64,000 bases of DNA from Natronorubrum sediminis (GTDB lineage Archaea; Halobacteriota; Halobacteria; Halobacteriales; Natrialbaceae), in the NCBI RefSeq assembly GCF_900108095.1, contig NZ_FNWL01000005.1:1-64000 (forward strand), read 5' to 3'. Numbering within the stretch: position 1 is the first letter of the stretch; each line of letters begins with the position of its first letter. Below are positions 1 to 64,000 of the stretch, one piece after another. The position numbers and the translations under genes were made by a program. The notes under the pieces were generated by a model. That model made no database searches. It was not told the origin of the DNA and saw nothing but the letters and a program-made list of their open reading frames with translations.

Positions 1-45
1 AAGAACGGTAAGAACGGTAAGAACGGTAAGAACGGCAAAAACGGC
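1..45 (+). repeat. Five tandem copies of a 9-bp unit (KNG codons)
   Basis: The unit aagaacggt is repeated five times. The last two copies drift to aagaacggc and aaaaacggc. It lies within the coding tail that ends at 129. Confidence 0.9.
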
Positions 46-129
46 AGAAGGGGTCCCCCAGATAACCGTCCTCCAGACAACCGTCCTCCAGACAACCGTC
101 CTCCAGACAACCGACCTCCGGATCGGTAG
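1..129 (+). CDS. C-terminal tail of a repeat-rich protein (5' end outside window)
   Basis: Frame 1 is open from the first base to a TAG at 127-129 and encodes 42 residues. The tail has five KNG tripeptides, an RRG linker, then four PPDNR pentapeptides ending in PPDR. The DNA repeats underneath are 9 bp and 15 bp long, both multiples of three, and third positions vary (ggt/ggc, cgt/cga). That favours coding sequence over a non-coding satellite. The tail is hydrophilic, basic and probably disordered. The function of the parent protein cannot be read from this fragment. The next gene lies on the other strand, so the two genes converge. Confidence 0.55.
   Translation, partial: KNGKNGKNGKNGKNGRRGPPDNRPPDNRPPDNRPPDNRPPDR
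66..125 (+). repeat. Tandem 15-bp repeat (PPDNR codons)
   Basis: The unit ccgtcctccagacaa occurs three times exactly (66-110). A diverged fourth copy, ccgacctccggatcg, follows. It is in frame with the coding tail. Confidence 0.9.
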
Positions 130-225
130 GGTCCCTCATTGTCAGATTTTTTTGCTCCATTGAAAATGCAGTACGGCGGTAGAATCATAGTTTCTCAGCG
201 GCCATTCCGTTTTGAAGACGACGGG

Positions 226-1161
226 TTATTCTCGTTTGCGAAACCACGCAACGGTCCGCTCGAGACCGTCGCGAAGCGAAACCGTGGGTTCGTATCCGAG
301 CGCCGTTCTGGCCGTCGTAATGTCGGCTTCGCTGTGACGGATATCACCAGTCCGCCCTTCGGTATGGGCAATCTCGGAATCGGAGTCGGTAACGTCGACG
401 ATGGTTTCGGCCAGTGCACGAATCGTGACGCTCGTTCCGGTGCCGACGTTGTACGCGGCGCCGACCTGGTCGGTCGTCGCCGCCTCGAGGTTCGCCTGCA
501 CGATGTCGTCGACGAAGACGAAATCGCGAGTCTGTTCGCCGTCGCCGTGAACCGTAATCGGCTCGTCGCACAGCGCCTGCTCGCAGAAGATGCTGATAAC
601 GCCGCTGTAGTCGCCGGCGGTTTGGCCCGGTCCGTAGGCGTTGAAATAGCGCAAAGCGACCGTCTCGAGACCATAGAGGTCGTGGTACTGTCTGGCGTAG
701 TGGTCGATCGAGAGTTTGTCGAGTCCGTAGGGCGAACTTGGCGTCTTGGCGTCGCCCTCCCGAATCGGCACGCACTCGGGGTGGCCGTAGATCGCCGCGC
801 TCGAGGCGAGGACGACCCGCGCGTCCTCCTCGCGGGCGGCCTCGAGTACCTCGAGGGTCGCGTCGACGTTGATCTCGTGACTCGTTTGCGGCGCTTCGAC
901 CGACCCCTGGACGCTGACGAGGGCGGCCTCGTGAAATATCAAGTCGACGCCGTCGGTCGCTCGCTCGAGCGTTGTGCCGTCGCGAAGGTCGCCCTCGATG
1001 AGCGTCGCGTCGTCGGGGACGTTCGCTCGCTCGCCCGACGTCAGGTTATCGAGCACTCGGACGTCGTTGTCGGCGACGAGTGCGTCCGCGAGATGGCTGC
1101 CGATGAACCCTGCACCACCCGTAATGAGAATCGTCCGTCCCGTCGGCTGGCCGGTAGTCAT
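226..1161 (-). CDS. NAD-dependent epimerase/dehydratase, UDP-glucose 4-epimerase-like
   Basis: This 311-residue protein is an extended short-chain dehydrogenase. The Rossmann glycine motif GGAGFIGS is at residues 15-22, the active-site SSAAIYG near 120, and the YGLDK (YxxxK) pair at 145-149. RYFNAYGP and the late RDFVFVDDIV motif match the UDP-sugar epimerase/4,6-dehydratase group. Members interconvert or modify nucleotide sugars in the cytoplasm. Here the product probably feeds the neighbouring glycosyltransferases. The length is normal for archaeal GalE-type proteins. Substrate (UDP-glucose, UDP-GlcNAc or a uronate) is undetermined. It runs divergently from the glycosyltransferase operon that starts near 1518. 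Confidence 0.9.
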   Translation of the reverse strand: MTTGQPTGRTILITGGAGFIGSHLADALVADNDVRVLDNLTSGERANVPDDATLIEGDLRDGTTLERATDGVDLIFHEAALVSVQGSVEAPQTSHEINVDATLEVLEAAREEDARVVLASSAAIYGHPECVPIREGDAKTPSSPYGLDKLSIDHYARQYHDLYGLETVALRYFNAYGPGQTAGDYSGVISIFCEQALCDEPITVHGDGEQTRDFVFVDDIVQANLEAATTDQVGAAYNVGTGTSVTIRALAETIVDVTDSDSEIAHTEGRTGDIRHSEADITTARTALGYEPTVSLRDGLERTVAWFRKRE

Positions 1162-1517
1162 ACGCGAAGATCCCCACGGAAATTACATGAGTCTGCTGAT
1201 CCCGCCGACCAGCAGGAACCGGCCCGTCCACGTCGGTCGTGTTCGTGCAACGGACGTTCCGACGGTGATTGTCACATCCGTATAATATATCAAAAGTAAA
1301 GACTGTGTGTATTTCTGATTTTGGACCACAATGGAGAGAGTACGATAATCGACCGATAGACGCCCCAATCATCAGCTTTAGTCAGAGACAGAGCGATCGG
1401 GTATTGAAGTCACTCTATGTCGGAAGTTTGAATTTGATGCTGTTAGAAGAGAGCGGAAGAGCGGACCTACTCGAATCGCTACCCGAATCGCTACTGAATC
1501 ACCCAAAAGTGATCTCC
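1162..1517. other. Divergent intergenic region between epimerase and glycosyltransferase operon
   Basis: This stretch has an AT-rich core at about 1278-1290 (tataatatatc), the best TATA candidate for the rightward operon. A weaker box at 1181-1190 on the minus strand would give a leaderless epimerase transcript. The reading frame of the downstream glycosyltransferase is open back to 1269, but I saw no domain in that extension. Confidence 0.45.
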
Positions 1518-2687
1518 ATGCTCGAACTCACGCTCCTCGCTGCATTCGTCCTCTCCGTCGGGTTGTTGTTCCATACGTACGCCCTCTACGTCCCGATTCT
1601 GTACGTATTGAGCAGTATCTTCCCGAATTCGTCTACGGACCGTCCGGACGACACCCCGTCGGTTGCGCTCGTCATCGCGGCCTACAACGAAGCAGACGTG
1701 ATCGCGGAGAAGATCGAGAACAGTCTGGCCCTGGCGTACCCGGACGACGAACTGTCAATCGTCGTCTTCTCCGATGCATCCTCGGACGACACCGACGAAA
1801 TCGTTCGCTCGTACGCCGACGACGGCGTCGAACTCGTTCGGATCGAGGGTCGAGTCGGAAAGACCGAATGTCAGAACAGAGTCGTCGCACAGCGAGACGA
1901 GGACATCATCGTCTTCTCGGACGCGAACAGCATGTACGATCCCGACGCGATACGCAATCTCGTCTCGTCGTTCGCCCCGGGAGTGGGGTGTGTCGTCGGC
2001 GAACTCACGTATCGGGACTCGAGCGACGTGGACGGCGAATCCGTCTACTGGCGCTACGAGTCGCTCATCAAACGACTCGAGTCGAAACTCAACTCGTCGG
2101 CGGCTGGAAACGGCTCGATCTACGCGGTTCGGCGCTCGTCGTACGTCCCCCTTCAAAGCGGTGCGATCAGCGACTTCGCCGAGCCGCTAGCGATCGTCGG
2201 AAGCGGCGAACGGGTGACGTACGCACCCGACGCGGTCGCCTGGGAGAACACGGGAGAGGGGGTCGACGAAGAACTCGAGCGCCGGAGCCGGATCGTCACT
2301 CGCGCGTGGCACACCCTCGCGAACAATCTACAGTTGCTCAACCCGGTTCGGCACCCGGTGTTTGCGTTCCAACTCACCTCGCACAAGCTCCTCCGGTGGC
2401 TATCGCCTGTGTTCCTCGGCGTTGCACTCGCGGCGAACCTGGGGCTCGTCCTCGTCGACTCGAGTCCGCTCTATCTCGGGCTTCTCGCGGCGCAACTCGC
2501 GTGCTACGGTCTCGCCGGCGTCGGCGCGCTCCTCGAGCGGACGTCGATTTCGACGCCGACGGTCGTCCACATCCCCCACTACTTCGTCGTCGCGAACTAC
2601 GGCATGCTCGTCGGATTGTGGAACTTCCTCCAGGGAGAGAACATCGTCACCTGGGACACCGCCTCGCGACAATCAGACCAAAGCTAA
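1518..2687 (+). CDS. Membrane-anchored family 2 glycosyltransferase
   Basis: From ATG 1518 the product is about 389 residues. One N-terminal membrane segment precedes a GT-A domain with VALVIAAYNEADVI, the acid motif VVFSDASSDDTD and a second FSDANSMYDP motif (DxD region). The C-terminal third carries two or three hydrophobic segments. This layout is typical of membrane GT2 enzymes that add sugars to a lipid-linked or exported chain on the cytoplasmic face. The frame is open from 1269, and ATGs at 1437 and 1518 both precede the first membrane segment. I prefer 1518 because the sequence before it is not glycosyltransferase-like. The next gene follows after 7 nt. Confidence 0.85.
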   Translation: MLELTLLAAFVLSVGLLFHTYALYVPILYVLSSIFPNSSTDRPDDTPSVALVIAAYNEADVIAEKIENSLALAYPDDELSIVVFSDASSDDTDEIVRSYADDGVELVRIEGRVGKTECQNRVVAQRDEDIIVFSDANSMYDPDAIRNLVSSFAPGVGCVVGELTYRDSSDVDGESVYWRYESLIKRLESKLNSSAAGNGSIYAVRRSSYVPLQSGAISDFAEPLAIVGSGERVTYAPDAVAWENTGEGVDEELERRSRIVTRAWHTLANNLQLLNPVRHPVFAFQLTSHKLLRWLSPVFLGVALAANLGLVLVDSSPLYLGLLAAQLACYGLAGVGALLERTSISTPTVVHIPHYFVVANYGMLVGLWNFLQGENIVTWDTASRQSDQS

Positions 2688-2694
2688 GACACAC

Positions 2695-3840
2695 ATGACA
2701 CACGTCGTTCACCTCTCGTCCGTCCATTATCCGTTCGATCCCAGAATCTTCCACAAACAGCTCCGAACGCTGGCGGCGGAGGGCTACCGGGCGACGCTGC
2801 TCGTCCATCACGACGAATCGACGGTTCGAAACGGCGTCCACGTCCGCTCGGTCGGCGACGTCGAGACGCGCCTCGAGCGCTGGCGAAATCTCCCGCACCT
2901 GTTTCGCGTTGCGCGCCGCCAGGACGCCGACGTCTACCACGTTCACGATCCGGAGTTGCTCCCCATCGGCGTCGCGCTGTCGGCGACGACCGACGCCGAG
3001 GTCGTCTACGACATCCACGAGGACTACACGGACGCGATCCGCGTCCGCGAGTGGATTCCGAAGCGCCTCAAGCCGATCCTGCAGACAGCGTTTCCGACCG
3101 TACAGTCGGCGTTGACGCGACCACTGGATCTCGTCATTACGGCGGACGAATCGACCCGCGAGAAGGTCGCCGCTCGAACGAGTACGCCCGTCGAAACGGT
3201 CCGGAATCTGCCGAAAGTCGGCGAGATCGACACCGATGGTACCGACCTCGAGCGCTCGCACGAGTACGTCCTCGCGTATGTCGGAGGGCTGGATCGCGAA
3301 CGCGGGCTATTGAACATGCTCACCGTGACGTCGCGGCTCCGGGAGGAGGGACTCGACGTCGGCCTCTGGCTCCTCGGCCCGTTCCAGGACGACGAAATCG
3401 AGCGCCGGGCCCGGGAGTTCATGGCGTCCGAGGAGATTACGGACCACGTTCGGCTGTTCGGGTACGTCGATTACGACGAGATATTCTCACACCTCTCGCA
3501 GGCCGATATCGGCTTGCTACTCGTCGACGAGGAGCGCTTCGAGCGAAACGTGCCGACGAAGTTCTTCGAGTACCTCTACTGCGGCCTCCCGGTCGTCTCG
3601 ACGGCGGTCCCGTCGCTCGAGTCGTACACGGACGACGACTACTGCGTCACCGTCTCCGAGGACAATCTCGACCGGGTCGTGGCCGAAACTGAACGGTTGC
3701 TCGAAGACTCCGAAACGCGGGCAACGATGAGCGACGCCGCCCACGAGACGGTCGTCTCGGAGTACAGTTGGGAGGTCGAACGGGAGCGACTGGTGGGCGC
3801 GTACGAACGACTGCTCGCGACGGAAACGGACGGCAACTGA
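2695..3840 (+). CDS. Family 4 (group 1) glycosyltransferase
   Basis: The start ATG at 2695 gives 381 residues. The N-terminal Rossmann-like domain opens with HVVHLSSVHYPFDPRIF and includes YHVHDPELLPIG. The C-terminal domain has the nucleotide-sugar-binding run FERNVPTKFFEYLYCGLPVV, which carries the E-x7-E signature of GT4 enzymes. This indicates a GT-B fold, retaining, cytosolic or peripheral glycosyltransferase. It lies 7 nt after the GT2 gene and 50 nt before another GT2 gene, so the three are likely co-transcribed. Donor and acceptor are not predictable. Confidence 0.88.
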   Translation: MTHVVHLSSVHYPFDPRIFHKQLRTLAAEGYRATLLVHHDESTVRNGVHVRSVGDVETRLERWRNLPHLFRVARRQDADVYHVHDPELLPIGVALSATTDAEVVYDIHEDYTDAIRVREWIPKRLKPILQTAFPTVQSALTRPLDLVITADESTREKVAARTSTPVETVRNLPKVGEIDTDGTDLERSHEYVLAYVGGLDRERGLLNMLTVTSRLREEGLDVGLWLLGPFQDDEIERRAREFMASEEITDHVRLFGYVDYDEIFSHLSQADIGLLLVDEERFERNVPTKFFEYLYCGLPVVSTAVPSLESYTDDDYCVTVSEDNLDRVVAETERLLEDSETRATMSDAAHETVVSEYSWEVERERLVGAYERLLATETDGN

Positions 3841-3890
3841 GACAGACGAATGGATCGACACGAAATCGAACGGACACACAGAACTCACGA

Positions 3891-4793
3891 ATGACAACCG
3901 TTTCAGTCATCACACCGACGTACAACCGGGCGGACACACTACCACGAGCGATAGAGAGCGTCCTCGAGCAGCGCTACGACGATTTCGAACACGTGATCGT
4001 CGACGACGGGTCGACCGACAACACCGAAGCCGTCGTCACCGACTACGACGACGACCGAATCGAGTACATTCGACTCGAGGGCAACAACGGCGCGAACGCC
4101 GCCCGGAACGAGGGAATTCGGGCCGCTTCCGGGGAGTACATCGCCTTTCTCGACTCCGACGACGAGTATTACCCGGGGAAACTCGAGGCCTGCGTCGACG
4201 CGCTCGACTCGCTACCGGAGTCCTACGGCGGCGTCTTCCACGGCTACGACGTCTACCGGGGCGAGACGTATCTCGGGCCGGAATCGACCGACGAGGGCCG
4301 GGTGACGCTTTCGGATCTCGGCGAGCGAAACGTCCCCGGTAGTTTCATCACCTCGACGTTCCGCCGCTCCGTCTTCGAGGACGTCGGCGTCCTCGACGAG
4401 GCGATGGCCTCCTCGCAGGACTACGAGTTCTACCTGCGGGTGGCTCGAGCGTACGACCTCTACGGACTCGGGGAGATCCTCGCGAAACACTACCGACAGG
4501 AAGATTCGATCTCGCTCGACCTCGACGCGAGGCGGCGGGGGAAAGAACAATTGATCGAGCGACACGACGACGTGCTGACCGATCGGCGACACTCCCACCA
4601 TCACTACCTGCTCGGAATCTCTCACGGGAAACGCGGCGAGATGGCGATGGCGCGTCGAGAACTCGCCAGGACGATCCGGTTGCACCCGACGAACCCGTTT
4701 CCCTACTTTCACCTAGCGACGTGTGCAACGCCGGGGACGTTCGCGGCCGGACTGTCGATCAAACGAACGGTGAAACGACAGCTCACGAAATGA
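3891..4793 (+). CDS. Family 2 glycosyltransferase
   Basis: This 300-residue GT-A protein starts at ATG 3891 with TTVSVITPTYNRADTLPRAI. The nucleotide-binding acid is in HVIVDDGSTDNTEA and the metal-binding motif in FLDSDDEYYPGKL. FITSTFRRSVFEDVG and SQDYEFYLRVA complete the acceptor side. No membrane span is evident, so the enzyme is probably soluble or peripheral. It is third in a run of transferases with short gaps and is followed after 36 nt by an O-antigen-ligase-like protein. The order fits assembly of a surface glycan repeat. Confidence 0.9.
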   Translation: MTTVSVITPTYNRADTLPRAIESVLEQRYDDFEHVIVDDGSTDNTEAVVTDYDDDRIEYIRLEGNNGANAARNEGIRAASGEYIAFLDSDDEYYPGKLEACVDALDSLPESYGGVFHGYDVYRGETYLGPESTDEGRVTLSDLGERNVPGSFITSTFRRSVFEDVGVLDEAMASSQDYEFYLRVARAYDLYGLGEILAKHYRQEDSISLDLDARRRGKEQLIERHDDVLTDRRHSHHHYLLGISHGKRGEMAMARRELARTIRLHPTNPFPYFHLATCATPGTFAAGLSIKRTVKRQLTK

Positions 4794-4829
4794 GACAACA
4801 CGAGACCGACAACGAGGGAGTACGTCCGA

Positions 4830-6110
4830 ATGCGTAAGGACGGGGTACTCCTGGACGCGGCCGTTGCACTCTGTTACGTCGCGTTCGTCTTCGCCGGCGT
4901 CTACAAGAGCGCCTGGTACCTCGAGTGGCTCCCGATCGATCTGACGCTCCTGCTCGGCGCCGCGACCGTCGGGCTCTCGGCACTTCTGGTCGCACTCGGC
5001 CGGCTCAGGCTCTCGTTTCGGGGAGTCGCCGTCTGTGTCCTGTTCGGAATCTTCGCCGGGTACGCGGTTCTCTCCGGCCTCTGGTCGCCGAGTTCCGAAT
5101 ACTACGTCTCCAAGTCGTTCCGACTGGTCGCGGTGACCGGATTGGCGCTCGGACTTGGCGCGACCGTGATCGCGACGTCGTCCCGGCGGCTTCGGTACGC
5201 CGGCTTCGCCACCGTCGGCGTCGCGCTCGTCACGGCCCTCGAGGTCATGTCTCAGTACCAGCAGGCCGGCGGCGACGGCGTCCTCCAGCCGTTCGGAACG
5301 AACTACCTGATCACGGGTCGCGCCATCGGGATGGGGCTAGTGCTCGCCGTCGGCTACCTCGTTCTTTCTCGAGACGACAGGTTCCTCACGGCCGGGGCAC
5401 TCGCCATGATCCCCGTGATGGGCTACGCCCTGCTCGTGAGCGGAGCGCGCGGACCGACGGTCGCCGTCGCGGGGGCGGTCGGGGTGCTCCTCCTCGCCGG
5501 CGTCTGGACCGGCCGGCTTCCAAACGGCCGAATCGCACTGGCCGGATACGGCGTCGGGGGGCTCGTCTCGATGATCGGTCTCGTGACCGTCGCCGGACAG
5601 TTGCGGGGAATCCGTCGAATCCTCGCGTTGACCGACGGGCCGGGACGCTCCGTCGGGCTCCGACTGGGGTACTGGGAGGGGACGATCGACGCGTTGCACC
5701 TGCGGATGCTGCCATTCGGCGAGGGTCTCGGCGCCTGGCCGGTGCTGATCGATCCCGGAGCCGACACCCGCTACTACCCGCACAACATCGTCTTCGAGGT
5801 GCTGTTCGAACTCGGACTCGTCGGCCTCGTCCTGCTCGGCGCGCTGCTCGGCTACGCCGTTCTGGCGCTCGCTCTCGACTGGCGCGAGCACGGCGGAGCG
5901 ACGCATCTCGTTCTCGGCGCGCTGTTTGCCTACATGCTGGCGAACGTGATGGTGACCGGCGACCTGAACGACAACCGGTTTCTCTTCGCGATCGTCGGCG
6001 TGATGGCGTACGCCGTCGGCGATCGGACGGTGAAACCGATTCGATCGGTGCTCGAGCCGGGTGACTCGTCGGTTTTGTCGTCGCTCTCGTCGGAAACGCG
6101 TCGGGAGTGA
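4830..6110 (+). CDS. O-antigen ligase/polymerase-like polytopic membrane protein
   Basis: The product has 426 residues and is hydrophobic throughout, with about 10-12 predicted spans. A large extracytoplasmic loop near residues 270-320 contains RLGYWEGTIDA and the HNIVFEVLFELGLVG motif typical of Wzy/WaaL-family proteins. Such proteins polymerise or transfer lipid-linked glycans on the outer face of the membrane. The start ATG at 4830 is followed immediately by the first membrane segment. It is the last gene of the rightward transferase run and converges on a second protein of the same type. Confidence 0.82.
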   Translation: MRKDGVLLDAAVALCYVAFVFAGVYKSAWYLEWLPIDLTLLLGAATVGLSALLVALGRLRLSFRGVAVCVLFGIFAGYAVLSGLWSPSSEYYVSKSFRLVAVTGLALGLGATVIATSSRRLRYAGFATVGVALVTALEVMSQYQQAGGDGVLQPFGTNYLITGRAIGMGLVLAVGYLVLSRDDRFLTAGALAMIPVMGYALLVSGARGPTVAVAGAVGVLLLAGVWTGRLPNGRIALAGYGVGGLVSMIGLVTVAGQLRGIRRILALTDGPGRSVGLRLGYWEGTIDALHLRMLPFGEGLGAWPVLIDPGADTRYYPHNIVFEVLFELGLVGLVLLGALLGYAVLALALDWREHGGATHLVLGALFAYMLANVMVTGDLNDNRFLFAIVGVMAYAVGDRTVKPIRSVLEPGDSSVLSSLSSETRRE

Positions 6111-6145
6111 CGTGACGACTCGAGGTGTCGGAGAAAACGTCACTG

Positions 6146-6197
6146 AGGAGAGTCAGCGGAGAGAGTCACCGCAGAGAGTGAGCAGAGAGAGTGAGCG
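6146..6197 (+). repeat. Four imperfect 13-bp tandem repeats between convergent genes
   Basis: Units are aggagagtcagcg, gagagagtcaccg, cagagagtgagca and gagagagtgagcg. The array lies between the stops of two convergent membrane-protein genes. Confidence 0.85.
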
Positions 6198-6204
6198 GAG
6201 AGGG

Positions 6205-7629
6205 TTAGTCGTCAACGAGGAGGTAGCCGAGGGTCAACGCCGCGAGCACCGCGCCGAGTGACCAGTCGAACATGGTGTAGGACTCGAAGAACTGGTGGAC
6301 GGCCCACCCGGTCACGAACGCGAGGATCGCGACGTTCACGTTCTCGTAGTCGATCGCACCGGCGACGATGCTGCCGACGACGAGGCCGACGTACGCGAGG
6401 CCGCCGACCAGTCCGGTCTGGATGATCACCGAGAGGTAGGAGTTGTGTGGTGTGGGCGCTCCGTCGCCTGCGAGGTAGGGTTCGATGACGGCATTCTCCG
6501 AACCGCTGCCGTGCCCGAACAGCAGCGGGCCATCCTGTATCGCGTTGACGCTCGCGGACCAGAGTTCGAAGCGGTTTGTCGCGGAGATGCCGATGAAATC
6601 GACGTACATTCCTCCGATCAATCCGAACAGGCCGATCACGCTCGAGGCGAGCACCACGGGGACGACGCGCCGGCCGCCAACGGCGTAGCCGACGTAGATC
6701 ACGAGGGCAACCGCCGCGGCGAGCATCGCCGCTCGAGCGTTCGAGAGAAACAGCCCGAGTCCGCAGAGTCCGGCGAGGACGGCGGTGATCGTTGCGCTAA
6801 TCGGTCGCTCGGCGACGACGGAGCGGTGGAAGTCGATGGCCGCGGCGACGAAGCCGGCGAACGAGAGGAACCCCAGCCCGTTCGGGTTGGGGAAGATCGA
6901 TTGCAGCGTCATCACGTCGGGATCGAATCCGGGAACCGACGGGGAGGAGCCGGGGTATTGGCGGACTTCGAAGAGCCACAGCGTGTAGTCGCCGACGGAG
7001 TACGTGGCCAGCCCGAGCACGACGACGACCGCTGCCAGACGAGGGAGTATCCAGAGGAAAACCCGTTCGGGAACGAGCCGAGGGAGCACGAAGAGGCTAC
7101 TTCCCATCACGACCGCGGCCCACAGCGGCCACCGGGATTGAGAACTCGAGGGGTAGTACTCGAGGGAGTGGGCGAGGTAGATTCCGGCGAGGACGCCGAA
7201 ACAGGCGATTGCCGCCCAGTCGCGGGCCCCGTACTGCTCGGCATCGGTGACGACGAGGAAGAAGGCAATCGTGAGCAAAAAAACGACCACGAGCCCGAGC
7301 GACCGGTTCGATCCGGGACCGAGTCCGGGTGAACTGCTCTGGTAGACCATCCAGAGTGTGAGAAGCGACACGCCGAGAACCGAGAGGACGCTCGCCCACA
7401 GGTATCTGGCGTCCTGAAAGGCGTCTACAGCCCACCGACACCCGAGAATCGCGCCGAGAACGACCGTCGAGGCGGCGAGGTGCCACGCTAATACCGAGTC
7501 GGTCGTGTGCGCGAGCAAAACGAGAATTAAGTAGGCACCGAACAGTCCATAGATCACGCCGTTCGCGACCCGCGCTATACTCCAGTCGTGGGTGAAAACA
7601 GTCACCGGATCTCGTTCGGCGGTACTCAC
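6205..7629 (-). CDS. Second O-antigen ligase-like membrane protein
   Basis: This 474-residue protein has about 12 hydrophobic segments and a GTG start at 7629. The diagnostic loop motif is TPHNSYLSVIIQTGLVGGLA near residue 395, preceded by the short FGHGSGSEN segment. These are features of the Wzy_C/O-antigen ligase family. Two paralogous ligase/polymerase-like proteins in one cluster suggest separate polymerisation and ligation steps, or two glycan classes. The assignment to polymerase or ligase is inference. Confidence 0.8.
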   Translation of the reverse strand: MSTAERDPVTVFTHDWSIARVANGVIYGLFGAYLILVLLAHTTDSVLAWHLAASTVVLGAILGCRWAVDAFQDARYLWASVLSVLGVSLLTLWMVYQSSSPGLGPGSNRSLGLVVVFLLTIAFFLVVTDAEQYGARDWAAIACFGVLAGIYLAHSLEYYPSSSQSRWPLWAAVVMGSSLFVLPRLVPERVFLWILPRLAAVVVVLGLATYSVGDYTLWLFEVRQYPGSSPSVPGFDPDVMTLQSIFPNPNGLGFLSFAGFVAAAIDFHRSVVAERPISATITAVLAGLCGLGLFLSNARAAMLAAAVALVIYVGYAVGGRRVVPVVLASSVIGLFGLIGGMYVDFIGISATNRFELWSASVNAIQDGPLLFGHGSGSENAVIEPYLAGDGAPTPHNSYLSVIIQTGLVGGLAYVGLVVGSIVAGAIDYENVNVAILAFVTGWAVHQFFESYTMFDWSLGAVLAALTLGYLLVDD

Positions 7630-7872
7630 TATCGTAGTGATTCGTCAGTTCCCCCAAATATCAGTTCTGATACTCAGATGGGCTGTGAAGCAGTCGGCTA
7701 GCCTCGAGTGTGTGAATCACGCAAGCGTCGAACCCTCGGTTAGCGGTGGCCGCCTCTTCGGCACCGAAACGGGAGTAACTGGACGCTCGAGGCGGTGTCC
7801 GTTTCGATACAAAATGTGGGAATACCGAAAACCAGAACGTTATTGTGAGGAGAGAGGTATTGATTAGTCTCG

Positions 7873-8610
7873 ATGCAAGCTGTCGTACTCGCCGCAGGAG
7901 AGGGAACCCGACTCCGGCCATTAACCGAGGACAAACCGAAGGGGATGGTCGAGGTCGACGACGAACCGATCCTCACGCACTGTTTCGATCGGCTCATCGA
8001 ACTCGGTGCCGAGGAGTTCGTCGTCGTCGTAGGCTACCTCAAGGAAAAGATCATCGATCACTATGGCGACGAGTACTGCGGCGTCCCGATCACGTACTCC
8101 CACCAGCGCGAACAGCAGGGACTCGCTCACGCGTTGTTGACCGTCGAAGAGCACATCGACGACGACTTCATGCTGATCCTCGGCGACAACATCTTCCAGG
8201 CGAACCTCGAGGATGTCGTTCGTCGCCAGCAAGAAGACCGAGCAGACGCCGCGTTCCTCGTCGAGGAGGTGCCGTGGGAGGAGGCCTCACGCTACGGTGT
8301 CTGTGACACGAACAAGTACGGCGAAATTACTGACGTCGTCGAGAAGCCCGACGACCCACCGTCGAATCTCGTCATGACCGGCTTCTACACGTTTACGCCG
8401 GCGATTTTCAACGCCTGTCACCTCGTCCAGCCCTCCGACCGCGGCGAGTACGAGATCAGTGAGGCGATCGACCTGTTGATCCAGAGCGGGCGGACGATCG
8501 ACGCGATCGGTCTCGAGGGGTGGCGAATCGACGTCGGCTACCCGGAGGATCGGGACAAGGCCGAACGGCGGTTACAAGACGCCATCAGCGCCGAACCAGT
8601 CTCGGACTGA
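7873..8610 (+). CDS. aglF: Sugar-1-phosphate nucleotidyltransferase, AglF-like
   Basis: This 245-residue protein starts with VVLAAGEGTRLRPLT and KPKGMVEV, the nucleotidyltransferase signature. LILGDNIF (about residues 98-105) supplies the metal-binding Asp, and the sequence ends with GWRIDVGYPEDRD. By recall it closely resembles Haloferax AglF, a glucose-1-phosphate uridylyltransferase of the S-layer N-glycosylation pathway. It makes UDP- or dTDP-activated sugar in the cytoplasm for the neighbouring transferases. A purine-rich stretch (gaggagagaggt) lies about 15 nt upstream of the ATG. The nucleotide and sugar specificity is not proven by sequence. Confidence 0.85.
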   Translation: MQAVVLAAGEGTRLRPLTEDKPKGMVEVDDEPILTHCFDRLIELGAEEFVVVVGYLKEKIIDHYGDEYCGVPITYSHQREQQGLAHALLTVEEHIDDDFMLILGDNIFQANLEDVVRRQQEDRADAAFLVEEVPWEEASRYGVCDTNKYGEITDVVEKPDDPPSNLVMTGFYTFTPAIFNACHLVQPSDRGEYEISEAIDLLIQSGRTIDAIGLEGWRIDVGYPEDRDKAERRLQDAISAEPVSD

Positions 8611-8635
8611 CGACGGTTCCCAGAGCGACACCGAA

Positions 8636-8647
8636 CGCGTTTTTTCG
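8636..8647 (+). terminator. Possible T-rich terminator after aglF
   Basis: A run of six T (8640-8645) follows the aglF stop by about 30 nt in otherwise GC-rich DNA. This is the usual appearance of an archaeal oligo-T terminator. Confidence 0.35.
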
Positions 8648-8715
8648 AGACGATTCGTCTCGGTATCGACGGGGATATACGACGCCAGCGTGCACTAATA
8701 GCTGATTACTCCCGA

Positions 8716-10518
8716 ATGTCCTCCGACACTGCCGAGGATATCTCTCGACGTGACAAAATCGATGCACTGGCAGATGTCGCTCGGTTCAGCCCGAAGTTCA
8801 CGGCGCTCATCGTCGGCCTCGGATTGCTCGCCGCGGTTCTCGAGGGGATCGGCCTGAGTTTTATCCTCCCGATCATCGAAATCGTGCAGACGGACGATCC
8901 GGCCGCGGAGGCGGACGGACTCATGGAGGCGTTCGTCGTGGTCTACGAGACGCTCGGCGTGCCGTTCGAACTCGGCTTCGTGGTCGTCGGCGTGACGGTC
9001 GTGATGACCGTCCGGTACACGGCGAGTTTCCTCGTCGGCTGGCTACGCGAAGCCCTCCGAACCTACTACATCCGCGATCTGCAGGTGCGAGCGTTCGACA
9101 ACGCCCTCGACGCTGAAGTGAAGTACTTCGACGAGGAGGGCTCCGACGACATCCTCAACGCGATCGTCACCCAGACCTACTACGCCGGTCGGGTGATCAG
9201 GCGAGTCATCAAGGTCCTCGAGCAACTGTTCCTCTCGCTCGCGTACCTCGTCATCGCGCTGGTGATGGCACCGATGTTGACGCTGATCTCCGTCGTTATT
9301 CTCGGCGGGCTGACGGTCTTGTTGCGCGGCGTGATAGAAGGAGGATACGATCTCGGGGACGAGGTCGCCGACGCGAACGAGCGTCGACAGGAAGCCGCCC
9401 AGGCGGGAACCCAGGGGATCCGTGACGTGCGGATCTTCGGGCTCGCCGCCGAACTCCGCGAGAACTTCCTCGACGCCGTCGACCAGTACACGACTGCCCG
9501 GATTAAACTCCGGCGCAACGAGGCGGCGATCAACAACTTCTACAACCTCGGCGTCGCGGTCTCGGTCTTCATCCTCATCTACATCGCCCTGACGTTCGCC
9601 GACCTGTCGATCGGCGCGCTCGGCGTCTTCCTGTTCGCGATGATGCAACTCGGACCCAAAGTCAGCGCGCTCAACGAGTACTACTACAAGGTCGAAAACG
9701 ACCTCCCACACCTCGTCCGGACCCAGCAGTTCATCCGCGACCTCGAGAATCGCGAGGCAATCAACGATCCGACGCGCGAGGTTCCCGACGCGGTCGACCG
9801 TCTCGAGTTCGACGACGTCGAGTTCTCGTACGACGGCAACGAACGCGTCCTCGACGGAATCAGCTTCGAGGTCGAGAAAGGCGAATTCGTCGCCTTCGTC
9901 GGGCAGTCCGGCGCTGGCAAGTCGACCATCGTCTCACTGCTCGCCCGCCTGTACGAGATCGATCGCGGCGAGATTCGCGCGAACGACGTTCCGATCAGCG
10001 AGGTGGACGCCGACGAGTGGCGCGATCGGGTCTCGATCGTCCGTCAGGATCCGTTCATCTTCAACGACACGCTCGAGTATAACCTCACGATCGGCAACCG
10101 GGACGTGACCCAGGGCGAGATCGAACGAGCCTGCGCGATCGCGAAAGTCGACGAGTTCGTCGACGACCTCCCGGACGGGTACGATACCGTCCTCGGAGAC
10201 GACGGAACCCGGCTCTCGGGCGGACAGAAACAACGCGTCTCGCTCGCGCGGGCGTTACTCGAGGACACCGAGTTGCTAATCTTGGACGAGGCGACGAGCG
10301 ATCTGGACTCGAACCTCGAGCAGGAAGTGCAAGCGGCCATCGAGCGGATGGACCGCGACTACGCGATGATCGCCATCGCCCACCGACTCTCGACCGTCGA
10401 GAACGCCGACCGAATCTACACCCTCTCGGAAGGCGAGGTCATCGAGTCGGGACAACACGGCGAACTGATCGAGCGGGACGGCCAGTACGCGGACCTGTAC
10501 GCGATCCAGTCGCAGTGA
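8716..10518 (+). CDS. ABC exporter (fused membrane and ATPase domains), flippase-like
   Basis: This 600-residue protein has an N-terminal ABC exporter membrane domain (about 40-330, with roughly six spans) fused to an ATPase. The Walker A motif GQSGAGKS is near 396, the signature LSGGQKQR near 499, Walker B LLILDEATSDLD near 520 and the switch His in IAIAHRLS. The half-transporter would act as a homodimer. Inside a glycosyltransferase cluster, a PglK/MsbA-like role in flipping lipid-linked glycan is the simplest inference. Lipid or peptide export cannot be excluded. The stop codon overlaps the first unit of a 15-bp tandem repeat. Confidence 0.88.
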   Translation: MSSDTAEDISRRDKIDALADVARFSPKFTALIVGLGLLAAVLEGIGLSFILPIIEIVQTDDPAAEADGLMEAFVVVYETLGVPFELGFVVVGVTVVMTVRYTASFLVGWLREALRTYYIRDLQVRAFDNALDAEVKYFDEEGSDDILNAIVTQTYYAGRVIRRVIKVLEQLFLSLAYLVIALVMAPMLTLISVVILGGLTVLLRGVIEGGYDLGDEVADANERRQEAAQAGTQGIRDVRIFGLAAELRENFLDAVDQYTTARIKLRRNEAAINNFYNLGVAVSVFILIYIALTFADLSIGALGVFLFAMMQLGPKVSALNEYYYKVENDLPHLVRTQQFIRDLENREAINDPTREVPDAVDRLEFDDVEFSYDGNERVLDGISFEVEKGEFVAFVGQSGAGKSTIVSLLARLYEIDRGEIRANDVPISEVDADEWRDRVSIVRQDPFIFNDTLEYNLTIGNRDVTQGEIERACAIAKVDEFVDDLPDGYDTVLGDDGTRLSGGQKQRVSLARALLEDTELLILDEATSDLDSNLEQEVQAAIERMDRDYAMIAIAHRLSTVENADRIYTLSEGEVIESGQHGELIERDGQYADLYAIQSQ

Positions 10519-10571
10519 GCCCACTCGCAGTGAGCCCGGTTGCAGTGAACCCGGTCACAGTGAACGACGGC
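10512..10571 (+). repeat. Four 15-bp tandem repeats over the ABC transporter stop codon
   Basis: Units are gcagtgagcccactc, gcagtgagcccggtt, gcagtgaacccggtc and acagtgaacgacggc. The first copy contains the stop codon (10516-10518), so the array appears to have grown outward from the gene end. Confidence 0.85.
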
Positions 10572-10630
10572 GAAGGACACCCTGAACGCCGCCCGGCCGT
10601 TTCCAGACACCATCCGATCCGACACACCGT

Positions 10631-11419
10631 ATGACCGATCCACCGCATCGCAGAACCGACGCCCCGCACCGCGAGACCGACCCGCCACACGTCGAGTTCA
10701 TTGGTCCGCCGGGAGCGGGTAAGTCCGCGATCCATAGACGGTTGATCGAGAATCCCCGGTACTACGGCGAACTCTACGAGGACGCCGTCGAACGGCTGTT
10801 AGTCGCAGAATCCGGACGCCGATACCGACTCGCGTACCGGCTGTTGCCGTCGCTGGTCACGTCGCCCCTCGAGACGCTGTTCGTTCAAACGCCGGTACAG
10901 CGACGGATGTTCGCCGCGTTCGTCGCCGAGCGGCCGGCGTTTTCGAACGCGCTGTATCGCGCTCGCCAGGCGGCAACTCACGATCCGGACCAGGTCGTCT
11001 CCCTACTGCAGTACGCGGCGGAACGGTACCAACTGGGCGTCTCGACTGTCCGTCCGGACGAAACGCTCTGTCTCGACGAGGGGTTCATGATGGGTGCCGT
11101 CTCGGTGCTGTGGCGGAGCGAAGGGGACCAGACTCGGTTTTCGATAGACGAGTACCTCGAGGACGTGCCGACGCCAAAGACGCTCGTTCACGTCACCGCG
11201 CCCACGGAGGTCTGTCTCCGTCGACAGCGCGAACGAGACGAACTCGTCTCGGAAACGCACGACATGGGCGCGGTCGAAGCTGCCCAGCGACGACACGAAG
11301 ACGCGTGTTCGAGGGTTCTCGATGCCGCGGCCGAACGAGAGTCGATTACGACGGTGACCGTCGCGAACACAGCGGCCCTCGAGGACGTCGTCGGCGAGGT
11401 CGAGCGGGTCCTGGAGTAG
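10631..11419 (+). CDS. P-loop NTPase, nucleotide/sugar kinase-like
   Basis: This 262-residue protein has Walker A FIGPPGAGKSAIHRRL at about residues 23-38. A later LVHVTAPTEVCLRRQRERDE segment resembles the lid/NMP-binding part of thymidylate-kinase-like proteins. The N-terminus carries three near-repeats of TDPPH/TDAPH, probably a short expansion. No membrane span is visible. Proteins of this kind occur in polysaccharide clusters as kinases or sulfotransferase-like P-loop enzymes. The substrate is unknown and the role is inferred only from position. Confidence 0.65.
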   Translation: MTDPPHRRTDAPHRETDPPHVEFIGPPGAGKSAIHRRLIENPRYYGELYEDAVERLLVAESGRRYRLAYRLLPSLVTSPLETLFVQTPVQRRMFAAFVAERPAFSNALYRARQAATHDPDQVVSLLQYAAERYQLGVSTVRPDETLCLDEGFMMGAVSVLWRSEGDQTRFSIDEYLEDVPTPKTLVHVTAPTEVCLRRQRERDELVSETHDMGAVEAAQRRHEDACSRVLDAAAERESITTVTVANTAALEDVVGEVERVLE

Positions 11420-11515
11420 CGCCGAGACGGTCGCTACAACTGTGACGACGACGCTGCGGAGAAAGGGGGAAGGTGGGAGGGGGAAAGGGAGTGTAGCCGA
11501 CGAGCGGACGGCCGT

Positions 11516-12979
11516 TCAGTCGGCACTCGACCGGTCGTCGTCCCCCACTCGGTCCGTCGCCAGGTCGACGACGTCTGCGAGGACCGACGACACCTGTAAG
11601 ACGACGAGTTTGCCGTCCAGCCAGATCGACTGTCGGCGGGCGTACTCGATATCGTAGGCGAGTTTTTGCTTCGGCGTGAAACCAGTGACGTCGTTGATCT
11701 GTGCGATCCCGGTCATCCCCGGCTTCACGAACCAGCGCTTGGACCAGTCGACGCCATCGGCTGCAATCTCGCTGTCGAGTTCGGGTCGCTCCGGTCGCGG
11801 GCCGACGACGCTCATCTCGCCTGTAAGGATCGAGAACAGCTGTGGAATCTCGTCCATGTGCGTTTTGCGGAGGACGCGCCCGACTCGAGTGACTCGCGGA
11901 TCGACGCCGCCGGCGTCGGCCTCACTCAACTGTGCGCCGTCGGACTCCGCGTCGGTCACCATGCTTCTGAACTTCGAGATGGTAAACGTGCCTCCCAGTT
12001 CGGACGAACGCGTCTGATTGTACAACACCGGGCCGGGGGAGTCACGTTTGATCGCGAGCGCGATGATCAGGATCAGCGGCGACAGCACGACGACGCCGAC
12101 CGCTGCGAAGACGATATCGAACGCGCGTTTTGCCGCGCGACCGTACCACGGCCACGGCTCGAGGGTAACGCGTACCACGTCGTCACCGACCCGTTCGTCC
12201 ACGAGGAGGAGGTCGGCGAACGATTCGTGAGCTAGTGCGTCGACCCCCTGGTCGTGACACGTTCGCAACACGCCGAAACACTCCTCGCGACACCCCTGTT
12301 CGAACGCGAGCGCGACGGTGTTGACGTCACGTTCTCGAAGCACTGACTCGAGGCGCGAGAGGCCCTCGAGGCGGTCGACGCCAGCGATCGAATCGACGCG
12401 GTCGCCGACCGCGAGTCCGCCGTCGGTCACGATGACGGGCGCTGTCTGCTTCGACTCCTCGGTGGACGTCGACTCCGTCTTGGGTGTCCCGTCGGCCGGT
12501 CGCTCGGAAAGCGCCGGCGAGAGAAATCCGATCGGCGCGACCGGCAGCGACCGGATCGTCTCCTCGAGCAGTGCGGGGTCGTCGCCGACGACGAGTATCC
12601 GCTGTGACTCGCTTCGGCGTCGACAGGCCCGATACCAGACCGGGAGGACGAAGACGAGGAGGGCTCCGGTCACGAGCGCCGTCGCGAGATCCGGTGCGGC
12701 CGCGACACCGGCCACGTCGAGGGCACCGAGGGCGAGACAGGCGATTGCAAGCTGACGGCCCGTGTGCCCGACCAGCGTCGTCACCGTCCGTGGCCGCGGT
12801 GTGTAGAGTGAGACGAGTGCAACGCCGACGACTGCCCCAGTGAGTGCCACTGTAGAGACAGGAACCCCCGCGAGCGCGGCCGACTCGCCGGTAAGGAGGC
12901 GCGCGATGGCCGCCGCCGCGAAAGCGAGCACCACTGTCCCTGTGGCTGCCTCACTGCGGTAATCACGGCTTAGGAACAT
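11516..12979 (-). CDS. Polyprenyl-phosphate sugar-1-phosphate transferase (WcaJ/bacterial sugar transferase family)
   Basis: This 487-residue protein has about four N-terminal membrane spans, a central nucleotide-binding-like region and a C-terminal sugar-transferase domain from about residue 285. Motifs in order are KRAFDIVFAAVG with a membrane helix, KFRSM, THMDEIPQLF (catalytic Asp-Glu), VGPRPERP and KPGMTGIAQI. Such enzymes move a sugar-1-phosphate from UDP-sugar to polyprenyl (in archaea dolichyl) phosphate, starting a glycan. It is therefore a strong candidate for the initiating enzyme of this locus. It converges with the P-loop gene. Confidence 0.9.
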   Translation of the reverse strand: MFLSRDYRSEAATGTVVLAFAAAAIARLLTGESAALAGVPVSTVALTGAVVGVALVSLYTPRPRTVTTLVGHTGRQLAIACLALGALDVAGVAAAPDLATALVTGALLVFVLPVWYRACRRRSESQRILVVGDDPALLEETIRSLPVAPIGFLSPALSERPADGTPKTESTSTEESKQTAPVIVTDGGLAVGDRVDSIAGVDRLEGLSRLESVLRERDVNTVALAFEQGCREECFGVLRTCHDQGVDALAHESFADLLLVDERVGDDVVRVTLEPWPWYGRAAKRAFDIVFAAVGVVVLSPLILIIALAIKRDSPGPVLYNQTRSSELGGTFTISKFRSMVTDAESDGAQLSEADAGGVDPRVTRVGRVLRKTHMDEIPQLFSILTGEMSVVGPRPERPELDSEIAADGVDWSKRWFVKPGMTGIAQINDVTGFTPKQKLAYDIEYARRQSIWLDGKLVVLQVSSVLADVVDLATDRVGDDDRSSAD

Positions 12980-13005
12980 TCAACACGTCCGTTTTGTGAG
13001 ATATC

Positions 13006-13014
13006 GTATTAAAG
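13006..13014 (-). promoter_or_regulatory. TATA box of the sugar-transferase gene
   Basis: On the minus strand ctttaatac lies about 30 nt before the ATG at 12979, consistent with a leaderless or near-leaderless start. Confidence 0.5.
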
Positions 13015-13690
13015 GTTTTGAGGTCCTCTAACGCCCGATATCACGACATTCAGAGAAAGTAATATATTACTACTTACGACTATCACGATAGTTTTTATTA
13101 GGGAGATTAGGTACCGGAGAGCAACTCAACGGTGGAGGGACGACGATAATATCAGAAATTTGGTATCGCCCATAGACGGTTCTGAACACGTACAACGGGC
13201 GAGTTGAGAATTTCGATTGCACCACCGCGTTGCTCCCGGCATCGTTTCGAGCGCAGTAGGCCACCATTACTATCGCATATCAGTCATAGAGTAGATGGTA
13301 GCGAATCAGAGACATCGATAATGTGGGTCCGACACTACCTTTCTTCGCGGAGTGAATCTCACCGTTTACGGCGTCGACGAGAGCGAAGTCTCCTCTCCGG
13401 TTTCGACGAGGAAGTCACTCGGCCCGAATCTCGTTCACCATGAAGTACGGAAAACGCTCCAAGAACCATTGGAACCGCCGAAATATCTCGGTTCCAGGAT
13501 CGCTCGCACCGATTCGTGATCTCGTTTCGACCTCGACTCGTTTTCCACTCAGTCGAGCGCCAGACGGCAAGTCGTCTCGTGGTTCACCCACGGTTACTCA
13601 TCGCACCGTCCCGCCTCGAGGCACTCACTCGTTGAGAGCGACCATCACCATAAAATACCTAACAAACAGTTCTAAATGAGAGACATACCA
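13015..13690. other. Long low-information intergenic region
   Basis: This is about 680 bp without a secure gene. It is more AT-rich at 13,050-13,150. One 58-residue minus-strand frame (13415-13591) is noted separately. The plus-strand frames at 13,204-13,679 are Arg/Ser-rich and look like shadows. Confidence 0.4.
13415..13591 (-). CDS. Possible small or remnant ORF, function unknown
   Basis: A minus-strand frame opens at GTG 13591 and gives 58 residues ending FLERFPYFMVNEIRAE. The composition (mixed charged and aromatic) looks more protein-like than the opposite frames, and a stop lies just before the GTG. It could be the C-terminal remnant of a lost gene. I recognise no family and see no clear promoter. 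Confidence 0.28.
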   Translation of the reverse strand: MGEPRDDLPSGARLSGKRVEVETRSRIGASDPGTEIFRRFQWFLERFPYFMVNEIRAE

Positions 13691-13789
13691 ATGGGAGTAC
13701 TGCTTTCGGTCGCGGTGTGGGGCGTCCTTCTCTCAGCCTATCTGCTGTTTTTCTTCGGTGCAAGCCGCGTCGACGCTCGGTACCGATAG
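13691..13789 (+). CDS. Small single-span membrane protein (32 residues)
   Basis: ATG 13691 to TAG 13789 encodes a 32-residue protein. It starts MGVLLSVAVWGVLLSAYLL, one hydrophobic helix, and ends with a charged tail ASRVDARYR. A TATA-like taaaatacct stands about 30 nt upstream, supporting a leaderless transcript. Small one-helix proteins of this kind are common in haloarchaea. No function can be assigned. The neighbour converges on it. Confidence 0.55.
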   Translation: MGVLLSVAVWGVLLSAYLLFFFGASRVDARYR

Positions 13790-13826
13790 ACAGCACGCGG
13801 GTTCGAGTAGTGACCTCGAGTTCGGA

Positions 13827-14657
13827 CTACGCCAAGGAGTCGGGGACGTGTGCATCCACGTCCGGATGACGAAGGTGGTCGCGGGCCGTCGGGCTTAACT
13901 GCTCGATCGATTCCGCGTCGGTGATCTCGTCTCGAATCGATTGCCACTCGGCGTGTCGCACGCGAACCGTAACTGGAACGCGCTCGACGCCGACGAGCTT
14001 CGCGATGGACAGCCGGTGAAACCCCGCCCCCTTCTTCGCCATCGTCCCGTCCCGGTAGATGTTCACTCCGATCTCCTGTATCACCGGGTGTGGGGCGTCC
14101 GTGTTCTGACGCCGAACCGAGTCGGGGTTCTTCGAGAGCAGCGTTCGCTGGCTCTCGTACCCGTTTTCGGAGATCGTCCCGTACAGTTCGTCGATCGACT
14201 CGAGGTACGCCTCGAGTTCCTCGTCCGTTCGACACCGCCAGTACGGGTCGCCGGCGTCGATTCGGTCGGCGTAGCGATCGTACAGTTCCGTCTCCGACCA
14301 GTCTCGACCCTCGTCGTATCGCTGTCGGAGCGATCGGTGAACGACGTGATCGTCGAACCGGCACTCGGGCTCGTCCCAGTCGCCGTCGACGACGCGGCCG
14401 AAGCCGCTCGGTCCGGAGCCGTGGTAGTACGTGATCCGGCCGGGATCGACCCAGACCGGTCGTGTCGGGTTCGCGTCGCTCATCCGCGAACTGCAGACCG
14501 ATTTGGCGTCGAAGTAGTACTCGACGGCGAGTGGTGGCAGGTGCGGAAAGGTGACGTCGACCAGCGTTCCGGCCAGAACCGTCCACGTTTTCCGGACGGC
14601 GGCACGCAGACCCTCGTTTCGCACCGTCTCGTACCCCTTCCGGACCAGCCCCGTCAT
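13827..14657 (-). CDS. Uncharacterised protein with ParB-like C-terminal region
   Basis: From ATG 14657 the product is 276 residues. The longer open frame (to 14873) is Arg-rich and unlikely to be translated. The segment around residues 210-235 contains GAGFHRLSIAKLVGVERVPV, similar to the GHHRLxxAKxLGxxxIPV motif of ParB/sulfiredoxin-like domains. An upstream VWVDPGRITYYHG resembles their strand-turn entry. Related haloarchaeal proteins occur in polysaccharide clusters, by recall only. A ParB-type DNA-partition role is unlikely here because there is no ParA and no DNA-binding domain is visible. Confidence 0.6.
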   Translation of the reverse strand: MTGLVRKGYETVRNEGLRAAVRKTWTVLAGTLVDVTFPHLPPLAVEYYFDAKSVCSSRMSDANPTRPVWVDPGRITYYHGSGPSGFGRVVDGDWDEPECRFDDHVVHRSLRQRYDEGRDWSETELYDRYADRIDAGDPYWRCRTDEELEAYLESIDELYGTISENGYESQRTLLSKNPDSVRRQNTDAPHPVIQEIGVNIYRDGTMAKKGAGFHRLSIAKLVGVERVPVTVRVRHAEWQSIRDEITDAESIEQLSPTARDHLRHPDVDAHVPDSLA

Positions 14658-14934
14658 TACATCCGGCTGGTTACGCCGAGCGAATAGACCTTGTGATCCT
14701 GACGACGGCAATCGGCCCGATGGCACGACTCGAGGATCTCTGGTCCGGACCCCGTCGCCACGTCCCCCGGTTGCTTTGCGGGTCCGGTCACACTCACGAG
14801 TGGACCCCCGACACGGTGAGTTCGCAGTCGCGTCGATGTCGATGCCCGCTTCAGCGGCCGAAGTGTCGGCCACGCCCTCGAGTGAGACGTACTCGTCACA
14901 CCAGAAATCGACGAATCGAGCGACTGGCGAAGGG

Positions 14935-15651
14935 TCAGTTCACTCGCTGAGCCAAAGTTACCAAGCGCCGACGGACAACCGGTCGTTCGACGACGTACCA
15001 GCCCACTGCTCCGCCGACGGTTCCGAGGAGTGCCAATACGGCCCGACTACTTCCGTTGCTCGCAACCACCGCGAGCACCGCGATGACGATCGCTATCCCG
15101 AACGCTCGCTCGGGACGCCCACGGGCGAGCCACGCGATTCCCGCGAGATACACGACGCCGAAGGCCATCGACGCGAGGACGTCGACGAGGTAGTGGACGC
15201 CCAACGCGAGCCTCGAGAGCGCAACGAGCGACACGAGTAGCCCTGCACCAGCGAGGCGGCTCGCTCGGTCACCGATATGGAGCCACAGTGCGAGCATTCC
15301 CCAAAAAACCGTGGCGGCCATCGTATGGCCGCTGGGGAAACCGTGTTCGCTCGGCTCGATTGCATGCCACTCAACGGGCGGCCGTGGAAGCGCAAACACC
15401 GCTTTCACGAGGACGATCAGTGCGAGTCCGCCGAAGACGGCCGCAATGAGAAATGCCGTTCGATCGGAACACAACGGTTGATCTCGTTCTCCACGAGCGA
15501 GGCTTCGACCGACAGTCACCAGATAGAGCAAGCCAAGAATCGGAACGATCACGAGTAGATCTCCGAATACCGAGAGGACGGCAAAGCCCTCGAGCGTCCA
15601 TTCGGGGACCCACTCTCGGACTGCCTCCGTAACTCCAACGCCGCGGCTCAT
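14935..15651 (-). CDS. PAP2-family phosphatase, membrane-bound
   Basis: The ATG at 15651 gives 238 residues with about six membrane spans. The three-part PAP2 active site is present: KAVFALPRPP (K-x6-RP), PSGHTMAA and SRLALGVHYLVDV (SR-x5-H-x3-D). The family dephosphorylates lipid pyrophosphates or phosphatidates on the outer face. Next to a dolichol-linked glycan locus, recycling of dolichyl pyrophosphate is an attractive inference. The short extension upstream to 15687 lacks homology-like sequence. Confidence 0.85.
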   Translation of the reverse strand: MSRGVGVTEAVREWVPEWTLEGFAVLSVFGDLLVIVPILGLLYLVTVGRSLARGERDQPLCSDRTAFLIAAVFGGLALIVLVKAVFALPRPPVEWHAIEPSEHGFPSGHTMAATVFWGMLALWLHIGDRASRLAGAGLLVSLVALSRLALGVHYLVDVLASMAFGVVYLAGIAWLARGRPERAFGIAIVIAVLAVVASNGSSRAVLALLGTVGGAVGWYVVERPVVRRRLVTLAQRVN

Positions 15652-16020
15652 TGTCCCTCGAGAGTGAGCAGGCCATCCAGCGTCCACATTTCTCCCATCT
15701 TATCGCCTCACGAGTTCTGCAGCAGCGACCCGTTTCAAGCGTGAATCGTGCGGTAACAATCCGCTCGACGACCGCTGCATTGCACACATCGTCGCCCATG
15801 AGTTCGGAGGTTCTGCGTCGATACAACCACTGTGCACCCTGTCGGCCGAATTCACTGTTCTGTTGATTGATTTTGGTGTCACGAGACGAGTAGAAGCTAT
15901 CCGATACGGTGTCGTTGTGACCCTCCGATCCAAACGACTCGACGAGATGTCCGCCGACAAGGCCAACCCATCAATTCCGAGAACGTCCATCGGTGTAATA
16001 GAATCGAGAGACGAATCAAA
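15652..16020. other. Intergenic region left of the transposase remnant
   Basis: I found no convincing gene. Short frames on both strands (15,700-16,062 and 15,863-16,084) lack recognisable motifs. The right end may already belong to the decayed transposase. Confidence 0.35.
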
Positions 16021-16476
16021 TATCTGCTGGTTATCAGTATTCAGCCTCATCTTGCCGAGCACTCGTTTTCGAACATTGTTCTAATTTTCGATATCTTCGG
16101 TGCCGAACGGGCTCGATCCACCGTTCATAACTGGGTTCACAAAGCCGATTTGCAACCAGATTCTGGTCGGAATGTAGATCGCGTCTCAGTTATCGAGACC
16201 GTGGTTCGGCTCAACGGTGAGCAGTACTGGCTGGACGCTGCGGTCGGTCCTGGGTCGAACAAATTCCCCCATACACAGCCCGAACCGTCAATAATCGCGG
16301 AAATAATAATCCCGTTATTTGCGGAACTGATCGAGAAACACGGTGTCGTCAACGGTGACAAAACACTGATCTACGCTTACTAACGACACTTCCTCGCTTT
16401 CAGATACGAACGCCGCGGAAATCAGAACAGGTCGAACGTGTTTTTCGTGAGGTAAATATCCAAACCCCTTCGTCCT
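16021..16476 (+). pseudogene. Decayed IS6-type (ISH family) transposase
   Basis: One frame reads HLAEHSFSNIVLIFDIFGAE, RARSTVHNWVHKADLQP, then VIETVVRLNGEQYWLDAAV, the N-terminal helix-turn-helix and first DDE region of haloarchaeal IS6-like transposases (usual form VDETVIQLNGEQYWLYAAV). The first catalytic Asp is replaced by Ile. The frame stops at 16381. Traces of the third block (RYERRGNQN and VERVFREV) continue in shifted frames to about 16,476. The element is therefore dead. I could not identify terminal inverted repeats. Confidence 0.75.
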
Positions 16477-16701
16477 AAAACATATTAGTGACATATCCGC
16501 AGAAGCAGCAAATATGGCTTAGATCGTTCGTATTTCCATGAGATTAGCTCATCTGAACACGACGCGTATCCCTATATGATTATTTTTATTCTTTGTGGCA
16601 ATCAATATCCTGAACACGATTCTCATATCACAGCGAATACGGCCTGATGTCTTCCACAAAATCGCCTCAAATGATATGTACCCGCACGATGATAGAGAGT
16701 T

Positions 16702-18804
16702 GTGAACGGGACACCAATAGATCGATTGTTCGGTCCCGAGTCGGTCGCCGTCGTGGGCGCGAGTCCAGACGCGACGTATTCGGGAACCCTCATCGAAAAC
16801 CTTCTGGAGTACGGCTTTGCGGGCGAGCTGTACCTCGTAAACCCGAACAGAGAACGGGCCTGGGGACGAACCTGTTATGATTCGATCGACGACGTGCCGA
16901 CTACTGTTGATCTTGTGATCGTCAGCGTCCCTCGCCAGTACGTCGTCAAAACCATCCGCTCGGCCGGCGAGCGGGGTGTACCGATAGCACTCGTGATCAC
17001 GGCGGGGTTTGCTGAAGCCGACGAGACCGGTCGAGATCTCGAAAAAGCACTCGCCGATGTCGCGTCGGAGACCGGAATCCGAGTCTGTGGGCCGAATACG
17101 CTCGGCGTTGCGAGCGGGCACCACGGAACCGTCGCGACGAGTACGTCCTCTCGGCCGCCGCAACCGGGGCCGCTCGGCCTCGTCTCTCAGTCCGGTGCCC
17201 TCGCGTTTACGACGTTCTTCGAACGGGCGGCGGACGAGCGCATCGATTTCGGGTACGTCGTAGCGACGGGCAACGAAGCAGATCTCACGCTCTCAGAGTA
17301 CGTGACGTACCTCGCTGGACAGGATCACGTCGACGCCATCTGTGCCTATATCGAAGGACTCGAGGAACCGAGGGACTTCATGGTCGCCGCGGAAAACGCC
17401 GTTCGATCCGGGACGGCCGTTATCGCGATCAAAGTCGGCAAATCGGACTCGGCCGCGGCCGCAGCGCTCTCGCACACGGGATCGGTAACCGGTGACGACG
17501 ATGCGTGGGACGCAGCCTTCGAGCAAGTCGGGGTGGAGCGTGTCCACGATGTCTCCGAAATGCTCTCTCGCGCTCGAGCGCACGCTGCGTTCGATCCGCC
17601 CGAGACTGATGGCGTCTGTATCGCATCGACGAGTGGCGGGCTCGGGAGCCTGCTTGCAGACATGGCGGCGACGCGGGGAATCGAGGTCCCTTCACTCGAG
17701 GCTGAGACGGAGCAGGCGTTGCTCGAGATGGACGAGTTGCTCACGTTCGACGAACTGCACAATCCGATCGACATTCGGGGCTACGGCGCGGAAATCCTCA
17801 CCGAGATCGCGGATGTCCTCTTCGACGATGACGGGTACGACGTCTACGTGTTCGCGATCGGACTCTCGGCTGTCGACGAACGAGCGGAGCGCATTGTCGA
17901 ACAGATCGAAACGATCGCTGAGCGTGTCGAGGCACCAATATTTGTTCTCTGGACCGGGAGGAAGGAACCGCTCGATCGCCCAGATCCACAGCCCTACGAA
18001 CGACTCCGCGAGACGGTGCCAGTATACTACGATCCTGGCGCATGTATGGATGCGATCGCCTCGCTGGTCCGGTTCGGCGACGCCCGCGAGCGACTCACCA
18101 CGGAATCCGCAAGAACTGACCTCGAGGACGGCGACCGGTCGGCGTTCGAGTTCGAATCGGACCGCGTGCTCTCGTGGACGGAAGCCGAATCCCTCCTCGA
18201 GAGCTACGACCTCGACACGGTTCCGTCAGGGCTCGCACACGATCCGGACGAGGCCGTCGAAATCGCCGACGAACACGGCTATCCGGTCGTACTAAAGGTG
18301 GACTCGCCAGGGATCCCACACCGGACTGAAGCGGACGCTGTTCGAATCGACCTCGAGTCGCCAAACGAGGTCCGAGCAGCTTACGAGCGGATCCTCGATA
18401 ACGCGCGATCGTTCGACCCGGACGCGACGATCGACGGCGTTCTCGTCCAGCCGTATCGACCCGACGGTGTCGAAGCGCTAGCAGGCATCACCGACGATCC
18501 GACGTTCGGCCCGCTCGTAACGGTCGCACCGGGTGGCCGTGACGTCGAACTTCACGATGGTGTTGTTCGGGTTCCGCCGTTAACACGCGACGAGGCCGAG
18601 CGAGCAATCCGAGAGACGGCACTCGACGACCTCCTCGATGGGTACCGAGACGGCCCTGAGGCGGACATCGACTCGTTGGCATCGGCGGTGGTCAATCTTG
18701 GACGACTCGCTGCAAACGAGGATATCGCCGAACTCGATCTCAATCCAATCTTGGTGGACGAAGACGGTATTTCGATCGTCGATATCCTCGTCCGAACGGG
18801 CTGA
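16702..18804 (+). CDS. Acyl-CoA synthetase, ADP-forming (fused alpha and beta domains)
   Basis: This 700-residue protein has a GTG start at 16702. The N-terminal CoA-binding domain begins RLFGPESVAVVGASPDATYS. SQSGALAFT and ALSHTGSVTG follow, the latter containing the phosphorylated His near residue 258. The C-terminal ATP-grasp half (from about 490) has GYPVVLKVDSPGIPHRTEAD. Such enzymes interconvert acyl-CoA, ADP and phosphate with acid, ATP and CoA, and are the usual acetate/acyl-activating enzymes of haloarchaea. Placement at the edge of a catabolic island suggests it recovers ATP from, or activates, a pathway acid. A TATA-like tgatatgta is about 26 nt upstream. Confidence 0.9.
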   Translation: MNGTPIDRLFGPESVAVVGASPDATYSGTLIENLLEYGFAGELYLVNPNRERAWGRTCYDSIDDVPTTVDLVIVSVPRQYVVKTIRSAGERGVPIALVITAGFAEADETGRDLEKALADVASETGIRVCGPNTLGVASGHHGTVATSTSSRPPQPGPLGLVSQSGALAFTTFFERAADERIDFGYVVATGNEADLTLSEYVTYLAGQDHVDAICAYIEGLEEPRDFMVAAENAVRSGTAVIAIKVGKSDSAAAAALSHTGSVTGDDDAWDAAFEQVGVERVHDVSEMLSRARAHAAFDPPETDGVCIASTSGGLGSLLADMAATRGIEVPSLEAETEQALLEMDELLTFDELHNPIDIRGYGAEILTEIADVLFDDDGYDVYVFAIGLSAVDERAERIVEQIETIAERVEAPIFVLWTGRKEPLDRPDPQPYERLRETVPVYYDPGACMDAIASLVRFGDARERLTTESARTDLEDGDRSAFEFESDRVLSWTEAESLLESYDLDTVPSGLAHDPDEAVEIADEHGYPVVLKVDSPGIPHRTEADAVRIDLESPNEVRAAYERILDNARSFDPDATIDGVLVQPYRPDGVEALAGITDDPTFGPLVTVAPGGRDVELHDGVVRVPPLTRDEAERAIRETALDDLLDGYRDGPEADIDSLASAVVNLGRLAANEDIAELDLNPILVDEDGISIVDILVRTG

Positions 18805-18845
18805 GCGGTTCCGAAGTAATTCGGACTGAACGACATCGCCAGATG

Positions 18846-19694
18846 TCACTCCGAGTCATTTGAGTTCGGACCTCGGTCGAGCGTTCGACGGGCCTGCTCG
18901 TAGACGGGACGGTCGATCATTTGACCGTCGACTCGGACGACGCCGCCCTCGGACTCCTCGAACGCCTCAACGATCCGTTCGGCAGCCTCGAGTTCCGCTC
19001 GAGTGGGCGTGAATACGTCGTTGATTACGGACGTCTGTGCTGGGTGGATCGCACTCTTCCCGTCGTACCCCAGTCTTTTTGCCGTGAGCGCAGTTTCTCG
19101 GAGGCCCTCGGGGTCTTCGATGTCGATATAAACGGTATCTGTGGTGGTGATTCCAGCGGCCGCTGCGGCCATCACGATTCGCTGTCGTGCATACTGGAGT
19201 TCATCGCCGACGGTGACCGTCGCACCGACGGCTGCTGACAGATCTTCGCCGCCGAAGCCGAGGCCTGAGACGCCCGGACTCGACGCGATTTCGGGTGCGT
19301 TCAACACGCCTCGAGCAGTCTCGATCGATGCCCGAACCGATACCGACGAGCCACGATCGTCGAGTTCGGCCGTTACTGCACGGACGTCGCTCGCTCGGTC
19401 GACCATCGGTACGACGAGATACGCGGGATCACGGGGTCCGCCGATGATCGCGTTCAGATCGTCCGACCCGCCTGCGCTGAGTGGGTTCATCCGGACCCCG
19501 AGTCGGGGAGATCCCTCGCGAGCCGCGCTGTCGAGGAATCGGCACACCTCCTCGCGGGCCGTCGGTTTCGACGCAGGGGCCACAGAGTCTTCCAGATCGA
19601 GCGTCACCGCGTCCGCCTCGGTATCGACGGCCTTGCGCATCATTTCGGGCTCGTCACCCGGCGTGAACAGCGTCGATCGAGCTATCGAAGGCAT
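18846..19694 (-). CDS. CitE/HpcH-family C-C lyase (copy 1)
   Basis: The ATG at 19694 gives 282 residues beginning PSIARSTLFTPGDEPEMM. Conserved elements are DAVTLDLEDSVAP (metal-binding region), the Arg in LGVRMNPLS, SVRASIETARGVLNAPEIA with the metal Glu, and GYDGKSAIHPAQ. The family cleaves or forms (3S)-malyl-, beta-methylmalyl- or citramalyl-CoA. A second, diverged CitE-like gene lies at 39987-40898. This copy has no adjacent co-directional partner, so its substrate is open. A TATA element about 27 nt upstream fixes the start. Confidence 0.87.
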   Translation of the reverse strand: MPSIARSTLFTPGDEPEMMRKAVDTEADAVTLDLEDSVAPASKPTAREEVCRFLDSAAREGSPRLGVRMNPLSAGGSDDLNAIIGGPRDPAYLVVPMVDRASDVRAVTAELDDRGSSVSVRASIETARGVLNAPEIASSPGVSGLGFGGEDLSAAVGATVTVGDELQYARQRIVMAAAAAGITTTDTVYIDIEDPEGLRETALTAKRLGYDGKSAIHPAQTSVINDVFTPTRAELEAAERIVEAFEESEGGVVRVDGQMIDRPVYEQARRTLDRGPNSNDSE

Positions 19695-19715
19695 TCGAAA
19701 GGTAATCGGTGCGAA

Positions 19716-19727
19716 ATATCTTAAATC
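19716..19727 (-). promoter_or_regulatory. TATA box of citE-like copy 1
   Basis: Minus-strand gatttaagatat is centred about 27 nt before ATG 19694, implying a leaderless mRNA. Confidence 0.55.
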
Positions 19728-19820
19728 CTCCCTCGGCCGCGGCGGTCGTGTTCGGTGAGGAGAAGATCGAATGTGATAGTTACTCACAACCATTATGACA
19801 ACCGGTGAAGATACGAGACT

Positions 19821-21152
19821 ATGTCAGAAACCGACAAAGCACTCACGATCGCTGCTGGCGGTGACGCGATGGTAACTCAGCGACTGACACAACTGGATGA
19901 CGACGGCTTTCAAGAACTCCAGCGCGTCGTCGCTGACGCCGACGCATCGGTAGTTAACCTCGAAGGACCCCTTCACGACGACGAGTCTACGCCAATCCCG
20001 GGACCGTTGACACACTTCCGATCCCCGCCGTGGGCCGTCGACGAACTCGTCTCGACGGGCTTCGACCTCTTCGCGGTCGCGAACAACCACGTCGGTGATT
20101 ACGGACAGTCGGGGATGACAGCGACGATCGACGCACTGGAGCGACGCGCCCTCCCGCACGCGGGTATCGGGCGAAATTTAGCGACAGCACGTGCGCCAGC
20201 GTATCTCGAGACGTCGTCGGGTCGAATCGCACTGGTCGCTGCGACGACGACGTACGTCCCTGGCACCGAAGCGGCCGCTCAACGCAAAGACGCCCCCGGT
20301 CGTCCCGGCGTCGCGCCCCTCCGATTACGACCCCGGTATTCGATCACTGACGAACACGTAGCGGCGCTCGAGGAGCTACGCGAGGCGCTGGGAATGGACG
20401 ACTCGATTCGCGATCGGGGTGGATACGTCGGTGACCCCGACGACCCAGACACCGTTTCTTTCCTGAACGTGGACGGTGGACCCGCCGGTGAAGTCCTCCA
20501 GTTCGAGCGAGGGGAAGAAAATCGAGTCCGTTACGATCCCCATCCCGATGACCTCACGGAGATTCGGGGCGAGATTGAAACCGCGAACCGAAACGCGGAC
20601 GCGGTGATCGTGAGCCTCCACAGTCACGAAGCTGAGAACGGGCGGTACAATCACGAATCGGTGCCACCCGCCGTCGAGACGATCGCTCGAGGGTGTGTCG
20701 ACGCGGGAGCCGACGCGTTCGTCTGTCACGGCCCACACCGGGTGCGCGGAATCGAACTGTACAACGGTGCTCCGATTTTCTACAGTCTCGGTAACTTCGC
20801 ACTGCAGTACCACACGGTTCCGTTTTTCCCTGCCGAAAGCTACGAGGCGATCGGTCTCGATCCAGACGGTTCTCCCATCGACGTTCAGGAAGCACTCGGA
20901 AGCCCTGTAACCGATACAGTCGAGAAGCAGGGGTTCGTTCCGGTCTGTACCTTCGAACGCGGTACCGTCCGCGAAATTCGCCTCTACCCGATCGAACTGG
21001 GGATCGGCCGAAACGTCTCAGAACACGGTATCCCGTCGCTCGCGACCGGTCAGGTCGCGAGCGAGATTCTCAGTCGGCTGTCCACGCTATCGGACTCGTA
21101 CGGAATCGACGTTCGAACGCGTGAGAGCATCGGGATCATCGAACCGGAGTAA
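19821..21152 (+). CDS. CapA-family (poly-gamma-glutamate synthesis-type) metallophosphatase
   Basis: This 443-residue protein has the PGA_cap fold signatures: AAGGDAMVTQRL, VVNLEGPLHDDES, FAVANNHVGDYGQSGM, VIVSLHSHEAENG and FVCHGPHRVRGIELYNG with FYSLGNFALQY. The Asp, Asn-His and His-His residues form the expected two-metal site. Despite its name the family is a calcineurin-like phosphoesterase and is often found in catabolic clusters, where it probably hydrolyses small substrates. I see no signal peptide, so a cytoplasmic location is likely. It is divergent from citE-like copy 1. Its actual substrate is unknown. Confidence 0.82.
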   Translation: MSETDKALTIAAGGDAMVTQRLTQLDDDGFQELQRVVADADASVVNLEGPLHDDESTPIPGPLTHFRSPPWAVDELVSTGFDLFAVANNHVGDYGQSGMTATIDALERRALPHAGIGRNLATARAPAYLETSSGRIALVAATTTYVPGTEAAAQRKDAPGRPGVAPLRLRPRYSITDEHVAALEELREALGMDDSIRDRGGYVGDPDDPDTVSFLNVDGGPAGEVLQFERGEENRVRYDPHPDDLTEIRGEIETANRNADAVIVSLHSHEAENGRYNHESVPPAVETIARGCVDAGADAFVCHGPHRVRGIELYNGAPIFYSLGNFALQYHTVPFFPAESYEAIGLDPDGSPIDVQEALGSPVTDTVEKQGFVPVCTFERGTVREIRLYPIELGIGRNVSEHGIPSLATGQVASEILSRLSTLSDSYGIDVRTRESIGIIEPE

Positions 21153-21211
21153 CCGGTTACTCGACGGTTTTGCCACAATAGCCCCGAACGTTCGTCCACC
21201 TCGCTTCGCCC

Positions 21212-21988
21212 TCACTCGTCGTTGAACGTCGGTTTCCGACCTTCGGAGAACGCGCGAACGCCTTCGCGATGATCCTCGCTCTCTCGAGTGTCGTCTCGTA
21301 GCCGTTGAACGAATTGCTTCTCCGTCTCGTTCAACGATCGCTTGTTAAGCAAGGCTCGGACGACCTGCTTCATTCCGCGAAGCGATTTGGGTGCGTTGGT
21401 GCTGATTTCCGAGGCGATTTCGTACGTTCTATCCTCGAGATTCGATGCGTCGACGACGTGATTCAACAGCCCGATCTCACCAGCTCGATCCGCGTCGATC
21501 GATTTCGCGGTGAACAGAAGTTCTTGGACGTTTGCCGGACCGATGTGGTGCATGAGTTGATTGATCCCGCGGTCACCGTATACGAGACCGAGCTTCGCAG
21601 GGGTGACTGCGAACGACGCGTCTTCGACGGCAATCCGAAGGTCACAGACGGCGATCAGTTCCATCGCACCGCCGTACGTGTCGCCGTTGATCATCGCGAT
21701 CGTCGGATACGGAAATTCGTAAATGCTCGTCACGGCGTCCTCGAACGCTCTTCCACCCTCGTCGCCGTCCGCTGCTTCGAACTCCGAAATGTCGTAACCG
21801 GAACTGAACGCGCGGTCGCCGCTACCGGTAATCACGAGAGCGCGAGTATCGTCTCGCCGTTCAGCCGTCGTTACCTCCTCCTCGATCGCCCGTAAGATCG
21901 AGGGCGAGAGTGCGTTTCGCTTTCCGGTATTTTCGATCGTCAACGTACAGATTCCACTGTCGGCCTCTGCGTGAAGTGTGCCACTCAT
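21212..21988 (-). CDS. Enoyl-CoA hydratase/isomerase family protein
   Basis: ATG 21988 gives 258 residues. The oxyanion-hole segments are RNALSP followed by DRAFSSGYDISEF, and MINGDTYGGAMELIAVCDLR. The catalytic region reads PAKLGLVYGDRGINQLMHHIG, in which the second catalytic acid is less certain than in classical crotonases. The family hydrates, isomerises or cleaves acyl-CoA thioesters. The start is supported by a perfect Shine-Dalgarno-like gaggagg just before ATG. It is one of several CoA-dependent enzymes on this island. Confidence 0.85.
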   Translation of the reverse strand: MSGTLHAEADSGICTLTIENTGKRNALSPSILRAIEEEVTTAERRDDTRALVITGSGDRAFSSGYDISEFEAADGDEGGRAFEDAVTSIYEFPYPTIAMINGDTYGGAMELIAVCDLRIAVEDASFAVTPAKLGLVYGDRGINQLMHHIGPANVQELLFTAKSIDADRAGEIGLLNHVVDASNLEDRTYEIASEISTNAPKSLRGMKQVVRALLNKRSLNETEKQFVQRLRDDTRESEDHREGVRAFSEGRKPTFNDE

Positions 21989-21991
21989 TGT

Positions 21992-21998
21992 CCTCCTC
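21992..21998 (-). promoter_or_regulatory. Shine-Dalgarno site of the enoyl-CoA hydratase gene
   Basis: Minus strand shows ggaggac directly before ATG 21988. This is unusual here, as most neighbours look leaderless, and it decides the start. Confidence 0.5.
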
Positions 21999-22111
21999 TC
22001 GGATATCACCTAGCGGGGAGAAATAGATTGTCATCATCGAGATTACATTTCCGGGATCGAGGTCGCCGTCCAGAACGACGACACAGGACACACCGCGGAC
22101 AGCAGCGGCTA

Positions 22112-23107
22112 TCAGGACTCGATCGCCGGAATGACTTCGTTACCGAACAGTTCGATCGACGAGCGGACATCGTCGAAATCGAGTCCCTGATACTGCATTC
22201 TGACACCGAGACGATCCGGATCGACGACCTCCCGATATCGCTCGATCTCCTGAATTACGTCCTCGGGGCTGCCAACCAGGAACCGATCCGTTTTCAACCG
22301 TTCCCACTCCGATCTGAAGTCGTCCGACTCGAACACCTCGTCTTGGCCCCAATCGATATATCGTTCGTATTTTCGCATAAGTTTCTCTCGGACGATCGCT
22401 TCCGCTTCTTCCGTCGTTTCGGCGAGGAAGGCTTCGCGGCCAACCGAGACGTATCCGTCGCCGTGTTCGGTCGATGCCCGTTCCTCGCGGAACGTCGACG
22501 CGTACTCATCTATGAGATCGAGCGGAACGTGAGCCCCGAGCCAGCCGTCGGCGATCCGTGCCGCTCGCTCGACGCTCGAGATATTACTCGCACCGATGAG
22601 TATCGGCGGACGCGGATCCTGAACTGGCTTCGGATTGATCGACACGTCCTCGAGTTGGTAGTGACGGCCGTCGTAACTGACCACGTCTTCCGTCCAGAGC
22701 TTCTTTATTATCTGTACGCCTTCGACGAACCGACCGAGTGCGTCCGCTTTGTCGATTCCGAACGCCTCGAACTCCTCGTCTCGATATCCTTGACCCACCC
22801 CGAGCGTGAAATTGCCACCGGTCAGGACGTCGACTGTCGCACCCCACTCTGCGATACGAACCGGATGGTGGTACGGTAAGAGACAGATCCCGGTACCGAT
22901 ATCCATCTCTCCGATATAGTTCGAGAGGTAGGGAAGCAACGCTTCGTTGTTCAGGTACTGATCGTCCGTCACATGGTGTTCCGACACGCCAACCATGTCG
23001 AAACCAACCTCGTTCGCGAGTTCCACCTGATTTGCCAATTCGTTTGCGATCCCGCTTATCTCTCGATTCGGTTTGTACTGTGAGACGAGGGTGTACCCGA
23101 ACTCCAT
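22112..23107 (-). CDS. Luciferase-like (LLM) flavin-dependent oxidoreductase, copy 1
   Basis: The start at 23107 gives 331 residues beginning MEFGYTLVSQYKPNREI. Typical motifs are MVGVSEHHVTDDQYL, the LLPYHHPVRIAE strand, VDVLTGGNFTLGVGQGY and KPVQDPRPPILIGAS. The family uses reduced FMN or F420 to hydroxylate or reduce small molecules. In haloarchaea F420 is available, but the cofactor cannot be decided here. It is divergent from a second LLM gene 96 nt away and resembles the third copy at 28411. The frame extends to 23278 but that part is Arg/Ser-rich. Confidence 0.88.
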   Translation of the reverse strand: MEFGYTLVSQYKPNREISGIANELANQVELANEVGFDMVGVSEHHVTDDQYLNNEALLPYLSNYIGEMDIGTGICLLPYHHPVRIAEWGATVDVLTGGNFTLGVGQGYRDEEFEAFGIDKADALGRFVEGVQIIKKLWTEDVVSYDGRHYQLEDVSINPKPVQDPRPPILIGASNISSVERAARIADGWLGAHVPLDLIDEYASTFREERASTEHGDGYVSVGREAFLAETTEEAEAIVREKLMRKYERYIDWGQDEVFESDDFRSEWERLKTDRFLVGSPEDVIQEIERYREVVDPDRLGVRMQYQGLDFDDVRSSIELFGNEVIPAIES

Positions 23108-23130
23108 ACTGTCATAGGTTGACAGGGGCG

Positions 23131-23139
23131 ATATTAAAC
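23131..23139 (-). promoter_or_regulatory. TATA box of LLM copy 1
   Basis: Minus-strand gtttaatat lies about 28 nt before ATG 23107. Confidence 0.55.
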
Positions 23140-23202
23140 GTTCTCCTCGGGCGAAAAACCGAGTTGAAGGTCTCGACGAACTTCTCTTTCGAGGGGTTGA
23201 TA

Positions 23203-24213
23203 ATGTCTGGCATAGACACCGACGGTATGAAGCTCGGATTTCGGTGCAGCGAAGGGAGCGACAACTTTCAGAATGCACTTCGTGAAGTGACCTACGCGGA
23301 GGAACGTGGCCTCGATTCAGCCTGGGTCGCGGAACACCACGGCTGGGACATCATCTGGCCCTCCTCACACCTGGCGTTGGCGGGGTTGGCGACGCGTACC
23401 GAGTCGATCGAACTGGGCACCAGCGTGACGCTGCTCCCACAGGTGAATCCCGTTCGGTTAGCCGGCGAAGTGAACCTCCTCGATCAGATTTCGGACGGAC
23501 GGTTCCGCCTCGGTGTGGGCGTCGGCTGGCGGGAGTCAGAAATGGAGAATATCGGATACGACTTCGGCGAGCGAGGCGCACGGATGACAGATCATCTAAA
23601 AGCAATGAACGCGCTCTGGGATGACGACGTCGCGAGCTACGATGGCGAGTACATCTCGTTCGAGGAATTCGAGTTGACACCAAAGCCGGTTCAAGATCCG
23701 CACCCACCGGTCTGGGTTGGCGGCGGCGTCGAGCAGTCGCTCGAGCGCGCGGCGTTTCTCGGTGAGACGTGGTTCCCGGTGTGGCTGGACACGATCGAAG
23801 AGTTGGAACCGATGTACTCGAAGTTCGATGACTTCGTCCGTGAGGCTGGTGACGAGCCGTCGGAACGCGACCGTCCGATACTCCGCGTCGCGTGGATCGA
23901 CGACGATCCCGACGTTGCTCGAGAACGATTGCAGGAGTTTTTCGATCGGCTGGTCCAGAACTATCGCGATCGGAACGCAACGATTCCGGCAGCGATGCAG
24001 GAAGCGGTCAACGGCGACTTCGAGGAATTCGCCGACGGTCGACTCATCTACGGCGATCCCGAGGAGTGCGTCGACCGAATCGAAGAGTTCGAGGACCGAC
24101 TAGGTATCGATCACATGGTGTTGAAGCTATACAATCCCGGCGTCGATCACGAGCAGATGATGAAGTTCATCGACCTTCTCGGTGACGGGGTCGTCCCACA
24201 CCTCGAGGAGTGA
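23203..24213 (+). CDS. Luciferase-like (LLM) flavin-dependent oxidoreductase, copy 2
   Basis: ATG 23203 gives 336 residues. Internal ATG 23227 (MKLGFRCSEG) is an alternative start and matches the usual first strand. Motifs are SAWVAEHHGWDII, TSVTLLPQVNPVRLAGEV, DQISDGRFRLGVGVGWRESE and KPVQDPHPPVWVGGG. The TIM-barrel layout is complete. It belongs to a different branch from copies 1 and 3, which share a HHPxxxAE strand where this one has VNPVRLAGE. It probably acts on a small substrate of the island's pathway, which is unknown. Confidence 0.87.
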   Translation: MSGIDTDGMKLGFRCSEGSDNFQNALREVTYAEERGLDSAWVAEHHGWDIIWPSSHLALAGLATRTESIELGTSVTLLPQVNPVRLAGEVNLLDQISDGRFRLGVGVGWRESEMENIGYDFGERGARMTDHLKAMNALWDDDVASYDGEYISFEEFELTPKPVQDPHPPVWVGGGVEQSLERAAFLGETWFPVWLDTIEELEPMYSKFDDFVREAGDEPSERDRPILRVAWIDDDPDVARERLQEFFDRLVQNYRDRNATIPAAMQEAVNGDFEEFADGRLIYGDPEECVDRIEEFEDRLGIDHMVLKLYNPGVDHEQMMKFIDLLGDGVVPHLEE

Positions 24214-24308
24214 GAGTGAAATCGATCGTACCGCACGCTCCTCGAGAACGGACAGATTTAGCGCCGGTGAATTTACGGGACCGTACGGGGCCGATATTCC
24301 GCTTCATT

Positions 24309-24737
24309 CTAGTCCTTTCTGATCGCCACGACCGGTTGCCGGCTGTTGAGGAGAATCGATTGTGTGACGCTTCCGAACACCGCTTTACCGACCGGTGAGC
24401 GCTTTCGCCCCCCGACGACAATGTACCGCGCACCGATATCGTCGGCGTACCGAGTGACTTCGCTGGATGCGTCACCGACGAGTCCGACACTCTCTGCGGT
24501 GGCGTTCGCGTCCGTAATCGCATCTTCCGCGACCGAAGCTGCGATCTCTCGAACGCGATCGAGATCCATCGCGTCACCGGTCTCACTAACGTTCGTTTCT
24601 TCCATATCGACGAAATCCGACCGGCTCAGGACGTAAACGACGTGAAGTGAATCATCGAACGCGTTCGCGAGGGCATTCGCTTCCTCGACGACTCGACTCG
24701 CGTGTGACGACTCATCTACCGCTACAACAATTGTCAT
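24309..24737 (-). CDS. Universal stress protein (UspA fold)
   Basis: This 142-residue protein begins TIVVAVDESSHASRVVEEA. The ATP-binding glycine motif GGRKRSPVGKAVFGSVTQSI is near the C-terminus. Single-domain Usp proteins are soluble, dimeric regulators. Stand-alone copies often travel with transporters, and this one follows tctCBA on the same strand after about 146 nt. Co-transcription is possible but not shown. Confidence 0.9.
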   Translation of the reverse strand: MTIVVAVDESSHASRVVEEANALANAFDDSLHVVYVLSRSDFVDMEETNVSETGDAMDLDRVREIAASVAEDAITDANATAESVGLVGDASSEVTRYADDIGARYIVVGGRKRSPVGKAVFGSVTQSILLNSRQPVVAIRKD

Positions 24738-24883
24738 AGTCTGGTATTCTCACGCAAGGCCATCACTGTTTCCCCGATATCTAACGCGGCCGCGATGGGG
24801 ATTGAACCGAACGGCTCCAACGGCACGTACAGGACGGAAATTCGCGTAGAGGTGAGACTGGTAGGTACCGTAGTAGATAGACC

Positions 24884-26386
24884 TCAGGCAGGTTCAGCTC
24901 CCTTGTACTGTTGGTACTGCGCCTTCACGAACGGCCCGAAGAGGATCGCGATAGTCACGATGACCATGAGCAGCGAGATCGGGCGCTGAACGAAGATCAA
25001 ATACGAACCGTCTGATATTTGAAGTGATCGGTGCAGATTCGTCTCCGCAATCGGTCCGAGAACGACACCGAGAACCAGTGCGATGATAGAGTAGTCGTAT
25101 TTCACCATGTAGTACCCAAGAATCCCGAAGAGAACGACGGTAACGATGTCAATGGGATTGTCTCGCATTGCGAACGAACCGAAGATAGCGAGTGGAATGA
25201 TGATCGGAATGATGTAGTCCGTATCAATCTGCGTCACGTATCCTGCGTACGCGATCACCGCTAAACCGATCAGAGCGATGATGAAGTTTCCGATGAGGAG
25301 TGCAACGAAAAAGCTGTAGGTGGTAACGGCTTCCTGGGCGAATAGATTCGGACCGGGCTGGAAACCGTGCATTAGTAGTGCGCCCAGAAGGACCGCAGTC
25401 GTTCCGCTTCCGGGAATACCGAACGACAACGTTGGAATTAGCGACCCGGCTACCGTCGCACTGTTCGACGACTCCGCCGAAATCACACCGCGTTCGTTTC
25501 CGTTTCCGAAGGAATCCGGATTCGTGTCGTTACGCATGGCTTCGCCGTACGCGACGAAATTCGAGACCGACGACCCTGCACCGGGTATTGCACCGATACC
25601 GAGACCGATCAGCGAGGACTTGAATACGGTTACCGGTCGTCGCAGTACGCCGGTTACGCCCTCCCGTCGGCTTCCAGAGACTTCGGAGTCCTCTTCCGAT
25701 ATTTGCCCCTCCCTGCCCGCAAGTTTGAGCATCTCGGTTATTGCGAACAGTCCGATCAAGACGGCGACGAAATCGATCCCGTCGAACAGCAACAGGATGC
25801 CCATGTCGTATCGAATCGCACCGCCGACCTCAGATATTCCGACGCTCGAAACGAGGAGGCCGAACGCACCCATCGTCAGTCCCTTTATCATAGATCCGCG
25901 GGCAATTATCGTAATCATCGCGAGTCCGAGTACCGCTACCATGAAGTATTCTGGCGATCCAAAACTCAACAGAATACTCGTCAAGAACGGTGATATCGCG
26001 ATGAGAATAATAATCGCGATTAGCCCGCCGATCGCCGACGAAATTGCAGAGATCGATAGGGCGTTAATTGCGAGGCCCTGCTTGGACAACGGATAGCCGT
26101 CGAGGGTCGTTGCCGCTGCTGCCGCTGTCCCGGGAGTGTTGATGAGAATTGCCGCGATACTCCCACCGTACATTCCGCCCAGATACATGCTCACGAAGAA
26201 GATGATAGCGAGACCGCCGTCCATCTGCAGACTCAGCGGGAGCAAAATAGCCATACCGATCGCTGCACCGATACCAGGGATGGCCCCGAGGAGAATCCCC
26301 AGTGCGATACCGATGACAACCCAGAGGAGTTCCGGAAAGCTAAACACGATCACGATCGCTTCCATGAGCGAGGAGATCGTACTCAT
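24884..26386 (-). CDS. tctA: Tripartite tricarboxylate transporter, large membrane subunit TctA
   Basis: This 500-residue protein is hydrophobic with about 11-12 spans. The family fingerprint near the N-terminus is LGAIPGIGAAIGMAILLPLS, followed by GGSIAAILINTPGTAAAAAT, and a repeat of the fingerprint reads GAIPGAGSSVSNFVAYGEA. TctA is the ion-coupled translocation channel of the TTT system, which imports citrate and other carboxylates captured by TctC. Its ATG follows the tctB stop by one base, so it is translationally coupled. It is last of the tctCBA set. Confidence 0.93.
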   Translation of the reverse strand: MSTISSLMEAIVIVFSFPELLWVVIGIALGILLGAIPGIGAAIGMAILLPLSLQMDGGLAIIFFVSMYLGGMYGGSIAAILINTPGTAAAAATTLDGYPLSKQGLAINALSISAISSAIGGLIAIIILIAISPFLTSILLSFGSPEYFMVAVLGLAMITIIARGSMIKGLTMGAFGLLVSSVGISEVGGAIRYDMGILLLFDGIDFVAVLIGLFAITEMLKLAGREGQISEEDSEVSGSRREGVTGVLRRPVTVFKSSLIGLGIGAIPGAGSSVSNFVAYGEAMRNDTNPDSFGNGNERGVISAESSNSATVAGSLIPTLSFGIPGSGTTAVLLGALLMHGFQPGPNLFAQEAVTTYSFFVALLIGNFIIALIGLAVIAYAGYVTQIDTDYIIPIIIPLAIFGSFAMRDNPIDIVTVVLFGILGYYMVKYDYSIIALVLGVVLGPIAETNLHRSLQISDGSYLIFVQRPISLLMVIVTIAILFGPFVKAQYQQYKGAEPA

Positions 26387-26387
26387 A

Positions 26388-26945
26388 TTACAGGCCTCCG
26401 ATCAAGATCAGAAGATGTCCTTCGTGTACCGGAATTCGGAAGATGTCTACGAACACCGACGTGATGATGAGACCGAGTATCGCCATCCCGACGACGGAAT
26501 ACCACGGATGATCGAACCAGTACATGTATAGGGCGATGAATAGCGGCGTAACCAGTAGGAAGCCGAAAAGTAACCCGAGACTCGCGTAAAGTACCATTAT
26601 AACACCGGTGAAGAGTCCTCCGTGGATTCCAAATTTACCAGTCTTCGACTCTACTGGAGCGCTCGTTTCAGAATCGACATCGTCTACGTCTAGCATTCCG
26701 CCGCTATCGTCTTTTTCGGGGAACAGCCTCTCTTCGAGGGACGGAGGAATAAAATTGCGCGCTAGTATGAGTACCGTGCCGAGTACGGTCGCTCCTGCGG
26801 CCAGTTGCGGAAAGCGCTGAGACGCACCACCGAACGATTGAGCCTCGTACAACATATAGCCGGAAACCAGCAGTATGAGGCCGACCATTACGGTTTCCTC
26901 CGTCACACTATTCATCCGATCGCTTCCCTTTATTTTATCAATCAT
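26388..26945 (-). CDS. tctB: Tripartite tricarboxylate transporter, small membrane subunit TctB
   Basis: The protein has 185 residues and about four hydrophobic spans separated by an acidic cytoplasmic loop (residues about 75-105), the usual TctB topology and near-usual length. It lies between tctC (42 nt gap) and tctA (1 nt gap). An internal ATG (MNSVTEETVMVGLILLVSGY) is a shorter start option 30 nt downstream. The function follows mainly from position and topology, since TctB sequences are poorly conserved. Confidence 0.85.
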   Translation of the reverse strand: MIDKIKGSDRMNSVTEETVMVGLILLVSGYMLYEAQSFGGASQRFPQLAAGATVLGTVLILARNFIPPSLEERLFPEKDDSGGMLDVDDVDSETSAPVESKTGKFGIHGGLFTGVIMVLYASLGLLFGFLLVTPLFIALYMYWFDHPWYSVVGMAILGLIITSVFVDIFRIPVHEGHLLILIGGL

Positions 26946-26987
26946 ATTGAATATATGGCCGGAAAGGCCATTCGGTTGTGACGTTGC

Positions 26988-28010
26988 TCAATCTTCGTCT
27001 TCCTCGACCTCGTCTCTGTAGTCCTCCACCGAAGCCTCTTCTTCGATCGCCGCCTCGATCCGTTCCGGTCCTTCGGTCCACTCTTCTTGCCACCACTCGC
27101 GGTCGTTGAATTCGACCATGTTACCGGAATCGTCGGACCAATCCTGTATCTCTTCAGACTCGACGGCCGTCTCGAGGGCTGCCTCCCACTCCTCGAGGAT
27201 ATCCTCGTCCGTGTCGGGTGGGAACAACAGCCCACGGCTGAAGTCACCGTACGGTAGTGGATCGAAGCCTTCGTCCTCGAACGTCGGGACATCCGGCAAA
27301 GTTGGGCTTCCGTCGGAAGCGGTCGCGACGACCGGCTCGAGAAGCTCGTCGCCTATGAACTCCTCCAGGGTCGTCTCCGTCGGGTTTCCGGACGGAATTT
27401 CTTCTGAAGCGTTCGCCTGAGCCAATTCACCGGAACTCGAATACGCGACGTAGGACTCGAACTCGAGTCCGTGTATGTCCCGCATGAGGTTCGCGACCAA
27501 CCACTGTCCTTCGCCGATGGTTAGTCCGCCGAACTCGGTGAATTCCCCGTCCTGATAGCGATCGACCAGATCTTGGTAATCGTCGATGTCGTCGTCGGGA
27601 TGGGCGGAGATCACGAACACCGTCCTGGCGAACGCACCAGCCGATTCGAAGTCCAGGTAATCGAACTCGAGGAGGTCCGGTCGCATGATGTACAGGATCG
27701 ACGGACCGTTGATCACACCGACGGTGCTACCGTCCGTGTCGGCCTGGTACAGTTCGTTCATTCCCTGTATCGTACCCGAGCCGACTACGTTGTCGATCTC
27801 GACGCTCACGTCGAGTTCCTCAGCCATGACCGGTGCGAGCTGTCTCGCGTAAATGTCCGTCCCACCGCCTTCTGAGTATGGAACGATCACACGGACGTCG
27901 TCTGATCCTCCGCCACCCAAAACGTCTGCGCACCCAGCGAGGCCGACCATGCCCGCTGCACCACCATATTTCAATACAGTACGGCGGCTTCGCCTATTGT
28001 TGCCTGCCAT
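26988..28010 (-). CDS. tctC: Tripartite tricarboxylate transporter, substrate-binding lipoprotein TctC
   Basis: ATG 28010 gives 340 residues. The N-terminus is a twin-arginine signal (SRRTVLKYGG, residues 8-17) with lipobox GLAGC (Cys27), so the protein is exported folded and lipid-anchored. The binding-protein signature VIVPYSEGGGTDIYARQLAP follows. TctC captures a carboxylate and delivers it to TctAB. A strong TATA box 27 nt upstream fixes this start over the longer frame. The C-terminus is unusually acidic. The ligand is unknown, but citrate-like, phthalate-like or C4/C5 dicarboxylates are all known for the family. Confidence 0.92.
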   Translation of the reverse strand: MAGNNRRSRRTVLKYGGAAGMVGLAGCADVLGGGGSDDVRVIVPYSEGGGTDIYARQLAPVMAEELDVSVEIDNVVGSGTIQGMNELYQADTDGSTVGVINGPSILYIMRPDLLEFDYLDFESAGAFARTVFVISAHPDDDIDDYQDLVDRYQDGEFTEFGGLTIGEGQWLVANLMRDIHGLEFESYVAYSSSGELAQANASEEIPSGNPTETTLEEFIGDELLEPVVATASDGSPTLPDVPTFEDEGFDPLPYGDFSRGLLFPPDTDEDILEEWEAALETAVESEEIQDWSDDSGNMVEFNDREWWQEEWTEGPERIEAAIEEEASVEDYRDEVEEDED

Positions 28011-28032
28011 GGTATGCCAATACACAACATCC

Positions 28033-28041
28033 ATTATAAAT
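28033..28041 (-). promoter_or_regulatory. TATA box of the tctCBA operon
   Basis: Minus-strand atttataat is centred 27 nt from ATG 28010. It predicts a leaderless transcript and fixes the tctC start. Confidence 0.65.
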
Positions 28042-28410
28042 GTTCTGAATAGATAGACTCGACACCAATCATTCGTACCGTCTCAGTCGAAATGGTCGCG
28101 GAAAAATTCAAACGGTCCCCGCCGTCGCCCGTACAGGCAGCGATTGCGACGTTCGTCGCCACCGAGTACGTCGTCACCTCGTCACTGGCCGATAGCTCAT
28201 CTCGAGAGAGAGAGAGACGCACACCCGACGACGACCCCCAGTTCGGCGCGGATCTGCGGACACCTCCGCCCAGACCGTATGCGTCCGAGATCGACGGGTA
28301 TCGAATCGTCTGCTGTGACAACTGCCACGAGTGCCGCGCGCCTCGAGACACTGTTACTCCATCGAATAGATGCCCTCGCGTCACCGAAAGCGGTCTCTGG
28401 TGTTCGAGTA
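28042..28410. other. Intergenic region upstream of tctC
   Basis: About 370 bp without a supportable gene. Open frames here are short and low in protein character. A short GA repeat (gagagagagaga) sits near 28204. Confidence 0.4.
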
Positions 28411-29292
28411 CTACAGTAGATCGCGTGCCACACCACACTGACGGAGCGTCTCCACCGCGTGGTCGGTGCTCATCGGGCGAACGACAACCTCCGAAACGCC
28501 AGCCTCAGTGAGCGCCTCGAGGTCGGCTGCGACCGTTTCGGCGTCGCCGACGAGCGGGTACTCCGCTTCGACATCCCATCCGCGATAGCCAGACTGCAAG
28601 AGATCAGCGGCAACGTTTCGCGCACGTTCGCCGTCCTCGAGAACCAACGCATCTCGTCTGGCGATGACCTCCGTCCCTCCCTCGCTCTCGAACCACTCGC
28701 GCTTCGAGTCGATTTCGTCGGTCGTCTCGGTCGGAAGCGCTACCCACGCGTCGCCGAGTCGACCGGCCCGGCGGACCGCAGGCTCGGCACTTGCGCCGAT
28801 ACAAACGCGCTCGGGAGCCGCGTGAGGGGAAATCGAGACGTCGTCCAACGAATAGTACTCCCCGTCGACCGAGACGAAACCCTCCGTCAATAGGGACTGG
28901 ACGATGCCGAGTGTCTCGACGAACCGAGGGACGCGTTCCTCGAGCGGGACGTCGAGTGCCCTGAACGCCTCAGAATTGTATCCCAGCGCACACCACAGTT
29001 CGAACCGATCGGCGAACGTTGCCAGCGTTCCACAGCGTTCTGCCAGATGCAGCGGGTGATGGAGTGGGAGCAGAAAAAGCGGCGCGACGTGATCGGTGAC
29101 TGCTGTGAGCCGAGCGAGCGTCGGAACGTTCTGGAGGTACGCGTGATCCGATACGGCGTGGTGATCGCCGGCCTGAACGTACTCGAATCCGGCGTCGGTG
29201 GCGGTTCGGACGCGCTCGAGGAGGCAGTTCGTGTGTGAATCGACAGATCGGGTGGCGGGCACAGCCGAGTTGATGGAGTATCCGAGACGCAT
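28411..29292 (-). CDS. Luciferase-like (LLM) flavin-dependent oxidoreductase, copy 3
   Basis: ATG 29292 gives 293 residues starting MRLGYSINSAVPATRSVDSH. It has EYVQAGDHHAVSDHAYLQNV, the LLPLHHPLHLAE strand and a C-terminal LTEAGVSEVVVRP strand, the full luciferase-like barrel though slightly short. It is closest to copy 1 within this window. The much longer open frame upstream (to 29490) lacks the family's sequence. The gene is divergent from the epimerase at 29416. Confidence 0.85.
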   Translation of the reverse strand: MRLGYSINSAVPATRSVDSHTNCLLERVRTATDAGFEYVQAGDHHAVSDHAYLQNVPTLARLTAVTDHVAPLFLLPLHHPLHLAERCGTLATFADRFELWCALGYNSEAFRALDVPLEERVPRFVETLGIVQSLLTEGFVSVDGEYYSLDDVSISPHAAPERVCIGASAEPAVRRAGRLGDAWVALPTETTDEIDSKREWFESEGGTEVIARRDALVLEDGERARNVAADLLQSGYRGWDVEAEYPLVGDAETVAADLEALTEAGVSEVVVRPMSTDHAVETLRQCGVARDLL

Positions 29293-29415
29293 GCGCTGAA
29301 ATTGATCGCAACCGGCTTCGTTGTTTCGTCTGTGGCTGACTCGAGACGACAGCGAGAACTCGCGGCTGGTCGACGGACCGAAAGCTAGGTAATAACACGC
29401 AAGGAATCGCCGTCC

Positions 29416-30387
29416 ATGCGAATACTCGTCACCGGAGGGAACGGATTCATCGGCGCACACGTCATAGGGCAGTTGGTCGCTAACGGCCACGTAGTGAGTA
29501 GTTTCGACGTGTCAGAGCCGTCGCCGGTAGTCGAATCGATCGAGGACGAGGTGTCGTTCGTCTCGGGTGACGTCACCGATCCAGTGGAGGTCTACGACGC
29601 GATCGCACGGTTCGAACCCGACCGAATCGTTCATCTCGCGGGGTTGCTCGGTCACGCGTCGCAGGCGCGTCCGAGGGCGGCGTTCTCGGTCAACGTCGAC
29701 GGGACGTTCAACGTCCTCGAGGCTGCGGACGGCCTCGGAGTCGATCGGGTGATTGCGGCCTCGAGCGCCGCGGTCTACGGGGACGTCTCGAGCGACGTGG
29801 ATCGACTCGACGAAACTGTCCCGCGACGGCCGACTTCCGTTTACGGACTGACGAAGCAGGTCGTCGAAGATATCGGGTCGGTGTATCGGGACCAGCGCGG
29901 TCTACAGTTCACGGCGATCGAACCGGTCCACGGCCTCGGACCTGGCAGACGACGCGGAAATCTTCAGGACGTCAGTATCGTCAAGGCGGCCGTCGCTGGC
30001 GAACGCATACCGGTCCCCGCCCGGTCGAATCCGTTCGAAATCGTCTACGTCGAGGACGAAGCCCGGGCGTTCGTCGACGCGGCCCTCGCAGACGACCTCC
30101 CAAACGACCGGTATCTCATCGGTAGCGGTGAACGAACAACCCTCGTGGACTTCGTCGACGCCGTTCGAGAGCACGTTCCCAATGCGACCTTCGAACTCGA
30201 ACCCGTCGAAAACGAAGACCGATTATCCGGATTGCCGCCGAGCAATACGACGCGGATTCGCGGCGATTTCGGCTGGCGACCCGAGTACACTATCTCGGAA
30301 GCTATTGGCGCGTACGTCTCGTGGTTACGCGACAATCCCTCTTCTTGGGAGTTCGACCGTGACGTCGTTCCGTGGTCGACCGAGTAG
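29416..30387 (+). CDS. NAD-dependent epimerase/dehydratase (extended SDR)
   Basis: This 323-residue protein begins MRILVTGGNGFIGAHVIGQL, with the NAD-binding glycines, DRIVHLAGLLGHAS, ASSAAVYGD and YGLTK (catalytic Tyr-Lys). It is a paralogue in type, not a copy, of the epimerase at 226. In this catabolic neighbourhood it may act on a metabolite rather than on a nucleotide sugar. The TATA-like taggtaata about 26 nt upstream supports the start. Downstream genes on the same strand (CMD, SDR, MFS, PrpD) may form one unit. Confidence 0.87.
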   Translation: MRILVTGGNGFIGAHVIGQLVANGHVVSSFDVSEPSPVVESIEDEVSFVSGDVTDPVEVYDAIARFEPDRIVHLAGLLGHASQARPRAAFSVNVDGTFNVLEAADGLGVDRVIAASSAAVYGDVSSDVDRLDETVPRRPTSVYGLTKQVVEDIGSVYRDQRGLQFTAIEPVHGLGPGRRRGNLQDVSIVKAAVAGERIPVPARSNPFEIVYVEDEARAFVDAALADDLPNDRYLIGSGERTTLVDFVDAVREHVPNATFELEPVENEDRLSGLPPSNTTRIRGDFGWRPEYTISEAIGAYVSWLRDNPSSWEFDRDVVPWSTE

Positions 30388-30500
30388 ACTGCACTGGCAA
30401 GATGCCGTTCTATTCGTATCCGGGGACCACCGGAATCGAGACGTAAAGACCGTTCTGGGGCCATGAAAGAGTTTATCACACAACCGATAGAACGGAGGAT

Positions 30501-31082
30501 ATGGTTCGAGTGCCATACGTGAATCGGGACGACCTCCCGGCGGAGAAACGCGACTTGTTGCGGTCGTTTCGAGCGGAAACCCCCGAGGAGTATCGCCACT
30601 TGCTCTCGAGTGAGGAGCGAAACGTCTACCGGACGCTCGCCCACGTTCCGAATTCGCTCGAGCAGTTTCGGGCGTTCGGTGGAACGCTCCGAGAGGAACT
30701 CGGGTTGGATCCACGCGAACGGGAACTCGTAATCTTGACCGCCGCGAACGCGCTGGGGTCTGCCTACGAGTGGCACCAACACGTTCGGATTGGACTTGCC
30801 GAAGGTCTCTCGCGCGAAGAAATCCTGGCGATCAGCGATCGGCGGTACGAATCGTTCGAGGGAACGGAGCGCGCCCTCGTAGAGTACGTCGACGCGTACG
30901 TCGCGGGGAGCGTCGACGACGAGACGTTCGGTGTGCTCTCGGAACGCGTAAACGAGTCGAAAATCGTCGGAATCGGCCTCCTCGCAGGGATGTACATCGT
31001 CATCGGTCGGCAGATGGACGCGCTAGAGGTCGAGACCGAAGAACCGTTCGTCGGTTGGGAATTGGAGAATATAGACCCATGA
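30501..31082 (+). CDS. Carboxymuconolactone decarboxylase/AhpD-fold protein without peroxidase cysteines
   Basis: This 193-residue protein has the helical CMD core: LDPRERELVILTAANALGS followed by YEWHQHVRIGLAEGLSREEI. In peroxidase-type AhpD proteins this segment has CxxC. Here it is E-W-H-Q-H, so a decarboxylase/hydrolase-like or unknown role is more likely. Both a TATA-like gtttatc about 27 nt upstream and an SD-like ggagg precede ATG 30501. Its stop overlaps the SDR start (ATGATG), indicating translational coupling. Confidence 0.82.
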   Translation: MVRVPYVNRDDLPAEKRDLLRSFRAETPEEYRHLLSSEERNVYRTLAHVPNSLEQFRAFGGTLREELGLDPRERELVILTAANALGSAYEWHQHVRIGLAEGLSREEILAISDRRYESFEGTERALVEYVDAYVAGSVDDETFGVLSERVNESKIVGIGLLAGMYIVIGRQMDALEVETEEPFVGWELENIDP

Positions 31083-31849
31083 TGGATGACCTCACCGAGC
31101 AGACGGTCATCGTAACCGGTGGGGCGAGAGGAATCGGTCGCGCCATCGCCGCCGAATTGGGCGACGCGGGCGCCGAAATCGTCGTCGCAGACATCGACGA
31201 GGAAGCGGCTCACGAAACCGCCTCGGAACTGCGCGAGGACGGCTTACCCGTCGAATCAGTCGCTTGCGACGTCGCGTCGACGGAGGACGTGGAGCGATTA
31301 GTCGTACAGACCCTCGACCGATTCGGCGGAATCGACGCTCTCGTGAACAACGCCGGCATCGGTTCTCGTGGATCGTTCGAGGAACTGACCCACGAGGACT
31401 GGCAGCGCGTTATCGACGTCAATCTCACGGGTGCGTTCAACTGCTCTCGTGCCGTCGTTCCCGGGATGATCGACGGAGACGGCGGCTCGATCGTGAACAT
31501 CTCGTCGATGGCCGGCCGAAGCATCAGCTACCACGGTAGCGCGAACTACACGGCGTCGAAGTGGGGGTTGATCGGACTGACGAAACACATGGCGTGGGAC
31601 CTCGGCGAACACGGGATTCGCGTCACCGCGGTCTGTCCGGGGTCGACGCTCACGCCGCTGACAGAGTCTGGGACGACCCCCGAAGAGCGAGCCTCGACCA
31701 CGGAGAAGATTCCGTTGGACCGATGGGCGTCGCCCGAGGACCACGCCGCGGCAGTCGCCTACCTGATCTCCAAGACGAGTTCCTACGTCACCGGAACGGT
31801 GCTCGAGGTCGACGGTGGGAAACAGTTGGGCGTCCGAAACGAAATCTAA
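31079..31849 (+). CDS. Short-chain dehydrogenase/reductase
   Basis: This 256-residue classical SDR has TVIVTGGARGIGRAIA (NAD-binding TGxxxGxG), NNAGIGSRG, a catalytic Ser in NISSMAG and YTASK. FabG-like length and the ending VTGTVLEVDGGKQL are normal. Two ATGs stand side by side (31079 and 31082), overlapping the CMD stop. It is likely to oxidise or reduce a hydroxy/keto acid or alcohol of the same pathway as its partner. The substrate cannot be deduced. Confidence 0.9.
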   Translation: MMDDLTEQTVIVTGGARGIGRAIAAELGDAGAEIVVADIDEEAAHETASELREDGLPVESVACDVASTEDVERLVVQTLDRFGGIDALVNNAGIGSRGSFEELTHEDWQRVIDVNLTGAFNCSRAVVPGMIDGDGGSIVNISSMAGRSISYHGSANYTASKWGLIGLTKHMAWDLGEHGIRVTAVCPGSTLTPLTESGTTPEERASTTEKIPLDRWASPEDHAAAVAYLISKTSSYVTGTVLEVDGGKQLGVRNEI

Positions 31850-31955
31850 GCGTCCGCAGACAGCATTACTTGGGGATCGACGGACCAACGACGAAAGCGG
31901 CAATGGCGAACACATCGAGAGGGTTCATGGTGTGTGTACACATAAGCCACGGTAG

Positions 31956-33176
31956 ATGCGATCGTCCGTTGCCCGCCGCCTCCATCCGCTCACGCGGCGG
32001 GCGAAGCACGCGTTGAACGACGGCCGGAGTCGAATCATTTTGGCCGTTGCCGCCGGGTGGTTCCTCTCGCTCGGCGTCCGAATGGTCTACCCGGTGTTAT
32101 TACCCCACATTCGCACCGCGTACGGACTCGATCTCACAGTCGCTGGGTTCCTGCTGACCGTTCTGTGGGCCGCGTACGCGATCGGACAATTTCCTGGAGG
32201 TATCGTTACCGATCGAATCGGTGAACGGATCACGCTCGCGGTTAGTACGCTTCTTGCGGGAATCATGCTCGTCTTGGTCGTCACGGCGGGTTCCGCGCTC
32301 GTCGTGTTCGTTGCGACCGCGCTGTTCGGTCTCGGTACCGCACTGTACGGCGTTGCCCGGTTCACGATCATCTCGAAAACGTACCCGGAAAACAACGGTG
32401 CCGCCATCGGCGTCACGCTAGCGGCCGGCGACCTCGGAAACGCGGTGCTACCCGTGATCGCCGGTGCGGTCGCGGCGACCTTCGTCTGGCAGCTTGGACT
32501 CGGATTCGTCGTCCCGCTGTTCGCACTCGTGAGCGTGGTCCTCTGGTTCGTCGTTCCCCGGCACACCCCCGACGGCGACGGCGATGGAATGGTGGTCTCT
32601 CTCGAGATGGCCCGGCACGTCGTTTCGGAACTTCAGCGACGGTCGATCGTTGTCGTGACGTTAATACTGATCCTCGGATTCAGCATCTCACTCACGCTTA
32701 CGGGGTTCTACCCGACGTACCTGATCGAAGAGAAGGAGCTGTCGTCAACGGTCGCGGCAGCGCTGTTCAGCCTGTACTTTGCCCTCGGGGTCTTCGTCAA
32801 ACCGCTGGCTGGATCGGCATACGATCGGTTCGGAATTCGACAAACCCTCCCCGTGATCTTCGGTCTGGCGATTACGGCACTCCTGGCCCTCTCAGTCGTC
32901 GAGTCGCTGTGGGCCCTCGTGGCGGTCACCGTTCTGTTGAGCAGTCTGCTCGGTAACATCGCGGTCACGATGCCCTACCTGACCGATTTGCTCCCGACGG
33001 AAATTCAGGGGACGGGACTCGGCGTCCTGCGGACCACGTACATGTTGATCGCCGCACTCAGTCCGTCACTCTTCGGAGTGCTCGCCGACTTCGGATACTT
33101 CGACGAGGGGTTCGTCCTGTTGGCCGGAATCGCCGGCGTGATGACGCTGCTCGTTCTCCTTTTACCGTCGCAGTGA
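31956..33176 (+). CDS. Major facilitator superfamily transporter
   Basis: The protein has 406 residues and 12 predicted spans. The loop 2-3 motif reads GGIVTDRIGERITLAVST, close to the MFS motif A (G-x3-D-R-x-G-R). VFVKPLAGSAYDRFGIRQT in the second half repeats it. It is a secondary carrier of the metabolite/aromatic-acid type by general appearance. A TATA-like acataag lies about 26 nt before ATG. It is the second uptake system of the island besides TctCBA, and is followed by the MmgE/PrpD gene. Confidence 0.88.
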   Translation: MRSSVARRLHPLTRRAKHALNDGRSRIILAVAAGWFLSLGVRMVYPVLLPHIRTAYGLDLTVAGFLLTVLWAAYAIGQFPGGIVTDRIGERITLAVSTLLAGIMLVLVVTAGSALVVFVATALFGLGTALYGVARFTIISKTYPENNGAAIGVTLAAGDLGNAVLPVIAGAVAATFVWQLGLGFVVPLFALVSVVLWFVVPRHTPDGDGDGMVVSLEMARHVVSELQRRSIVVVTLILILGFSISLTLTGFYPTYLIEEKELSSTVAAALFSLYFALGVFVKPLAGSAYDRFGIRQTLPVIFGLAITALLALSVVESLWALVAVTVLLSSLLGNIAVTMPYLTDLLPTEIQGTGLGVLRTTYMLIAALSPSLFGVLADFGYFDEGFVLLAGIAGVMTLLVLLLPSQ

Positions 33177-33274
33177 ACTGACGACGGCGCCCGTTCCGAC
33201 GCGTTCACTCGCGCCACCGGACGGCAGTGCCGGAGCCGGTGATTCTATTAGTTCGATCATTGTTGGTTGGTAGC

Positions 33275-34642
33275 ATGGGTCAACAAGCTGTCGACCAGCG
33301 GTCTTCCGAAACTGAATTGGCATCGTTCGTGTCCGGGCTTTCGTACGAATCGATTCCCGACGAAGGAGTCCGGCTCGCGGAACGGTGTTTCGTAGACACG
33401 GTCGGAGTGACGATCGCCGGCGCCGTCGGCGAGGCGGGATCGACTGCGGCGGCCGCGGTCGATCAGACGTCGTCCGACGACGGCGTGCGACTCGTCGGTC
33501 GCGACGCGACCGCGTCGGTGACCGACGCCGCCTTCGTCAACGGAACGGCCGGACACGGACTCGACTTCGACGATGTCTCGAGTGGTATGCAGGGACATCC
33601 GAGCGTAACGATGGTACCGGCGCTGCTCGCCGTGGGTGAGTCCGAAGACGCGACGGGTGAAGAGTTACTGACGGCCTTCGTTGCCGGATTTGAAACGCAG
33701 TGTTACCTCTCGGGGCCGCTCAACCCGGACCACTATGAGAGAGGATGGCACGCAACGGCGACCCTCGGCACGTTCGGCGCGACAGCAGCGGTGACCAATC
33801 TGCTCGGCCTCAGCGAGCGAGAAATTCGTCACGCGCTGTGTGTCGCCGCGTCGTTCCCCGCCGGTCTCAAGCGAAACTTCGGCACAACGACGAAACCGAT
33901 ACACGCCGGCGCTGCCGCCAGGTCGGGGGTGACCGCGGCTCGGGCGGCCGCGAACGGTGCAACCGGCGACGAACGCGCGATCGACGGCCAGAAAGGCTTC
34001 TTCGAACTCTACAGCGGACCCGATGGCCCCGACCTCGAGGAACGGTACGACCTGGGAGAACGGTGGGCGATCGTCGACGACGGCGTCGGCGTGAAAAAGT
34101 ATCCGTGCTGTTACTTCACACACTCGGGAATCGCGTCCGCCGAAGAACTCGCTGCTACCCACGACATAGAACCCACTACCATCGAATCAGTCGGCGTCAC
34201 CCTCTCGCAGGGCGCAGCCGACGCGCTCCACCACGCGAATCCCGACACCGGACTCGAGGGGAAGTTCTCTATCCAGTATACGCTCGCCAACATGATCGCC
34301 CGGGGTCGAGTCGGACTCGCCGCGTTCGACGACGAAAACGTCGACGACGAAGTGGTTCAGATGGTTAGGGAGCGTATCACCGCAACCGTCGATTCCGATC
34401 TGCCGTACGGCTCTCATCGAACGACCGTTAGTATCGAGACCGCCGACGGAGACGAGTACGAAAACGTACTCGAGGAACCTCCGGGCACGCACGAGAACCC
34501 GCTCTCGAACGAGGAACTACGCGAAAAATACCTGATGTGTGCGACGAGAGCGTTCGACCGCGAACGGGCTGTCGAAACCTACGACCGACTCGACGATCTT
34601 CGTAACGAATCGGACACCGCCGATCTGGCCCACCGTCTCTGA
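33275..34642 (+). CDS. MmgE/PrpD family protein (2-methylcitrate dehydratase or cis-aconitate decarboxylase type)
   Basis: ATG 33275 gives 455 residues, close to family length. Motifs are GHGLDFDDVSSGMQGHPSV, RGWHATATLGTFGA, NFGTTTKPIHAGAAARSG and KKYPCCYFTHSG, which carry the conserved Asp, His and Lys of the active site. Known members dehydrate 2-methylcitrate, decarboxylate cis-aconitate to itaconate, or act on related carboxylates. Adjacent C5-type CoA enzymes make an itaconate- or methylcitrate-related role attractive, but this is inference. It converges with the seven-gene minus operon, with 21 nt between the stops. Confidence 0.85.
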   Translation: MGQQAVDQRSSETELASFVSGLSYESIPDEGVRLAERCFVDTVGVTIAGAVGEAGSTAAAAVDQTSSDDGVRLVGRDATASVTDAAFVNGTAGHGLDFDDVSSGMQGHPSVTMVPALLAVGESEDATGEELLTAFVAGFETQCYLSGPLNPDHYERGWHATATLGTFGATAAVTNLLGLSEREIRHALCVAASFPAGLKRNFGTTTKPIHAGAAARSGVTAARAAANGATGDERAIDGQKGFFELYSGPDGPDLEERYDLGERWAIVDDGVGVKKYPCCYFTHSGIASAEELAATHDIEPTTIESVGVTLSQGAADALHHANPDTGLEGKFSIQYTLANMIARGRVGLAAFDDENVDDEVVQMVRERITATVDSDLPYGSHRTTVSIETADGDEYENVLEEPPGTHENPLSNEELREKYLMCATRAFDRERAVETYDRLDDLRNESDTADLAHRL

Positions 34643-34663
34643 GCCGGCTGGTCGAACCGGTGT

Positions 34664-35734
34664 TTAAAGGCGAGCCGCGACCGCCGCGATCAGTTCGTCC
34701 GTCGTGCTCGATCCGCCCTGGTCTGGTGTGAGCGCGACACCCTCGAGGTAGACGCGTTCGATCGCATTTTGAAGGGCTTTCGCCGCCGATTCTCGCTCGA
34801 GATACTCGAGTAACATCACGGCTGACAGGAGCGTCGCTGTCGGATTTATCGATGACTCGCCCCGCAGGTCGGGGGCCGTCCCGTGGACCGGTTCGAAGTA
34901 CGCGCTTTCGGGCCCGTAGCAACCGCTCGGGGCGAGACCGAGACCGCCGACGGTACCCGCTGCCACGTCGGAGAGCAAGTCCCCGGCGAGGTTCGGAGCG
35001 ACGAGCACGTCGAATCGCTCGGGATCGGTCACGAGCAACTCGCCGACGGCGTCTGCATGAACGTGTTCGTACTGGGTCGACGAGTCGGCTGCAACGGATT
35101 CGACCGTCCGTTCGAACAAGCCGTCAGTCTCGGGGAGAACGTTCGATTTCGTCGCACAGGTCAATTGGGGCACGGTATCCTCGTTGCTCCGCCGTTCGGC
35201 CAGATCGCAAGCGAAACGTGCGAGCCATCGGACCTGTACTGCCGTGATCGGCCGGAGTGCATAGCGGCCGTCGGTCATCGATACATCACGATCGAGACCG
35301 TGAGAGTCCGCGGGCGGGACGAGGCCATCGAGGTCCGCGATATTCCCCTCGATTCCGGCGTAGAGCCCCTCGAGGTTCTGTCTAACGACGACGTAGTTGA
35401 TCTCATCTGTGTGCTCGAGAGGCGAGGCCGCTCCCTCGAGCGACCGTACCGGCCGGGCGTTAGCTGGCAGTCCGCCGTCGAGTTCGTATCGGAGATATCG
35501 CAGAATCGGGACGTGTCTGTCAGACGCCGCGCCGAAGAAGACGGCGTCGGCGTCGTCGATTCGTTCTCGGAGCGGATCTGGGATGTCTCCGCGATCAAGG
35601 ACATTGGCGAACTGTTCGACCGACGGCGTCTCGAACCGAATTTCCGGGACTAGCGACTCGAGTAGCTCCACCGTCGGCGCGACGGCCTCCGGCGCGGCAC
35701 CGTCGCCCTCGAATACGCACACACTGGTCGTCAT
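34664..35734 (-). CDS. Isopropylmalate/isocitrate/malate dehydrogenase family enzyme
   Basis: ATG 35734 gives 356 residues. The beta-decarboxylating dehydrogenase signature is complete: LRYLRYELDGGLPANARPVR (substrate Args), VVVRQNLEGLYAGIEGN, CATKSNVLPETDG (catalytic Lys), the Asp set in NLAGDLLSDVAAG and EPVHGTAPDLRGESSINPTA. Family members oxidise 3-isopropylmalate, isocitrate, D-malate, tartrate or 3-methylmalate with NAD. It sits at the end of a CoA-dicarboxylate operon rather than next to leuCD, so a catabolic substrate such as 3-methylmalate or D-malate is more likely than leucine synthesis. It starts 7 nt after the SDR gene. Confidence 0.86.
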   Translation of the reverse strand: MTTSVCVFEGDGAAPEAVAPTVELLESLVPEIRFETPSVEQFANVLDRGDIPDPLRERIDDADAVFFGAASDRHVPILRYLRYELDGGLPANARPVRSLEGAASPLEHTDEINYVVVRQNLEGLYAGIEGNIADLDGLVPPADSHGLDRDVSMTDGRYALRPITAVQVRWLARFACDLAERRSNEDTVPQLTCATKSNVLPETDGLFERTVESVAADSSTQYEHVHADAVGELLVTDPERFDVLVAPNLAGDLLSDVAAGTVGGLGLAPSGCYGPESAYFEPVHGTAPDLRGESSINPTATLLSAVMLLEYLERESAAKALQNAIERVYLEGVALTPDQGGSSTTDELIAAVAARL

Positions 35735-35741
35735 CGTGCGA

Positions 35742-36512
35742 TCACCCGCTACCCGGACGTTGTGGGACGCCCTCGGCGGTGTACGTTTGTCCGTCGACGT
35801 AACTGGCACCGGGAGAAACGAGGAAGCACGTCAGATCCGCGATCTCGTCTGGGTGGCCGAGCGTCCGGTCGACGGCGTCTCGGTCGACGGTCTCGGCAGT
35901 GAGGCCGCGATTCTCTTCGACGCCGGGGGTGGCAACCAGACCGGGACGGACGCAATTGACGCGGACGTCGCGTTCGGCCCACTCCATCGCGAGCGAGCGA
36001 GAGAGCGCCTCGATCCCGGCCTTCGAAGCCGAATAGTGAGCGCTCTCGGTGGTTCCATCGCGGCCGATGACGCTGCTCATCGTGACTACGCGCCCGGTGT
36101 TGGCGGCCGCGAGTGCGTCGGCGAACGCGTGGCAACAGCGATACGTCCCGTCGAGATTGATGTCGACGATCGTCCGCCATGCGTTCTCGCTCAGCTCCGT
36201 GACGGGAGCGTGGAAATTCGCACCAGCGTTTGCGATCAGCATCTCGACGGTCCCGTCGCCGAACGCCGTCGCCCGCTCGGCGAGTCGTTCAACCGCCTCG
36301 ACGTTTCGCACGTCGACCGTAACGTCAAGGACATCGCTCCCGGTTTCCGATTCGATTTCGTCGGCGACGGTCGCGAGGTCTCCGCTCGAGCGGGCGGCAA
36401 CGACGATGTCGGCGCCACACGTGGCCAGTCGGTGGGCGATCGAGCGACCGAGGCCCCGGCTCGCACCGGTGACGACGGCAGTCTCGCCTTCGAAGAGGTC
36501 GTCTTGATACAT
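35742..36512 (-). CDS. Short-chain dehydrogenase/reductase in the C5 operon
   Basis: ATG 36512 gives 256 residues. TAVVTGASRGLGRSIAHRL binds the cofactor, IANAGANFHAP is the NNAG equivalent, SSVIGRDG carries the Ser and HYSASKAG the Tyr-Lys. Position between the CoA-transferase and the LeuB-like dehydrogenase places it in the minus-strand operon (57 nt and 7 nt gaps). It could oxidise a hydroxy acid intermediate. A short frame extension upstream to 36566 is unlikely. Confidence 0.88.
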   Translation of the reverse strand: MYQDDLFEGETAVVTGASRGLGRSIAHRLATCGADIVVAARSSGDLATVADEIESETGSDVLDVTVDVRNVEAVERLAERATAFGDGTVEMLIANAGANFHAPVTELSENAWRTIVDINLDGTYRCCHAFADALAAANTGRVVTMSSVIGRDGTTESAHYSASKAGIEALSRSLAMEWAERDVRVNCVRPGLVATPGVEENRGLTAETVDRDAVDRTLGHPDEIADLTCFLVSPGASYVDGQTYTAEGVPQRPGSG

Positions 36513-36569
36513 CGACAGCGAACGATGCGGGGCCGAGTGTGGAAAAAGTATGGGTAGTGGTAACAAGGG

Positions 36570-37811
36570 CTACTCGATCGTGCCGTAAACACCCTCGTCG
36601 AGGAGGTCGTCAATTTCGTCGTCAGAGAATCCCTGTTCGCGGAGGATCTCTTCAGTGTGTTCGCCGAGGAACGGGGCTCGTCGCTCGACACCGCTGTTGC
36701 TCTCGGGAAACTTGATCGGTGTTCCGGCGATTGTGGCAGTTTCACCGGTATCAGCGTGATCGACCTCGGGGAGCATCTTCCGGGCCTGGAAGTGCTCGTC
36801 CTCGAAAATGTCTTCCGCGTCGTTGACCGGCCCACACGGGACATCGTCGGCGAGCATCTCGAACAGTTCGTCTTTCGTGTGCCGCTTCGTCCACTCCGTG
36901 ACGATTTCGCGGAGTTCGTCTGCCGATTCAATGCGATCGAGTTTCTCAGCGTACTCGTCGGCGAGATCAGGACGGTCCATGTGGTCGCACAGGGATCGCC
37001 ACTGGTGGGCCGAGGGCGCAGCGATGACGACGTAGCCGTCGTCGGTCTCGAAGCGATCGAACGGGAACAACAACGGATGGGTGTTTCCCTGCGGACCGGG
37101 GATATCGTCGGTAAACGAGTGTTGATGAACGATCCGCTCGGATAGGGAGAGTACCGCGTCGACCATTCCGACGTCGACGTACTGCCCCTCACCGGTACGA
37201 TCCCGTTCGCGCAGCGCCGACAGCACTCCGACCACCGCGAGCGTCGCGGGGAAGATGTCACCGACGCCGGGACCAACCTTGGTCGGACCGGCTTCTTCGG
37301 TACCAGTGATACTCATGACGCCGCCCATCGCCTGCGCGATGAGGTCGAACGCGGGCCGGTCAGCGTGCGGGCTCTCTCCCCCTCTCGGGTCACCGAATCC
37401 GCGAATCGACGCGTAGACCAGTCGGGGATTGCGCTCCGAGAGCGTCTCGTAGGAGAGATCAAGCTTCTCCATCGTCCCCGATCGGAAATTTTCGATCACA
37501 ACATCGGCGTTCGAGACGAGGTCAAGGAACGCCTCGCGACCCTCCGCGGACTTGAGATCGACAGCGACACTTCGTTTGTTTCGGTTGACGCTGTGAAAGT
37601 AGCCGCCGTAGGCCTCGTCCTCCTCAAGGTGTGGCTGGTTTTGTCTGGTCATGTCACCGTGTGGAGGTTCAACCTTGACGACATCCGCTCCGAGATCGGC
37701 GAGCAGCATCGTCGCATACGGTCCAGCGAGCATCTGCGTGAGGTCAACGACGAGTACATCGGCGAGTGGGCCGTTCGAGACAGGCACGTTTCGGGTGGGT
37801 TTCTCGGACAT
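36570..37811 (-). CDS. CaiB/BaiF family III CoA-transferase
   Basis: This 413-residue protein begins with LADVLVVDLTQMLAGPYATM and LLADLGADVVKVEPPHGD, the family III start. IENFRSGTMEKL and the catalytic-Asp motif RPAFDLIAQAMGGVMSITG (Asp near residue 176) are intact. These enzymes move CoA between carboxylic acids, for example succinyl-CoA to mesaconate, itaconate, citramalate or carnitine. With a CitE lyase, MaoC proteins and an acyl-CoA dehydrogenase as operon partners, a succinyl-CoA:C5-dicarboxylate CoA-transferase is the best inference. The gap to the upstream MaoC-B is 17 nt. Confidence 0.9.
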   Translation of the reverse strand: MSEKPTRNVPVSNGPLADVLVVDLTQMLAGPYATMLLADLGADVVKVEPPHGDMTRQNQPHLEEDEAYGGYFHSVNRNKRSVAVDLKSAEGREAFLDLVSNADVVIENFRSGTMEKLDLSYETLSERNPRLVYASIRGFGDPRGGESPHADRPAFDLIAQAMGGVMSITGTEEAGPTKVGPGVGDIFPATLAVVGVLSALRERDRTGEGQYVDVGMVDAVLSLSERIVHQHSFTDDIPGPQGNTHPLLFPFDRFETDDGYVVIAAPSAHQWRSLCDHMDRPDLADEYAEKLDRIESADELREIVTEWTKRHTKDELFEMLADDVPCGPVNDAEDIFEDEHFQARKMLPEVDHADTGETATIAGTPIKFPESNSGVERRAPFLGEHTEEILREQGFSDDEIDDLLDEGVYGTIE

Positions 37812-37828
37812 GGTCGGTTCAGTCGATG

Positions 37829-38308
37829 TCAGTCATCATCGTAATACTCGTGTTTTTTCAGCAGAACACGCTTGGTTGCGCCAACGACCTGCTCGTCGTC
37901 TTGGTTGAAGCCGCGGACTCGGAACTCGACGACGCCGCCGTCGGGGCGCTCGTCGGAATTACGCTTCGAGAGTACCTCGCTCTCGGCATAGAGCGTATCG
38001 CCGTGGAAGACGGGATTACTGAATCGCACCTCGTCGTATCCGAGTTCGGTGATCGCGTTCTCGGAGATGTCCTCAGAGGCGAGTCCGCAGACCATCGAGA
38101 GATTGATCCCCCCGTAGACGATTCGCTCACCGAACTCCCGGTCTTCCATCTGATCCTCGTTGAAGTGACCCTGAGCGGTATTCAATACGAGGTTCGTGAT
38201 GGCGACGTTGTCCATCTCGGTGATCGTCTTCCCGCGAGTGTGTTCGTAGATCTCACCGACGCCGAAGTCTTCGTAATAGTTGTGGTTGCTCGTTCGGCCC
38301 ATGATCAT
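37829..38308 (-). CDS. MaoC-like hot-dog hydratase, subunit B (catalytic-type half)
   Basis: This 159-residue single hot-dog protein has NYYEDFGVGEIYEHTRG, then TITEMDNVAITNLVLNTAQG and HFNEDQ, then ERIVYGGINLSMVCGLASED. The Asp of EMDN and the His of GHFN match the Asp/His dyad of R-specific enoyl-CoA hydratases. From memory, the NTAxxHF to VYGG segment resembles the C-terminal half of two-domain mesaconyl-CoA hydratases. MaoC-A (39468-39983) resembles the N-terminal half. The start overlaps the acyl-CoA dehydrogenase stop by 4 nt. It probably pairs with MaoC-A. Confidence 0.83.
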   Translation of the reverse strand: MIMGRTSNHNYYEDFGVGEIYEHTRGKTITEMDNVAITNLVLNTAQGHFNEDQMEDREFGERIVYGGINLSMVCGLASEDISENAITELGYDEVRFSNPVFHGDTLYAESEVLSKRNSDERPDGGVVEFRVRGFNQDDEQVVGATKRVLLKKHEYYDDD

Positions 38309-39471
38309 GACCCCGATCCGGTTGCGTGTACGCCTCGTTCGAAGAGCCGATCGGCGATAACTCGCTGTTGGATCTCGCTTGTCCCTTCGAAAATCTTCGT
38401 CAGTCGGGCGTCTCGCCAGTATCGCTCGAGCGGGTAGTCGGTTGTGTAGCCGTTGCCGCCGTGGATCTGAATCCCTTCGCTGGTGACTTCCTCGGCCATC
38501 TCGCTGGCCTGATACTTCGCCATACAGGCTTCCATATCGCAGCGGTCGCCCTGTTCTTTCTGGTGGGCGACGTAATGGGTGAGCTGACGGGCCGACTCGA
38601 TCTTCGTCGCCATCGTCGCCAGCTTGAATCGGATCGACTGGAACTCGCCGATCGGCTGATCGAACTGTTGGCGCTCCTGTGCGTAGTCCAACGAATCCTC
38701 GAGCGCGCCGCGAGCGAGGCCGATCGCTCTAGCAGCGGTGTGGATCCGCGCCGGTTCGAAGAATTCCATGATGTTGTAGAACGCTTGGCCCTCTTCACCG
38801 CCGATGAGTTTGTCCTCAGGAATTCGGACGTTGTCGAGGTGAAGTTCCCACGTCTCCCAGCCCTTGTAGCCGATCTTGTCGAGAGAGTTCGCCTCGAGGC
38901 CGTCGACGTCGAACTCGCCGGGAGTCTTGTCGATAATGAACGAGGAAACTCCCTTGTGGCGTTCGTCGGGATCGGTCTTCGCGTAGACGACGATGAAATC
39001 CGCTCCCTTGGCGAACGTACACCACGTCTTTTGTCCGTCGATTTCGTACTCGTCTCCGACTTTCTCGGCAGTCGTGGTCATGCCGGCCACGTCACTGCCG
39101 GCCCCCGGTTCGGAGATGCTCGTCGCCTGAAGGCGCTCTCCACGGACCATGTCGGGGACGTACTCTTCTTTCTGTTCCTCGGTGGCACCGTGGAGGTTCT
39201 GCCCACGAGCAATGATACTTGCGACGCTCATCCAACCGCGTGAGAGTTCCTCGGCGACGACGGCGTACGCCAACGGCCCCATATCGAGGCCACCGTACTT
39301 TTCCGGACCCATAATTCCGAAGTAGCCCATTTCGCCGAGCTTAGTGATGAGTTCGTCACTCATTGGTTCTCCCTTCGGATCGCGTTCGTTTGCCTCGGGC
39401 AAGACTTCGTTCTGGACGAACGCTCTCGTCTCGTCGCGAAGCATCTTCAGTTCGTCGTTCAGGTAGGTCAT
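38305..39471 (-). CDS. Acyl-CoA dehydrogenase
   Basis: This 388-residue flavoprotein has the full family layout. Motifs are ATSISEPGAGSDVAGMTTTA, TWCTFAKGADFIVVYAK, the central barrel, QPIGEFQSIRFKLA and IHGGNGYTTDYPLERYWRD, ending KIFEGTSEIQQRVIA with the usual catalytic Glu. The length matches ordinary homotetrameric enzymes and is shorter than bacterial methylsuccinyl-CoA dehydrogenase of the ethylmalonyl-CoA pathway (N-terminal extension missing). Within this operon oxidation of methylsuccinyl-CoA or another dicarboxylyl-CoA is the best guess. It overlaps MaoC-A and MaoC-B by 4 nt on either side, so the three are tightly coupled. Confidence 0.9.
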   Translation of the reverse strand: MTYLNDELKMLRDETRAFVQNEVLPEANERDPKGEPMSDELITKLGEMGYFGIMGPEKYGGLDMGPLAYAVVAEELSRGWMSVASIIARGQNLHGATEEQKEEYVPDMVRGERLQATSISEPGAGSDVAGMTTTAEKVGDEYEIDGQKTWCTFAKGADFIVVYAKTDPDERHKGVSSFIIDKTPGEFDVDGLEANSLDKIGYKGWETWELHLDNVRIPEDKLIGGEEGQAFYNIMEFFEPARIHTAARAIGLARGALEDSLDYAQERQQFDQPIGEFQSIRFKLATMATKIESARQLTHYVAHQKEQGDRCDMEACMAKYQASEMAEEVTSEGIQIHGGNGYTTDYPLERYWRDARLTKIFEGTSEIQQRVIADRLFERGVHATGSGS

Positions 39472-39983
39472 GGTTCGGATTCCTCTTGGTGAGATCGTTT
39501 GTTGATCAGGTTCTTTCGCTCGAATTCGACGACTAGATCGCCGTTGGGTCGCGTCCCCGTCGTTTTCCAGTGAACAATCCCCTGGTGCGGTCTGGACTCG
39601 CTTTCTCGTTTTGAGACGACTTCGCTGTCGGCGTACAGGGTATCACCGGGGTAAACGTCCTCGTGGAATTTGAGGTTGTCAATTCCGAGGAAGGCACCAC
39701 CCGCCTCGCTCAGGTCCTGGACACTCATTCCGAAGACGATATTGAACGCGAGTAAGTGGTTAGCAACGACGCCGTCGTGACCCAGATCCTCGGCGTAGTC
39801 TGCGTTGAAGTACATCGGGTTTGCATTGATAGTCAGTGTCGAGAACAGACTGTTGTCGCCCTCAGTAATTGTGCGACCCCAGTGATGTTCGAACTCTTGG
39901 CCGGAATCGAAATCCTCGAAGTAGTTGATCTTCTCCACTCGCTTGCGCTTTGGATCGTCCGACACGGGCTCTTCTCGTGACAT
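39468..39983 (-). CDS. MaoC-like hot-dog protein, subunit A (His-less half)
   Basis: This 171-residue single hot-dog protein reads INYFEDFDSGQEFEHHWGR, TITEGDNSLFSTLTINANPM, LLAFNIVFGMSVQDLSE and YPGDTLYADSEVVSKRESES. The Asp of EGDN is kept, but the position of the catalytic His (usually NPLH) is Tyr in NPMYFN. That pattern and the LLAFNIVFG run resemble the N-terminal, non-catalytic half of fused mesaconyl-CoA hydratases. It lies 3 nt after the CitE gene and overlaps the dehydrogenase gene by 4 nt. I infer that it forms a heteromer with MaoC-B. Confidence 0.82.
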   Translation of the reverse strand: MSREEPVSDDPKRKRVEKINYFEDFDSGQEFEHHWGRTITEGDNSLFSTLTINANPMYFNADYAEDLGHDGVVANHLLAFNIVFGMSVQDLSEAGGAFLGIDNLKFHEDVYPGDTLYADSEVVSKRESESRPHQGIVHWKTTGTRPNGDLVVEFERKNLINKRSHQEESEP

Positions 39984-39986
39984 GGT

Positions 39987-40898
39987 TCAGTCGATCATTC
40001 CGATCTGGCGTGCGCGCTCGAGCGTGTTTCGGGCTTTGCGCGCGGAGGCTTCGTCGATCATCTCGCCGTCGACCCGGACAGCACCGAGACCATCCTCGAC
40101 GCCCTCGTCCATCGCGTCGACGACCTTCTGGGCGTGGTCGACGATCTCGTCTTCCGGCTTGTAGGCCTCGTTGGCGATCTCAATCTGACTGGGATGGATC
40201 GCCCACTTACCGACGAATCCGAGCGTATTCGAGCGAATGCACTCCTCTCGGTAGCCTTCTGGATCCGAAAAGTCTCCGTACGGTCCGTCGATCGCGTCGA
40301 GGCCGTTCGATCTAGCCGCGACGACGATCTGATTTCGGACGTAGTGCCAGATGTCGCCGGGGTAGTTCCCCTCGTCACCGTGTGCACCGATGCTCTTGAG
40401 TTGTACACCCTGCGAGGCGGAATAGTCTCCCGGCCCAAAGATGAGCGCCTCGAGTCTGTCACCGGTTGCAGCAATCTCGTCGACGTTCTGGAGCGCTTCC
40501 GTCTCCTCGATCAGCGTCTCGATTCCAATCGTGTTCTCGATATCGTGATTCGCCTCGATCTGGTCCAACAGCGTTTCCACGGTGTAGATATCGCCAGCCC
40601 GCTTGATCTTTGGAACGATGATCGTATCGATGTGTTCGCCGGCACCTTCAACGACTGTAACGATGTCGCCGTACGCGTTGGGCGTCTCGAGGTCGTTGAT
40701 GCGTACTGCGACCACCTTGTGGCTCCAATCGAACTCGTGGATCGCGTCGACGATTTTCTCGCGAGCTGGTTTCTTTTCAGATGGTGCAACGGCGTCCTCT
40801 AAATCAAGCATAACCTCATCAGCATCGGACTCCGCTGCCTTTTCCATCATTTTCATACTACTGCCTGGAGTCGTCAATTCGCTTCGCCTAGTCCGCAT
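39987..40898 (-). CDS. CitE-family lyase, beta-methylmalyl-CoA/malyl-CoA lyase-like (copy 2)
   Basis: This 303-residue protein begins MRTRRSELTTPGSSMKMMEK and has EVMLDLEDAVAPSEKKPARE, VVAVRINDLETPNAYGD, TIIVPKIKRAGDIY, IGIETLIEETEAL and KWAIHPSQIEIANEAYKP. The RRSELTTP start and the KIKRAGD region recall Mcl-type beta-methylmalyl-CoA lyases more than citrate lyase beta subunits. The reaction would split beta-methylmalyl-CoA to glyoxylate and propionyl-CoA, or citramalyl-CoA to pyruvate and acetyl-CoA. It is the first gene of the seven-gene operon with a clear promoter. Confidence 0.88.
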   Translation of the reverse strand: MRTRRSELTTPGSSMKMMEKAAESDADEVMLDLEDAVAPSEKKPAREKIVDAIHEFDWSHKVVAVRINDLETPNAYGDIVTVVEGAGEHIDTIIVPKIKRAGDIYTVETLLDQIEANHDIENTIGIETLIEETEALQNVDEIAATGDRLEALIFGPGDYSASQGVQLKSIGAHGDEGNYPGDIWHYVRNQIVVAARSNGLDAIDGPYGDFSDPEGYREECIRSNTLGFVGKWAIHPSQIEIANEAYKPEDEIVDHAQKVVDAMDEGVEDGLGAVRVDGEMIDEASARKARNTLERARQIGMID

Positions 40899-40921
40899 AC
40901 CACTTAGGACTGAGTCGAATA

Positions 40922-40930
40922 CCTTATATC
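40922..40930 (-). promoter_or_regulatory. TATA box of the seven-gene C5 operon
   Basis: Minus-strand gatataagg is centred 27 nt before ATG 40898 of the CitE gene, predicting a leaderless operon transcript. Confidence 0.62.
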
Positions 40931-41155
40931 TTGTCCCAAGTTCACATGTTGGTTGATAGCACGAACCGAGGTTTCCTGACGAAATACTACCGGGTCGTTA
41001 CAACGCCCAACCCCAACCAGTGAGCGAGAGGAGGTGGAATACGTGCAGAAACATCGGGTACCAGTATTGTTAAGAGAGTGTGTGGTGACAACATACATCA
41101 CGCACGCACCGTCACCAGTCGGTGGCACGTGACCAGATGAAGCGGATCCGAGACT

Positions 41156-41884
41156 ATGACAGCAGACACCAACCGGATCAAACGAGCAACAACGTGTGTT
41201 GACGAAGAGCGTTCGATACTACAGGAAGAACGAGAAGCGTTCCGCGAGTTACGAACATTTCTTCGGTCGCAGCAACCAGTTAATTCGACTCACAGTGGCA
41301 CACCGACCACGCGAGCCGTCGTTCAAAATCGGGGGTCATCGGCAGAATTCATCGAAGTGTATCAACGAACGGTGATGGGAGTCAACCACTACGAATCACA
41401 GTACGGTGAACCGACTGAGGACAATATAGCAATGGAACTCGGGACAGATATCTCTACCGTGATTCGGGCGAATACCGAGATCGATCCGTTGGTTTATCAG
41501 AAGTTGCTTCTCGCTATCGAAGAGTGTCTTCAGAAACGTTCCCAGCTACTGGACGTACTCATCTCCGAACGCGATTATCTCGAGACAACGATACAGGACT
41601 GCCGAAGGATCGACCACCAACTCGCTGAAATACCCCACTGCCGAACGGACGGCGTCACGTTCGACAAATTGGAACACCAGTGGAATCAGTTGATCGACCT
41701 CGAGAACCGGTGTGAACAGTTGGTACAGTCACGCCAACAGTTCATAGCTGACCGTCGAACCGGCACACTCGAGATAAACGATTACGGATCTTTCAACAGG
41801 TACATCTACGAGTCCATCGACACGCAATTTCCGGTCCTCGAGACGGTCCTCGAACTGCGTGAGGAAATCGAGCGTCGCCGCTAG
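41156..41884 (+). CDS. Haloarchaeal coiled-coil protein of unknown function (DUF7260-like)
   Basis: This 242-residue protein is rich in Glu, Gln and Arg with long helical, coiled-coil-prone stretches. Examples are DEERSILQEEREAFREL near the start, RSQLLDVLISERDYLETT in the middle and LETVLELREEIERRR at the end. No membrane span or catalytic motif is visible. It resembles the haloarchaea-restricted DUF7260 type by recall, a tentative match. It is divergent from the C5 operon and convergent with the IclR gene. Confidence 0.6.
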   Translation: MTADTNRIKRATTCVDEERSILQEEREAFRELRTFLRSQQPVNSTHSGTPTTRAVVQNRGSSAEFIEVYQRTVMGVNHYESQYGEPTEDNIAMELGTDISTVIRANTEIDPLVYQKLLLAIEECLQKRSQLLDVLISERDYLETTIQDCRRIDHQLAEIPHCRTDGVTFDKLEHQWNQLIDLENRCEQLVQSRQQFIADRRTGTLEINDYGSFNRYIYESIDTQFPVLETVLELREEIERRR

Positions 41885-41967
41885 TTTCACAGTCACTGAG
41901 TGAGAAGTGAAAATGAAGACCGAAAACAACAGTCGAGTGAGACTGGAGGATCGGTGATTAACGACAG

Positions 41968-42759
41968 TCACCGCGAATGCGACTCGGAAAAGTTGATGTT
42001 AAGTTCGAGTTCGTTCGACGCACCCAGGAGAACCTCCGGAAGTTTGGAATTTAATCGCTCACCTCGCATCCGGTGAGTCGGACCTGAAATGCTGATCGCA
42101 CCGATAACGGTTTCGTCCGGTCCGATCACGGGTACACCAACGGCGTAAAGTCCGTCAATATGTTCTTCCCTGTTTATCGCATATCGACGTTCACGGATTT
42201 CCTCGAGGTCGTCCAGTAACTGTTCTCGATCCTGAATCGTATTGTCGGTGATTTTCGACATTCCCCAGTAGTCGAGAACCGCATCGCGGCGGTCGTCGGA
42301 GAGAAAGGCCAAAATCGATTTCCCCGCAGCCGTCGCGTGGAGTTGCGCGCCGCCGAGTTGGCCGACGGACGTGCGCGATTTGACCGCTCTGTCCCCCTCA
42401 GCGATATGAACGTACACCGAGTGCCCGTGTTCTTCGGCGACGAACTGTACCCGTTCGCCTGTTGATTCGGCGAGTTCTTCAACGACCGGCTTTGCTTCCT
42501 CGAAGCCGGGCCGTTGGCGCTTGACGAACTCGCCGAAGTTAAGAAATTGTAACCCGAGGTGGTATTCATCGTCCCGTTTGACGATGTAGTGGTTCCGCTC
42601 GAGAGTAACCAAGTGATTGTGTAGCGTGCTTTTCGGTAAATCAACTTGATTGGCGATTTCGGTGAAGGTCCCGCCGTTTATCTCTCGGAGAACGTCGAGC
42701 ACACTGAGCGCTCTATCGATCGCTCGAACGGGGCCATCTTGTGTGTGTTCTGGTATCAT
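41968..42759 (-). CDS. IclR-family transcriptional regulator (copy 1)
   Basis: ATG 42759 gives 263 residues. The winged helix-turn-helix is at about 15-70 (TFTEIANQVDLPKSTLHNHL), and the IclR effector domain follows, with AGKSILAFLS and GVPVIGPDETVIGAISISGP. IclR proteins bind small carboxylates or aromatic acids and control nearby catabolic operons. This one lies about 1.1 kb from the C5 operon promoter, the obvious target. A TATA box 28 nt upstream supports the second of two nearby ATGs as the start. Confidence 0.88.
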   Translation of the reverse strand: MIPEHTQDGPVRAIDRALSVLDVLREINGGTFTEIANQVDLPKSTLHNHLVTLERNHYIVKRDDEYHLGLQFLNFGEFVKRQRPGFEEAKPVVEELAESTGERVQFVAEEHGHSVYVHIAEGDRAVKSRTSVGQLGGAQLHATAAGKSILAFLSDDRRDAVLDYWGMSKITDNTIQDREQLLDDLEEIRERRYAINREEHIDGLYAVGVPVIGPDETVIGAISISGPTHRMRGERLNSKLPEVLLGASNELELNINFSESHSR

Positions 42760-42781
42760 ACCAATGAGTAACATCGACCAC

Positions 42782-42790
42782 CCATTAAAA
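42782..42790 (-). promoter_or_regulatory. TATA box of the IclR copy 1 gene
   Basis: Minus-strand ttttaatgg is centred about 28 nt from ATG 42759, and selects that start. Confidence 0.55.
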
Positions 42791-43645
42791 TCTTGCCTAG
42801 CTGAAAGCTCAAATCACGTATTTTGGCGAAAACGTAGCTGAATAGGTCCTGAAAGGGTATGATTTCGCCCTTAACCTTATTTCAGCATGACTGAAAAGGC
42901 CGAATCGGTTATGTCCTTGACTTACAGTGTAGTCAGATATTCCACCATTTGGTCCCACAACGGACGAGTTTTCATCCATGTGTGTACAATTGAGTAATAT
43001 CTTGTTCGTATCTTGTGCTGATTGGATTAGCGTCCCCCCGATGTATTACAGTCGTATCATTGTAAATTCCCTCTGCAAATCGTCTGGTCCAGTTATGGTA
43101 CATAATAGCACACCGCATTCGAAATCCAGTAGAGTGAAACATCAATAGCAATAGTGTCTTCCAGGTGGATGACGTTTCACATACGAGGTAACTATAGAGT
43201 CCCAAGTATATCGTTTCAGTGTTATGAGAGACCAACATAACTAGCACAGCGGAAATTGACTGGGGCAATGGCCTTCGTTTCAATGCAGATGGTCTTCCAG
43301 CCAGTGGTATCAGTGATCGATGCACCCAGTGAGAGAAATAGACTCGAACACCGACCGACCGAGAGTACCCAAACGTCTTTCGACCGGAAGAAACGCTGCT
43401 TAAATTGGCGCTCGGTTCAGACCAACGACCGGTGGGGTGATGTTGAGTGTGAAATAGACAAAGAACGTATTTTTGACAGGGAGGGCACCGTGACGAGCCA
43501 TAAATACAACCGGCTCAAAACGGAAACCATCCCACTGTAGGTTACAGGCACACGGGTGTAAAATTATAGAGATACAAACACATTTTACCGGTCGAGTAGT
43601 ACACACTCTCAGTGACCGGTCGTAGCCAAAGACCGACGGAGAACC
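42791..43645. other. AT-richer gene-poor region upstream of iclR
   Basis: No gene is supportable. A perfect 6-bp inverted repeat, tttcag-catga-ctgaaa, sits at 42880-42896. The word ctgaaa recurs at about 42801, 42849 and 42891. Short frames at 42,972-43,325 (minus) and 43,256-43,540 (plus) have no recognisable motifs. The lower GC and loss of coding structure fit decayed DNA that continues to 46,850. Confidence 0.4.
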
Positions 43646-43956
43646 CACTTGTGGGTGCAAACTCGGTCGTGTCGCAGTGGATTACGGATCTCAGCTCTCG
43701 ATGACGATCTAGTCGTGTACTGGAGTGGTGATGGCGACGAACAGTTGAGCACACCCCAACTCGCAACCCACGTTAACAGCAGATCCTCAAAACGGCCCTT
43801 GAGGACACAGAGATTGTCCCGAAAGACGGCGAAGTCGAAAACACGTACCGACTGCTGACTGACGACGGTTACATCTGAAGACTGTCTCCAAGAGTACCCC
43901 GTTCGAACGGTCTTCGAGGAACGAAACTGTGGCTGTCAAGAACGAGACACCGTTTG
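43646..43956 (+). pseudogene. Remnant of an RdfA-like gene
   Basis: Two frames read DDDLVVYWSGDGDEQLSTPQ and ILKTALEDTEIV, then DGEVENTYRLLTDDGYI and a stop at 43878. A later piece, VFEERNCGCQERDTV, ends at 43956. The DGEVENTYRLLTDD block and a Cys-rich tail match the rod-determining factor RdfA family as I recall it. At least two frameshifts and a missing middle make it non-functional. It lies directly upstream of an SMC-related pseudogene, the gene order known for rdfA in haloarchaea. Confidence 0.55.
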
Positions 43957-44084
43957 AAGCGAATCACTGGCAGTTATTCCGTAGAGACTTCGCTCTGATG
44001 CGTTCTCGTATGATACGGGAGTAAAATATTTTTGTGGGCAATGAAAACTAATCGACAGAGAAAGCGGGGCAAGATACGCCGCCA

Positions 44085-44880
44085 CGGGCGACGCTCTACG
44101 CTAACAATATCAGTGGAATTGACGAAACGACGGTTACGTTCCGGCAGGAGTGACAGTCCTCGCCGAACGAAACGCGACGAATCGAACCTCGCTCCTACAG
44201 GCACTTATGCCGGCTCTCGGAAGTGACCAAGTCAGTCTCAAGGCCGACGCTACTGAAGGCGAAGTCAAACTTAAATTCGGTGAGGAACGCTACCGACGTT
44301 CGCTCGAGCGACGAAACGGTACGATCGTCACTGACGGCAACCCGTTCCTCGAAAAGTCAGAGTTTGTCGGACTTTTTTATTTCTCCTCGAATCGAACGAA
44401 GCCAGACAGGCTGTCAATCGTGGCGAGGGGCTTCGTGAACTGATTATGCGACCGGTCGATACCGACGCCATCAACGCAGAAATAGAACGCTGTAAACAGC
44501 GCAAGCAACAGATCGACGGGCAACTCGAGGAACGACTTCCCGACCTCGAGGCCAAACGAGCGCGTGTAGTCGACGAGATCGAAGCTCTCCGCGAGGAACT
44601 CGAGACGGCACAATCTAAACTCGAGCGAACGCGAGGTGACCAGGTTGGTTTTCGCACTCACGGGGTATTCCGTCCACGGCGTCTACGAGACGGTCCCGTT
44701 CATGCTGCTCGACTCGCTCGAGGCATCGAGGCGATCGACTCCGAACGCATCGCAAAGCTCATCGAGTACTTCGAATCGTACGTTCCCTATCTCGTCGTCG
44801 CACTGCTCGACGAGGACGCGCAAGCGGTCGACGTCGAGCACAACACTGTTTCGAAAATTGGATCGGCGTCGAACTCGTAA
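44085..44880 (+). pseudogene. Remnant of an archaea-specific SMC-related protein gene
   Basis: Three or more frames together give ANNISGIDETTVTFR, then VTVLAERNATNRTSLLQALM with GEERYRRSLERRNGTIVTDG, then RELIMRPVDTDAINAEIERC with a short coiled coil. The end reads VFALTGYSVHGVYETVPFML and LDSLEAIDSERIAKLIEYFE. These are the N- and C-terminal ATPase parts of haloarchaeal SMC-like (Sph-type) proteins. The long coiled-coil middle (several hundred residues) is gone, and frameshifts fall at about 44150, 44390 and 44650. It is a clear internally deleted pseudogene. Confidence 0.7.
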
Positions 44881-45039
44881 TACCGATATAAGCCTGTTAG
44901 AATAGAACTGGGTTGGAATGTGCACTGACTCGATATCATTATGTGAAATCTATCTGTGATATCTTCACCAAACGGCGAATCTTTGTAATTGCGTTATGGT
45001 GATTGCTAAATCGACGTGGCTTACCTATCCTCGGCCAGT

Positions 45040-45410
45040 CAATTTCAGTGCTTTATCTTTTTAGAAACATGTTCGGCAGTGATCTGGCATCCGTGACGTC
45101 CGGGACAAAATCAAACCACGGTTCCCTAACGTGCAGCCACCAGGTGCTGGACGTAGTTGACGAGAAATACAACGCTCAAGACGTCAAGTTTCTCGTAGAG
45201 GCCTCGAACAAATGTACTCACCATAACAGTTTATATACCGTTTTGGACCTTTTATTCGGTTATTTGCTTGTTTTGTATCGATAACGACGTGTAGGAAGTA
45301 GTGTTCATCGTCGAGGGGGATTACGGTTTCGTTGATCACAATACGATCAGGGATACGTCAGTGTTTGGCTGAAACTTAGGTTTGAAAACCCAGGTATGGA
45401 CCGGTGGTCT
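45040..45410 (-). pseudogene. Decayed IS6-type transposase (second copy)
   Basis: Minus-strand frames read VHTWVFKPKFQPNTDVS, then PDRIVINETVIPLDDEHYFL, then LYEKLDVLSVVFLVNYVQHL, then a degraded PGRHGC and KKIKH. These follow the order HTH, first DDE strand, second DDE strand and ERHG block of haloarchaeal IS6-like transposases. The catalytic Asp residues are replaced by Asn at both the first (INE for VDE) and second (LVN for LVD) positions. Several stops and frameshifts interrupt it. Confidence 0.65.
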
Positions 45411-45591
45411 CGAGAAATTCACCCCCGATATACCAATATATGGACTATTATATAAAATAGATAATAGCTGGTACCCTCACTCAGTCTACCAACACTAGAA
45501 CTACGTTAGTACATTCCGACACATATATCTAGGATCTTCACTCCTTCCACTGGATTTGGCCACCAGTCAGAATGATAGGGAACTCGACTGA

Positions 45592-46845
45592 TTAGTAATC
45601 ATATACTTCCGAATCGTCCTTGGGATTGATAGTGATGTTCTTCGTCTGAAGGTACGAATCAAGCGCCTCGAGGCCTTTTCTCGGCCGATTACTCTTTATT
45701 TGTAGCCGCCGAAAGATGTTTGCGAGGTGTCGCCGAACCATTTGTCGATGTAGACGTTTTCAGCCTCGAGTTGCTGTGCGAAACGGTGAGCGAGAGTGAC
45801 GTCGCTCGTGAAGACGCCAGCGGTAAGTCCATAGATGGAGTCGTTGGCTATTTCGACGGCCTCGGCTTCGTCGTCGAAGATGCATACGGCCAAGACAGGT
45901 CCAAAAGCCACCTCGCAGGCGATACGCGCGTCGGGGCCAACATCGGTGAAGACTATCGGCTCGACGAGGAATCCGTCGCCGTCGCGCGCCGCGCCGTCAC
46001 ACCCTCTTCCGTTCCGTCTTCGATGTAACTTGTGATTCTCTCGAACTGTTCCTCGGACACGACAGGACTCATATCTAGATCATCGTGACCGGGACCGAGG
46101 TCAGTCGAGTCAGCGGTTGCAACGATCCTCTCGATGAGTTCGTCGTGCACGGACTCGTGGACGACGACACGGTCGACCGCCGAGCAGACCGGCCCGTGTT
46201 CGTGAAGATACCCGTAGTGATCCACTCCGCTGCGTTGTCGAGGTTCGCATCTGGAAAGACGGTTGCCGGGTTCTTCCCGCCTAACTCGAGCGTGACTGGC
46301 GTGACAGTCTCCGTAGCCGCTTTCATGATGTGCTGGTCGGTCGATACGCACCCCGCAAACGTAATCTGGTCGACCCTTTCTTGTTCGGTCAGTGCCCGAC
46401 CCGTAGGGTCGCCAAAGCCCGGTGCAACATTGACGATACCGTCTGAAACGCCCGCATCTGTATAGAGTTCTGCCAGTCGAAGTGATGACAGCGGCGTTTG
46501 CTCGGCCGCCTTCACGAACCTCGCGTTGCCAGCGACGAGCGTCGGTGCAACGGTACGTACGAAGAGGTCTCCCGGGAAATTCCAGGCGTAATCTGAGCGC
46601 TGACGTTGTACAGTTCCCAAACGGTTTAGTCGACTTGATCCGTTTCAACGCGGATGCTCGCCCCTTCCAGTTTGTCCGACGCGCCCGCGTAATACTCGAA
46701 GTAATGGGCGGCGCCGATCATGTCGCTTTCCGTCTGGGAAATGGGCTTACCCTGATCGAGATCCTCGAGGGTGGCGATATCTCAATTTTTTCGTGGAACA
46801 GTTGGCCGACTTGATAAATGATGTGGCCGACGCCCATTCGGGAAT
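45592..46845 (-). pseudogene. Aldehyde dehydrogenase pseudogene
   Basis: The minus strand keeps the whole family order in alternating frames. It runs from IATLEDLDQGKPISQTESDM, through WNFPGDLFVRTVAPTLVAGN, SSLRLAELYTDAGVSDGIVN, TLELGGKNPATVFPDA and VCSAVDRVVVHESVHDELIE, to FGPVLAVCIFDDEAEAVEIA, FGGYK and GLEALDSYLQTKNI. At least four frameshifts and an in-frame stop occur. One frameshift falls exactly at the catalytic-Cys motif GQVCSA. An intact gene would have followed the zinc alcohol dehydrogenase on the same strand, so an alcohol-to-acid module has lost its second enzyme. Confidence 0.85.
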
Positions 46846-46879
46846 CACATCCATCGTCTGCTCTCGAGCGCGAGACGAA

Positions 46880-47983
46880 TCAGTCTGCGTGGGGATGCAG
46901 CGCCGCTCGAGTAATCTCGCGAGTGTCAGACTTGGCCAGCGCCTCCTCGGCGTCGAGAAGATCGTACTCAGCGTCGATCAAATCCTCGTAGGGGTAGTCG
47001 TCGCCGTGTTTGGACAAGAATTCGAGCGCCGTCTGGAGGTACCACGGCTGGTAGCGAATTGCCGTCGTTATATCGATTCCCTTGCGGGTCAACGTGCCGG
47101 TGTCGAACTCGGACATGATGCCAGGATTGACGTTTCCGACTTCGAGATAGCGTCCACCCTGGCGCAGCAGGTGAGGACCTTCAGCGAACGCCTGGGGGAC
47201 GCCTGCGACCTCGACACCGACGTCCGCGCCGACGCCGTCGGTCAATTCTCGGACCCGCTTTGCGCGCTCCTCGACGGTTTCGTACTCGCGGAAATCGATC
47301 ACGTGATCGACGCCGAACTCCCTCGCCCGTTCTATCCGACCGTCGACGCCTTCGACGACGATGGTTTTTGCGCCGCGTTCGCGCGCGATGGCGATCGTGT
47401 TGAGTCCGAGGCCGCCAGCTCCTTGGATCACGACCGTATCGTTCCAGTCGACGCCAACCTCGTCTACTCCGTAGAGCATTTGTGAGAGCGCACAGTTCGC
47501 CGCAGCTGCGACTTTCGGGTTCACGTCGGCGGGAACCTTGTAGAAGTATTGATTCGGATGGACAAAATAGTGCGTCGAGAACGTCCCGTGGAAGTGAGGG
47601 GGTTCCTCCGGCGGTTTCGACCAGTAGGTGTACGCGTTCTCACACAGGTTAAACTGACCCTCTTGGCATGGTGGACACCGCTGGCAGGTGAGGAAATACG
47701 CCGGTGCGATCGTGTCGCCTCTCTCGATCGGCTCGCCCGCGTAGTCAGTCGCCACACCCTCACCGAGTTCACTAACCCGACAGACCGCCTCGTGACCTAA
47801 CACGCCGTCTTTCACTTCGGGGTGGTGGCCTCGCCAAATGTGCAGTTCCGAACCACAGACGTTCGCTTGCTCTATCTCAGTCAGCACTGTCCCGGGTTCC
47901 GGCTCCGGGACCTCGTATTCCTTAATCTCGAGTTGTTCGGGCTCCGATAGGTAGACGAGCTTTCCAGTGGGTCGTGTTCCCAT
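46880..47983 (-). CDS. Zinc-dependent alcohol dehydrogenase (MDR superfamily)
   Basis: This 367-residue protein has CGSELHIWRGHHPE (first catalytic zinc Cys), GHEAVCRVSELGEG, and CQRCPPCQEGQFNLC (structural zinc cysteines). The cofactor motif is VVIQGAGGLGLNTIAIAR. The family oxidises alcohols or polyols with NAD(P), and the EVAGVPQAFAEG region is of the threonine/sorbitol dehydrogenase-like type. A TATA box about 28 nt upstream fixes the ATG at 47983. Its likely partner, an aldehyde dehydrogenase, is a pseudogene just downstream. Confidence 0.9.
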   Translation of the reverse strand: MGTRPTGKLVYLSEPEQLEIKEYEVPEPEPGTVLTEIEQANVCGSELHIWRGHHPEVKDGVLGHEAVCRVSELGEGVATDYAGEPIERGDTIAPAYFLTCQRCPPCQEGQFNLCENAYTYWSKPPEEPPHFHGTFSTHYFVHPNQYFYKVPADVNPKVAAAANCALSQMLYGVDEVGVDWNDTVVIQGAGGLGLNTIAIARERGAKTIVVEGVDGRIERAREFGVDHVIDFREYETVEERAKRVRELTDGVGADVGVEVAGVPQAFAEGPHLLRQGGRYLEVGNVNPGIMSEFDTGTLTRKGIDITTAIRYQPWYLQTALEFLSKHGDDYPYEDLIDAEYDLLDAEEALAKSDTREITRAALHPHAD

Positions 47984-48005
47984 ACATCGATATTTTCATC
48001 TCACA

Positions 48006-48014
48006 GAATAAGTC
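48006..48014 (-). promoter_or_regulatory. TATA box of the zinc alcohol dehydrogenase gene
   Basis: Minus-strand gacttattc lies about 27 nt before ATG 47983. Confidence 0.5.
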
Positions 48015-48192
48015 TTCCGTCAATCGAAATCACGTACATCGAGTGATTTCTCCAGACGAACGTCTGAGCCCACGTTGGCGTGTCTGGAATCGAATCGAGA
48101 CGTTTGCCGCTTCGTCGGTATCGGTTACCTGCTCGAGGCCAGCGAAGTGCTCGAGTTGACGTGCTAACTTCGAACAACACGGTCGCCGTATG

Positions 48193-48765
48193 CTACATGT
48201 GATGGAGGTAGAAGTCCTCGATAACGTCGATTTCTTCGACTTTCGCTGTCCTACCCGTCAGATCACTGACCGCGAGACTCTCCTCGGCAGATCCGAAGTC
48301 GATGACCCAGTATGGTGTGTAGACGAGTTCCAGGTCGTCGAGGGAGTACTCCGGCATCTCGGTTGCGCGGTGGAACCGTCCAACGTACTTGAACAACCAC
48401 TCGCGCCAGATCGAGCGGACTTCGTCCTCGTCGATTTCCGGTTTGATGACGAGCGTTGGATCGATGTCAATCGTGTTCCGATTCGGTAATTCGACGTCGA
48501 TTTCGCCCGGTTTTCCGGTGATAGCGTCGACGCCGGCGAGAAATTTCAGCTGTTTTTCTCCGCCCACGGTTTTTCTGATCGTTGCACTCGTGTACGCGAT
48601 GTAGTCAGGGTAGTAGACGGCTCGAACGTCGAAATCTTCTGTTTCAGTCCCCCAGCCGAAGTAATCGCCAAGCCACGCGTAGACGTAGTTTTTCGCGCTC
48701 AGATTTCGAGTCCGCTCAACCGCAGACTCCTCGTCGAATCGCGCTTCGAACGCGGTAATCTCCAT
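48193..48765 (-). CDS. Uncharacterised protein
   Basis: This 190-residue acidic protein shows alternating strand-like segments such as FDVRAVYYPDYIAYTSATI and LELVYTPYWVIDFGSA. There is no membrane span, signal or metal motif. The YTPYWVIDF element followed by short polar strands suggests a small beta-rich domain. I recognise no family. It is on the same strand between the symporter and the zinc alcohol dehydrogenase and may belong to that unit. Confidence 0.6.
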   Translation of the reverse strand: MEITAFEARFDEESAVERTRNLSAKNYVYAWLGDYFGWGTETEDFDVRAVYYPDYIAYTSATIRKTVGGEKQLKFLAGVDAITGKPGEIDVELPNRNTIDIDPTLVIKPEIDEDEVRSIWREWLFKYVGRFHRATEMPEYSLDDLELVYTPYWVIDFGSAEESLAVSDLTGRTAKVEEIDVIEDFYLHHM

Positions 48766-48825
48766 ACTTACAACGATGGTAACCTATCAGTGAAAAACGC
48801 TCCGTCGAAAAGCGCGTCGGCGGCG

Positions 48826-50493
48826 TTAGTCGTCGCTCTCGGAAGTGCTGGCTGGACCGGGCGCACCGGTGTCGGTGTCGTAACGGGCATCGTCGATGAG
48901 ACGCTGTTCAGCCGAGAACACCTCCTCTAAGTGCTCATCACCCGGTGGCTCGGTGAAGAAGCTCACCACGACAGTCGTAACGACGCTAACGATAAACCCG
49001 ATGCCAGTCGAAGCATACGGGTTCTCGTTTAGCGGCCAAACGCCCTCGGTGACGCCGAATTGTGGACCGAGATGGATGAAGAAATACACAGTGAAGCCCA
49101 CGATGATCGCCGCGTAGGCCGCGTGTTTCGTCGCCCGTCGCCAGAGCAGCCCGATCAAATACGGTCCGCCGAACGACGAGATTATACCACCGATCCCGGT
49201 CCACATGAAGACGACTAAATATTCAGGTGGCGTGATTACTGCGGCGACGGCGACGAAGACGATGAATATCGTCGAGACGCGCGAGATCAACAACGAGCGT
49301 TGTTGGACCGCTTCCGACTCGGGGTCGCCACCCTTCCACGGCACGTACGATTTTCGGTAGAGGTCGTTCGCGAAGATTTGCGAGATCGAGATTACGAGCC
49401 CGTCAGACGTCGAGATGATCGCACTCAGGATTACGATCCCCAGGAAGGCTGCCATGATCGGATGGAGGTTCTCGACGAAGAGCGTCGGGATGATTGCATC
49501 GGGGTCGGAAACTTCGATACCCTGTGCAGCACCCAGGATTCCGCCCAGGTACATAACCGGGAGGAAGATACCGACGAACGACGTTGCAAGTAGGAACCGG
49601 CGCATGTACCGGTTGCTCTTGATTGCGAAGAACTTGTTACCAAGATGAGGCTGAGCGGTGAAGCCAATGTGTGCGATCATCAACAGGAGGATCGCCCACC
49701 AACCGGTGAAATACGGATTATCCGAGTCCGTATGTTGATCCCACTGCTGACCACTCTCGAGGGCAGCATTGACCGAACTCATGCCGCCGTCGATCCCCCA
49801 CCCGATAACGAACATAATCATAACCAACACGGCGATTCCGATCATGATTGCGCCCTGAACAGCGTCCGTTAGAATGTCCGCGTGGGACCCACCCGCCGCC
49901 AGGTAGACCAGTAGCAGTAAACCGGCTACCCAGATTCCGACGACGTACTCGACACCGAGGATAACTTCGAACATCCATCCGGCCGCAGAAATCTGCGCCA
50001 TAGCGTAGAAGATCAGGAACAACGATAGTACTGCGGTGATCACTCGGAGTCCCGGACTCTGGAATCGATCGCCAATGAGGTCTGGGACCGACTGCGAGTT
50101 GAATCGGTCACTGACTTTCTTGCTTACACGGGCAATGATGATCGCCCCGATGAACACACCGATGGGGTAGATAAGCGCGTAGTAGCCCGCCATGAACCCC
50201 ATGTCGTATCCCATTCCGGGGATGCTCATGAACGTCGCGCCGCTTGCGACCGTTGCAGCGTACGCAAGCGCCAGGGCCAAGAAACCGAACCCGCCTCGAG
50301 CCGTCGCGTACTCGTCTTGGGAACTCGTCGCGTTCCGTCCACCTTCGACTCGTTGATACCCGATGTATCCGAGTCCGAGGATGAGAATGAGATACGCAGC
50401 GAGGAATATCCAGCCCCACGTGATGACGGAACCGTGATCGAGTTCGTCCCCCGCCTGCATGACGACCTCGCCAACGAGTAGTTCCGGTCCCAT
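48826..50493 (-). CDS. Sodium:solute symporter family transporter
   Basis: This 555-residue protein has about 13 hydrophobic spans. Characteristic segments are GFLALALAYAATVASGATFM (membrane entry of the SSS core), YLAAGGSHADILTDAVQG and ILSAIISTSDGLVISISQIF. The C-terminus is an acidic, Ser-rich cytoplasmic tail. The family imports proline, pantothenate, acetate, sugars or other solutes with Na+. Its start codon overlaps the stop of a 56-residue membrane protein (ATGA). The substrate is unknown, but a HisD-family dehydrogenase upstream and an alcohol dehydrogenase downstream suggest an alcohol or polar organic compound. Confidence 0.92.
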   Translation of the reverse strand: MGPELLVGEVVMQAGDELDHGSVITWGWIFLAAYLILILGLGYIGYQRVEGGRNATSSQDEYATARGGFGFLALALAYAATVASGATFMSIPGMGYDMGFMAGYYALIYPIGVFIGAIIIARVSKKVSDRFNSQSVPDLIGDRFQSPGLRVITAVLSLFLIFYAMAQISAAGWMFEVILGVEYVVGIWVAGLLLLVYLAAGGSHADILTDAVQGAIMIGIAVLVMIMFVIGWGIDGGMSSVNAALESGQQWDQHTDSDNPYFTGWWAILLLMIAHIGFTAQPHLGNKFFAIKSNRYMRRFLLATSFVGIFLPVMYLGGILGAAQGIEVSDPDAIIPTLFVENLHPIMAAFLGIVILSAIISTSDGLVISISQIFANDLYRKSYVPWKGGDPESEAVQQRSLLISRVSTIFIVFVAVAAVITPPEYLVVFMWTGIGGIISSFGGPYLIGLLWRRATKHAAYAAIIVGFTVYFFIHLGPQFGVTEGVWPLNENPYASTGIGFIVSVVTTVVVSFFTEPPGDEHLEEVFSAEQRLIDDARYDTDTGAPGPASTSESDD

Positions 50494-50666
50494 CAGTTAC
50501 CACCAGCCTGTTGAGGGGGCTCTTCCGTCTGTGGCGATTCTTCACCATTTTGCCCCATTTGGTTTACCTCTCGTTGCTCGAGCCACTCTTCTATGTAAAA
50601 CACCCACACTATCGCAAAAATGACGAACAATACTGAGGTTGCTGCCAGCACTTGTAATACGTTCAT
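50493..50666 (-). CDS. Small membrane partner of the sodium:solute symporter
   Basis: ATG 50666 gives 57 residues. One hydrophobic helix (MNVLQVLAATSVLFVIFAIV) is followed by a polar, Gln/Glu/Pro-rich tail. Its stop overlaps the symporter start by 4 nt, a sign of coupled translation. Several SSS carriers have such tiny accessory subunits. An AT-rich box (ttattatac) about 40 nt upstream may be the promoter of the pair. A TTG at 50681 is an alternative start. Confidence 0.7.
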   Translation of the reverse strand: MNVLQVLAATSVLFVIFAIVWVFYIEEWLEQREVNQMGQNGEESPQTEEPPQQAGGN

Positions 50667-50681
50667 GCGTGTTACAGACAA

Positions 50682-50931
50682 TCATGATGATCTATGCAGT
50701 ATAATAATTATGGGTTTTTTCGTAGTGTCCGTTTGACGAGTAATACTCGGGACGGTAATTTTACTCCGTCCGATCACTACGCCGACTTCTCGAGGGAGTA
50801 TTACTATCGAAGGTGCGTGATATCGTCCATAGAAACCGACTCGAACCGCGCTCCAATAGCGCCCCAGCCGTCCGGCTTCTCGTTGTGAATTTCCGTTTCG
50901 CTCCGGGGACGTCGTCGAGACGAGTGAACCG
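50682..50931. other. Intergenic region between HisD-like gene and symporter pair
   Basis: The left end holds an AT-rich block (50,695-50,715) that probably includes the TATA element of the symporter pair. I see no gene in the rest. Confidence 0.4.
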
Positions 50932-52230
50932 TTATTCGCCGGGTCCGTACTTCGGACTGATATCGTCGCGGAGTCGTGCTTCGGCCGAGAGCTGATGAGC
51001 GTGAGTCCCCTCGAGTTCGCAGATTTTGGCAGCCCACGGAGCGATCCGTGCCGCACCCTCTTCGGTTGCCTCCTGATGGGTGAGCACCTTCAAGTACGTA
51101 TTGACCGTAATGCCGCTGCTGTAGCGGGCGACCTCCAACGTCGGGAGACTGTGGTTCGTTCCCACGGCCTTGTCGCCGAAGACGACCGGAGAGTAGTCGC
51201 CGAGGAACAGTGACCCGTAGTTGTGGAGGTCGTCAACGATCGAGCGCGGTTCGTCGATCATAACCTGTAGGTGCTCGATTGCGTACTCGTTGGCGACGTC
51301 TACGGCGTCGGACATCGTCTCAGCGACGAGGACTTCGCCGTTATTCTCCCAGCACTCCCGGGCAACGTCTTCGGTTCGAAGCTGCGTCGCCTGTTCGTCG
51401 AACGTTTCGATGGTCGCCTCGGCGATATCGCGATCGGTCGAGACAAGGATCGGCCGCGAGTTGGGGTCGTGTTCGGCTTGGGCGAGTAGATCCGTCGCGA
51501 CGAGGTCGACGTCGGCCGTCTCGTCGGTCAAGATAAGGACTTCGGAGGGACCGGCGAGGAAGTCGATTCCCACGTGGCCGAAGACCTGGCGCTTGGCTTC
51601 GGTCACGAAGACGTTGCCCGGGCCTGTAACCTTCGCAACGCTCGGGACGGACTCCGTCCCGTAAGCCATCGCAGCGATTGCCTGTGCGCCGCCGATGCTG
51701 TAAATCTCGTCCGCACCAGATCGGTCCATCGCGTACAGTTGGGCCGGCTGGATCCCCCCGTCCGCCTGGGGTGGTGCACAGGTAACGATTCGATCGACAC
51801 CAGCGACCGTCGCCGGTACGATGGACATTGCCGGGGCAGCGACGAGTGGGTGGCGTCCGCCCGGAACGTACGTGCCAACCGACTCAACTGGAACGACTCG
51901 CTGTCCGAGGCGGACGCCCTCTTCGAACTCCTTCTCGAAGCCCGAAATGTGTTCGCGCTGTTCCGTGTGGAACGCGCGAACGTTCTCGATCGTCTTATCG
52001 ATCGTTTCTTTCTCCGAATCGGTTAGTTCATCGGTCGCGTTTTCAATTTCGGTCTCAGAGACTCGAAATTCCTCGAGTTCGACGTCGTCGAACCGTTCGG
52101 TGTATTCGTGGAGGGCATCGTCACCGCGCTCGTTGACTTCCGAAAGGATGTCGTGGACCGCATCCGTTACGTCCTGTTCGATTCCGATAGAGACGTCTTC
52201 AGCCTCCTTGAGATACTCGATAGTACTCAT
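50932..52230 (-). CDS. Histidinol dehydrogenase-family protein, probably catabolic (HpsN-like)
   Basis: This 432-residue protein keeps the HisD fold and catalytic residues. Motifs are VESVGTYVPGGRHPLVA, IYSIGGAQAIAAMAYGTESV, VTGPGNVFVTEAKRQVFG, DLLAQAEHDPNSR (zinc Gln and His), YAIEHLQVM (catalytic Glu-His) and FGDKAVGTNHSLPTLEVARY. Several positions (GTYVPGGRHP, the EAKRQVFGHVGIDFLAGP run, GTNHSLPT) are closer in memory to sulfopropanediol 3-dehydrogenase HpsN than to biosynthetic HisD. No histidine genes are near. It likely oxidises an alcohol to an acid in two steps. Substrate inference is tentative. Confidence 0.8.
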   Translation of the reverse strand: MSTIEYLKEAEDVSIGIEQDVTDAVHDILSEVNERGDDALHEYTERFDDVELEEFRVSETEIENATDELTDSEKETIDKTIENVRAFHTEQREHISGFEKEFEEGVRLGQRVVPVESVGTYVPGGRHPLVAAPAMSIVPATVAGVDRIVTCAPPQADGGIQPAQLYAMDRSGADEIYSIGGAQAIAAMAYGTESVPSVAKVTGPGNVFVTEAKRQVFGHVGIDFLAGPSEVLILTDETADVDLVATDLLAQAEHDPNSRPILVSTDRDIAEATIETFDEQATQLRTEDVARECWENNGEVLVAETMSDAVDVANEYAIEHLQVMIDEPRSIVDDLHNYGSLFLGDYSPVVFGDKAVGTNHSLPTLEVARYSSGITVNTYLKVLTHQEATEEGAARIAPWAAKICELEGTHAHQLSAEARLRDDISPKYGPGE

Positions 52231-52298
52231 ATGCGTACGACTACCAATATCGTTTCCAGTGCATAAATCGTGGGGTCTACCGACTCACTGCCGAGGAG

Positions 52299-52733
52299 TC
52301 AGTCATTTCGGGGAACACAGTGAACGGGCACAGGGCTGAGTCGCAGAACCTTTTCCGTCGTGCTCCCGAGTAGGACGCGGTCGAAGCCCGAACGACCGTG
52401 GGTTCCCATGACGATCAAATCCACTCCGTTCGACTCCGCGTACTCGATAATTTGCTCGTGGGGAACCCCCGAGAGCACGGCCGACGAGAGCGTAACTCCC
52501 GCGTCGTCAGCCGCCGACTCGAGCATTTCGAACGACCGTGAACCGGCCTCTCGAAGTTGGTTCTGTATGGATTCACGTTCGATGTCGTTCGGGAGACCCG
52601 CGTAGGTGGTTTGATCGACTACGAACACCGTGTGAAGTGGCGCGTCGTACGTCTGTGCCAGGTCTACGGCATGATCGATTCCCTGTTTGGACAGGTCGCT
52701 GCCGTCGGTGGGAAAGAGAATTGTGTCGTACAT
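52299..52733 (-). CDS. Universal stress protein (UspA fold), copy 2
   Basis: This 144-residue protein begins MYDTILFPTDGSDLSKQGID and ends with the ATP-binding motif MGTHGRSGFDRVLLGSTTEK. It is a complete ATP-binding-type Usp domain. It is upstream of the HisD-like gene on the same strand, with 68 nt between them. It has its own TATA box about 29 nt from the ATG. Confidence 0.92.
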   Translation of the reverse strand: MYDTILFPTDGSDLSKQGIDHAVDLAQTYDAPLHTVFVVDQTTYAGLPNDIERESIQNQLREAGSRSFEMLESAADDAGVTLSSAVLSGVPHEQIIEYAESNGVDLIVMGTHGRSGFDRVLLGSTTEKVLRLSPVPVHCVPRND

Positions 52734-52755
52734 CCGACCCCAATATTCGAGAGAC

Positions 52756-52768
52756 GATATATTATAAC
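52756..52768 (-). promoter_or_regulatory. TATA box of uspA copy 2
   Basis: Minus-strand ttataatatatc is centred about 29 nt before ATG 52733, predicting a leaderless transcript. Confidence 0.6.
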
Positions 52769-52859
52769 TACGCGTTCATTCCGTCTCTTGGGAGAAAACG
52801 CATCCGCAGAACCACAATCTGGACGAACAGTTATTGTCCGGGCCAAGAAACGAACGATC

Positions 52860-53633
52860 ATGCACGAGGGCAGAACGATCATCGTCACCGGTTCGAGCGG
52901 CGGAATCGGCCGAGAGATCGCGCTACGGTTACTCGACGAGGGAGCGAACGTCGTTCTCGCAGCACGAAGCGATGGCATCGAGGAGACGGCGACCCTAGCC
53001 GATGCAGACGACCGCGCCCTACCGTATCGAACGGATGTGACTGACGAGACGGCAGTCGAAAGTGTAATCGATAAGACGATCACCGCGTTCGGTGGACTCG
53101 ACGGCGTCGTGAACAACGCCGGTATTGCCGGGCCGACCGCTCCCGTTACCGAGATCGACGCGAGCGATTGGAATCGGACGATGGCGGTCAATGCGATGGG
53201 GCCGTTCTTCGTGGCGAAGCACGCGACGCCCCACCTCGTCGAGAGCGAGCGAGCGAGCATCGTGAACATCTCTTCGATCAGCGGGAAACGTCCCCTCGAG
53301 AACCGAACGCCGTACACAGCGTCGAAAATGGCGGTGATAGGACTCACACGCACACTCGCGTTCGAGTTGGGGGACGACGACGTGACGGTGAATGCAGTTT
53401 GTCCGGGACCGACCGCCGGTCCGCGAATCGAACGGGTTATCGAAAATCAGGCCGAACAACGTGGACTCTCGTACGAAGAGGCGAAGCGAGCGGTATTCGC
53501 GGACGACGCTGCGCTGGGTGAACTGGTCGATCCGGAAGACGTCGCTGAAGCGGTGTCATTTCTGCTCGGGCCGAACGCTCGACAGATTACTGCTCAAGAT
53601 ATCAACGTTGATGGTGGAACAGTTTGGTACTAA
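52860..53633 (+). CDS. Short-chain dehydrogenase/reductase
   Basis: ATG 52860 gives 257 residues. IIVTGSSGGIGREIALRL, NNAGIAGPTAP, NISSISGKRP and YTASK mark a classical SDR, and it ends ITAQDINVDGGTVWY. Frames open far upstream (to 52557) overlap the Usp gene and are not credible. It converges with the second IclR gene with 6 nt between stops. That regulator may control it or the iron alcohol dehydrogenase. Substrate unknown. Confidence 0.9.
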   Translation: MHEGRTIIVTGSSGGIGREIALRLLDEGANVVLAARSDGIEETATLADADDRALPYRTDVTDETAVESVIDKTITAFGGLDGVVNNAGIAGPTAPVTEIDASDWNRTMAVNAMGPFFVAKHATPHLVESERASIVNISSISGKRPLENRTPYTASKMAVIGLTRTLAFELGDDDVTVNAVCPGPTAGPRIERVIENQAEQRGLSYEEAKRAVFADDAALGELVDPEDVAEAVSFLLGPNARQITAQDINVDGGTVWY

Positions 53634-53639
53634 CTGACT

Positions 53640-54401
53640 CTACCGACTCGCGAGGCTCAGTTCGATCGCGTTCGCCGCCCCCGTCACAATTTCGGGGAGT
53701 TCCTGTCGAAATCGCTCCCCGCGAAACCGATTCTCCGGACCGGAAACGGCAATCGACCCGAGAAGTTGTTCTTCGTGGACGATGGGGCTGCCGACGGCTC
53801 TGAAACCCTCGAACGTTTCCCCGTCGTTCAGGGCATAGCCACGGTCTCGGACGATTTCGAGTTCCTCGAGTAGCTCGTCGACATCGGTAATCGAACGGTC
53901 GGTTACCTTCTCCAGAGAGTTGGTCTCGACTATTTTTCGGACGGACGACTCCGGAGTGTGAGCGAGAATTGCCTTACCAGCCGCGATATTATGCAGTGGA
54001 ACGCGCTTACCGATTTCACCGTACGGTTGGACCGCTCGTTCGCCCATCGCCTTCTCGAGGTAGACGCCCTTGCCGTGCTCCTCGACCATCAGCCAGACGA
54101 TTTCGCCGGTTTCCTTCGCCAATTGCTCCATCGATGGCATGGCGACGTCGGCGAGTTCGATCCGGTTTTTCGCCTGGATGCCGTAGTGAAGACACTTCAA
54201 TCCAACTCGGTACGTTCCCTCGCTCTTTATGAGAAATTCGTGTTCGACGAGCGTGGTCAGATGATCGTGGGCAGTGCTTTTCGCAATCCCTCGTTCTGAA
54301 GCGATTTCCGTTACACCCGCACCATCGAGTTCGTGAACCGCGTTTAGTACACCAAACAGATTGTCGGCCGATTTAACGGTCTGGGTTCGGTCGTTCGCCA
54401 T
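53640..54401 (-). CDS. IclR-family transcriptional regulator (copy 2)
   Basis: This 253-residue protein has the winged helix at about 10-65 (GVTEIASERGIAKSTAHDHL) and the IclR effector domain with HNIAAGKAILAHTPESS and AVGSPIVHEEQLLGSIAVSG. It is related to copy 1 at 41968 but clearly diverged. Targets may be the SDR, symporter/HisD group or iron alcohol dehydrogenase nearby. A weak TATA-like tacttatgc is about 29 nt upstream. Confidence 0.88.
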   Translation of the reverse strand: MANDRTQTVKSADNLFGVLNAVHELDGAGVTEIASERGIAKSTAHDHLTTLVEHEFLIKSEGTYRVGLKCLHYGIQAKNRIELADVAMPSMEQLAKETGEIVWLMVEEHGKGVYLEKAMGERAVQPYGEIGKRVPLHNIAAGKAILAHTPESSVRKIVETNSLEKVTDRSITDVDELLEELEIVRDRGYALNDGETFEGFRAVGSPIVHEEQLLGSIAVSGPENRFRGERFRQELPEIVTGAANAIELSLASR

Positions 54402-54934
54402 CGCCCGAGTAATCGACGGTGATTCGCATAAGTACCGTGATCAACTAAAAACCGAAACGGGTTCGGTATTGGCGAACGGACGTTCCGGGGGGACTAAAAG
54501 AAGGGAGTACGAACCGGATCAAAAGCCAGCGGCGTTCGGTAACACGGAACGCGAAACTAACAGAATCTTCCTACAAGGTATTATAGGAAGGTTTTATTTC
54601 ACCGGTGGAAAGAAGAAATATGGCCACACGTAGAAAAGCATTACACAAATAATACTGTAATGCCTTTGCTATCCGGTAACAGCGAACAATCAACGGATGA
54701 CGATCCGTAGATTGACATCGGTTGTAGAAGTCGAGCCGGGTTGAAAGATAAAGTAACTGATTATACATTTCTCATGACTATTTAGTTTAGTATCTCCGTG
54801 GCTGTTGTTCGTTTAGTAGCTAATTCGGCCACTGTGTATTCTGGTTATATCAACCTTATTATTATTCTCGTAAACTGTAAGAAGGGACCGACAGCATCAA
54901 TCCCGAGTAAGTGTCCAATAATAGAGAGAAGGAG
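54402..54934. other. Gene-free AT-rich region
   Basis: About 530 bp separates the IclR gene from the iron alcohol dehydrogenase. From about 54,560 the sequence becomes AT-rich with short repeated runs such as ataggaag and aaataat. No frame has protein-like composition and I saw no recognisable transposase. Confidence 0.4.
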
Positions 54935-56194
54935 TTATTCGACGCTGGAGTTCGTGTTTGACCGCCGGGAGCTATCCGGATCTAACGACCCACCGTAAAG
55001 GTCGATATAGAGACCCTCGATTTCGTCTTTCGTTGGCTTCCTCGGATTGTTGGCAGGAGATCCGGACTCGATTGCATCTTGAGCCATCTTCGGAACGACT
55101 TCCCTGTACGCCTCTCGACCAGGAACTTCACCGAAGTCCTCGAGGTACGACGCGAGTTCGACGTCCGTACACAGTTCGAAAACGGCGTCGCTGGCTTTTC
55201 TCGCAGCCACTTGATCCGGGTCGGCGTCATCAGCAACGTCGAATAGGCGGGCAATTTCCGCGAACTTTTCCGGTGCGGCCATCGCGGAAAACTCCATCAC
55301 GTACGGGAGCAAAAGTGCGTTGGCGAGTCCGTGTGGAATGTGAAGTTGTGCTCCCAGCGGCCGGGCCATGCCGTGTACCAGGGCGACGGACGAGTTGGTG
55401 AACGCCTGTCCTGCTTGGAGTTGTCCGATCATCATCTCCGTGCGAGCTTCGATGTTCTCTCCGTTGGCCCACGCTTTCGGGAACCACGTCGCTATTCGTC
55501 GGATCGCCGAGCGAGCGTAGTCGTCCGAAACGCCATGAGATTTGACCGAAACAAACGCTTCGATAGCGTGCGTGAGAGCATCGATCCCGGTGAACGCCGT
55601 GTGATTCTGTGGCAGTGAGACCGTGAGTTCGGGATCTTCAATCGCGACGTCTGGGACGACGTGCTCGGAGACCACCAGGAATTTAGTCGACGTTTCGCTA
55701 TCGGTGACGACGATCGATCTAGTGGCTTCGCTTCCGGTACCAGCGGTGGTATTGACGGATACGAGCGGTGGAATCGGATTCGGGACACCCTCGTATCCTG
55801 CTTCGTCGACGGCGAACTCTCGAATCGACCCGTCGTTCGTCGCCAAGACGCCGACGGCTTTGCCCGTGTCGATGGAAGAACCACCGCCTATCGTGACGAT
55901 AACGTCACAGTCTTGGGCCTCCCAGCGAGCGTGGGCTTCCTCCACGTTCGTTACGGTCGGGTCCGGCCTGACATCTGTGTAAGTGACCGTCTCGATACCG
56001 GCATCATTGAGGTTCTCGAGGACTTGTTCGCCGTGAATATCGAATATTTGTTTCGTTGCGATAACGAGCGCTTTGCTCCCGTGGAGCGTCGCGTACTCAC
56101 CAACGTTCGTGACGGCTTCGCGTCCGAGCACAATTGTCGGTGGTGAGACGACGACGCGCGTTCCGTGAGCTGGCGTGGGATATTCGGGTTGCAT
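54935..56194 (-). CDS. Iron-containing alcohol dehydrogenase
   Basis: This 419-residue protein has the group III ADH layout. An N-terminal NAD domain carries DVIVTIGGGSSIDTGKAVGV, then VNTTAGTGSEATRSIVVTD. The metal-binding half has GIDALTHAIEAFVS and MARPLGAQLHIPHGLANALL, which hold the Asp and His ligands. Substrates include butanol, lactaldehyde, 4-hydroxybutyrate and, in the ADHFE1 branch, 4-hydroxybutyrate/2-oxoglutarate transhydrogenation. It is divergent from a D-2-hydroxyacid-dehydrogenase-like flavoprotein, which makes a 2-hydroxyglutarate cycle worth considering. Its C-terminal end is Ser/Asn-rich. Confidence 0.9.
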   Translation of the reverse strand: MQPEYPTPAHGTRVVVSPPTIVLGREAVTNVGEYATLHGSKALVIATKQIFDIHGEQVLENLNDAGIETVTYTDVRPDPTVTNVEEAHARWEAQDCDVIVTIGGGSSIDTGKAVGVLATNDGSIREFAVDEAGYEGVPNPIPPLVSVNTTAGTGSEATRSIVVTDSETSTKFLVVSEHVVPDVAIEDPELTVSLPQNHTAFTGIDALTHAIEAFVSVKSHGVSDDYARSAIRRIATWFPKAWANGENIEARTEMMIGQLQAGQAFTNSSVALVHGMARPLGAQLHIPHGLANALLLPYVMEFSAMAAPEKFAEIARLFDVADDADPDQVAARKASDAVFELCTDVELASYLEDFGEVPGREAYREVVPKMAQDAIESGSPANNPRKPTKDEIEGLYIDLYGGSLDPDSSRRSNTNSSVE

Positions 56195-56761
56195 GGATTA
56201 CGGTAGGTGATTTGCGACGCCGATACGAACGTACCGGTCGGCGGTGCGTGTGGAACGATGAGAGCCGAGAAGAAATAATCGACGCTCGAAACGACGACGT
56301 GAATGACGAGCGTCGGGACCCCTCGAGCACGATAGAGCGGGCGAACGAGTCCAATTGCGAAGGAGTCCAATATCGTGAGGATAGTCGGTGAGTATCCGAC
56401 TGAGTACGGTCGAGAATACGATGTTCTGCTAGTGAAATTATTTGGCGGCTGCAACAGCGCTCCCTTCACAGCCAGCACGAAATGCGAAAGCGCACACCCA
56501 ACAGCGAGGCACAGCCGACACGGTGTTCTTACTGAGTTCGATCACGTTCACCGGCCGCTGGGGTTCGCTGACGAATAACCGTATACACCATGATTCTGTC
56601 ACATTATATCTTGGTCTGGGTACTCTCGTCCGTTCGCTATTCGAAACGACTGTGGTCTACGGAGGAGGCCGTTTGCGTCGACGACAGAGTAGTCCGTCAC
56701 CAGTCTTCAATATGAGACCAACAACAGTGTTTATAATGATCGATGTTCGAGGATACCGACG
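56195..56761. other. Divergent promoter region
   Basis: No gene is supportable in this 567-bp stretch. Its right end holds the TATA box of the FAD/Fe-S gene. The open frames inside are shadows. Confidence 0.4.
56730..56737 (+). promoter_or_regulatory. TATA box of the FAD/Fe-S oxidoreductase gene
   Basis: The tttataat at 56730-56737 lies about 28 nt before ATG 56762, predicting a leaderless transcript. Confidence 0.65.
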
Positions 56762-59746
56762 ATGGCCGTCGAAAAGCCCCGGGACGACCGAAGTAGCTAC
56801 GAGGCGTTTCGAAGTGTGCTCGAGAACGACTACGATGACGTCAGCGAATACGCCGATCTAGCGAACGATCTTCGATCTGCTGTCGAGGGAGAGGTTCGAT
56901 TCGACGAGTACGCACAGGTGCTGTACTCGAGTGACGGGAGCATTTACCAGGCTCGACCCGCGGGTGCTGTTCTTCCGAGGGACGCGAAGGACGTTCGCAA
57001 TGCCCTCCGCGTCGCGAACGAACACGAGGTGCCCGTTATCGCTCGCGGGGCAGGTTCATCCCTCGGCGGTCAGGCGGTGGGTCCGGGATGCGTCGTTCTC
57101 GATATGACGACGTACATGGACGAGATTCTCGAGGTCGACGTCGAACGGCGACGAGCGCGCGTCCAACCGGGGGTCGTTCAGGATCACTTCGACGACCGTG
57201 TCGCCCAGCATGGACTGCAGTTCGCCCCGGATCCGGCTTCCTCGAACCGCGCCACGATCGGGGGCGGCATCGGAAACAACTCGACTGGAGCCCACTCCGT
57301 TCGATACGGTATCACCGACGCCTACACCGAGGAGTTGAAAGTCGTCCTCGCCAACGGCGAGTTGATCCACACGCGAGAAATCGAACTCGACTCTGCGGAG
57401 TACGAGAGAATCGTGGCGAAGGACGACCGTGAAGCGAGCATTTACGAAACCGTTCGATCGATCGTCGAGGAGAACGAAGACGAGATCAAGGCCCGCTATC
57501 CGGACCTCAAGCGCAACGTCTCCGGTTACAATCTCAACAAGGTACTCTACGAGAACGAGGCGGGTCAGGAGATCATCAACCTCTCGAAGCTCTTCGTCGG
57601 CGCAGAGTCGACGCTCGGCGTCGTCGTGGAAGCAGAAATTAGTCTCGTCACGCTCCCCGAAGAGACTGCACTCGTCCTCTACTGTTTCGAGGACCTGATC
57701 GACGCGCTGAAGGCCGTTCCCGAGGCCCTCGAGTTCGATCCCAGCGCTGTCGAGTTGATGGACGACGAGGTGTTCAGACTCGCGCGCGAATCCGAGCAAT
57801 TCTCCCGGTACGAGGAACCGATCCCCGACGAGACGAACGCGGCGTTGATGGTGGAGTACGATTCTGAACTCCACGACGATTTCACGGAAGCGATCGAACG
57901 GACGACCACCCACTTCGTCGATGACGGCGATGCGTTCGACGCGATCGAAGCGTACAGCGAGGACGATCAGGAGGACATCTGGAAGCTTCGGAAGGCAGCG
58001 ATTCCGCTGTTGATGGGCCTCGAGGGCGATCCGAAGCCCTACCCGTTTATCGAGGACGCGACGGTTCCGCCGTCGGAACTCGCAGCGTACGTCGAGACGT
58101 TCATGGAGGTCCTCGACGACCACGAAACGTCGGCCGCTTACTTCGCCCACGCGGGCAGCGGGACGCTTCACATTCGACCGATCCTCAATCTCAAGGAAGA
58201 CGACGGTATCCAGACGATGCAGTCGATCACCGAGGACGTGACCGACCTCGTTTTAGCGCACGAAGGGTCGTTTTCGGGCGAACACGGGGACGGGCTCGCG
58301 AGAACGGCGTTCAACCCGAAGATGTACGGCGAAGACCTCTGGAGTGCGTTTCAGGGCGTCAAATCGGCCTTCGACCCCGACTGGCGGATGAATCCGGGGA
58401 AGGTCGTCTACACCGACGACAATCCCACTGATATGCGAGAAAGCCTCCGGTACGGGGAGGGATACAGCTCGATCGAGCCACAGACGAAATTGGATTTCTC
58501 GGACGAGGGCGGGTTCTCGCACCTGGTCGAGTTGTGTAACGGCTGTGGCACCTGTCGCCAGACCGATGACGTGATGTGTCCCACGTACCGGGGGATGAAA
58601 GACGAGATTGCGACGACCCGTGGTCGCGCGAACATGCTTCGCGCCGCGATTTCCGGTGATCTTCCCGAGGAAGAGCTGTATTCGAAGCGCTTCCAGGAGG
58701 AAGTACTGGATCTCTGTGTCGGCTGTAAAGGCTGCAAAAACGACTGTCCGACCGGCGTCGACGTCGCGAAACTCAAAGCCGAGACGAAGTATCAGTATCA
58801 CGAACGCGAAGGGATCGGGCTGCGAGAGCGGCTGTTCGGCAACATCGATACGCTCTCGAGACTCGGGAGCTCGGTCGCGCCGCTCACAAACGTCGGCCAG
58901 AAGATTCCAGGGAGCCGGCTGGTAATGGAGAAGGTAGCCGGGATTGCACCAGAACGCGAACTCCCCTCCTTCCAGCGGGAAACGCTCCAGAAATGGTACG
59001 CTAAACGCGGGTCGCGCGTGAGCGCGGCGGAAGCCGATCGAAAGGTGGTGTTGTTCCCCGATACGTATACGAATTACAGCTCCCCTCGAGCCGGAAAAGC
59101 CACCATCGCGGTACTCGAGTCCGCAGGCGTCCACGTCGACATACCGCGAGATATCGCCCCGAGTGCGCGCGCAGCGTACTCGGTGGGCATGCTCGACGCG
59201 GCCGAAGAGCGGGCCCGACAGAACGTCGACGTGTTTTCTGCGTACATAGAGGAGGGGTACGACATCGTCGCTATCGAACCGTCCGACGCCGTCGCGTTTC
59301 AGGACGAGTACCTCGATTTGCTACCCACAGCGGACGCGAAAACGGTTGCAACGCACGCCTACGGCATCAGTGAGTACCTGGATACCTACCGACTCGTCGA
59401 GCAATTACCGCTCGAGGAGACGGACGAGACGCTCTCCTACCACGGGCACTGCCACCAGAAGGCGACCGGAAAAGATCACCACGCCGTCGGCGTCCTCCGG
59501 CGTGCCGGCTACGAAGTCGACCCGATCGAGTCCAGTTGCTGTGGAATGGCCGGATCGTTCGGGTACGAAGCCGAACACTACGATCTCTCGAAAGCGATCG
59601 GTGAACGGCTCTACGAGAAATTAGACGAGAGTGGCGGCACCCCGGTCGCCCCAGGTGCATCCTGTCGGAGCCAGATACGCGATCGGGAGACTCGAGCGGA
59701 AACGCCCCCGCACCCGATCGAAAAGGTACACGAACGGCTCTCTTGA
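56762..59746 (+). CDS. FAD-linked oxidase fused to Fe-S and CCG domains (D-2-hydroxyacid dehydrogenase, YdiJ-like)
   Basis: This 994-residue protein is a three-part fusion. The FAD-binding domain (about 60-240) has ARGAGSSLGGQAVGPGCVVL, and the oxidase C-terminal domain follows to about 560. Two ferredoxin-type motifs come next, CNGCGTCRQTDDVMC and CVGCKGCKNDCP (about residues 590-665). A CCG-type domain ends the protein, with YHGHCHQKATGK and SSCCGMAGSFGYE. This is the layout of YdiJ/D-2-hydroxyglutarate or D-lactate dehydrogenases that feed electrons to the quinone pool at the membrane face. The TATA box fixes the start. Confidence 0.92.
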   Translation: MAVEKPRDDRSSYEAFRSVLENDYDDVSEYADLANDLRSAVEGEVRFDEYAQVLYSSDGSIYQARPAGAVLPRDAKDVRNALRVANEHEVPVIARGAGSSLGGQAVGPGCVVLDMTTYMDEILEVDVERRRARVQPGVVQDHFDDRVAQHGLQFAPDPASSNRATIGGGIGNNSTGAHSVRYGITDAYTEELKVVLANGELIHTREIELDSAEYERIVAKDDREASIYETVRSIVEENEDEIKARYPDLKRNVSGYNLNKVLYENEAGQEIINLSKLFVGAESTLGVVVEAEISLVTLPEETALVLYCFEDLIDALKAVPEALEFDPSAVELMDDEVFRLARESEQFSRYEEPIPDETNAALMVEYDSELHDDFTEAIERTTTHFVDDGDAFDAIEAYSEDDQEDIWKLRKAAIPLLMGLEGDPKPYPFIEDATVPPSELAAYVETFMEVLDDHETSAAYFAHAGSGTLHIRPILNLKEDDGIQTMQSITEDVTDLVLAHEGSFSGEHGDGLARTAFNPKMYGEDLWSAFQGVKSAFDPDWRMNPGKVVYTDDNPTDMRESLRYGEGYSSIEPQTKLDFSDEGGFSHLVELCNGCGTCRQTDDVMCPTYRGMKDEIATTRGRANMLRAAISGDLPEEELYSKRFQEEVLDLCVGCKGCKNDCPTGVDVAKLKAETKYQYHEREGIGLRERLFGNIDTLSRLGSSVAPLTNVGQKIPGSRLVMEKVAGIAPERELPSFQRETLQKWYAKRGSRVSAAEADRKVVLFPDTYTNYSSPRAGKATIAVLESAGVHVDIPRDIAPSARAAYSVGMLDAAEERARQNVDVFSAYIEEGYDIVAIEPSDAVAFQDEYLDLLPTADAKTVATHAYGISEYLDTYRLVEQLPLEETDETLSYHGHCHQKATGKDHHAVGVLRRAGYEVDPIESSCCGMAGSFGYEAEHYDLSKAIGERLYEKLDESGGTPVAPGASCRSQIRDRETRAETPPHPIEKVHERLS

Positions 59747-60439
59747 ACGGACAGCGACCTCGGCGGGCAAGGAGCCGACAGTTCGAACGTTCACGGTGAC
59801 GAATCGTCCGTCGGTACCCGGTAGAATTTTCTACACACATAATCAACCGCCAATATTTGACGATCACGACGAGAGTTCTGTCGGGAATCGTAATCTATCC
59901 TCGAGAAGATTCAGTAGAACGTTCAACAGAGCCGTACGAGCGTCGGTGCGTACACAACGTCGATACACGGACTAAGACAGTCGGACGGGGAGTCGTTCGA
60001 TGACGAGCGACCGATAACCGGTTCGAGTGTCTCACCGTCGGCGAATCGCTCGAGCACGCCGTACTGGTGCTCAGCACTCTAAGAGAGTATAGACATCGTC
60101 AGAAGCAGAAAAAAGCGTTCGGAGGAACTGTTGCTTATTCCCTCGAGAATGCTGACACCGGCGCGTCGGCCAGAATACCACCGAGTCGCTACTACGAATT
60201 TGAGTGATTAGTTCTAATGGTCATTGCTGGATCGAGCGCGCGTTTTCGGACGTAGACAGCGTTGAAAACACACACCTCGCTCGGCCACCCGTCTCTGTAC
60301 ACCCTCACCCGACTCTGAACCCCACCTTCGGTAGTCGTATTTCCACCGTGATGAAATATGTGCGAAAAAAGCGGCTGGCGATGCTATCGGCCGGTGTACT
60401 CTCGACTCCGGCGATCCTCGAGCCCCGAACGAGCCGTTG
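59747..60439. other. Gene-free region upstream of pssD
   Basis: About 690 bp separates the flavoprotein stop from the pssD stop. Short frames occur on both strands but lack start signals and motifs. One minus-strand stretch near 60,075-59,925 is protein-like in composition but only about 50 codons and without an ATG. Confidence 0.4.
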
Positions 60440-61159
60440 TTATCGGAGTTCGATCTCCCCGCCGACCGGAGCCTCGAGCACCACCGTCTCCCCGGCCGTC
60501 ATCGAATCGCCCACCTCAACGGCGACGTCCTCGAGTTCCACCGAAGGCGGAAACAGGACATCCACTCGACTGCCGAAGGCGATGTGGCCGATTCGGTCGC
60601 CTCGCTCGAGTTCGTCGTCGCGCTCGGCGTAGGGGTGAATGCGACGAGCGAACGCCCCCGCGATCATCGTCACCGTCGCGTCGCTCCCCGATTCGTCGAG
60701 TTGTGCGTGTGAGTCGGCGTCGCCAGAACGTGTCGATGTCGATGCGCTCGAACTCGAGTCACTGGCCGTCTCGAGGTCGGCGTCCGTCTCCAGTCGGATG
60801 TGGACGCGTTCGTTCCGATCCGACTCCTTCGAGAACGCCGGACGGTTCGCGCCGGAGACGTGTTCGACGTCGGTCACGGTCCCATCGAAGGGGGCTCGGA
60901 CGACGTGGACGTGCCAGACGTTCATGAAGATGCCGAGGCGGACGCGCTCACCTTCCTCGCGGAGGACGGAGACATTGCCATCGGCCGGCGAGACGACGCC
61001 CGTCGGCGGTGGCGTCCGGTCAGGATCGCGAAAGAACGCGAGCGTCCCGACACCGACGGCGAGCGCGACGAGACTCGCACTCACGCTAATGAGAAACGCG
61101 AACGGCGCAGCGAGGAGGGGCACCAGCGCGTACTTCCAGGCACCCGGCGCGAAGTTCAT
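60440..61159 (-). CDS. pssD: Archaetidylserine/phosphatidylserine decarboxylase, protein-sorting type
   Basis: ATG 61159 gives 239 residues. Two N-terminal membrane segments precede AFFRDPDRTPP, SPADGNVSVL and IFMNVWHVHVVRAPFDG, the decarboxylase core. The self-cleavage motif FGS is present in HIAFGSRVDVLFPP, so a pyruvoyl cofactor is expected. In haloarchaea PssD makes archaetidylethanolamine, the lipid used by archaeosortase-dependent anchoring of surface proteins. An unusual low-complexity Ser/Thr/Asp insertion of about 35 residues lies before TMIAGAFARRIHP. A 4-residue longer start (61171) is possible. Confidence 0.88.
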   Translation of the reverse strand: MNFAPGAWKYALVPLLAAPFAFLISVSASLVALAVGVGTLAFFRDPDRTPPPTGVVSPADGNVSVLREEGERVRLGIFMNVWHVHVVRAPFDGTVTDVEHVSGANRPAFSKESDRNERVHIRLETDADLETASDSSSSASTSTRSGDADSHAQLDESGSDATVTMIAGAFARRIHPYAERDDELERGDRIGHIAFGSRVDVLFPPSVELEDVAVEVGDSMTAGETVVLEAPVGGEIELR

Positions 61160-61267
61160 ACCGAAACCCACGCGGTCGATTCGTATGTCCGTTACGGAGA
61201 CACGTCCCGACCCAGCGCAGAAAGCAGGAACCAGTCGGCGACCTCGAGTGGCGTCCGACCCCGCTGC

Positions 61268-63301
61268 TTACGCCTCCGTCGACGCTGGCGGGAGCGTGAA
61301 CGAAAACGTCGCCCCATCGCCGAGTTCGGACTCTGCCCAGATTTTCCCACCGTGGCGTTCGACGATCCGCCGACAGAGTGCGAGTCCGATTCCCGTTCCG
61401 TCGAACTCGTCGCGGCTGTGGAGTCGCTGAAACACCCGAAAGATGCGGTCGGTGTCCGTTGTCTCCATGCCGATACCCTCGTCGTGAACCGACAGTTTCC
61501 ACCGACTGCCATGACACTCGACATCGATGTGGATACGCGGCGGTGACTCGCCGCGGTACTCGATCGCATTCGAGAGCAAATTCTGAAACAGTTGCCGAAG
61601 CTGTCTCGGGTCTCCTCGGACCGCTGGCAGTGGCGTCGCCGTAATCTCGGCGTCGTGTTGGTCGATTTGTACCTGTAGATCTGTCAGAACATCCGCGAGA
61701 ACGTCCTCGAGATCGACGGGTTCGAAGGGTTCTCCTTGCGAGTCGATGCGCGAGTACTCGAGGAGGCCGTCGATCATCTCGCGCATTCGATCCGCACCGT
61801 CGACGGCGTACTCGATGAACTCCGTCGCGTCCTCGTCGAGCGCGTCCGCGTAGCGTCGTTCGAGTAACTGGAGGTAACTCGAGACCATCCGCAACGGTTC
61901 CTGTAAGTCGTGACTCGCCGCGTACGCGAACTGCTCGAGGCGTTCGTTCGATTCCTCAAGATCCGCGACTGTTTCGCTGAGTCGGTGTTCGTAGCGTTGG
62001 CGCTCGATCGCGCTCGCGATGACCGTCGCGACGCTCTCGAGGAAGTCGACGTCGTGATTTGCAAACTCCTGTGGCGAGGACCCGTAGACGGTGAGAGCGC
62101 CCCACGGGTCGTCAAACCGACCGATTGTGACACCGACCCCGCTTTCGATATCAGCCGCTGCCAGCCCCGTCGAGTCGGTGAATCTGTCGTCCATCTCGAG
62201 GTGTTCGACGACGACAGGCTCGCGGGCCGTGACCGCTGCCGCCGTCAACGAGTCGGCGTCGTCCGTGGATTGCTGACTGCGTTCTGCGTCTATCAGCCGC
62301 TCAGAACAGCCGGTGTACGAGCGGACGGTAAACGGTTCGTCTGCGTTCCCCTCCTCGTGTTCGAAGATCGCACAGCAATCGACACCCAGCGCCGTCGCAA
62401 TCAGGTCGCTCGCCTTCTCGAGGAGCGCGTCGATATCCGCGTTCTCAAGGGCGTGTCGGCCGAGATAGGAGACCGTCTCGAGTTGTGAGACCTTCGTCGT
62501 CAGCGTCTGTTCAGCCTCCTTTCGTGGTGAGATATCGCGAAAGAGGCCGACGAAGTAGCGATCACCGTCGTACGTGAAGTCGTTGAGCGACACGCCGAGT
62601 GGAACCTCGTGGCCCGCCGCGTGTTGTCCCGGCAGTTCGACGTACGTCCAGTTCAAGTGGCGTTCGCCCGTCTCGAGATAGCGCTTCAAGGCTTCGAGAT
62701 GATCCGCTCGAAGCCGCGGCGGAATGATCGTGACTTTGCTCGAGCCGACCAGGTCGTCGGGTGAAAAGCCCAGGATCCGCTCGATGGCCGGGTTCGCGTA
62801 CTGGATCGTGCTCTCCTCGTCGAGAACGATGATTCCGTCGGGGAGGGAACCGGCCAACGCTTCGAACGTGCGGCCGTACGTGAGCGAAGACGCCGAGACG
62901 GACCCGGCCGGTGTCGTAGGCCGATCGAGGATACCGACAATCTCCGCGGAAGAGTCATCAGCCACCGACGCGACGTGGAGTGTCGCCGAGAGCGACGTCC
63001 CGGAGTTAGTTCGAAGGGTGATCGTCGTCGAGACCGGGAGGTCACCATCGTCGACGATGGATTCGAACGTGGGTGTCTCGTCCTCGAGAAGGGTTGAAAA
63101 CGGTTTCTCGAGGAGTGCTGTGCGACTGTATTCACTCACCGACGTGAAGCGTTCGTTGACGTCGATAATCCTGCCGTCGGCGTCGAGTCGGAAACTGGCC
63201 ATATCGGCGGCCGTGAGAAGTGACGCCAACCCGGAGTCGCGAGAGAGATTTGAGTGGTCCGCGTGTCCGTCAGCTGGCGAAGAAGGCGGACCGGATTCCA
63301 T
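61268..63301 (-). CDS. Sensor histidine kinase with two PAS and one GAF domain
   Basis: This 677-residue protein has PAS domains at about 25-130 and 150-265, the second with IIVLDEESTIQYANPAIERI and a PAC-type segment. A GAF domain (about 275-425) and HisKA follow, with the phosphoacceptor His in YAASHDLQEPLRM. The HATPase_c domain has DEGIGMETTD and DGTGIGLALCRRIVERH. It lacks membrane spans and so is probably a soluble sensor, typical of haloarchaeal kinases. No response regulator is adjacent. A TATA-like cttattacg lies about 26 nt upstream of ATG. Confidence 0.92.
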   Translation of the reverse strand: MESGPPSSPADGHADHSNLSRDSGLASLLTAADMASFRLDADGRIIDVNERFTSVSEYSRTALLEKPFSTLLEDETPTFESIVDDGDLPVSTTITLRTNSGTSLSATLHVASVADDSSAEIVGILDRPTTPAGSVSASSLTYGRTFEALAGSLPDGIIVLDEESTIQYANPAIERILGFSPDDLVGSSKVTIIPPRLRADHLEALKRYLETGERHLNWTYVELPGQHAAGHEVPLGVSLNDFTYDGDRYFVGLFRDISPRKEAEQTLTTKVSQLETVSYLGRHALENADIDALLEKASDLIATALGVDCCAIFEHEEGNADEPFTVRSYTGCSERLIDAERSQQSTDDADSLTAAAVTAREPVVVEHLEMDDRFTDSTGLAAADIESGVGVTIGRFDDPWGALTVYGSSPQEFANHDVDFLESVATVIASAIERQRYEHRLSETVADLEESNERLEQFAYAASHDLQEPLRMVSSYLQLLERRYADALDEDATEFIEYAVDGADRMREMIDGLLEYSRIDSQGEPFEPVDLEDVLADVLTDLQVQIDQHDAEITATPLPAVRGDPRQLRQLFQNLLSNAIEYRGESPPRIHIDVECHGSRWKLSVHDEGIGMETTDTDRIFRVFQRLHSRDEFDGTGIGLALCRRIVERHGGKIWAESELGDGATFSFTLPPASTEA

Positions 63302-63322
63302 TGTCAGGAACTAACGATTCAT

Positions 63323-63331
63323 CGTAATAAG
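63323..63331 (-). promoter_or_regulatory. TATA box of the histidine kinase gene
   Basis: Minus-strand cttattacg is about 27 nt before ATG 63301. Confidence 0.5.
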
Positions 63332-63418
63332 AACTGTGTTACTGGTCGAAATAACTGTCAGGGAGTACTAGTTACTATCGTGCCACCCGTCGAACGAAAA
63401 ACGAAATCGTCGCACGTC

Positions 63419-64000
63419 CTAATCCCAAAACGCCTGCGTGCGGGCGTATTCGCGCTCTTTCGAGAGAATATCGCGATAGAACTCGCTTTCGTTTTCTCGC
63501 AATTTATTGATGATTCTCGCCGCGTTGTGAGGACCGACGCCTCGAGCGGCCATCGCGATGACGGCCTGTCTGCCGTGACTCTGGACGAGGCCGGCGCTTC
63601 GAAACGCCCGTTCGGTCATCGATTCCTGTTCCTCGTCTTTTTCGTTCGCACGCACGGCCTGGACGACCTCGTCTGCCCACGGATTGAGTGAGGCGATCCG
63701 CGTCGAACCACACTCCGGGCACGTCGGCTGATCCGACACGCGCCTCACTTTCGTCGTGACCTTCCAGTCGGTGCAGTGGGTACACAGGAGGATAATCCGG
63801 TCGTCCTGAATTCGTTCTTTGACCGTGTTGATGACGCTCGCATCCGCGTTCTCGGGTGCCAACAATTCCTTCCCACCGGACGACCGACCACCCTGTCCGA
63901 TCGGCGTTCGGCCGCGGTAGGTGTCGACCTCGATCTCACCAGCCTGAATACCCCCGAGAACGGCACTCGCCCCCGCCGCATCCAGATCCTCGTGAAACAC
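63419..64000 (-). CDS. C-terminal part of an Lhr-like ATP-dependent helicase (5' end outside window)
   Basis: The frame is open from the window edge and ends at 63419, giving 193 residues of the protein's C-terminus. It contains a two-Cys pair module (LLCTHCTDWK and PTCPECGSTR) and RGVGPHNAARIINKL, as at the end of haloarchaeal Lhr superfamily 2 helicases. The motor domains lie outside. Lhr proteins unwind DNA in repair. The histidine kinase gene begins 117 nt downstream on the same strand. Confidence 0.75.
   Translation of the reverse strand: MFHEDLDAAGASAVLGGIQAGEIEVDTYRGRTPIGQGGRSSGGKELLAPENADASVINTVKERIQDDRIILLCTHCTDWKVTTKVRRVSDQPTCPECGSTRIASLNPWADEVVQAVRANEKDEEQESMTERAFRSAGLVQSHGRQAVIAMAARGVGPHNAARIINKLRENESEFYRDILSKEREYARTQAFWD

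Follow-up and report, generated by a model that had tools for sequence, protein, structure and literature searches.

Two half-size MaoC proteins of Natronorubrum sediminis as candidate subunits of a heteromeric counterpart of fused mesaconyl-CoA hydratase

For the haloarchaeal mesaconyl-CoA hydratase (Mch), a two-domain architecture and one-domain bacterial homologs have been described (PMC5592240). In the structure of MeaC, malate lies between the two halves: the C-half provides Asn226, His231, Tyr248 and Gly249, of which Asn226 and His231 form the catalytic dyad, and the N-half contacts the ligand through Phe71, Ser79, Asn85 (with its backbone) and Arg142 (PMC10164722). MaoC enzymes made of separate chains are known as well. 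HadAB/HadBC and ChsH1-ChsH2 each consist of two half-size MaoC subunits, one of them lacking the catalytic His, with one active site per dimer (PMC11321319). In Pseudomonas and Cupriavidus, a route over citramalyl-CoA to acetyl-CoA and pyruvate has been shown (PMC12290011).

The window analysed here, a stretch of 64,000 nucleotides, is part of a 245-kb contig in a haloarchaeal genome of 3.78 Mb. Its best matches among plasmid DNA are from Natrialbaceae and reach 94% identity with a segment of a Natronorubrum daqingense plasmid. Two half-size MaoC proteins, MaoC-A and MaoC-B, are encoded on either side of an acyl-CoA dehydrogenase (ACAD) gene (Table 1); this arrangement, reported by the first-pass annotation, was confirmed in its positions and in the overlap of exactly 4 nt at each junction. 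The three genes belong to a larger operon. The lyase gene, upstream of MaoC-A, ends 3 nt before it, and 17 nt separate MaoC-B from the start of a CaiB-type CoA-transferase gene, which is followed by a short-chain dehydrogenase (SDR) gene and an isopropylmalate-dehydrogenase-like gene. Beside the operon, the plus strand encodes an MmgE/PrpD protein and an MFS transporter; upstream of it is a gene for an IclR regulator. An SDR gene also follows the CoA-transferase gene in the Halomarina operon; no counterpart of the isopropylmalate/tartrate-dehydrogenase-like gene was found in the Halomarina locus.

Table 1. Genes of the MaoC-A/MaoC-B locus, in positions of the window
Feature	Positions	Strand	Remarks
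MaoC-A	39468..39983	-	171 aa; half-size; homologous to fused Mch N-half; Tyr58, Ser92, Arg156
Acyl-CoA dehydrogenase (ACAD)	38305..39471	-	388 aa; 41% identity to methylsuccinyl-CoA dehydrogenase 6es9
MaoC-B	37829..38308	-	159 aa; half-size; homologous to fused Mch C-half; Asn43-His48 dyad, Tyr65, Gly66
Class III (CaiB-type) CoA-transferase	36570..37811	-	best NCBIfam model succinyl-CoA:mesaconate CoA-transferase
CitE-like lyase	39987..40898	-	303 aa; nearest solved structures malyl-CoA/beta-methylmalyl-CoA lyases
Short-chain dehydrogenase (SDR)	35742..36566	-	same direction as operon
Isopropylmalate/isocitrate/tartrate dehydrogenase family protein	34664..35809	-	
MmgE/PrpD family protein	33227..34642	+	nearest solved structure IDS-epimerase 2hp0
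MFS transporter	31956..33176	+	adjoins PrpD gene
IclR-family regulator	41968..42774	-	best NCBIfam model BhcR

As the first-pass annotation had proposed, MaoC-A and MaoC-B matched different halves of fused Mch rather than the same one, and Pfam, PDB, profile-profile comparison and the tree agreed on this. On the Pfam model MC_hydratase (PF19315), MaoC-A aligned to positions 18-169 (123 bits) and MaoC-B to 223-352 (74 bits), and the two together supplied both hot-dog halves of the family. The best PDB match of each was fused Mch (8hgn, 4e3e), within which MaoC-A fitted domain 1 best and MaoC-B domain 2. Profile-profile scores against haloarchaeal Mch were 253 (N-half) and 73 (C-half) for MaoC-A, and 184 (C-half) and 110 (N-half) for MaoC-B. 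The highest scores of both (299 and 308) were obtained with single-domain relatives of the RipB/Ich type, which presumably work as homodimers; such half-size single relatives are common in haloarchaea. In Sphingomonas panacis, where the A and B genes are adjacent, fused haloarchaeal Mch aligned across both of them (residues 24-355, 35% identity). Neither protein reached the equivalog cut-off of NF041625 (560 bits; A 130, B 75), a whole-length threshold that a half-size protein could hardly attain. Mch joins its two halves in a single chain of about 350 aa; here their counterparts are encoded by two genes with the ACAD gene between them. Single-subunit structure predictions of A and B, with three sequences as input, were of low confidence (pLDDT 46 and 54).

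The genome carries a separate fused Mch (contig C1:235047-236090, 648 bits), and the idea that the pair stands in for an absent Mch was therefore rejected. With PF19315 at strict threshold, no fused Mch was found in the sampled Alphaproteobacteria; bacterial Mch are remote from that model. A single half-size MaoC gene occurs in a second, RipB-like cluster of the same genome (C4:73941-74393; L084 7882-8517, minus strand), where it is flanked by an acetyl-CoA hydrolase/transferase-type gene and an ACAD gene, with an IclR gene.

The first-pass annotation had noticed a Tyr in MaoC-A at the position of the catalytic His, and the His itself in MaoC-B. Both observations extended to the orthologs: the Tyr (Tyr58, NPMYFN) was present in 24 of 24 distinct A sequences and the His (His48, GHFN) in 21 of 21 distinct B sequences, so that the exchange in A is not a chance substitution. 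Its statement that fused Mch keep the His in the C-half only also proved right: the N-half position is occupied by Tyr in haloarchaeal Mch and by Thr or Gln in 4e3e and 8hgn, and the C-half has His in all of them. It was mistaken, however, about the hydratase acid. Alignment to MeaC identified the Asp of EGDN (A) and EMDN (B) as the wrong residue. The Asp of EMDN was variable among B orthologs (NLEN and PLEQ were seen), and the partner of the catalytic His is an Asn five residues before it, in B as in the single-domain relatives and the Mch C-halves.

Mapped on MeaC, the residues of MaoC-B are N43, H48, Y65 and G66, and those of MaoC-A are F84, S92 and R156. Equivalents of Asn226, His231 and Gly249 were found in 21/21 B orthologs, with Tyr or Phe at Tyr248 (21/21), and equivalents of Ser79 and Arg142 in 24/24 A orthologs. 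The Ser was lost in 19 of the 21 distinct B sequences, although the window's own B retains it (Ser82). Single-domain relatives have Asn, His, Ser/Thr and Arg all in one chain; the active-site set of MeaC is supplied by A and B jointly. At MeaC position 85, Phe was found in A (24/24) and in the N-halves of haloarchaeal Mch (5/5), Glu in B (20/21) and in the C-halves (5/5), and Asn in the single-domain relatives (13/13). The Phe and Glu residues give independent support to a link of A with the Mch N-half and of B with the C-half. In the sequences compared, the partition reads as complementary loss after duplication, from which one composite site per A:B dimer is predicted.

MaoC-A and MaoC-B probably combine into a single heteromeric (R)-specific enoyl-CoA hydratase, a two-gene counterpart of fused Mch. 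This assignment draws on half-by-half homology, residue partition, invariant pairing and the residues of the neighbouring enzymes, the last two of which are described below. A and B would pair as a hot-dog dimer whose single active site lies between them. The Asn43-His48 pair of B, together with Tyr65/Gly66, would activate water, and Ser92 and Arg156 of A would hold the free carboxylate of the substrate. MaoC-A alone would not be catalytic because of the Tyr in place of the His, and MaoC-B, having the full dyad, might be active alone or with another partner. Mesaconyl-CoA is a plausible substrate. We infer the physical A:B complex, the substrate and the direction of the pathway from these comparisons. 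Formally the pair is not an Mch, as it consists of two chains with a predicted activity.

The origin of the pair was addressed with a tree of 74 rows (LG+C20, 1000 ultrafast bootstraps). MaoC-A and the N-halves of haloarchaeal Mch formed one group (100/95), joined by the N-halves of bacterial Mch (99/94); MaoC-B and the C-halves of haloarchaeal and bacterial Mch formed another (100/99). An AU test rejected A and B as one clade (p = 0.0014), and with it MaoC-B as a recent tandem duplicate of MaoC-A. The N- and C-halves of haloarchaeal Mch as one clade were likewise rejected (p = 0.0047). Neither a clade of A alone (p = 0.465) nor one of B alone (p = 0.15) was rejected. The first-pass annotation had spoken of a split version of a normally fused enzyme: the homology to the two halves stood, but the AU test favoured neither fission nor fusion. 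Since A alone and B alone remained acceptable as clades, the pair could be derived: a fused haloarchaeal-type Mch would have split in two and the resulting genes spread, instead of Mch being the fusion of an older pair. We consider this course of events somewhat unlikely, because the haloarchaeal Mch halves nest inside the diversity of A and B in the best tree and because, in the samples searched, the pair is scattered over more phyla than haloarchaeal-type fused Mch, although neither argument is strong.

The pair is a conserved two-gene module. B lay just downstream of A in all 27 A loci found, with the ACAD gene between them in 15 and the two genes directly adjacent in 12; these loci come from two haloarchaea, many Alphaproteobacteria and Rhodococcus plasmids and include several close relatives, so not all are independent. 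Beyond the named records, taxonomic spread is resolved only to the class that was sampled. When 385 alphaproteobacterial genomes were sampled with a profile built from six A sequences, 18 of them gave hits, at 20 places in all; A proteins scored at least 190 and non-A proteins at most 154. In a separate search of 318 genomes with a B profile, 16 had matches, at 18 places in total. Each of these 16 also carries A, so that B never occurred without A among the 318. In haloarchaea, A orthologs are rare: among 391 sampled members of the class, the window's own was the only one, and a Halomarina plasmid carries an ortholog with 78% identity. The 27 paired loci exclude that the pair is peculiar to this genome. 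In Novosphingobium colocasiae, A and B are adjacent with a 4-nt overlap. In loci with directly adjoining A and B, the ACAD and PrpD genes were sometimes elsewhere in the cluster or missing; the pair thus persists while the genes around it vary.

The 24-kb plasmid p5 of Paracoccus sediminicola (L185) carries a complete A-ACAD-B-CaiB-lyase operon and a TRAP transporter. This plasmid was typed as conjugative, with the operon between ISPam3 copies, and Pseudosulfitobacter plasmids (L070) carry a closely similar operon. From these plasmids, the module looks mobile. On the Rhodococcus plasmids (L183 and L184, Actinobacteria), the A gene directly adjoins the B gene, and two Gly-Trp-type lyases and a PrpD protein are encoded close by.

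The identity of the ACAD to Paracoccus methylsuccinyl-CoA dehydrogenase extends over 376 positions. It retains the equivalents of Arg252, Ser248, Thr418, Arg421 and Glu535, all of which are present in 23 of 23 ACADs of A/B clusters; Arg252 is an essential residue of methylsuccinyl-CoA dehydrogenase (PMC5798300). The best-scoring structure was FadE3, which however has Gly for Arg252. The Arg376/Glu380 pair of PdMCD is absent from the ACAD, and Ala285 is missing in most orthologs. Among solved structures, the lyase matched malyl-CoA/beta-methylmalyl-CoA lyases (256 and 243 bits) better than RipC (117), whereas of two NCBIfam models, both short of their cut-offs, RipC_Ccl (190 bits) scored higher than haloarchaeal malyl-CoA lyase (133). 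The glyoxylate-pocket Trp of malyl-CoA lyase, which crowds the methyl group of pyruvate (PMC3832036), was found in 24/24 A/B-cluster loci with a lyase, and was absent from the compared lyases beside single MaoC genes. All 24 lyases also have Gly at MCL Ala167, an invariant Ala beside the acyl group in malyl-CoA lyases; the acyl side of the pocket would thereby be enlarged, and the natural acyl group may exceed propionyl. A second CitE-like lyase of another subfamily is encoded in the window at 18861-19715 (minus strand); it has Glu at the Ala167 position and lacks the Trp.

The CaiB-type CoA-transferase scored 557 bits against its best model, below the cut-off of 700. In the PrpD protein, the His and Tyr that are catalytic in IDS-epimerase are retained; the same two residues have been proposed for methylsuccinate isomerase (PMC12290011). 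The MFS transporter is a possible uptake system, and the isopropylmalate/tartrate-dehydrogenase-like protein a possible 3-alkylmalate dehydrogenase. Enzymes of the latter kind usually act on 3-substituted malates, the carbon skeleton expected of the A/B product. The IclR regulator matched BhcR, the regulator of the glyoxylate-assimilating beta-hydroxyaspartate cycle, with 158 bits (cut-off 350).

Neighbours resembling mesaconate CoA-transferase, methylsuccinyl-CoA dehydrogenase and malyl-CoA lyase suggest the breakdown of a methylsuccinate-like acid, with glyoxylate and propionyl-CoA as the likely products. The whole pathway that we infer would begin with a 2-alkylsuccinate, epimerised by PrpD, activated by CaiB to 2-alkylsuccinyl-C1-CoA and oxidised by the ACAD to 2-alkylfumaryl-CoA. 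Hydration by A/B would give 3-alkylmalyl-CoA, which the lyase would cleave to glyoxylate and an acyl-CoA, propionyl-CoA if the alkyl group is methyl. Three-gene forms without ACAD would begin at the unsaturated acid.

The main rival explanation retains one A/B hydratase but assigns it a C4-CoA ester: itaconyl-CoA or mesaconyl-C4-CoA would be converted to (S)-citramalyl-CoA and then to acetyl-CoA and pyruvate. The gene set of CoA-transferase, hydratase, CitE-like lyase, ACAD and MmgE/PrpD is that of the ich-mcd-mmgE-ict-ccl cluster (PMC12290011), and the NCBIfam models RipB_Ich (A, 133 bits; B, 128) and RipC_Ccl (the lyase) gave matches, all below cut-off. The lyases of A/B clusters, however, keep the Trp that those beside single MaoC genes lack and are nearer to malyl-CoA lyases than to RipC, the hydratase halves group with Mch in the tree, and the ACAD retains the Arg, Ser and Thr of the MCD type. 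Even so, the Trp is no strict bar, as malyl-CoA lyases can cleave or form citramalyl-CoA (PMC3832036). On balance we regard the C4-CoA route as rather improbable.

Returning to the glyoxylate-forming route, we advance as a doubtful proposal of wider scope that A/B would be the two-gene ancestor from which the haloarchaeal Mch of the methylaspartate cycle arose by fusion, its native role being an undescribed route from 2-alkylsuccinates to glyoxylate and acyl-CoA. The Gly of the lyase, where malyl-CoA lyases have Ala, is the reason to think of 2-alkylsuccinates possibly larger than methylsuccinate. It is very unlikely that A and B share no site, whether as separate homomeric hydratases retained within one operon or with A serving some other, non-catalytic purpose. 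In favour of this reading, half-size relatives that carry every residue in a single chain are frequent among haloarchaea and bacteria and are found in similar clusters, and B has a complete dyad. Against it, A is never lost although the catalytic His is missing in every ortholog, the active-site residues are apportioned between A and B in the same way as between the two halves of fused Mch, and B was found in no genome without A.

If the heteromeric hydratase is real, it would show how the double-domain enzyme originated: after duplication of a homomer, each copy held on to one half of the active site, and either fusion then joined the two or they remained separate genes. The pair would also be a natural system in which the two hydratase halves can be mixed, mutated and recombined singly. 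The locus further points to an undescribed operon, plasmid-borne across archaea and bacteria, that would turn methylsuccinate-like acids into glyoxylate and propionyl-CoA by a route other than the known one over citramalyl-CoA.

A two-subunit Mch was not found described in the open literature searched. To this extent, the claim of the first-pass annotation that such an enzyme would be new holds, but heteromeric MaoC enzymes with a His-less partner are known (PMC11321319), and the novelty of A/B is in the subfamily, not in the heteromer principle. A/B share with these enzymes two half-size subunits, one of them His-less and always co-encoded (27/27 loci), and ChsH2 even has Tyr for the catalytic His, as does MaoC-A. 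HadAB/HadBC and ChsH1-ChsH2, however, belong to another subfamily, act on fatty-acyl or steroid substrates and use an Asp-His dyad. In ChsH2, the His-less partner serves the binding of a bulky substrate, whereas the predicted role of the partner in A/B is carboxylate binding.

RipB/Ich (NF038241) is a half-size MaoC protein of the same family, clustered like A/B with a CoA-transferase and a CitE-like lyase. Unlike A/B, it is encoded by one gene, and each chain of the presumed homomer has the full set of Asn, His, Ser/Thr and Arg. The scores of A and B were far below its equivalog cut-off of 340 bits, and this one-chain set is broken up in them, A lacking the His throughout and B mostly the Ser (19/21, the window's B with Ser82 being an exception). 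The itaconate/methylsuccinate cluster of Pseudomonas and Cupriavidus contains the same enzyme types, MmgE/PrpD and ACAD included, but has a single hydratase gene and follows the C4-CoA/citramalyl-CoA route, whereas the A/B lyase looks glyoxylate-type. Proteobacterial and Chloroflexus Mch (MeaC; 8hgn, 4e3e) have a composite site at the interface of two hot-dog folds, with the residues divided as predicted for A/B: the Asn-His dyad in the C-half, as in B, and Ser and Arg in the N-half, as in A. They differ in being fused, in forming deeper branches and in having Asn at position 85 of the N-half; in the two PDB sequences, the N-half has neither His nor Tyr, unlike A. Haloarchaeal fused Mch (Hah_1340 type; PF19315, NF041625) shares with A/B the fold family, the order of the halves, Tyr for His and Phe at MeaC position 85 in the N-half, and NTAxxH and Glu at 85 in the C-half. 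It is, however, one chain of about 355 aa acting in the methylaspartate cycle, whereas A/B are two proteins in another operon; the two systems show about 34-35% identity across the pair and occur in the same genome.
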